Virus record (IMG/VR): IMGVR_UViG_3300025137_000383
Coordinates: 1 to 20,710 of that record
DNA from: a virus
DNA: 20,710 bases
Direction: 5' to 3' (one strand)
Shown here: piece by piece, positions 1-20,710 of the stretch
Layout of the letters: every line of letters starts with the position of its first letter
Position numbering within the stretch: position 1 is the stretch's first letter
Notes under the pieces: model-generated
Database searches by the model: none
What the model was told of the DNA's origin: nothing
The model's input: only the letters and a program-made list of their open reading frames with translations
Translations under genes and position numbers: made by a program

Positions 1-1
1 G

Positions 2-151
2 TTTATAGAAGTTGCAGTCTGTATAAGAAGTGGTCAAGTAGAAGACAAACAAATAGTAGAATATATAAGATTACAACCTGAGTTTGAGCAATGGTATAAG
101 GATAGATATGAAAACAAAACTAAAACAACTGTAGGAGTATTGAAGCCATGA
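2..151 (+). CDS. 3' end of an unknown late gene (partial)
   Basis: This reading frame is open from the window edge and ends in TGA at 149-151. The 49 visible residues end in a charged, Tyr/Lys-rich stretch (EFEQWYKDRYENK) and then TVGVLKP. The stop overlaps the ATG of the next gene in an ATGA arrangement, which is the usual sign of translational coupling in this genome, so I take the frame as real. Because it lies at the downstream end of the rightward late genes it could be a tail, lysis or virion accessory gene. I do not recognise the family, and no catalytic motif can be seen in the fragment. Confidence 0.6.
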   Translation, partial: FIEVAVCIRSGQVEDKQIVEYIRLQPEFEQWYKDRYENKTKTTVGVLKP

Positions 152-1593
152 AGTATTTATTACTATTAACTTCTCTCTCTTTAAACATATCATATGCTGA
201 CGTAACTGGCAACCTAATTAGCAATGGTACATTTGACAATAGCTCGACAGGTTGGACTACATCAGGTGATGCACAAGTTGTGAATGATTGTTGCCCAGGT
301 GGGAATGACTTTGAGTTTGGAGACATAGGATCTATCGAACAAGACTTCAAACTATACTCAGACACTATCACTCAACCCATGCTTAACAATGGTATTACTC
401 TCAACAGCACAACAGAGTGGCAGAATGGTGAGGGCGGTGAAGGTGGTTGGGCTGGAAATGAAAGAGGTGGTGCTGATAGCTTTACTGTGCGCCTACAAAT
501 TAAAGATGCTCTTGGCAATATACTTGCTACAACTACGCAAACCCGTACTGATACGACAGGCATCAATGGTGTTAATTATTCAGATAGTCTTACATATACA
601 GGGACGGGCAGTAGGGTGGGCAATCTATATTTAAGTGGTGAAGATGCTAATGCACCTGATAATCTTGGTGGTCCCAATGTAGATAATATATCAGTTACGA
701 TGACATATGATCCAACAGTATTGAGCATAGCTGAGACAGCAATTATAGCCACAGCATTTGAGCAGATAGAAGAAGTACTAACTATGGTTAGTCCAGAAGA
801 ATTATTTATATACGAAGAATTTATAGTAGAAGAGTTTATACCCTTTGAAGAACCACAGATATTAACTGAAATGTTTAGTGAGGTTTACATTCAAGAGGTA
901 GCAATAGAAGAAATAAACACAGGTGTTATTAATGTATTTACATTAGAACCACCTGCTGAATTGGAGGTAGCATATGAACAGACAATCGAAGAAGTCCCAA
1001 CAGAAATCGAAGTCGAAGAAGAAAGAGTTGAAGTTGAAGAAGTTACAGGAAGTACCGAAGAAGCTAGACCTATCGAATCAAACACTGAGCCTGAAGAAAT
1101 CACAGAAGTCGCAGAAGTTAGAGAAGAATCCGGAAGTGAAGAAACCTCAGTCGCAGTCGAATCAAGCGAAGACACAGGAATGGAAGCCACATCCGAAAGT
1201 ACAACCATTGTCAATGAAGATGAGAGTGTTGCAATTATGGAACAAGATGATGTCACTGTTTCGGTAGCAGATATTACTAGACAGATAGATCAAACTACAG
1301 GTACCGTTACCCAAAAGCTTGAGCAAGTTAACTTGTTGGTAGCTAAAGCTATAGCAAGTTCAACATCTGTTGACAGTTACAGCAATGTGAATCAAAATAT
1401 ATTTAGAAATCAGTTAAACATTTATGGTGGTAATTACAATGAGACCAGAAACTATATTGATACTAGAGATATATATGCTGACATTTCTTTTGGCAATCAA
1501 GACATCGTTCAAAAATATCAAAAGAAAGTTGAAGAAGCTACTGACAATAGGATAAGAGCAGAAGAACATCTAAGGAGGATACGTGGATATTAA
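148..1593 (+). CDS. Secreted or virion-surface protein with beta-rich N-terminal domain and Glu-rich middle
   Basis: The 481-residue product begins with a signal-peptide-like segment (MKYLLLLTSLSLNISYA, cleavage plausible near residue 17). Residues about 20-190 are rich in Gly, Asn, Ser and Thr, with the opening GNLISNGTFDNSSTGWTTSG that is typical of jelly-roll or carbohydrate-binding modules of the type found in secreted surface proteins. Residues about 200-370 are extremely acidic (long runs of Glu, Val, Ser and Thr) and probably extended. Residues about 375-481 return to a mixed composition and end in a basic helix (EEATDNRIRAEEHLRRIRGY). GGAG near 134 can serve the ATG at 148. The gene overlaps the preceding gene by four bases and the next by eleven. 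A virion-surface or host-envelope binding role is inference; the exact family is not recognised. Confidence 0.75.
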   Translation: MKYLLLLTSLSLNISYADVTGNLISNGTFDNSSTGWTTSGDAQVVNDCCPGGNDFEFGDIGSIEQDFKLYSDTITQPMLNNGITLNSTTEWQNGEGGEGGWAGNERGGADSFTVRLQIKDALGNILATTTQTRTDTTGINGVNYSDSLTYTGTGSRVGNLYLSGEDANAPDNLGGPNVDNISVTMTYDPTVLSIAETAIIATAFEQIEEVLTMVSPEELFIYEEFIVEEFIPFEEPQILTEMFSEVYIQEVAIEEINTGVINVFTLEPPAELEVAYEQTIEEVPTEIEVEEERVEVEEVTGSTEEARPIESNTEPEEITEVAEVREESGSEETSVAVESSEDTGMEATSESTTIVNEDESVAIMEQDDVTVSVADITRQIDQTTGTVTQKLEQVNLLVAKAIASSTSVDSYSNVNQNIFRNQLNIYGGNYNETRNYIDTRDIYADISFGNQDIVQKYQKKVEEATDNRIRAEEHLRRIRGY

Positions 1594-1807
1594 AACAATA
1601 GCAGGGATTGTAGGTTTAGTTATAACTATTGGCTCTCTCTTTGTATTTCAAGGTCAGTTAATACAGAGGATTGATGTGTTAGAAGCTAAGTCTGCTCCAG
1701 ATATTAAACCTCTGGAACAAGACATAGCTATTAATAAAGCAGAAATTGCTGTACTCAAAGCTAAAGTAGAAGAGATTAAGGCTCGATCTGATAACCCTCT
1801 TCGCTAG
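1583..1807 (+). CDS. Small membrane-anchored coiled-coil protein (holin or inner-spanin candidate)
   Basis: The start is GTG at 1583, chosen because a strong ribosome-binding site (AAGGAGG, 1572-1578) lies four bases upstream. The 74 residues contain one hydrophobic segment near the N terminus (about residues 5-26, IAGIVGLVITIGSLFVFQG) followed by a heptad-like charged helix (LIQRIDVLEAKSA...LEQDIAINKAEIAVLKAKVEEIKAR). That architecture is shared by small phage lysis proteins such as class-II/III-like holins and inner spanins, and the position at the end of the late genes fits. No sequence family is recognised. The last 32 bases overlap the 3' end of the convergent Ref-like gene, so the two transcription units meet here with no visible terminator between them. 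Confidence 0.7.
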   Translation: MDIKTIAGIVGLVITIGSLFVFQGQLIQRIDVLEAKSAPDIKPLEQDIAINKAEIAVLKAKVEEIKARSDNPLR

Positions 1808-2075
1808 TAGAGTTGTAATATTCTAATAGTTCTAGCTCAGTACCATGTTTCTTTTGCCATGGTTTGGTACCACCATGTATCCCATGCTCAGGATGTTGAT
1901 GGTGATTCCAGCAGAGTGGAATGAATAATTTACTTCGCTGTCCCATTCCCATGCCTGTTCTCAGGTGATGAATGCTTGCTTCTGTAAATCCATAGCCCTC
2001 TCTTTTGCAAACTACACAGCCATATACTTGTGCCATGTAGTTCATTATTTTTTTTTCTTTCTTGTTGCTACTCAT
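1776..2075 (-). CDS. ref: Ref-like RecA-dependent HNH nuclease
   Basis: The 99-residue protein matches the pattern of the C-terminal nuclease domain of phage P1 Ref (recombination enhancement function; RecA-dependent nuclease family). Visible ligands and motifs are C20 and C23 (GCVVC), the His pair H36-H37 (SIHHL), GMGMGQRS at 41-48, C55 with H58-H59 (PLCWNHHQ), and the His-Gly segment HGIHGGTKPWQKKHGTE at 64-80. P1 Ref cuts at a RecA-coated single strand and needs RecA; that is family knowledge. This version lacks the long basic N-terminal extension of P1 Ref and keeps only a short Lys-rich leader. The ATG overlaps the end of the LexA-like gene (ATGAGTAG), so the two are probably coupled. 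It is the last gene of the leftward recombination cassette. Confidence 0.85.
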   Translation of the reverse strand: MSSNKKEKKIMNYMAQVYGCVVCKREGYGFTEASIHHLRTGMGMGQRSKLFIPLCWNHHQHPEHGIHGGTKPWQKKHGTELELLEYYNSTSEEGYQIEP

Positions 2076-2289
2076 GTTTGTTGCTGTCTGCCTTACGCCT
2101 TATCTTTCTATGACCAGCTGGATCCATATCAAGATGTGCATTTTTAATCAAGACATCAACAATCTTGTGAGCATGAGAGATAGCGGAGAGGTTACACCCC
2201 TCCTTTATCTCACGATAAGTAGGGCTTATACCCGTAGTATCTATATACTGTTCAATATATTTGAGTACGCCTAGTTGTATCGGTGTCAT
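2068..2289 (-). CDS. LexA-type winged-helix DNA-binding protein without peptidase domain
   Basis: The 73 residues align along their whole length with the N-terminal DNA-binding domain of LexA: an MTPIQLGVLKYIEQYIDTTG first helix, the SPTYREIKEGCNLS recognition-helix region, and a wing ending in PAGHRKIRRK. The protein stops where LexA would continue into its Ser-Lys autoprotease, so it cannot be self-cleaved by the usual mechanism. A near-ideal ribosome-binding site (AGGAGGA) precedes the ATG at 2289. It sits between ssb and the ref-like gene. It could repress a phage promoter, compete with host LexA at SOS sites, or act in the recombination complex; the sequence does not decide this. Confidence 0.75.
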   Translation of the reverse strand: MTPIQLGVLKYIEQYIDTTGISPTYREIKEGCNLSAISHAHKIVDVLIKNAHLDMDPAGHRKIRRKADSNKHE

Positions 2290-2297
2290 TGTTCCTC

Positions 2298-2687
2298 CTA
2301 GAACGGTGGTTCGTCACCATTAAATACTGATTTTATTTCTTCTACATTAGACTTGTCTTGCTTAGACATCTTGTCACCTAGTAGTTGTATGTTGTGTCCA
2401 TAGTTTACTTCTATCTGAGGTATGATGTGGTCGTCATCTTTTCTCCATGACGTAGCCAATCCCTCTAGATATATCTGTTTGCCTTTGACCAGATATGGAT
2501 GTAGATGTTCAACAAGTTTCTCGTTCCATACAGTAACGTTGTGCCAGTCAGTCACTTCTTCTCTACCTTTCATACGATTAGTAGCTAGACTAAACTTCAT
2601 GTACTGTTTGCCACTGCTTGAATCTTTAAGCTCGGCATCTTTGCCGAGCCTCCCTATCAAACATACTCTGTTTAAATCATTTGCCAT
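2298..2687 (-). CDS. ssb: Single-stranded DNA-binding protein (SSB)
   Basis: The 129-residue protein is a bacterial-type SSB. It opens with NRVCLIGRLGKDAELKDSSSGK, continues with the OB-fold strands (YMKFSLATNRM, VTDWHNVTVWNEKL, VKGKQIYLEGLATSWRKDD) and ends in an acidic tip GDEPPF that resembles the DDDIPF tail used to dock partner proteins. It covers single strands during replication and recombination in the cytoplasm. GGAGG lies nine bases before the ATG at 2687. The start overlaps the end of the annealing-protein gene by eleven bases. The linker is short, so the protein is smaller than host SSBs of about 160-180 residues. Confidence 0.93.
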   Translation of the reverse strand: MANDLNRVCLIGRLGKDAELKDSSSGKQYMKFSLATNRMKGREEVTDWHNVTVWNEKLVEHLHPYLVKGKQIYLEGLATSWRKDDDHIIPQIEVNYGHNIQLLGDKMSKQDKSNVEEIKSVFNGDEPPF

Positions 2688-3108
2688 TTATTTTTTCCTC
2701 CAATAGTTTAACTTTTTTATTACCAACAGGTTCCTTAAAGTCATCAGCTTCAGCTTCTGAATACAAGTAAGCATGAGCATTCAATAGTTTTAAGATACAT
2801 CTATCTACTGCTCTCTTCTCTGCCATTGCATATGGATAAGAGTTCATTGTATTTTGTTTACTGCTTTCACCTAATGATTCTACAGTTCTGTCACCTAGTG
2901 TAGCTACACACTTAACAACAACATCTGGATTAAAATTAAGTACATCTAGTTTCCATGTAATGTTGTCTTGAGCTGCTACTTTTTCTAGAGCATTGTGTTT
3001 AATTATCCACGTAGTTTTGCCACCTCTTTTAAGATCCCAGAAGTCTGCACTACCTAGCTTGTAATCGCTTTTAAATTTAGCAATCAATTGTTCTGTATAG
3101 TTACTCAT
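2677..3108 (-). CDS. Probable Rad52/Sak-like single-strand annealing protein
   Basis: The 143-residue protein contains ADFWDLKRGGKTTWIIKHNALEKVA near the N terminus and YPYAMAEKRAVDRCILKLL near residues 94-112, followed by an acidic SEAEADDF segment. The last pattern, alanine-rich helix plus EKRAVDR, is what I associate with small phage annealing proteins of the Rad52/Sak type, which bring complementary single strands together after resection. Context supports this strongly: the gene starts inside the end of a YqaJ-type exonuclease gene and its own end overlaps ssb, giving the order exonuclease-annealase-SSB seen in phage recombination modules. A strong AAAGGAGG site precedes the ATG at 3108. 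The family call rests on memory of the motif and on context, so function is moderately supported. Confidence 0.55.
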   Translation of the reverse strand: MSNYTEQLIAKFKSDYKLGSADFWDLKRGGKTTWIIKHNALEKVAAQDNITWKLDVLNFNPDVVVKCVATLGDRTVESLGESSKQNTMNSYPYAMAEKRAVDRCILKLLNAHAYLYSEAEADDFKEPVGNKKVKLLEEKINGK

Positions 3109-3907
3109 CTTTGTCCTCCTTTAGACTAATGATTCCACGTTTGTTTAATGATATAGATACACCTGCGCCATATACTTTACGATGCTTGGTCTTATCTAAT
3201 CTGTTTTTTAAATTATCTTTATGTTCATTGTGTTGTATAACAAATGGTTTAGTAGCTTTGTATAGCTTTACTTGTTCTAAGAACTCATCATCTTTACTTA
3301 AGTCTATTGACTTTAATCCATTGATAGCAATGTCATCTGGCTTTGGTGTTACCGGTAACTCTACATCTATTGGCTGTTCATCATTGACAACACAGTCCCA
3401 GATATAACTAAGGACTTTGAACAATCGTTCTTGGTCACCCATGTCACTGTCTATTACACCATGTTCCCATTTGTTATTACCAAAGATAGCTGATAGATAC
3501 ATCCACGTTTTACCAGTATGCATCATATAGTGTTGCATCTGCCAGTAGTTACGTTCAGCTAATACATCAAAGCGATTGCCATGATATGTATGCTTACATT
3601 CTACTGGCATTTTTTTATTAGCTGTCATGCCATCGAGATGTGACATCAACCATGCAGGGTGTACCTCCTCGCTGTTTACATTTACGTCTCTTATTATTTT
3701 TTCTTCTAACTCATACTCTAAAAAGTCTAAGTTAACTTTTTCTGTAGCAACACCCACTTGCACTGCTATATTTTTAGAGAGATCATCAGGTTCTTTACGA
3801 CCTGTCTTCTCTTCCCAGACAGATTGCCATTGTCCATTCATAATTCTTGTTGAATCTGAACCACCAATGCCACGCTTTCTGTCTTCTATTTGTTCTGCTG
3901 TTAACAT
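3101..3907 (-). CDS. YqaJ-type viral recombinase / PD-(D/E)XK exonuclease
   Basis: The 268-residue protein shows the YqaJ nuclease arrangement: GIGGSDS at residues 13-19, the upstream acidic residue E56 in GVATEK, SHLDG with D92, the ECK catalytic pair E103 and K105, and YWQMQHYMM (Q123, Q125) in the following helix. The fold is that of lambda exonuclease, which degrades one strand of duplex DNA to expose single strands for annealing. The C-terminal quarter is Lys-rich. AGGAGA lies just upstream of the ATG at 3907, and a -10-like element repeated elsewhere in the operon lies at 3922-3941, so this gene may begin its own transcript. It is followed, with overlap, by the annealing-protein gene. 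Confidence 0.88.
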   Translation of the reverse strand: MLTAEQIEDRKRGIGGSDSTRIMNGQWQSVWEEKTGRKEPDDLSKNIAVQVGVATEKVNLDFLEYELEEKIIRDVNVNSEEVHPAWLMSHLDGMTANKKMPVECKHTYHGNRFDVLAERNYWQMQHYMMHTGKTWMYLSAIFGNNKWEHGVIDSDMGDQERLFKVLSYIWDCVVNDEQPIDVELPVTPKPDDIAINGLKSIDLSKDDEFLEQVKLYKATKPFVIQHNEHKDNLKNRLDKTKHRKVYGAGVSISLNKRGIISLKEDKDE

Positions 3908-3921
3908 AATGTCTCCTATGT

Positions 3922-3941
3922 TTGTTCTATAATTATACTAC
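3922..3941 (-). promoter_or_regulatory. Putative leftward promoter before the recombination cassette
   Basis: The plus strand reads TTGTTCTATAATTATACTAC. On the minus strand this contains a perfect TATAAT (complement of 3932-3937). The same 20 bases with one change occur at 6195-6214, also just upstream of a leftward gene. No good TTGACA lies 16-18 bases upstream, so a phage activator or an unusual sigma dependence is possible. The element overlaps the stop codon of the upstream gene and leads directly to the ribosome-binding site of the YqaJ gene. Confidence 0.55.
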
Positions 3942-4390
3942 TTATCTTCTACATTATCTAAGTATTTGTTGTGTACTTTTTGGTCACCTTGCATCCATAC
4001 TTCTAGTCTCATAAAATTTTTAGTCATCTTGTATAACCAATCATAATGTTGTACATACATTGGTTCACATCTATCTATAAAATCTTTAGGTACTGGTAGT
4101 CTAGGATATGGATACTCTCTGATAATACTTTCAGTGCAGTGATCTATAATAAATTTTGGATACTCGCATAGTAAATCAAAGTATCTCGTCAATCCTAAAT
4201 CATCTGGCACTTTAACCTGGAACGTACTAGCTATAGTCTCGAGACATATAGCCACGTCCTCTCTAGAACATGGCTTCATATCTGCACTACAACTAGTTAA
4301 GATATCAGGTGCTATACCATCAGCACGGTCAGTCTTTGCAAACTCTCTTGTTATTCCCATCTGCTTCTGTATCTGTTCGCTTCGCAACAC
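3938..4390 (-). CDS. Replication protein, possibly a helicase loader (G39P/lambda P-like)
   Basis: The C-terminal part has the pattern CLETIASTFQVKVPDDLGLTRYFDLLCEYP ... YPRLPVPKDFIDRCEPMY, an all-helical arrangement that recalls small phage proteins acting as helicase loaders. The frame is open up to an ATG at 4579, but that start would overlap the DnaT-like gene by about 250 bases in another frame. A strong site AAAAGGAGG (4404-4412, complement) lies 13 bases before a GTG at 4390, and an ATG at 4360 is a second possibility; I prefer 4390. If the true product is made by a +1 shift from the upstream frame, one longer DnaT-plus-loader protein would result. Context with SSB and recombination genes supports a replication role; function is inference. 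Confidence 0.6.
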   Translation of the reverse strand: MLRSEQIQKQMGITREFAKTDRADGIAPDILTSCSADMKPCSREDVAICLETIASTFQVKVPDDLGLTRYFDLLCEYPKFIIDHCTESIIREYPYPRLPVPKDFIDRCEPMYVQHYDWLYKMTKNFMRLEVWMQGDQKVHNKYLDNVEDK

Positions 4391-4658
4391 TAAGTATTCT
4401 ACGCCTCCTTTTCTGAACTGAATCGGTACTTGTTGCAGAATGTCCTGTACTCTTGTCGTTACGGATACGGTACTCATCTGCTCTACGGATCCAATTCCTA
4501 AACGTTGCTTCCCAATTTGCAGATACGCCTCCATTGGCAAGGTAGTAATCAACGAACTTATCTTTTTCATAACGTACATTTACCTCCGGACATGCTGATA
4601 ACATGTCCAATATTGTTTGTTTGTTGGGCATCCAACCCTCTTTCATTTTTGTTTTCAT
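4329..4658 (-). CDS. DnaT-like replication helper (helical NWEATFRNWIRRA motif)
   Basis: The protein of about 109 residues carries FVDYYLANGG...ANWEATFRNWIRRADEY near its middle, a motif known from the C-terminal domain of primosome and replication proteins such as DnaT and phage O-like proteins. After residue 70 the sequence becomes basic and of low complexity (KRRRR). The start at 4658 is the second ATG, six bases from AGGA; an ATG at 4664 sits right on that site. Its 3' part overlaps the helicase-loader-like gene in the +1 frame. The two together probably form the phage's replication-initiation unit, with the helicase supplied from outside this window. Confidence 0.6.
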   Translation of the reverse strand: MKTKMKEGWMPNKQTILDMLSACPEVNVRYEKDKFVDYYLANGGVSANWEATFRNWIRRADEYRIRNDKSTGHSATSTDSVQKRRRRILSVAKRTDTEADGNNKRVCKD

Positions 4659-4666
4659 TTGCATTC

Positions 4667-5068
4667 CTAAAATAATGTGTGTTGTTCTCTGTTGTTATAA
4701 ACGATATCGTTCAATACTGTACTTGCAACAGCAACCCACTCATCACGCATTGATTGTTTGTGTCTACTCCAGATGTCTTCATACTTGTGAGGTATGGCAT
4801 ATCTAAATGATAATGTAGTTTGTTTAGGTGATACTTTGTATTCCCAAACACAACCACCGAATGGTTTGTAATCATTATCATTAGAGATGATAGTGCTTGG
4901 TATATCTTCATGACATATACAGCCACGAAACTCCAAGCCTGTTTCACCCCATGATACTGCTTGTATATCAATAAAGATATCACTTGCAGGTATAGACTTA
5001 GCTTGTCTCATAGTAGCTACTAAGTCTAACCCTTTCCATTTGAAGTAAACAATCCTAATTGTATTCAT
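4667..5068 (-). CDS. Hypothetical protein of the leftward operon
   Basis: The 133 residues start NTIRIVYFKWKGLDLVATMRQ and include several aromatic and acidic stretches (GLEFRGCICHEDIP, DNDYKPFGGCVWEYKV). I do not recognise the family and see no membrane segment or catalytic motif. The ATG at 5068 overlaps the end of the DUF2958 gene and the stop is immediately before the DnaT-like gene, so it is clearly part of the same operon. The ribosome-binding site is weak (AAAGAAAT), which suggests translation coupled to the preceding gene. Confidence 0.7.
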   Translation of the reverse strand: MNTIRIVYFKWKGLDLVATMRQAKSIPASDIFIDIQAVSWGETGLEFRGCICHEDIPSTIISNDNDYKPFGGCVWEYKVSPKQTTLSFRYAIPHKYEDIWSRHKQSMRDEWVAVASTVLNDIVYNNREQHTLF

Positions 5069-5387
5069 TGGTTTGTTTATTTCTTTCGATATCTAAACAT
5101 CTTTGTAAACTAGTACCAGATGTCCACATCTTATCTCTTTCAATCTTCAGTCCCATACCAACAGATGTTTCTTCTATCTCATCTATACTTACATAGCCAT
5201 ACTCTGCGTCAGTAATAGAACACAAACCAAATGCTACGTTAGTTTCTGGATCCAACTCAGATAGATACCAAGTGCCTAGTCCAATCGGATTGAATAGTTT
5301 GACAACACAATCAAAAGATTTTGTGCCATCTTGTTGCTCATGATTCTGAATCAGTTTCATTCGCTGTGTTTTTGTTAACAGTTTCAT
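5055..5387 (-). CDS. DUF2958 family protein
   Basis: The 110-residue product fits DUF2958 across its length: a start MKLLTKTQRMKLIQNHEQQ, then VVKLFNPIGLGTWYLSELDPETNVAFGLCSITDAEYGYVSIDEIEE and GMGLKIERDKMW. The family is widespread on plasmids, phages and other mobile elements of proteobacteria; its function is unknown. I place the start at 5387, because GGAGATAAC lies just before that ATG; the upstream in-frame TTG at 5399 is less likely. The gene begins inside the 3' end of the 53-residue gene upstream. Confidence 0.85.
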   Translation of the reverse strand: MKLLTKTQRMKLIQNHEQQDGTKSFDCVVKLFNPIGLGTWYLSELDPETNVAFGLCSITDAEYGYVSIDEIEETSVGMGLKIERDKMWTSGTSLQRCLDIERNKQTNEYN

Positions 5388-5499
5388 TGTTATCTCCAAG
5401 TGTTATGACAGTAAATTCCCATTCACCATCTTCGTTTACATATTCTTTAGCGTTACCACCAAGTTGTTTAAGTACGTTTATTGTTTTATCTACGCTCAT
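5338..5499 (-). CDS. Small hypothetical protein (53 residues)
   Basis: The chosen start is the ATG at 5499, preceded by GGAGATAGACAA, so the product reads MSVDKTINVLKQLGGNAKEYVNEDGEWEFTVITLGDNN and ends in a Thr/Asn/Glu-rich tail. An upstream ATG at 5532 in the same frame has no ribosome-binding site and would lie deep inside the previous gene. The gene overlaps the upstream gene by four bases and the DUF2958 gene by 50 bases. No family is recognised. Confidence 0.6.
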   Translation of the reverse strand: MSVDKTINVLKQLGGNAKEYVNEDGEWEFTVITLGDNNETVNKNTANETDSES

Positions 5500-5837
5500 T
5501 TGTCTATCTCCAAAAAGTAATTTGCTTTCCACTCTATGTAATGCTCAATGTCTGGACCATAGTCATGACTACCTGCAATGCTTTCACGTAAAGCAAAGAA
5601 GCTATCATCATCTATGTAATCCATGAGCATACGTGCATAGAATGGTTTGTAATTGTTATTGATTTTGAATTGGTCACCAACAGTATCAACATCTATGTCG
5701 TACCTGATAACACCAAGTATTATTTCTATGTTGTAATGCTTACGTCCTTTCTTCCTAAGTTTATCTGTAAGCTTAACAACCCTATGAAATACCATAGGAT
5801 TGTTACGATGAAACTTACGGAAGTTATCACAACTCAT
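5496..5837 (-). CDS. Conserved phage-type hypothetical protein
   Basis: The 113 residues contain NPMVFHRVVKLTDKLRKKGRKHYNIEIILGVIRYDIDV, then FKINNNYKPFYARMLMDYI and FFALRES. I recognise this combination (RKHYN...I...IR, FKINNNY..YYAR, FF..RE) from uncharacterised proteins of phages and mobile elements, but it has no assigned function. GAGGAAG lies eight bases before the ATG at 5837. The gene overlaps its neighbours on both sides by four to eleven bases, so it is part of a continuous operon. Confidence 0.75.
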   Translation of the reverse strand: MSCDNFRKFHRNNPMVFHRVVKLTDKLRKKGRKHYNIEIILGVIRYDIDVDTVGDQFKINNNYKPFYARMLMDYIDDDSFFALRESIAGSHDYGPDIEHYIEWKANYFLEIDK

Positions 5838-6135
5838 TGTTTACTTCCTCATCTTCTGATTGCTGGTGCATCTCATCAGAGCGATCATCAATAAGATTTG
5901 ATATGGTTTGTTCTTGATTGTCTAAGATACTAAACAATTCCATGAACGCATCACGTTTACCTTGATTGTATGACAAGTCACACTTAGCATCTAACGATGA
6001 CAGTTTATGTTGTTCTGGTAACTGAGCTATTACTTGTGCAACACATTCTGTTGTGTAATTTAAGTATTGTTTAGTTACAGTTTGAGCTGCCATGAGGTCG
6101 TACATACTCATGGTATCTGTTCTCTCTCTCTTCAT
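5827..6135 (-). CDS. Hypothetical protein of the leftward operon
   Basis: The 102-residue product starts MKRERTDTMSMYDLMAAQTVTKQYLNYTTECVAQVI and ends in an acidic, Gln-rich tail (DDRSDEMHQQSEDEEVNNEL). The start at 6135 is chosen because GGAGATAAAT directly precedes it; an upstream TTG at 6147 is also in frame. It is predicted to be soluble and mostly helical. It is the first gene after an 86-base intergenic region that carries a -10-like element, so it may be transcribed both from that promoter and by readthrough. The family is not recognised. Confidence 0.7.
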   Translation of the reverse strand: MKRERTDTMSMYDLMAAQTVTKQYLNYTTECVAQVIAQLPEQHKLSSLDAKCDLSYNQGKRDAFMELFSILDNQEQTISNLIDDRSDEMHQQSEDEEVNNEL

Positions 6136-6194
6136 ATTTATCTCCAAGTTTGTAGGTAGACAAGAACATAGCCATATAAACTTGCCTACCCGTA

Positions 6195-6214
6195 TTGTTC
6201 TATTATTATACTAC
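6195..6214 (-). promoter_or_regulatory. Putative leftward promoter before the gene at 6135, second copy of the 3922 element
   Basis: The plus strand reads TTGTTCTATTATTATACTAC, 19 of 20 identical to 3922-3941, with TATAAT on the minus strand (complement of 6205-6210). It lies in the 6136-6221 gap. The same gap holds an inverted repeat at 6211-6234 (CTACCTT / AAGGTAG) and a looser one linking 6152-6168 with 6181-6201, so the leader RNA is likely to be folded. No convincing -35 box is seen. Confidence 0.55.
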
Positions 6215-6221
6215 CTTTGTA

Positions 6222-6551
6222 CTACTTAAGGTAGCCCTTTCTCATCCAAGATTGTACTTGTATAGCATCAAGCCAGTCAGATACTTTTGGAATGTAACCA
6301 CAATCCTCAGTGATATGCCTTTCAGCTATCAATCGAACCGGGACTTTACGTCCATCACTATTGGTTATCGTAGTGCCGAACACTTGTTCGCACATAAAGC
6401 AACCCTCAGTGTGATGTCGCAAAGCCCTATGCTTTACAGTAGCTATGTGTTTCTTACTATCATCAAACCAATCATGAATGGCTTGGTAATCCTCTGGAAT
6501 CCCGCCCCATTTCTGGACTGATGACAGTGCATGATGATAACAGTTAGCCAT
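6222..6551 (-). CDS. DUF6915 family protein
   Basis: The 109 residues match what I know of DUF6915: MANCYHHALSSVQKWGGIPEDY, IHDWFDDSKKH, VKHRALRHHTEGCF, VFGTTITNSDGRKVPVRLIAERHITEDCG and IPKVSDWLDAI. Many conserved His residues suggest metal binding or a nuclease-like active site, but the family has no established function. A strong AAGGAGGT precedes the ATG at 6551, and the start overlaps the end of the DUF6878-like gene. Such proteins are common on plasmids and phages next to DUF2958 and DUF6878 members, as here. Confidence 0.8.
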   Translation of the reverse strand: MANCYHHALSSVQKWGGIPEDYQAIHDWFDDSKKHIATVKHRALRHHTEGCFMCEQVFGTTITNSDGRKVPVRLIAERHITEDCGYIPKVSDWLDAIQVQSWMRKGYLK

Positions 6552-7110
6552 TCTTTACCTCCTTAAATCCATGACATTTAGATTCACGATAGTAAGTTTC
6601 ACATTCAATGGTAAGCACACCATCTTTGTATACAACTTCACCATTACCACCCTCATTGTTGTACCAATCAATAGATTTGTAGTTCATATAGTCACCAATG
6701 AAGTCAGTAATATACTCAGACAACAACGTAGACCTATGTTCTTCTGACGTATGTGGTTTATAAAAGATGTACTTATGTCCCATCCTCATTGGATCACGAT
6801 AGTAATCTTGCAATGCTTCCATCTTATTCCTAAGTTTTATGTACTTTGGATCAGTCCAATCCATAGTTTGCGTATCACCTAGTCCAGCTTCTTTAGTTAT
6901 AACATCTCGGTCTGGTATCTCATCTTGTGTAACAAAATGTACACTTTCAAAGTCACCACTGTCACCACCACCATTGAAACTAAGAGCAAAGTATTTGACG
7001 TCATGCTGTTCCATAAACTTATGAAACTGTGGCAATGCATGTTCTTGAAATGATTTGTTTTGTTTACTCGTACGTTCTTCCCATGTCTCTTCTACTTTAG
7101 TTGTACTCAT
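6544..7110 (-). CDS. DUF6878-like protein
   Basis: The product from the chosen start at 7110 is 188 residues (MSTTKVEETWEERTSKQNKS). Family-like features are HDVKYFALSFNGGGDSGDFESV in the N-terminal third and WYNNEGGNGEVVYKDGVLTIECETYY near the end, which match the GDSG and W.N.GG.GE patterns of DUF6878. GAGGTAA lies just before the ATG at 7110; the longer frame to 7158 has no good site and would run toward the hairpin array. Function is unknown. The 211 bases between this start and the next gene upstream are non-coding and highly structured. Confidence 0.7.
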   Translation of the reverse strand: MSTTKVEETWEERTSKQNKSFQEHALPQFHKFMEQHDVKYFALSFNGGGDSGDFESVHFVTQDEIPDRDVITKEAGLGDTQTMDWTDPKYIKLRNKMEALQDYYRDPMRMGHKYIFYKPHTSEEHRSTLLSEYITDFIGDYMNYKSIDWYNNEGGNGEVVYKDGVLTIECETYYRESKCHGFKEVKNG

Positions 7111-7197
7111 ATTGTTTACCTCATATGTTGTTATAGTTATCTGATAGAGAGATAGCATGATCCCTAAGAATCAATAGCTGTTCCCCAAGTTTTAAGT

Positions 7198-7313
7198 CGC
7201 CACCAGGGTGGCGGGTAATCACAAGGACACATATGTCCTTGTGTAAAAGGTGTGGCTTACGCCACGCCAAAGTTTTTTCGAAGAAAAAATGAGAGGTCAC
7301 GAAGACCTCTCAT
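7198..7313. other. Array of five consecutive hairpins
   Basis: Five inverted repeats stand side by side: 7198-7213 (7-bp stem, 2-base loop), 7220-7243 (10-bp perfect stem, loop CATA), 7249-7268 (8-bp stem with one G-U pair on the plus strand, loop TTAC, read as GTAA on the minus strand), 7273-7289 (7-bp A/T stem, 3-base loop) and 7289-7313 (10-bp perfect stem, 5-base loop). They fill almost all of the space between the stop at 7322 and position 7198. On the minus strand the series follows the first leftward gene. Possible roles are terminator/attenuator, RNA processing or stability element, a small RNA, or a single-strand-forming origin. Confidence 0.8.
7273..7313 (-). terminator. Intrinsic terminator after the first leftward gene
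   Basis: On the minus strand a perfect 10-bp stem (ATGAGAGGTC / GACCTCTCAT, loop TTCGT) is followed at once by a run of six T. It begins nine bases after the stop codon of the gene at 7322. This is a textbook rho-independent terminator. Because the rest of the operon has no other equally good start region upstream of 7110, it is likely to be leaky or controlled. Confidence 0.75.
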
Positions 7314-7321
7314 CCTGATAA

Positions 7322-7723
7322 TTACTTGTAGTAAGAATCAATTACTTCTTCTAGGTGAGCAGTGATTTCAAAGAAGCCTGACTCTTCAAGCTTTGGCTCT
7401 TGTTCTATGGCTTTAGCTTGTAGGTTTGTTAGTTTCTTTGGTCTTGCCTTATATCTAGATGTACCAGAAGCGTTAGCTTCATCTATTGCTGATTGATTAG
7501 CTTTGCCAAACTTGACAAGTGAACCCAATACTCTGGTAAACATACCTTGTGCCAATCTGTCAGAGGCAAAATCAAATGCATCTTCTTCTGGATTGTACGT
7601 TGGACAGATAGCACTGTATCCTGATACAACCATGATTTCAGATAACGCTTTGACCAACCTATCTTCACGATTGGCAATAGTTACTGGGTTAGTTTCGCCT
7701 GTATTAGACTTAGTATTTTTCAT
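7322..7723 (-). CDS. First gene of the leftward operon, hypothetical
   Basis: The 133 residues start MKNTKSNTGETNPVTIANREDRLVKALSEIMVVSGYSA and contain a basic middle (TSRYKARPKKLTNLQAKAIEQEPKL) and an acidic end. No family is recognised; length, charge pattern and soluble character would allow a regulator or a nucleic-acid binding protein. GGAG lies seven bases before the ATG at 7723. It is the promoter-proximal leftward gene and is followed by a terminator, so it is probably the most strongly expressed early product. A -10-like TATAAC lies upstream near 7753-7758 (complement). Confidence 0.75.
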   Translation of the reverse strand: MKNTKSNTGETNPVTIANREDRLVKALSEIMVVSGYSAICPTYNPEEDAFDFASDRLAQGMFTRVLGSLVKFGKANQSAIDEANASGTSRYKARPKKLTNLQAKAIEQEPKLEESGFFEITAHLEEVIDSYYK

Positions 7724-7763
7724 AGTTTACTCCTATGTGTTGTTAATTATTGTTATACAAATA

Positions 7764-7811
7764 ATATATATTCTTTGTACGCAGTGGGGTTATCACAAAT
7801 GGCTTGTGCTA
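7764..7811 (-). promoter_or_regulatory. Leftward promoter/operator, mirror copy
   Basis: A near-perfect dyad lies at 7791-7811: arms TATCACAA and TTGTGCTA around the core ATGGC. On the minus strand TTGTGATA is followed after exactly 12 bases by ACAAAGAATATATAT (complement of 7764-7778), which runs into the leader of the first leftward gene. The same elements with the same 12-base gap occur in the opposite direction at 7887-7921. The spacing does not suit a standard -35/-10 pair, so TTGTGATA is more likely a regulator site or part of a phage-specific promoter. Confidence 0.6.
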
Positions 7812-7873
7812 TCAACCACACCCAGACACGGACGAAGAATGAGGACAATGTCTGAGTGGCTTGCGGATGGTTG

Positions 7874-7921
7874 TAGTACAAATGGCTTGTGATAGGGTAC
7901 CCACGCACAAAGAATATATAT
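7874..7921 (+). promoter_or_regulatory. Rightward promoter/operator, mirror copy
   Basis: The dyad at 7874-7894 has arms TAGTACAA and TTGTGATA around ATGGC. Twelve bases after TTGTGATA comes ACAAAGAATATATAT (7907-7921). This is the mirror of the leftward copy about the centre near 7842. TGGTTG stands just upstream of both dyads (complement near 7812 on the left, 7868-7873 on the right), which lengthens the shared unit. It would drive the small terminase gene and the rightward genes. Confidence 0.6.
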
Positions 7922-7979
7922 ACCTACTGGAACCAGAGGCTCGAAGAGACTCACCTACCTATCGGTTTTGGGGTGAAGA

Positions 7980-7993
7980 CCTTTTACAAAAGG
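7980..7993 (+). promoter_or_regulatory. Hairpin covering the ribosome-binding site of the small terminase gene
   Basis: CCTTTT, two bases, AAAAGG form a small inverted repeat; the right arm runs into AAAAGGG, the ribosome-binding site of the ATG at 8001. The stem would have five pairs with a four-base loop in RNA. It could dampen translation, but it is short and may be chance. Confidence 0.35.
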
Positions 7994-8000
7994 GATTCTT

Positions 8001-8375
8001 ATGTGTTATAAACATTATATGGCAATAACCAACAAAGCTAAGTTATTAGTAGATACTATCGTAGCTAGAGGATGTACGATAACAGAAGCTAGTAAGGTCG
8101 CAGGATATAAGGGTAACAGTAGTAGAGTGTCTGCCTCTAGGATGCTACATAAACCTGAGGTACAAGCCTATATGATGCAACAAGTACAGGCTAAGATAGC
8201 AATGGGTAGTACTCGTGCCATTAACACTATTGTTTCTTTGAGTGATGGTGCTAACTCAGAGTACGTACGTCTTGAAGCTAGCAAAGATATCTTAGATAGG
8301 GCAGGATTCAAAGCTCCAGATAAACATCAACACCTAGTGGATGGTGACTTCACTGTGAACATAGACATCAGCTAG
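8001..8375 (+). CDS. terS: Terminase small subunit
   Basis: The 124-residue protein has the usual small-terminase build: an N-terminal helix-turn-helix (LLVDTIVARGCTITEASKVAGYKGNSSRVSASRMLHKPEVQAYM), then helices for oligomerisation (VQAKIAMGSTRAINTIVSL, EYVRLEASKDILDRAGFKAPDK) and a short acidic end. It recognises the packaging site on phage DNA and controls the large subunit. The start at 8001 is chosen for the AAAAGGG site six bases upstream; an ATG at 8022 has no site. It is separated from the large subunit by about 3 kb of unknown genes, which is unusual but known in podoviruses. Strong small-terminase features support the call; exact subfamily not assigned. Confidence 0.82.
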   Translation: MCYKHYMAITNKAKLLVDTIVARGCTITEASKVAGYKGNSSRVSASRMLHKPEVQAYMMQQVQAKIAMGSTRAINTIVSLSDGANSEYVRLEASKDILDRAGFKAPDKHQHLVDGDFTVNIDIS

Positions 8376-8602
8376 TCTGATTAATAGTCCACGCAGTCGC
8401 GTGGTAATAATCTCTGACAGATTCTCTGTCAGGTACTATCTCGGGGGGTACGGGGGGTTGAAAACCCACCGGTCATATATATACAACCTACCTTACGAAC
8501 AATATTCCCTCAAAAAGTACTTCACATCCATTGACACCTCGTGATATAAAAGAGAGAAAGAAACCATGCGAGTTTTTTAATTTTTAAATATAGAGGTATA
8601 TT
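8376..8602 (+). other. Structured intergenic region before the late operon
   Basis: This stretch holds no credible gene. It contains a 6-bp hairpin at 8389-8404 (CCACGC / GCGTGG), an 8-bp perfect hairpin at 8414-8432 (CTGACAGA / TCTGTCAG), two runs of six G at 8443-8448 and 8452-8457, and a small hairpin at 8455-8467 (GGGTT / AACCC). The first two could end the short terminase transcript, although no U-run follows. ATATATATAC at about 8475-8484 resembles the mirror promoter region at 7914-7923. Confidence 0.65.
8521..8550 (+). promoter_or_regulatory. Putative sigma70-type promoter of the late operon
   Basis: TTCACA (8521-8526) and TATAAA (8545-8550) are each one base from consensus and are separated by 18 bases. 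Transcription would start near 8557 in AGAGAGAAAG and lead into the gene at 8603, which has AGAGG upstream of its ATG. A TTGACA at 8531 is not correctly spaced to any -10 box. Confidence 0.5.
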
Positions 8603-9028
8603 ATGCCAAAGGGACAAGGATACGGTTCATTACCAACAGGTAGCTCATCAGCTAGAAATAAACTGATTGCATCCTACAAAAAGAAAACACCTAAGAAGAA
8701 ACCAGGTGGTATGAGTAAAGAAACTGCTAGGACTACCAAGTTTGAAGACACAACTGCTCCATTTCAATCAGTACGTACAGGACAAACTAAGGTCAAACGA
8801 TCAATGCTGACACAAGATATGATTGATTCTGGAAACTTTATTGAAGACAGAACGCTTACAGACTACGATAGAGCCATGCTTAAGACATACCAGAAGTATG
8901 GTATCAGACCTACCACAGGTAAGTTTGCTAGTAACTCATCAGAAACCTTTAAAGAATCTGAGGGCGTTGGATCATCAAGAGCAAGACAAAAGCTTATCAA
9001 TATGCTTTATCCTAGAGGTAGAGGATAA
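8603..9028 (+). CDS. Basic protein with a duplicated GSS-x-AR-x-KLI motif
   Basis: The 141 residues are basic and low in hydrophobic content, with a KKKTPKKKPGG segment at 26-36 and a central mixed helix (LTDYDRAMLKTYQKYGIRPTTGKF). Residues 13-22 (GSSSARNKLI) and 123-132 (GSSRARQKLI) are eight of ten identical, so the same short motif stands at both ends. It may bind a common partner twice, for example DNA or a capsid subunit. GAGG lies eight bases before the ATG at 8603. The stop overlaps the next ATG (TAATG). No family is recognised; position before large terminase suggests a packaging or virion component. Confidence 0.7.
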   Translation: MPKGQGYGSLPTGSSSARNKLIASYKKKTPKKKPGGMSKETARTTKFEDTTAPFQSVRTGQTKVKRSMLTQDMIDSGNFIEDRTLTDYDRAMLKTYQKYGIRPTTGKFASNSSETFKESEGVGSSRARQKLINMLYPRGRG

Positions 9029-9783
9029 TGGTAGCTAAGGTTGTTATTGAGAATTTAATAAAAGCAGCGCCATACGTTGGTAGGGCATTTCCCTCAACTA
9101 AAAAATTTTACCATCAACACATTCATGGCGGACCAACTAGTCTGTTTACTTATGGTAATAAAGCATTAAAAAGAACTGGCGCTACAATAAATGAGATGTT
9201 TTCCAAAGGCAGGGTATCTAGTATCAATCCTGTCAATCTAGTTAACAAAGAAATAAAAAAAGCCACACTAACAAAAACAGGTAAACATAAGGTTGTCAAA
9301 GGCAAAAAACAATATAACACCGTTAGCGTTGCTGATAGATCCAAATCTAAACAAAACCAACTAAAAGATAATTTAACTGATAAAGTAATGGCTAAGAAAA
9401 CGCTTTATGGCACAACTGCGATTGGCGTTTCTAGTATGATATTTGGACGTAGCAATTCTAGTGAAGCACAAACAATGGCACAGACTACCCTCAATCAAGA
9501 CAATGTTAAGAACAATGTAGCGAATACACCAGTAGTTAGTGAAATGCCAGATGCTAAACCTCAATCAGTTATTGTTGAGAAGAATGTAGCTACAGATAAC
9601 AAAAACATTATTAGTGGCTCTGGAAGCTTTGTTTTGGATACTTCTGATAAACAGACTATCAAACCATACTACACAGGTATAGATCCTCGTAATCAAGCAT
9701 ATAACAAGCTTCAACGAGAAGTCACACGTCCACAAGATGTACGTATGATTGGACGTAAGAGGAATCTATTAAGAAATGTCTAA
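9028..9783 (+). CDS. Hypothetical basic protein, virion candidate
   Basis: The 251-residue protein opens MVAKVVIENLIKAAPYVGRAFPSTKKF, an amphipathic helix with alternating hydrophobic residues, then becomes strongly basic (HKVVKGKKQYN, DRSKSKQNQLKDNLTDKVMAKK). A Gly/Ser-flanked hydrophobic patch (LYGTTAIGVSSMIFG) occurs near residues 130-145. The C-terminal half is polar and ends in RDVRMIGRKRNLL-like basic residues (PQDVRMIGRKRNLLRNV). I recognise no family. Its start overlaps the stop of the upstream gene, and the small gene at 9776 starts inside its end. The helix-plus-basic form resembles proteins injected with DNA, but that is only an idea. Confidence 0.7.
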   Translation: MVAKVVIENLIKAAPYVGRAFPSTKKFYHQHIHGGPTSLFTYGNKALKRTGATINEMFSKGRVSSINPVNLVNKEIKKATLTKTGKHKVVKGKKQYNTVSVADRSKSKQNQLKDNLTDKVMAKKTLYGTTAIGVSSMIFGRSNSSEAQTMAQTTLNQDNVKNNVANTPVVSEMPDAKPQSVIVEKNVATDNKNIISGSGSFVLDTSDKQTIKPYYTGIDPRNQAYNKLQREVTRPQDVRMIGRKRNLLRNV

Positions 9784-9955
9784 CATAAACAAAATGGAAA
9801 AGAGAGCCAAACAGATTGTAGCTAATGAAAAGAAAGCTCAAAGAGAATACAGAAACACTAGAGTCAAAGACTATATTGAACACAAGATGCTTAAAGGACA
9901 CACAAGAGAAGAAGCCAGTGAAATGGCTAAACAATTGATAGATCAACAATGGTAG
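9776..9955 (+). CDS. Small basic helical protein (59 residues)
   Basis: This short frame starts with ATG at 9776 (alternative ATG at 9794) and reads MSNINKMEKRAKQIVANEK, then KAQREYRNTRVKDYIEHKML and KGHTREEASEMAKQLIDQQW. It overlaps the upstream gene by eight bases and the next by seven, and so fills exactly the gap between two real genes, which is the main support. The composition is charged and helical, with GHTREEASEMAKQLI resembling a small helix-turn-helix or UBA-like segment. Ribosome-binding site GAGGA lies about 13 bases upstream. No family is recognised. Confidence 0.65.
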   Translation: MSNINKMEKRAKQIVANEKKAQREYRNTRVKDYIEHKMLKGHTREEASEMAKQLIDQQW

Positions 9956-11268
9956 CACCTTTAATACCACTAGCTATACAAGCTGGTAGAGTTATATTAC
10001 CTAAAGCCCTCAAATATGCTGGCAAAGCTTATAACGCTTATTACTATGGTAGTGCAGTTAAATCTGCTGTTGAGGGAGATTATCAACCATTAACTGATGT
10101 AGCTCAATTTGGTTTATTAAAAAAAGGTCCCAAGCTATTAAAGTCTAGAGACACTATCATTACTGATGGTGGTATCCTCAACAAAAAAGCACCATCATTC
10201 AAACCTGTAAGCTATCCAAAAAAGACAGGTATAGAAAAAATCAAAGATACTGACGTTGCTCACGATAGACAAGGTAGTAGCAAGATTGGTCCATCTACAG
10301 TAAAGAAACCTGCTAACGAAGAAAGATTTAAGTATTCTACTGCTGGTCGTGGTAAAGGTGGTAAAGGTGTTACATTTCAAGATAAAGACGTAGATGGCAA
10401 AACATTTACTATCCACTATGACAAAGAGGGTAAACTAGCTAGTTATATTAAACCTACTGCGCCCGGCTCTAAGCTAGGTAATATTAAACTATCTGGCGGA
10501 ATGTTACCTAATTACAAATCTCAGTATGATGCATTGACAAATAAAGTAACAATGAAACCTGAGATGGCTACAGGCTCACAAGCTGTAAAGAAAACAACTG
10601 CTGACCTCACCACAGAAATATCACAAGTCAAAAAGAAAGTAGCTAGTAGAATCATGGAAATGAAAGTAAAAGGAGATCCACTTACAGAAGTAGCTTATGG
10701 TGCAGGTGATAAAGCAGGTAAGATAATTGCTACTGAATACAAAAGACAATTGCCAAATATTAAAGTTATGTCAATAATGCCACAATTTGTAACCAAAAAA
10801 GGCAAGCCAACATGGTCATCACAAGTAACAGGCTATAATCAATTCGGCAATATAAAAGATTTAAAAAATAGTCCAGCTGTTATAAAGGCTGCGACCAATA
10901 GGCAGATGATAAGTAAAGCTAAACAAGACATTATAAAAAACCCAGATGCACAACAAACAATAGTTAGATTTGAATCAGGACAAAAGAGTAATAAAAACTT
11001 TTTAACTTCTACGGCTATGAGTAAATCAGATGTTAACTATATAAATGCAAACAATAAGATTGGTAGACCAATAGTTATGCAGGGTGTAGTGATTAGTGGA
11101 TACAGAGGAATACCACCTGTTAATATTAATGTAAGAAAAGATACTATTCAATCTGCAATTAAAGGTGGTAAGTTAACTGATCCAAAAGACATATCAATAT
11201 TCAACAAAGAAATAAGAGGTCCCAACAAGGGAGCTAGAGATATCTTCAAAAAACCACCAAAAAAATAA
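9949..11268 (+). CDS. Large hypothetical protein, virion or injected-protein candidate
   Basis: The 439-residue product starts with MVAPLIPLAIQAGRVILPKALKYAGKAYNAYYYGSAVKSAV-type amphipathic helices (residues 1-60), followed by a Lys-rich region with many Gly (FKYSTAGRGKGGKGVTFQD, about 123-141). A globular middle at 150-420 includes TATEYKRQLPNIKVMSIMPQF-like strands and VMQGVVISGYRGIPPVNINVRKDTI. It has no recognised nuclease, protease or lysozyme motif. The start overlaps the preceding small gene, and the stop overlaps the next ATG (TAATG). The N-terminal helix together with position before terminase suggests a structural or DNA-ejection protein; this remains unproven. Confidence 0.7.
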   Translation: MVAPLIPLAIQAGRVILPKALKYAGKAYNAYYYGSAVKSAVEGDYQPLTDVAQFGLLKKGPKLLKSRDTIITDGGILNKKAPSFKPVSYPKKTGIEKIKDTDVAHDRQGSSKIGPSTVKKPANEERFKYSTAGRGKGGKGVTFQDKDVDGKTFTIHYDKEGKLASYIKPTAPGSKLGNIKLSGGMLPNYKSQYDALTNKVTMKPEMATGSQAVKKTTADLTTEISQVKKKVASRIMEMKVKGDPLTEVAYGAGDKAGKIIATEYKRQLPNIKVMSIMPQFVTKKGKPTWSSQVTGYNQFGNIKDLKNSPAVIKAATNRQMISKAKQDIIKNPDAQQTIVRFESGQKSNKNFLTSTAMSKSDVNYINANNKIGRPIVMQGVVISGYRGIPPVNINVRKDTIQSAIKGGKLTDPKDISIFNKEIRGPNKGARDIFKKPPKK

Positions 11269-11474
11269 TGGCACACACAATAGAAGCATTAAGAAAATAC
11301 AACACACCAGCTATGAAGAAACTTGTTATAGCAGTTAAGATGAGCCATATGAAAGGATTGCCTAAAGAAGCAATGACTGATAGAGAAGCAGAAAGAGTAT
11401 TAGAAACCTTAACCCCATTGACATTAGAGAAGTTATATAAACTAGCAGTGGAACATGACCTCGTTAACCTATAA
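11268..11474 (+). CDS. Small helical protein preceding large terminase
   Basis: The 68 residues (MAHTIEALRKYNTPAMKKLV ... AERVLETLTPLTLEKLYKLAVEHDLVNL) are predicted to be all helical and basic in the first half, acidic in the second. The start overlaps the upstream stop by one base and the end overlaps the terminase start by 20 bases, so it is translated in series with them. No family is recognised. A helper or regulator of packaging would be consistent with the position, but this is inference only. Confidence 0.7.
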   Translation: MAHTIEALRKYNTPAMKKLVIAVKMSHMKGLPKEAMTDREAERVLETLTPLTLEKLYKLAVEHDLVNL

Positions 11475-12960
11475 GCCAGACGGCAATGTAATCAAACAAT
11501 TCATGAAAGATGATTCTTTCTTTCGTGGTCTACGTGGACCAGTAGGTAGTGGTAAATCAGTATCTTGCTGTATAGAAATTATACGCAGAGCATTGACACA
11601 AAAGGTTGGAATAGATGGTAAACGCAAATCTAGATGGGCTGTAATAAGAAATACTAATCCACAACTAAGAACTACAACTATTAAAACATGGCTAGATTGG
11701 ATGCCAGAAGAACAATGGGGAAACTTCAAATGGTCTGTACCCTATACGCATCACATAAAAAAAGGTGAGATAGATTGCGAAGTTATCTTTCTAGCACTAG
11801 ATAGACCAGAAGATGTAAAGAAACTACTATCATTGGAGCTTACAGGAGTATGGATTAATGAAGCGAGAGAGATACCAAAGTCAATTGTTGATGCATGTAC
11901 TATGCGTGTTGGACGTTATCCTAGTATGCGTGATGGTGGTCCAAGTTGGTATGGTGTCATAGCAGATACTAACCCACCAGATACAGATCATTGGTGGGCA
12001 ATCCTTGCTGGTGAAACTGTACTACCAGATTACATAACTAAGCAAGAAGCTAAGATGTTGGTTAAGCCTGATACGTGGAGATTCTTTAATCAACCACCAG
12101 CTATGCTCGAAGTTATGGATAAACAAGGACACTTAGATACATATGAAGATAACAAAGATAAAGAAAATGGTAAGAATCTTACTAGAAACTACTATGATTC
12201 TATCATTAGAGGTAAGACTAAATCATGGATTGATGTCTATGTACTCAACAAACTAGGTCAAATAGAAGATGGAAAGCCTGTATATGAGATGTTTAGACGT
12301 GATGTGCATGTCGCTAAGTCTGATGTAGCTATCATGAAAGACACAACAATCTACATGGGCATAGATTTTGGGCTTACACCAGCATGTGTATTTGGTCAGA
12401 GAGTACGTGGCAGATGGCTTATCATTGACGAACTAGTAGCTGAAGACATGGGTATACTTAGGTTCTCTGATTTAATGAAACAGAAGATGGCTGAGTATTT
12501 GCCTAGAAACTTTACAATATTTGGCGATCCAGCTGGTGACCACAGGGCGCAGACAGATGAATCTACTCCATTCCAGATACTTAGAGGTCGTGGCATTAGT
12601 GCAAGACCAACACATTCTAATGATGTTGCATTAAGATTAGAGAGTGTCAATGCTACTTTATCAAGAATGATAGATGGTGATAGCGGAATGTTGATAGATC
12701 CTAAATGTGTTAACATAATTAAAGGATTTGATGGAGGATATCATTACAGAAGAATGCAAGTTTCAGGGGAAAGATACGATGATAAACCCAATAAGAACAG
12801 ATTTTCGCATATACATGACGCGCTTCAGTATATGTTATTGGGCGCAGGGGAGGGAAGATCATTGACCGTAGGTACAAAAAGTGCTAAACCTGTAGTTGCG
12901 AAAAAGAATTTTAACGTTTTTGATTTGAAACCCAGAAACGTTTACGATAGGAGAAGATAA
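11455..12960 (+). CDS. terL: Terminase large subunit
   Basis: The 501-residue protein carries both terminase domains. ATPase: Walker A GPVGSGKS at 28-35, hydrophobic strand and Walker B ending in acidic residues at GVWINEARE (131-139), and the coupling motif IADTNPP (169-175). Nuclease (RNase H fold): first Asp in GIDFGLT (D304), second in GDPAGDH (D358), third in HIHDALQY (D455). These drive ATP-dependent DNA packaging into the procapsid and headful or site-specific cutting. The start ATG at 11455 overlaps the small upstream gene. The portal follows after one small gene. The call is firm. Confidence 0.96.
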   Translation: MTSLTYKPDGNVIKQFMKDDSFFRGLRGPVGSGKSVSCCIEIIRRALTQKVGIDGKRKSRWAVIRNTNPQLRTTTIKTWLDWMPEEQWGNFKWSVPYTHHIKKGEIDCEVIFLALDRPEDVKKLLSLELTGVWINEAREIPKSIVDACTMRVGRYPSMRDGGPSWYGVIADTNPPDTDHWWAILAGETVLPDYITKQEAKMLVKPDTWRFFNQPPAMLEVMDKQGHLDTYEDNKDKENGKNLTRNYYDSIIRGKTKSWIDVYVLNKLGQIEDGKPVYEMFRRDVHVAKSDVAIMKDTTIYMGIDFGLTPACVFGQRVRGRWLIIDELVAEDMGILRFSDLMKQKMAEYLPRNFTIFGDPAGDHRAQTDESTPFQILRGRGISARPTHSNDVALRLESVNATLSRMIDGDSGMLIDPKCVNIIKGFDGGYHYRRMQVSGERYDDKPNKNRFSHIHDALQYMLLGAGEGRSLTVGTKSAKPVVAKKNFNVFDLKPRNVYDRRR

Positions 12961-12962
12961 AT

Positions 12963-13229
12963 ATGTGTAGTTTTGGAGGACCAAGTATACCACCGCCACC
13001 ACCACCACCAGATAATTCTGCTGAAGAAGAAGCTGCTAGAGCATCTAGAAAAAGATTAAGAGCAGAACAAAATAATGAAACTAAAAGATTAAAAGAAGAA
13101 GCTTTTGAAAACAGACTTCAAGCATATACAGGAAAAACAGGTAGGTCATCATTACTCAGTGGACCAAGAGGCGGAAAAGGCTTTGCACTATCAGACGATA
13201 TGATGTCTAAAAGAACATTAGGAGCATAA
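12963..13229 (+). CDS. Small proline-tract protein between terminase and portal
   Basis: The 88 residues open MCSFGGPSIPPPPPPPDNSAEEEAARASRKRLRAEQ, i.e. a Cys after the start Met, seven prolines in a row and a charged helix, then end GRSSLLSGPRGGKGFALSDD. Similar short proteins (MC-x-G... plus a proline tract) are commonly found near portal genes in podoviruses and have no known function. The stop TAA is directly followed by the portal ATG. It is probably a minor head or connector-associated protein, on context alone. Confidence 0.7.
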   Translation: MCSFGGPSIPPPPPPPDNSAEEEAARASRKRLRAEQNNETKRLKEEAFENRLQAYTGKTGRSSLLSGPRGGKGFALSDDMMSKRTLGA

Positions 13230-14807
13230 ATGCTTGAACCACAAAATACACCACAGATAGATTATCTGTCCGAACCGGTCAAGCAACTGCTTAAAAGATA
13301 TGAACATGCTAAGACTATCAAAGATAATTGGAACAGTGTTTTTGAAGAATGTTATGAGTATGCTTTGCCACAAAGAGAGAGTTTTTACACAGAAACACAA
13401 GGCAGAAAACGTACAGATCGTATCTTTGATGAGACTGCTGTAGTAGGTGTACAAGAGTTTGCATCTAGATTACAGTCAGGAATCGTACCAAACTATGCTA
13501 GATGGGCTGATTTTGTAGCTGGAAGTGAAGTACCTAAAGAACAACAAAAAGAAGTTAATCTTGTACTCGACCAAGTTACTGAGTATGTATTTGAGATATT
13601 ACAGAACTCTAATTTTGCACAAGAAGTACACGAATCATTTTTAGATATAGCATTAGGCACAGGCATTTTACTTGTAGAAGAGGGAGATGCAATAAACCCT
13701 ATAAGATTTAAAGCAATACCATTACCACAAGCAGTATTAACATCTGGACATGATGATAAAGTAGACCATGTGTTTAGAAGACGCATGATACGTATGAAAG
13801 AATTACTAGTTGCTTATCCAAAAGGTGAGCTATCAGAGAAAATCTTGATGGCTTTAGAGAAAAGTCCAGACAAAGAGTGCGAAATTATAGAGGTTTGTTA
13901 CAAAAATCACTACAATAATAAAGAAGAAGAGCATCATTTTTGTGCTATTGCTAAAGAATTTGAGCATAAAATCTACCAAGAAACGTATAAAGGACTAGGT
14001 TCTAACCCATATGTTATTTATAGATGGAGCAAATGTGCAGGTGAAACCTATGGTCGTGGACCATTACAATTAGCTTTACCAGCAATTAAGACAGCTAATC
14101 TAGTAGTAGAATTAATTTTAGAAAATGCACAAATGGCAATCTCAGGTATGTATCAAGTAGAAGATGATGGTGTAATTAACGTGGATAATGTCTCACTCAT
14201 ACCCGGCACCATCATCCCTAAAGCTGCGGGATCATCTGGTCTTACACCAATAGCACCAGCAGGTAACTTTAATGTAAGTGACCTAGTATTGAGAGATATG
14301 AGAACGAATATTAAAAAAGCCTTATATAATGATATGTTAGGTAATGCTAATGAAAAAACACCAATGTCAGCTACTGAAGTAGCAGAGAGACAAGCAGACT
14401 TGTCTAGACAAATAGGTGCAGCATTCGGTAGATTACAATCTGAGCTGGTTACACCAGTATTACAAAGGGTAGTCTACATATTAAAGAAACAAGGTAGGAT
14501 AAAAATACCACTAATTAATGGTAGAGAGGTTAAAATACAGTCATCTAGCCCTCTAGCACAGGCACAACATCAACAAGATGTAGGCACAATTGACAGATTT
14601 TTAGCTATGATACAAGGTAGAGTGGGTCCAGAACTCGCTAATCTTCTAATAAAACAAGATGAAGTAGCCAAATATGTAGCTAAAAAGCTAGGTGTTCCAG
14701 AAGAACTTATACGTTCTACGGAAGAAATGCAGGCTGCTGCACAACAAATGCAACAGATGATGCAACAACAACAACAATCACAGGAGGAAGCACCTCCTGA
14801 ACAATAG
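13230..14807 (+). CDS. Portal / head-to-tail connecting protein (T7 gp8 type)
   Basis: The 525-residue product is a podovirus head-tail connector: LLKRYEHAKTIKDNWNSVFEECYEYALPQRESFY at 19-52, RKRTDRIFDETAVVGVQEFASRLQSGIVPNYARWADF at about 58-95, and VIYRWSKCAGETYGRGPLQLALPAIKTAN near 262-290. It forms the dodecameric ring at one capsid vertex through which DNA passes. The C terminus is Gln/Met-rich (AAQQMQQMMQQQQQSQEE), typical for the connector tail. It starts immediately after the stop of the preceding gene. The assignment is firm. Confidence 0.95.
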   Translation: MLEPQNTPQIDYLSEPVKQLLKRYEHAKTIKDNWNSVFEECYEYALPQRESFYTETQGRKRTDRIFDETAVVGVQEFASRLQSGIVPNYARWADFVAGSEVPKEQQKEVNLVLDQVTEYVFEILQNSNFAQEVHESFLDIALGTGILLVEEGDAINPIRFKAIPLPQAVLTSGHDDKVDHVFRRRMIRMKELLVAYPKGELSEKILMALEKSPDKECEIIEVCYKNHYNNKEEEHHFCAIAKEFEHKIYQETYKGLGSNPYVIYRWSKCAGETYGRGPLQLALPAIKTANLVVELILENAQMAISGMYQVEDDGVINVDNVSLIPGTIIPKAAGSSGLTPIAPAGNFNVSDLVLRDMRTNIKKALYNDMLGNANEKTPMSATEVAERQADLSRQIGAAFGRLQSELVTPVLQRVVYILKKQGRIKIPLINGREVKIQSSSPLAQAQHQQDVGTIDRFLAMIQGRVGPELANLLIKQDEVAKYVAKKLGVPEELIRSTEEMQAAAQQMQQMMQQQQQSQEEAPPEQ

Positions 14808-14815
14808 GAGAAACT

Positions 14816-15103
14816 ATGACAGAGAAAAAGCCCAACACTCTTATAGGTTTAGATAATATACAAAGAAAAACTAAAGATGAGGAGAACTTAAATACTTTGT
14901 TTTACAAAATGTTCAACACAGCAGGTGGTTCCGAAATCTTAAAGTATCTTAAAACTCTAACTCTAGACGCAGTCGCTGGACCAGAGATATCCAATGAATC
15001 ATTGAGACATCTTGAGGGACAGAGATATTTAGTAGGACTTATTCAACGCAGAGTTAACAAAGGTGTAAGTCAAAACATGGTAAAGGAGAATAATAATGGA
15101 TGA
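14816..15103 (+). CDS. Bbp19-like small phage protein
   Basis: The 95 residues contain LNTLFYKMFNTAGGSEILKYLKTLTLD and RHLEGQRYLVGLIQRRVNKG, which fit the small Bbp19-like family found between portal and scaffold genes in podoviruses. The pattern is F..mF.t..G..vL..L followed by a basic helix with EGqr. Its function is not known; location suggests a head-assembly accessory. TAGGAG, overlapping the portal stop, is the ribosome-binding site for the ATG at 14816. The end overlaps the scaffold start. Confidence 0.7.
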   Translation: MTEKKPNTLIGLDNIQRKTKDEENLNTLFYKMFNTAGGSEILKYLKTLTLDAVAGPEISNESLRHLEGQRYLVGLIQRRVNKGVSQNMVKENNNG

Positions 15104-15893
15104 AGAGCAACAAGCAGTAGAATCAACAGAACAACCCGTTGAGCAACAAACAGAAGATGTTTCACGTGAAACCTCAGAACAACAAGAGGTAATGGAAAGA
15201 CCTGAGATTATACCTGAAAAGTTTTGGAATGCAGATACAGGAGAAATTAATCTTGAAGATATGGCTAAGTCTTACAACCATCTAGAAAAGTTTGCTAGTG
15301 GTAAAAAAGATGAAATGAAAGAAAGTTTGATAGCTGAACTTACAGAAGAAGCTAGAGAACTTGCACCTGAAGAAGCATCTGGCTATGAATTACCTAAATT
15401 AGTCGAGGGTGTAACGGAAGATATGGTAGAAGCTAACCCATTAACTGAATGGTGGAGAGCGCAATGTCATGAAAGAGGATACTCACAAGAAGATTTTCAA
15501 GATGGTGTTAATAAATATATTGATACTATGATGAGTAACCAACCAAATTTAGATGCAGAGGTAGAAAAATTAGGTGAAAATGCTAATGACAGAATAAACG
15601 CTGTTAATGCATGGGCATCTTCTTTCTTCCCTCCAGAAGAATTTGATGTAATTGCATCTAATCTTGGTACATCAGCAGAGGGTATTTCTGCTTTAGAACG
15701 TATGCAGGAGAGTATGCAATCTTCTTCTAACAGGTCAGACCGAGTAGCACAACCAGAAAGAGAACTGGGTATAGATGATGTTAAAACAATGATGAATGAT
15801 CCGAGATATCATGATCCTAGACATAGGGATAATTCATACGTAGAGAGGGTAAACCAAGCTTGGAATCGCTTGAATATGTCTGGTAAAATTTAA
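15096..15893 (+). CDS. Capsid scaffolding / assembly protein (T7 gp9 type)
   Basis: The 265-residue acidic product starts MDEEQQAVESTEQPVEQQTE, has KFWNADTGEINLEDMAKSYNHLEKF at about 46-70, helical acidic stretches, AVNAWASSFFPPEEFDVIASNLGTSAEGISALERM near 168-203, and ends DNSYVERVNQAWNRL. These features match podovirus scaffold proteins, which template procapsid assembly and leave before maturation. It lies between portal and major capsid. AAAGGAG precedes the ATG at 15096. The DNA for residues 22-26 (VSRET) forms a perfect parS palindrome. Confidence 0.88.
   Translation: MDEEQQAVESTEQPVEQQTEDVSRETSEQQEVMERPEIIPEKFWNADTGEINLEDMAKSYNHLEKFASGKKDEMKESLIAELTEEARELAPEEASGYELPKLVEGVTEDMVEANPLTEWWRAQCHERGYSQEDFQDGVNKYIDTMMSNQPNLDAEVEKLGENANDRINAVNAWASSFFPPEEFDVIASNLGTSAEGISALERMQESMQSSSNRSDRVAQPERELGIDDVKTMMNDPRYHDPRHRDNSYVERVNQAWNRLNMSGKI
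15158..15173. other. parS-like ParB-binding site within the scaffold gene
   Basis: The sequence TGTTTCACGTGAAACC matches the bacterial chromosomal parS consensus TGTTTCACGTGAAACA at 15 of 16 positions and contains its full 14-bp palindrome GTTTCACGTGAAAC (15159-15172). It is coding in the scaffold frame (GTT TCA CGT GAA ACC). No ParA or ParB gene is in the window, so any binding would be by host ParB. Whether it acts as parS is not shown. Confidence 0.65.
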
Positions 15894-16438
15894 TGCTTTA
15901 TGTAGAAAAAGCAGAGCCAGCTCACGCTTTTGAACTGGCTTTTAAGTTGAGACAAATAGATATGTATGAGGTAGCAATGATGGGGCATGATCCATTATAT
16001 GCTTTAGTTACACCATTTAGATTTACTAGAGAGGGTGTTAAAACTTATACTGTTCTAAAAAATAAAGAAGTACTAGCTATGTTTGGCGTAGTTTCTACAA
16101 AAAACGATTCTAAAAGAGGTGCTGTATGGATGCTATCTTCTGAAAAACTAGACAAAGATTGGTTATATTTTACAAGAAGAACTAAAAAATGGGTAGATTA
16201 TTTTCTAGCTGACTACAATTATGTACACAATTATATATCTGAAGAGAATAAAACAGGAATTAAATGGCTGAAATGGTTAGGTTTTAGCTTTAAACCTAAG
16301 AAAATTATTGTCAAAGGCAAAGAAGTAATGTATTTTTATAAGAAGATACAGGGTGTATCTGGAAATATACAGCCCGTTTTAAATGATCTCGGTCCAAAAT
16401 GGATAACCGATGATAAGTTAAGGTTGGACAACTGTTGA
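15893..16438 (+). CDS. GNAT-like virion protein (T7 gp13 / DUF2833 type)
   Basis: The 181-residue protein starts MLYVEKAEPAHAFELAFKLRQIDMYEVAMMGHDPLYAL, includes VLAMFGVVSTKNDSKRGAVWMLSSEKLDKD, and ends with YISEENKTGIKWLKWLGFSF. That series (residue placement, A.FGVV strand, VWMLSSE, N...G.KWLKWLGF) resembles the acetyltransferase-like fold of T7 gp13, needed for virion morphogenesis. In T7 this gene stands after gp12; here it lies between scaffold and major capsid. The start overlaps the scaffold stop (TAATG). Whether acyl transfer is active cannot be told. Confidence 0.75.
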   Translation: MLYVEKAEPAHAFELAFKLRQIDMYEVAMMGHDPLYALVTPFRFTREGVKTYTVLKNKEVLAMFGVVSTKNDSKRGAVWMLSSEKLDKDWLYFTRRTKKWVDYFLADYNYVHNYISEENKTGIKWLKWLGFSFKPKKIIVKGKEVMYFYKKIQGVSGNIQPVLNDLGPKWITDDKLRLDNC

Positions 16439-16462
16439 ATTAATTTTTAATAGGAGCTTAAT

Positions 16463-17287
16463 ATGGCAACGCAAATAAGTAACGCGTTTATTAAGCAGTT
16501 TGAAGCCGAAGTCCACATGGCTTATCAGAGGATGGGTTCCAAACTGCGCAATACAGTGCGTCAATCAAATAACGTTACCGGTAACCAAGCAAGATTCCAA
16601 AAGGTTGGTAAAGGTGCTGCGTCTACTAAATCTAGACACGGTCAAGTCAACACAATGGAAGTAGCACACTCTACAGTAGATGTAACATTAGCTGATTTCT
16701 ATGCTGCCGACTATGTCGACACATTAGATGAGCTAAAAACTAACATCGATGAGAGACAAGTATTAGCTACATCTGCTGCGGCTGCTTTGGGACGTAAAAT
16801 GGATCAATTAATTATCGATGTACTCGATGCTGGTTCTAACTCTAGCAACGTGGTTCATGGTTCAGCAGCTTTAACATTAGCTAAAGCACTAACCGTATAT
16901 GAAGCATTTGGCGAAGCAGATGTACCAGATGATGGACAAAGATACTTTGTTGTATCACCTGCTGGATGGGCTGATTTATTACAAATCGACCAATTTAGTA
17001 GAGCAGAATACATTGGTGAAGGAGAATTACCATACGCTGGCGGGATGACTGCTAAACGTTGGTTAGGATTCTTATGGTTTACTCATTCTGGACTATCAAA
17101 AGCTAGTACAACTAGGGACTGCCACGCATACCACAGCTCGTCTGTTGGTCTTGCTACTGGTTCTGATGTACGTACAGAAATTAACTATGTACCAGAAAAA
17201 GTAAGTAATCTAATAACATCATACTTTAGTGCAGGATCTGTCATGATTGACAATGATGGCGCTATTGAATGTCAAATAACTGAATAA
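16463..17287 (+). CDS. Major capsid protein
   Basis: The 274 residues (MATQISNAFIKQFEAEVHMAYQRMGSKLRNTVRQSNNVTGNQARFQKVGKGAASTKSRHG) show the N-terminal start, Q.R..K.G.G and HG features of podovirus capsid proteins of the HK97 fold. Further on come YVDTLDELKTNIDERQVLATSAAAALGRKMDQLIIDVL (spine helix region) and RWLGFLWFTHSGL (P-domain/strand). TAGGAG with nearby spacing precedes the ATG at 16463. It follows scaffold and gp13-like genes and is followed by a small head gene. The call is firm; there is no sign of a frameshift extension. Confidence 0.93.
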   Translation: MATQISNAFIKQFEAEVHMAYQRMGSKLRNTVRQSNNVTGNQARFQKVGKGAASTKSRHGQVNTMEVAHSTVDVTLADFYAADYVDTLDELKTNIDERQVLATSAAAALGRKMDQLIIDVLDAGSNSSNVVHGSAALTLAKALTVYEAFGEADVPDDGQRYFVVSPAGWADLLQIDQFSRAEYIGEGELPYAGGMTAKRWLGFLWFTHSGLSKASTTRDCHAYHSSSVGLATGSDVRTEINYVPEKVSNLITSYFSAGSVMIDNDGAIECQITE

Positions 17288-17298
17288 GGAGGTTTATA

Positions 17299-17547
17299 AT
17301 GGCTTTAGATGCAACAAATCTTAAAAAAGTAGCAGGTTCTGGCGACATGAACATCTTTATTTATAAGAGTACTGATGCTCCAGCAACTATTGCTGGCTCG
17401 GGTTATTTTAATAACTCAACTGCTGACTTGAAACAATTTGATATTATCCTAGCTGTAGGCACCACAGGTGGTACTGCAACTGGTGATTTAATATTTGTGA
17501 CATCAGCAACTGGCGCAGCAACAGTAACATGTACTAACGGAACATAA
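17299..17547 (+). CDS. Small head-decoration or head-fibre-like protein
   Basis: The 82 residues (MALDATNLKKVAGSGDMNIFIYKSTDAP ... SGYFNNSTADLKQFDIILAV ... DLIFVTSATGAATVTCTNGT) are small, polar and beta-rich. The GYFN...LK..D.I pattern with a repeating T/A-rich end is common in small phage proteins that follow the capsid gene and decorate the head. A strong AAGGAGG precedes the ATG. A perfect hairpin follows the stop. The family name is not certain; the role is inferred from size and place. Confidence 0.7.
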   Translation: MALDATNLKKVAGSGDMNIFIYKSTDAPATIAGSGYFNNSTADLKQFDIILAVGTTGGTATGDLIFVTSATGAATVTCTNGT

Positions 17548-17553
17548 CGTTAA

Positions 17554-17585
17554 GGGGAGAGATTTACTCCAAGTGATCTCTCCCC
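17554..17585 (+). terminator. Hairpin after the capsid/decoration genes, partial terminator candidate
   Basis: GGGGAGAGAT and ATCTCTCCCC form a perfect 10-bp stem with a 12-base loop, seven bases after the stop of the small head gene. In T7 the main late terminator lies at the same place, after gene 10. Here no clear U-run follows (ACTATAATTATG), so it may instead act as an RNA processing or stability element. The left arm holds the only Shine-Dalgarno-like sequence upstream of the gp11-like ATG. Confidence 0.6.
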
Positions 17586-17594
17586 ACTATAATT

Positions 17595-18206
17595 ATGAAT
17601 AATAGTAAATTTGATATATGTAGTTCAGCCCTAGTTTTAGTAGGTGCTAATACTATTACATCATTTACTGCAAACACTACTGAATCAACAGTAGCATCAC
17701 AACTATACGAAACTACTTTAGAAACTATGTTGACCAGATGTAGATGGAGATTTGCTTCTAAACAACAACAATTGTCTAGAAACACACAAGTACCAGAAGC
17801 AAGATGGGAAGCAAAGTATTCGTTACCAGAGGGAACATTAATTATTCATACTATTACTGTCAATGACAATGTTATTGAATATGATAGATATAGTAATGAA
17901 ATATTTTGTGATGCTTCTACTAGCGATACTGTAGTAGCAGATTTTACATACCAACCATCAGAAGCTGATTTCCCACCCTATTTTACACAAGCATTAGTAT
18001 TTGAACTTGCATCATTATTTGCAGGTGCTATTGCTAGAAATGATAGTTTATCTCAATTGTATGCAAGTCGTTCTGTTGCACAACTAGCTATTGCTAGATC
18101 GCAAGATTCACAAGCACAAACAACTAGAAAAATAGATACAACTAGATTTAGAAATAGGAGGAACACAAGTAGCATTGGAACTATCAAAGCTACTGTTAGC
18201 TCATAG
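17595..18206 (+). CDS. Tail tubular protein A (T7 gp11 type)
   Basis: The 203-residue product has the gp11 pattern: FDICSSALVLVGANTITSF, SQLYETTLETMLTRCRWRFASKQQQLSR and RWEAKYSLPEGTLIIHTITVND, later DSQAQTTRKIDTTRFRNRR at the end. It forms the ring joining the portal to the tail nozzle. The ATG at 17595 has no ribosome-binding site; the nearest AAGGGGAG is in the stem of the upstream hairpin. The gp12-like gene starts at the base after the stop. Confidence 0.9.
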   Translation: MNNSKFDICSSALVLVGANTITSFTANTTESTVASQLYETTLETMLTRCRWRFASKQQQLSRNTQVPEARWEAKYSLPEGTLIIHTITVNDNVIEYDRYSNEIFCDASTSDTVVADFTYQPSEADFPPYFTQALVFELASLFAGAIARNDSLSQLYASRSVAQLAIARSQDSQAQTTRKIDTTRFRNRRNTSSIGTIKATVSS

Positions 18207-20684
18207 ATGCCAATACATAGAATTAACCAGACAAGCTTTCATTCTGGAGAGTTAGATCCACAACTTATATCACGTAATGATTTGCGTGCTTATGGTAGAG
18301 GATTACAAAAAGCACGTAATGTAATATTAAGAAATCAAGGAGCCATAGAAAGAAGACCAGGAACGTTTTTTAGAGCAGACTTAGGTGGTCATTCTAGATT
18401 AGAATCATTTGTATTTAGTGGTACACAAGAATATATTTTAGCTTTTCAAAACACAGCATTAAAAATATATTCAACATCAGGAACTTTATTACAAACAATA
18501 ACAAGTTGTCCTTGGGTTACTAGTAATTTATTTGAATTAAATTTTACACAGCAAGGCGATACAATGATTATTGTACACGAAAGCTTTATACCACAAATCA
18601 TAACTAGAACAGGAGCTACAACTTTTACTAAAACAAATTTTGCATTTAGTTCTAGCAATAATGGTAAACAAATATATCAACCTTATTTTAAGTTTGCACC
18701 AGAAACTGTAACTCTAGATTGTAATGATGATACAGCAGGTACAGGAAAAACAGTTGTATCTAGTGCTGCATATTTTACATCTGATTATGTAGGAACAACA
18801 ATTAAAATATATGGTACAGAAGCTACTGTTACAGGCTTTACCAATACAACTACTATTACAGTAACTCTAAAAGATGATTTAGAAGTAGAGTTAGATGAAG
18901 ATCCATATTCAACACAACAAGGTAGTGGTGTAGTAAAAGTTACACACATACAACACGGTTTGGTAACAGGTGCATCAGTAGTTATAACTGGAGCAGAAGA
19001 TATATTTGATGTAGATGGTAATGGTTTAGCTACTGCAAACATTAATGGTACATTCAGTATAACAGTAGTAGATGATAATCATTATACATTTACCGCTGGT
19101 TCAGGTGATACAGCATTAGAATCAGTAGATGGTGGTGGCGTTAGAGTAGTAGTCAAAACACATGCAGCTACTAGAGATTGGCAAGAACAAGTATTCTCTG
19201 ACATAAACGGATTTCCAAAAGCTGTAGCATTCTTTCAACAACGTCTTATATTTGCAGGAGTAACTAATCTACCTGATGGTATACAAGCTAGTAAAGTATC
19301 TGAGTTTTTTAACTTTGACACAGGTGAGGGTAATGATAATGAATCAATACAAATACAAATATCATCTAATGAAATTAATGAAATAAGACATTTGATATCT
19401 GGCAAAGTATTAGAAATATTAACTAATACATCTGAATTTTATTTAAAAGCATCTATAGGTAAACCTATTACACCAGCTGATATCGAAGTAGTAAGACAAT
19501 CTACTTATGGCGCACAGCAAAAAGCTATGCCTAGACAGTATGATGGTGCAACAATATACATACAAAATAATGGTAGAACAGTAAGAGAGTATGTATTTAA
19601 CAGTGCTACAGAAGAATTTGCATCAGCACCAATAGCTATGATGTCTGGACATTTAGTAACTGGAGCAACTGACGCAGCACATTTAGATTCAATGAGTGAT
19701 CGTGACGAACAATTATATTTTATAGTCAACTCTGATGGTACTATTGCAGTTTATTCATCACAAAGGTTGCAAGAAGTATCTGGTTGGTTTCAATGGAATA
19801 CAACAGGCACTATAGAATCTATTGCATGTACTACAAGTATTGCATATATGTCAGTAAAAAGAACAATCAATAGTGCTGATGTTTACTATTTAGAACAAGT
19901 AGCAAGTACAGCATTTGATATACCTACAGATATGACAGCGACAAAAACGTTGTCAGCGAGCTACCAACCTCATGGCACTCCACTCACTCATGGTACAACG
20001 AGTAGCTCGTCTGGGTTTATTGCTGATGGATTTACTAATGCACCACAACAAGGTGAGGCGTTTCAATTTTCAGGTACTGGCACAGAACATACAATACAAT
20101 CTGTAACAGCTACAGGTAATTCAGGTGAATATCATATAGTAATTAGTTCATCTATAACTACAGCTAATAATGTAGAATTACGATTTACAAAATCTAAAAC
20201 ATGGTCGGGTTTAAACTCAACACCAGATATGAGAGGATTAGTAGTACATGCTACATCAGGCTCTACAGAGGGAGGAGACATAAATTATTATGGAAGTGCA
20301 ACTGTTACTAGCGGTGGTGTTGGCGTTTTTTCTAATCCTGCACCAGCAGTAGATATAGGAATAAATTACACAGTAGAAATAAATACAATGCCAGCTGATG
20401 GAGCTATAGGTTCATCTGCAACAAAATCACCATTAACATCACATCCAAGAAAAATAGCTAAAGCTATATTTAATTTATCAAACAGTTATAATTTACAAGT
20501 AAATAACTTAGATGTACCGATGAACGACATAGCAGATATAACAACTTCGGCAGGTATACCTGCATTTACAGGTACTAAAGCTGTACATTTTTTAGGATAT
20601 AATAACAATCCATTTATGGAGATATCGCAAAATATACCTTTACCATTTAGAGTATTAACAATAACTACGGAGATTTATTTCTAA
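18207..20684 (+). CDS. Tail tubular protein B / nozzle (T7 gp12 type), with FCCH-like insertion
   Basis: The 825-residue protein opens with the hallmark INQTSFHSGELDPQLISRNDLRAYGRGLQKARNVILRNQGAIERRPGTFF (residues 6-55) of nozzle proteins that build the beta-propeller tip of the podovirus tail. Residues about 240-312 (VTHIQHGLVTGASVVITGAED ... GTFSITVVDDNHYTF) fit the FCCH-type beta domain seen inserted in phage tail proteins. Conserved FPKAVAFFQQRLIFAG follows at about 334-349. Length is near that of T7 gp12 (about 790). No Shine-Dalgarno is seen before ATG 18207, so translation is probably coupled to the gp11-like gene. The stop shares one base with the next ATG. Confidence 0.92.
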   Translation: MPIHRINQTSFHSGELDPQLISRNDLRAYGRGLQKARNVILRNQGAIERRPGTFFRADLGGHSRLESFVFSGTQEYILAFQNTALKIYSTSGTLLQTITSCPWVTSNLFELNFTQQGDTMIIVHESFIPQIITRTGATTFTKTNFAFSSSNNGKQIYQPYFKFAPETVTLDCNDDTAGTGKTVVSSAAYFTSDYVGTTIKIYGTEATVTGFTNTTTITVTLKDDLEVELDEDPYSTQQGSGVVKVTHIQHGLVTGASVVITGAEDIFDVDGNGLATANINGTFSITVVDDNHYTFTAGSGDTALESVDGGGVRVVVKTHAATRDWQEQVFSDINGFPKAVAFFQQRLIFAGVTNLPDGIQASKVSEFFNFDTGEGNDNESIQIQISSNEINEIRHLISGKVLEILTNTSEFYLKASIGKPITPADIEVVRQSTYGAQQKAMPRQYDGATIYIQNNGRTVREYVFNSATEEFASAPIAMMSGHLVTGATDAAHLDSMSDRDEQLYFIVNSDGTIAVYSSQRLQEVSGWFQWNTTGTIESIACTTSIAYMSVKRTINSADVYYLEQVASTAFDIPTDMTATKTLSASYQPHGTPLTHGTTSSSSGFIADGFTNAPQQGEAFQFSGTGTEHTIQSVTATGNSGEYHIVISSSITTANNVELRFTKSKTWSGLNSTPDMRGLVVHATSGSTEGGDINYYGSATVTSGGVGVFSNPAPAVDIGINYTVEINTMPADGAIGSSATKSPLTSHPRKIAKAIFNLSNSYNLQVNNLDVPMNDIADITTSAGIPAFTGTKAVHFLGYNNNPFMEISQNIPLPFRVLTITTEIYF

Positions 20685-20710
20685 TGTGTGATCCAGTAAC
20701 ATTAACAGCA
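20684..20710 (+). CDS. Start of a T7 gp14-like internal virion protein (partial)
   Basis: Only nine codons lie in the window: MCDPVTLTA. The MCDP start is typical of small membrane-active internal virion proteins that follow the nozzle gene in podoviruses (gp14 type). The ATG overlaps the nozzle stop TAATG. The call rests on nine residues and position. Confidence 0.6.

Follow-up and report, generated by a model that had tools for sequence, protein, structure and literature searches.

A predicted terminator and a conserved hairpin array downstream of the first early gene in a pelagiphage-related virus

What role could a dense row of inverted repeats play between the first gene of a viral early operon and the genes that follow it? 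SAR11 bacteria are among the most abundant in the ocean and, to our knowledge, little is known of gene control in their phages. The window analyzed here, i.e., the whole stretch of DNA, is a virus record of 20,710 bases. Its leftward genes, which run from ~7.7 kb down to 1.8 kb, encode an SSB, a YqaJ/RecE-like exonuclease, a LexA-like protein, a Ref-like nuclease, a DnaT-like protein (4329–4664), and DUF6915 and DUF6878 proteins; rightward genes, from 8.0 kb on, encode a terminase, a head-tail connector, and a major head protein. Among isolated phages, Pelagibacter phage EXVC031P Hodr (OQ414635) is the closest, with 80% identity in terL and 81% in the portal/connector. Since the nearest isolate is a Pelagibacter phage, SAR11 is, as judged from these identities, the likely host of the window phage. 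The OQ414635 record is titled EXVC031P Hodr, yet its locus tags read EXVC032PBaldr, and the names may be swapped.

The first-pass annotation reported five inverted repeats at 7198–7313, next to what it took to be the first leftward gene. Both points hold: the gene at 7322–7723 is the first minus-strand gene past the divergent junction, and all five repeats are present, with stems of 7 (7198–7213), 10 (7220–7243), 8 (7249–7268), 7 (7273–7289), and 10 (7289–7313) pairs. Read along the minus strand, the region contains the following features:

7322–7723, minus strand: gpX133, the first early gene, an ORF of 133 aa predicted to be helical.
7289–7313, minus strand: H1, putative intrinsic terminator hairpin of 10 pairs, extendable to 12 with G.U.
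7273–7289, minus strand: A/T inverted repeat (H2), the H1 U-tract and then an A-tract; almost invariant in the clade, pair probabilities 0.27–0.53.
7249–7268, minus strand: H3, with a GNRA loop (GUAA; GUGA in relatives); 2 + 5 minus-strand pairs; 8 plus-strand pairs, one of them G.U.
7220–7243, minus strand: H4, a perfect 10-pair hairpin with a UAUG loop, invariant in the clade.
7198–7213, minus strand: H5, CGCCAC..GUGGCG, with an invariant stem and a loop base that is C or U.
7111–7197, minus strand: the remaining leader, as far as the likely DUF6878 start codon; less conserved, with a weaker sixth hairpin predicted.
7119–7122, minus strand: GAGG, putative ribosome-binding site of the DUF6878 gene.
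6544–7110, minus strand: DUF6878 gene, the first gene of the downstream early operon; Pfam match above the curated cut-off.
6222–6551, following the DUF6878 gene: DUF6915 gene; Pfam match above the curated cut-off.

Compared to shuffled sequences, the array folded with z scores of −6.74 on the minus strand and −7.28 on the plus strand, and 0 of 200 shuffles were as good on either strand. The 120-nt sliding window starting at 7201 ranked first of 515 in the record (z of −7.57; best elsewhere, −4.26), and no other stretch of the window is as structured as the array. The energies calculated for minus-strand RNA were −16.0 kcal/mol for H1, −11.4 for H3 (with its outer pairs; −14.0 on the plus strand), −13.9 for H4, −8.8 for H5, and −0.2 for the A/T repeat. 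Since the latter value is close to zero, the array is better described as four stable hairpins with a U-tract/A-tract than as five hairpins: four of the five repeats are stable as RNA, and the one at 7273–7289 joins the H1 U-tract to an A-tract. The UUCG loop that had been assigned to this repeat must also be given up, as there is no genuine cUUCGg tetraloop and the strand would close a UUC triloop. The 8-pair stem at 7249–7268 forms on the plus strand only, with one G.U pair; on the minus strand, a C.A mismatch leaves 2 + 5 pairs. The GUAA loop of H3 is a valid GNRA loop and remains one in relatives. The stem motif GTGGC/GCCAC is common to H3 and H5, while the sequence of H4 differs. Strict and permissive Rfam searches gave nothing credible; in Rfam 15, no family exceeded its gathering threshold in the window, and the best match (E of 0.68) was far below threshold.

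Folding is equally good on the plus strand, and a role at the DNA level is therefore possible. The minus strand is weakly preferred as the relevant one, mainly from the direction of both flanking genes and the kept GNRA loop. Two further candidates were rejected. A switch based on cross-pairing of H3 with H5 is conceivable on paper, yet it is 12.5 kcal/mol worse than the local hairpins. A coding reading of the array was discarded because length differences of one base within the array and leader put the relatives in different frames.

H1 had been called a strong terminator on the minus strand, and its stem, short loop, adjoining U-tract, and position, which is kept in relatives, bear this out. 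The hairpin has a 5-nt loop and an energy of −16 kcal/mol; its stem end is adjoined by a run of U and then CUU, and the pentaloop, UUCGU, varies freely among relatives. By our own rule (at least 7 pairs with at least 4 G-C, a loop of 3 to 8 nt, and at least 5 T within the next 6 positions), H1 is the only intrinsic terminator in the 20.7-kb window, both strands counted. A promoter/terminator scanner did not list it; our guess is that the G.U extension of the stem eats into the U-tract. H1 resembles intrinsic terminators in its GC-containing stem, short loop, U-tract at the stem end, and location 6 nt past the gpX133 stop codon, and differs from them in that an A-tract and three more conserved hairpins come after its U-tract. 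On these features, H1 is very probably a terminator. The tandem terminators that had also been proposed are not supported beyond H1 because a proper U-tract is found at H1 only: H3 is followed by UUUUA alone, and H4 and H5 are followed by no U-tract.

Relatives of the window were collected via the neighboring DUF6915 gene, with 80 of 118 loci kept. Among the 33 loci with terS and DUF6915 matches, 31 carry a predicted terminator no more than 60 nt past an early ORF of 100 aa or more, which is the first such early ORF in 30 loci and the second in L105. No terminator was predicted in this slot in the remaining two loci, L066 and L076, or after the first early gene of Hodr. Since many of the 33 loci are near-identical, the 31 cases are not 31 independent events, and a better measure is the number of different terminator sequences, 13, together with first genes that form at least two families without similarity to each other. 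The slot survey covered all 33 eligible loci; in the 21 of them used for a strand count (180 kb), 30 terminators were predicted on the early strand versus 0 on the other strand. Overall, these comparisons suggest that a stop signal after the first early gene is the rule in this virus group.

The array is limited to one small clade in the sequence collections searched. It was found in four other IMG/VR contigs, one of them 99.98% identical to the window. In a covariance-model search of 36 sources chosen by hand, four (the window, L006, L007, and L008) contained the array and the remaining 32 did not; the other matches were echoes of these sites on the reverse strand and one match at chance level (L072, E of 0.3). 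The model did not find the array in 14 related records, and the array region had no DNA match in isolated phages. Looking for the array in other phages, a check proposed in the first-pass annotation, thus yielded a small clade of IMG/VR contigs and none of the isolated phages. A 17-base pattern of H3 matched 60 stretches, which were treated as chance; the matches inspected were those in the four array-bearing contigs. In openly licensed papers, we found no description of this phage or of such elements. The words “terminator,” “non-coding,” “intergenic,” and “sRNA” are absent from the main text of a study of pelagiphage transcriptomes (PMC12753301).

To compare sequences within the clade, loci that are parts of one contig were treated as follows. 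L001 and L005 represent one contig, the one 99.98% identical to the window, and were omitted from variation counts; L002 and L065 are parts of the L006 contig, L003 is part of L008, and L069 and L145 are parts of L007. Between the window and L006, L007, and L008, H2–H5 differ by 3.3 to 5.5%, the adjoining leader by 19.2%, DUF6878 by 17 to 20%, and gpX133 by 13 to 39%. None of the 46 stem columns of H3–H5 varies; if these stems changed like the leader, the chance of this would be ~5 in 100,000 by a rough estimate, and effectively two deep versions of H3–H5 are being compared, L006, L007, and L008 having nearly one leader. In the array as a whole, 10 of 39 unpaired columns vary versus 3 of 78 paired columns (Fisher p of 0.0009). 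The pattern points to strong constraint on H3–H5.

Three stem columns vary in H1 with pairing kept, A-U being changed to U-A in L006 and L007 and to G-U in L008. Covariation among relatives is therefore seen at H1, as one compensatory pair change in four lineages, and is not seen at H3–H5; since no stem base varies there, covariation cannot appear. For the structure as a whole, covariation did not stand clearly above that of shuffles, of which 37 in 500 were as high, in a test that counted L001 as a distinct row (its ends differ). The suggested selection on RNA structure thus finds support at H1, where pairing is maintained through one compensatory and one wobble change, and not at the invariant H3–H5. 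L006 is a mosaic with a junction at ~5236: its gpX133 is window-like, and its array and leader are L007-like. Therefore, recombination moved this block, with a breakpoint at or near H1, and the conserved array may act as a recombination joint.

The array is probably a terminator/attenuator that ends the first early mRNA and, on read-through transcripts, provides the structured leader of the next operon. Situated past the first early gene and ahead of the remaining operon, it has an attenuator-like position, in agreement with the attenuator proposed earlier. H1 and its U-tract would end a first, one-gene early mRNA, and polymerase that reads through, or starts nearby, would make DUF6878, DUF6915, and the products that follow. 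The transcript of the early operon would then start with a rigid three-hairpin leader, H3–H5, and termination at H1 would determine the amount of gpX133 relative to the products of the remaining early genes, and perhaps its timing relative to them. Sequence comparison shows the shape of H1, a terminator at a fixed place in the group, and strong constraint on H3–H5; we infer from it termination in vivo, supply of the operon by read-through, and the role of H3–H5 as a leader module that would protect or regulate the downstream mRNA. H3–H5 would probably act by being recognized, either by a protein or the transcription machinery, because their sequence, not pairing alone, is kept. Their strict conservation points more to a protein or RNA polymerase that reads these hairpins than to stability as such. 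The order “first early gene, terminator, structured leader, rest of operon” is a directly testable control point in this pelagiphage-related group.

The tandem hairpins could also be a passive mRNA stabilizer or insulator that protects RNA ends against exonucleases and blocks antisense transcription. In its favor, there are four stable hairpins in a row, and the plus strand has a terminator-like site at 7249–7268. However, stability needs pairing, not a particular sequence, yet 0 stem bases of H3–H5 have changed, and we regard this explanation as distinctly unlikely. A single-strand (primase/primosome) initiation site or replication origin would fit the equally good folding of both strands and the presence of genes for a DnaT-like protein and SSB. 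The array is, however, part of a transcription unit whose intrinsic terminator has a conserved position, and related phages with similar genes lack the array. Nothing points to the array as the replication origin suggested earlier, and no link between the DnaT-like gene and the array was found, making such a role highly improbable.

Recognition of the hairpins raises the question of the binding partner. A phage protein, e.g., gpX133, might bind the RNA hairpins or DNA dyads and thereby control read-through or translation of the operon. gpX133 is confined to array-bearing contigs, and gene and array are found together in every one of them; the stem sequences, and not pairing alone, are invariant, and H3 and H5 have a stem motif in common. 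In contrast to the unchanged hairpins, gpX133 falls to 52–54% identity among relatives, and H4 does not resemble H3 and H5. The structural model of gpX133 (pLDDT of 72) had no PDB match at E ≤ 0.001, and no RNA- or DNA-binding fold was recognized in it. Taken together, binding by gpX133 or another phage protein is rather unlikely. gpX133 has no Pfam or PHROG match and was not found in isolated phages; searches of genomes from 84,980 species of bacteria and archaea found neither gpX133 nor the array.

In phage lambda, an RNA hairpin and a terminator, nutR-tR1, are located between the first early gene, cro, and the remaining operon. The place of H3–H5, past the first early gene and beside a terminator, recalls this arrangement. 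By analogy, and given their strictly conserved sequence, H3–H5 might be a cis-acting antitermination or anti-pausing RNA, similar to lambda nut or HK022 put, that would make polymerase resistant to stops downstream; we consider this unlikely. In the window, unlike in lambda, the terminator comes first, there is no convincing boxA, and no N-like protein was recognized. A 10-mer with one mismatch to lambda boxA is present at 7240–7249, between H3 and H4; however, 2.4 matches per window are expected by chance, the 10-mer is altered in L006 and L007, and the rrn-type boxA is absent from the array. HK022 put is reported to be a hairpin RNA of ~70 nt with two stem-loops on early transcripts (PMC9378689). 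The array, too, is hairpin RNA on an early phage transcript, but it has four stable hairpins in ~116 nt. While put is located upstream of the terminators it suppresses, H3–H5 lie downstream of the only intrinsic terminator predicted in the record. A put-like or nut-like role of H3–H5 is possible by analogy, in a placement other than the one that defines put. Should RNA polymerase prove to be the target of H3–H5, they would be added to the very small number of known phage control elements that consist of RNA alone; if it is not, they would be part of a well-conserved but ordinary attenuator and leader.

Hodr shares with the window the divergent early/late layout and a long hairpin past the first early gene, but it has no array and no U-tract, and a sigma-70-like promoter follows the hairpin. 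The Hodr locus (L146, ~11,275–11,345, minus strand) consists of a 14-pair hairpin without a U-tract and then a TTGACA/AATAAT promoter-like site, the best of the region. Because this site in Hodr is a good sigma-70-like promoter, read-through need not be the sole route to expression of the operon. In the window, neither the leader nor the region before gpX133 has an outstanding sigma-70-like promoter. The best site in 7110–7330 takes only 207th place among minus-strand sites of the window, and a sigma-70 promoter in the array leader is therefore not supported; no promoter for the downstream operon was found in the window. A search for a T7-type RNA polymerase in nine related records gave no match, but the control was equally empty. 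The 18-base sequence CGYACAAAGAATATATAT occurs twice, exactly, at 7764–7781 (minus strand) and 7904–7921 (plus strand), facing outward to both divergent units. It has three matches at up to 3 mismatches, a number that 0 of 100 shuffles reach, and the repeat is present in close relatives too. CGYACAAAGAATATATAT may be the phage’s own promoter motif.

Other clades bear other structured or conserved sequence past the same terminator, and so the slot, not the array, is the common feature. H3–H5 and the unrelated elements in the same slot of sister clades might be exchangeable cis-acting RNAs that reprogram transcription or translation of the early operon. We regard this idea as doubtful; if true, it would define a new class of early-transcript control RNA in marine phages.

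An element of the form TCGTTA...TTCGGCGTTG-n-GTTGCTGCCGAA is conserved just past the first-gene terminator in 28 distinct sequences of other clades (L103, L109, L113–L117, L119–L123, L126, L128, L130, L133–L137, L139, L140, L143, L144, and later loci). It had no Rfam match in 15 loci tested, nine of which are in its list or clade. The TTCGGCGTTG/GTTGCTGCCGAA pattern has 85 matches in IMG/VR, some of which resemble unrelated coding sequence. The element, most of which is invariant, could be a new structured RNA. An H-type pseudoknot was considered for it and rejected, the first stem being broken or absent in several sequences. A second hairpin past the terminator is found in L072 (2722–2815), L073 (1174–1266), and L074 (2957–3050), where stem sequences differ and an AGTAAAG core is common, which suggests covariation. 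In L066 (4924–4940) and L076 (1454–1470), which belong to clades without the terminator and the array, the DUF6878 leader contains a CTATACA-TGG-TGTATAG hairpin and a long hairpin. Last, in the window itself, the region right past the terS stop codon (8389–8457) contains hairpins at 8389–8404 and 8414–8432 and runs of six G at 8443–8448 and 8452–8457; the fold of 8361–8480 has a z score of −3.2.
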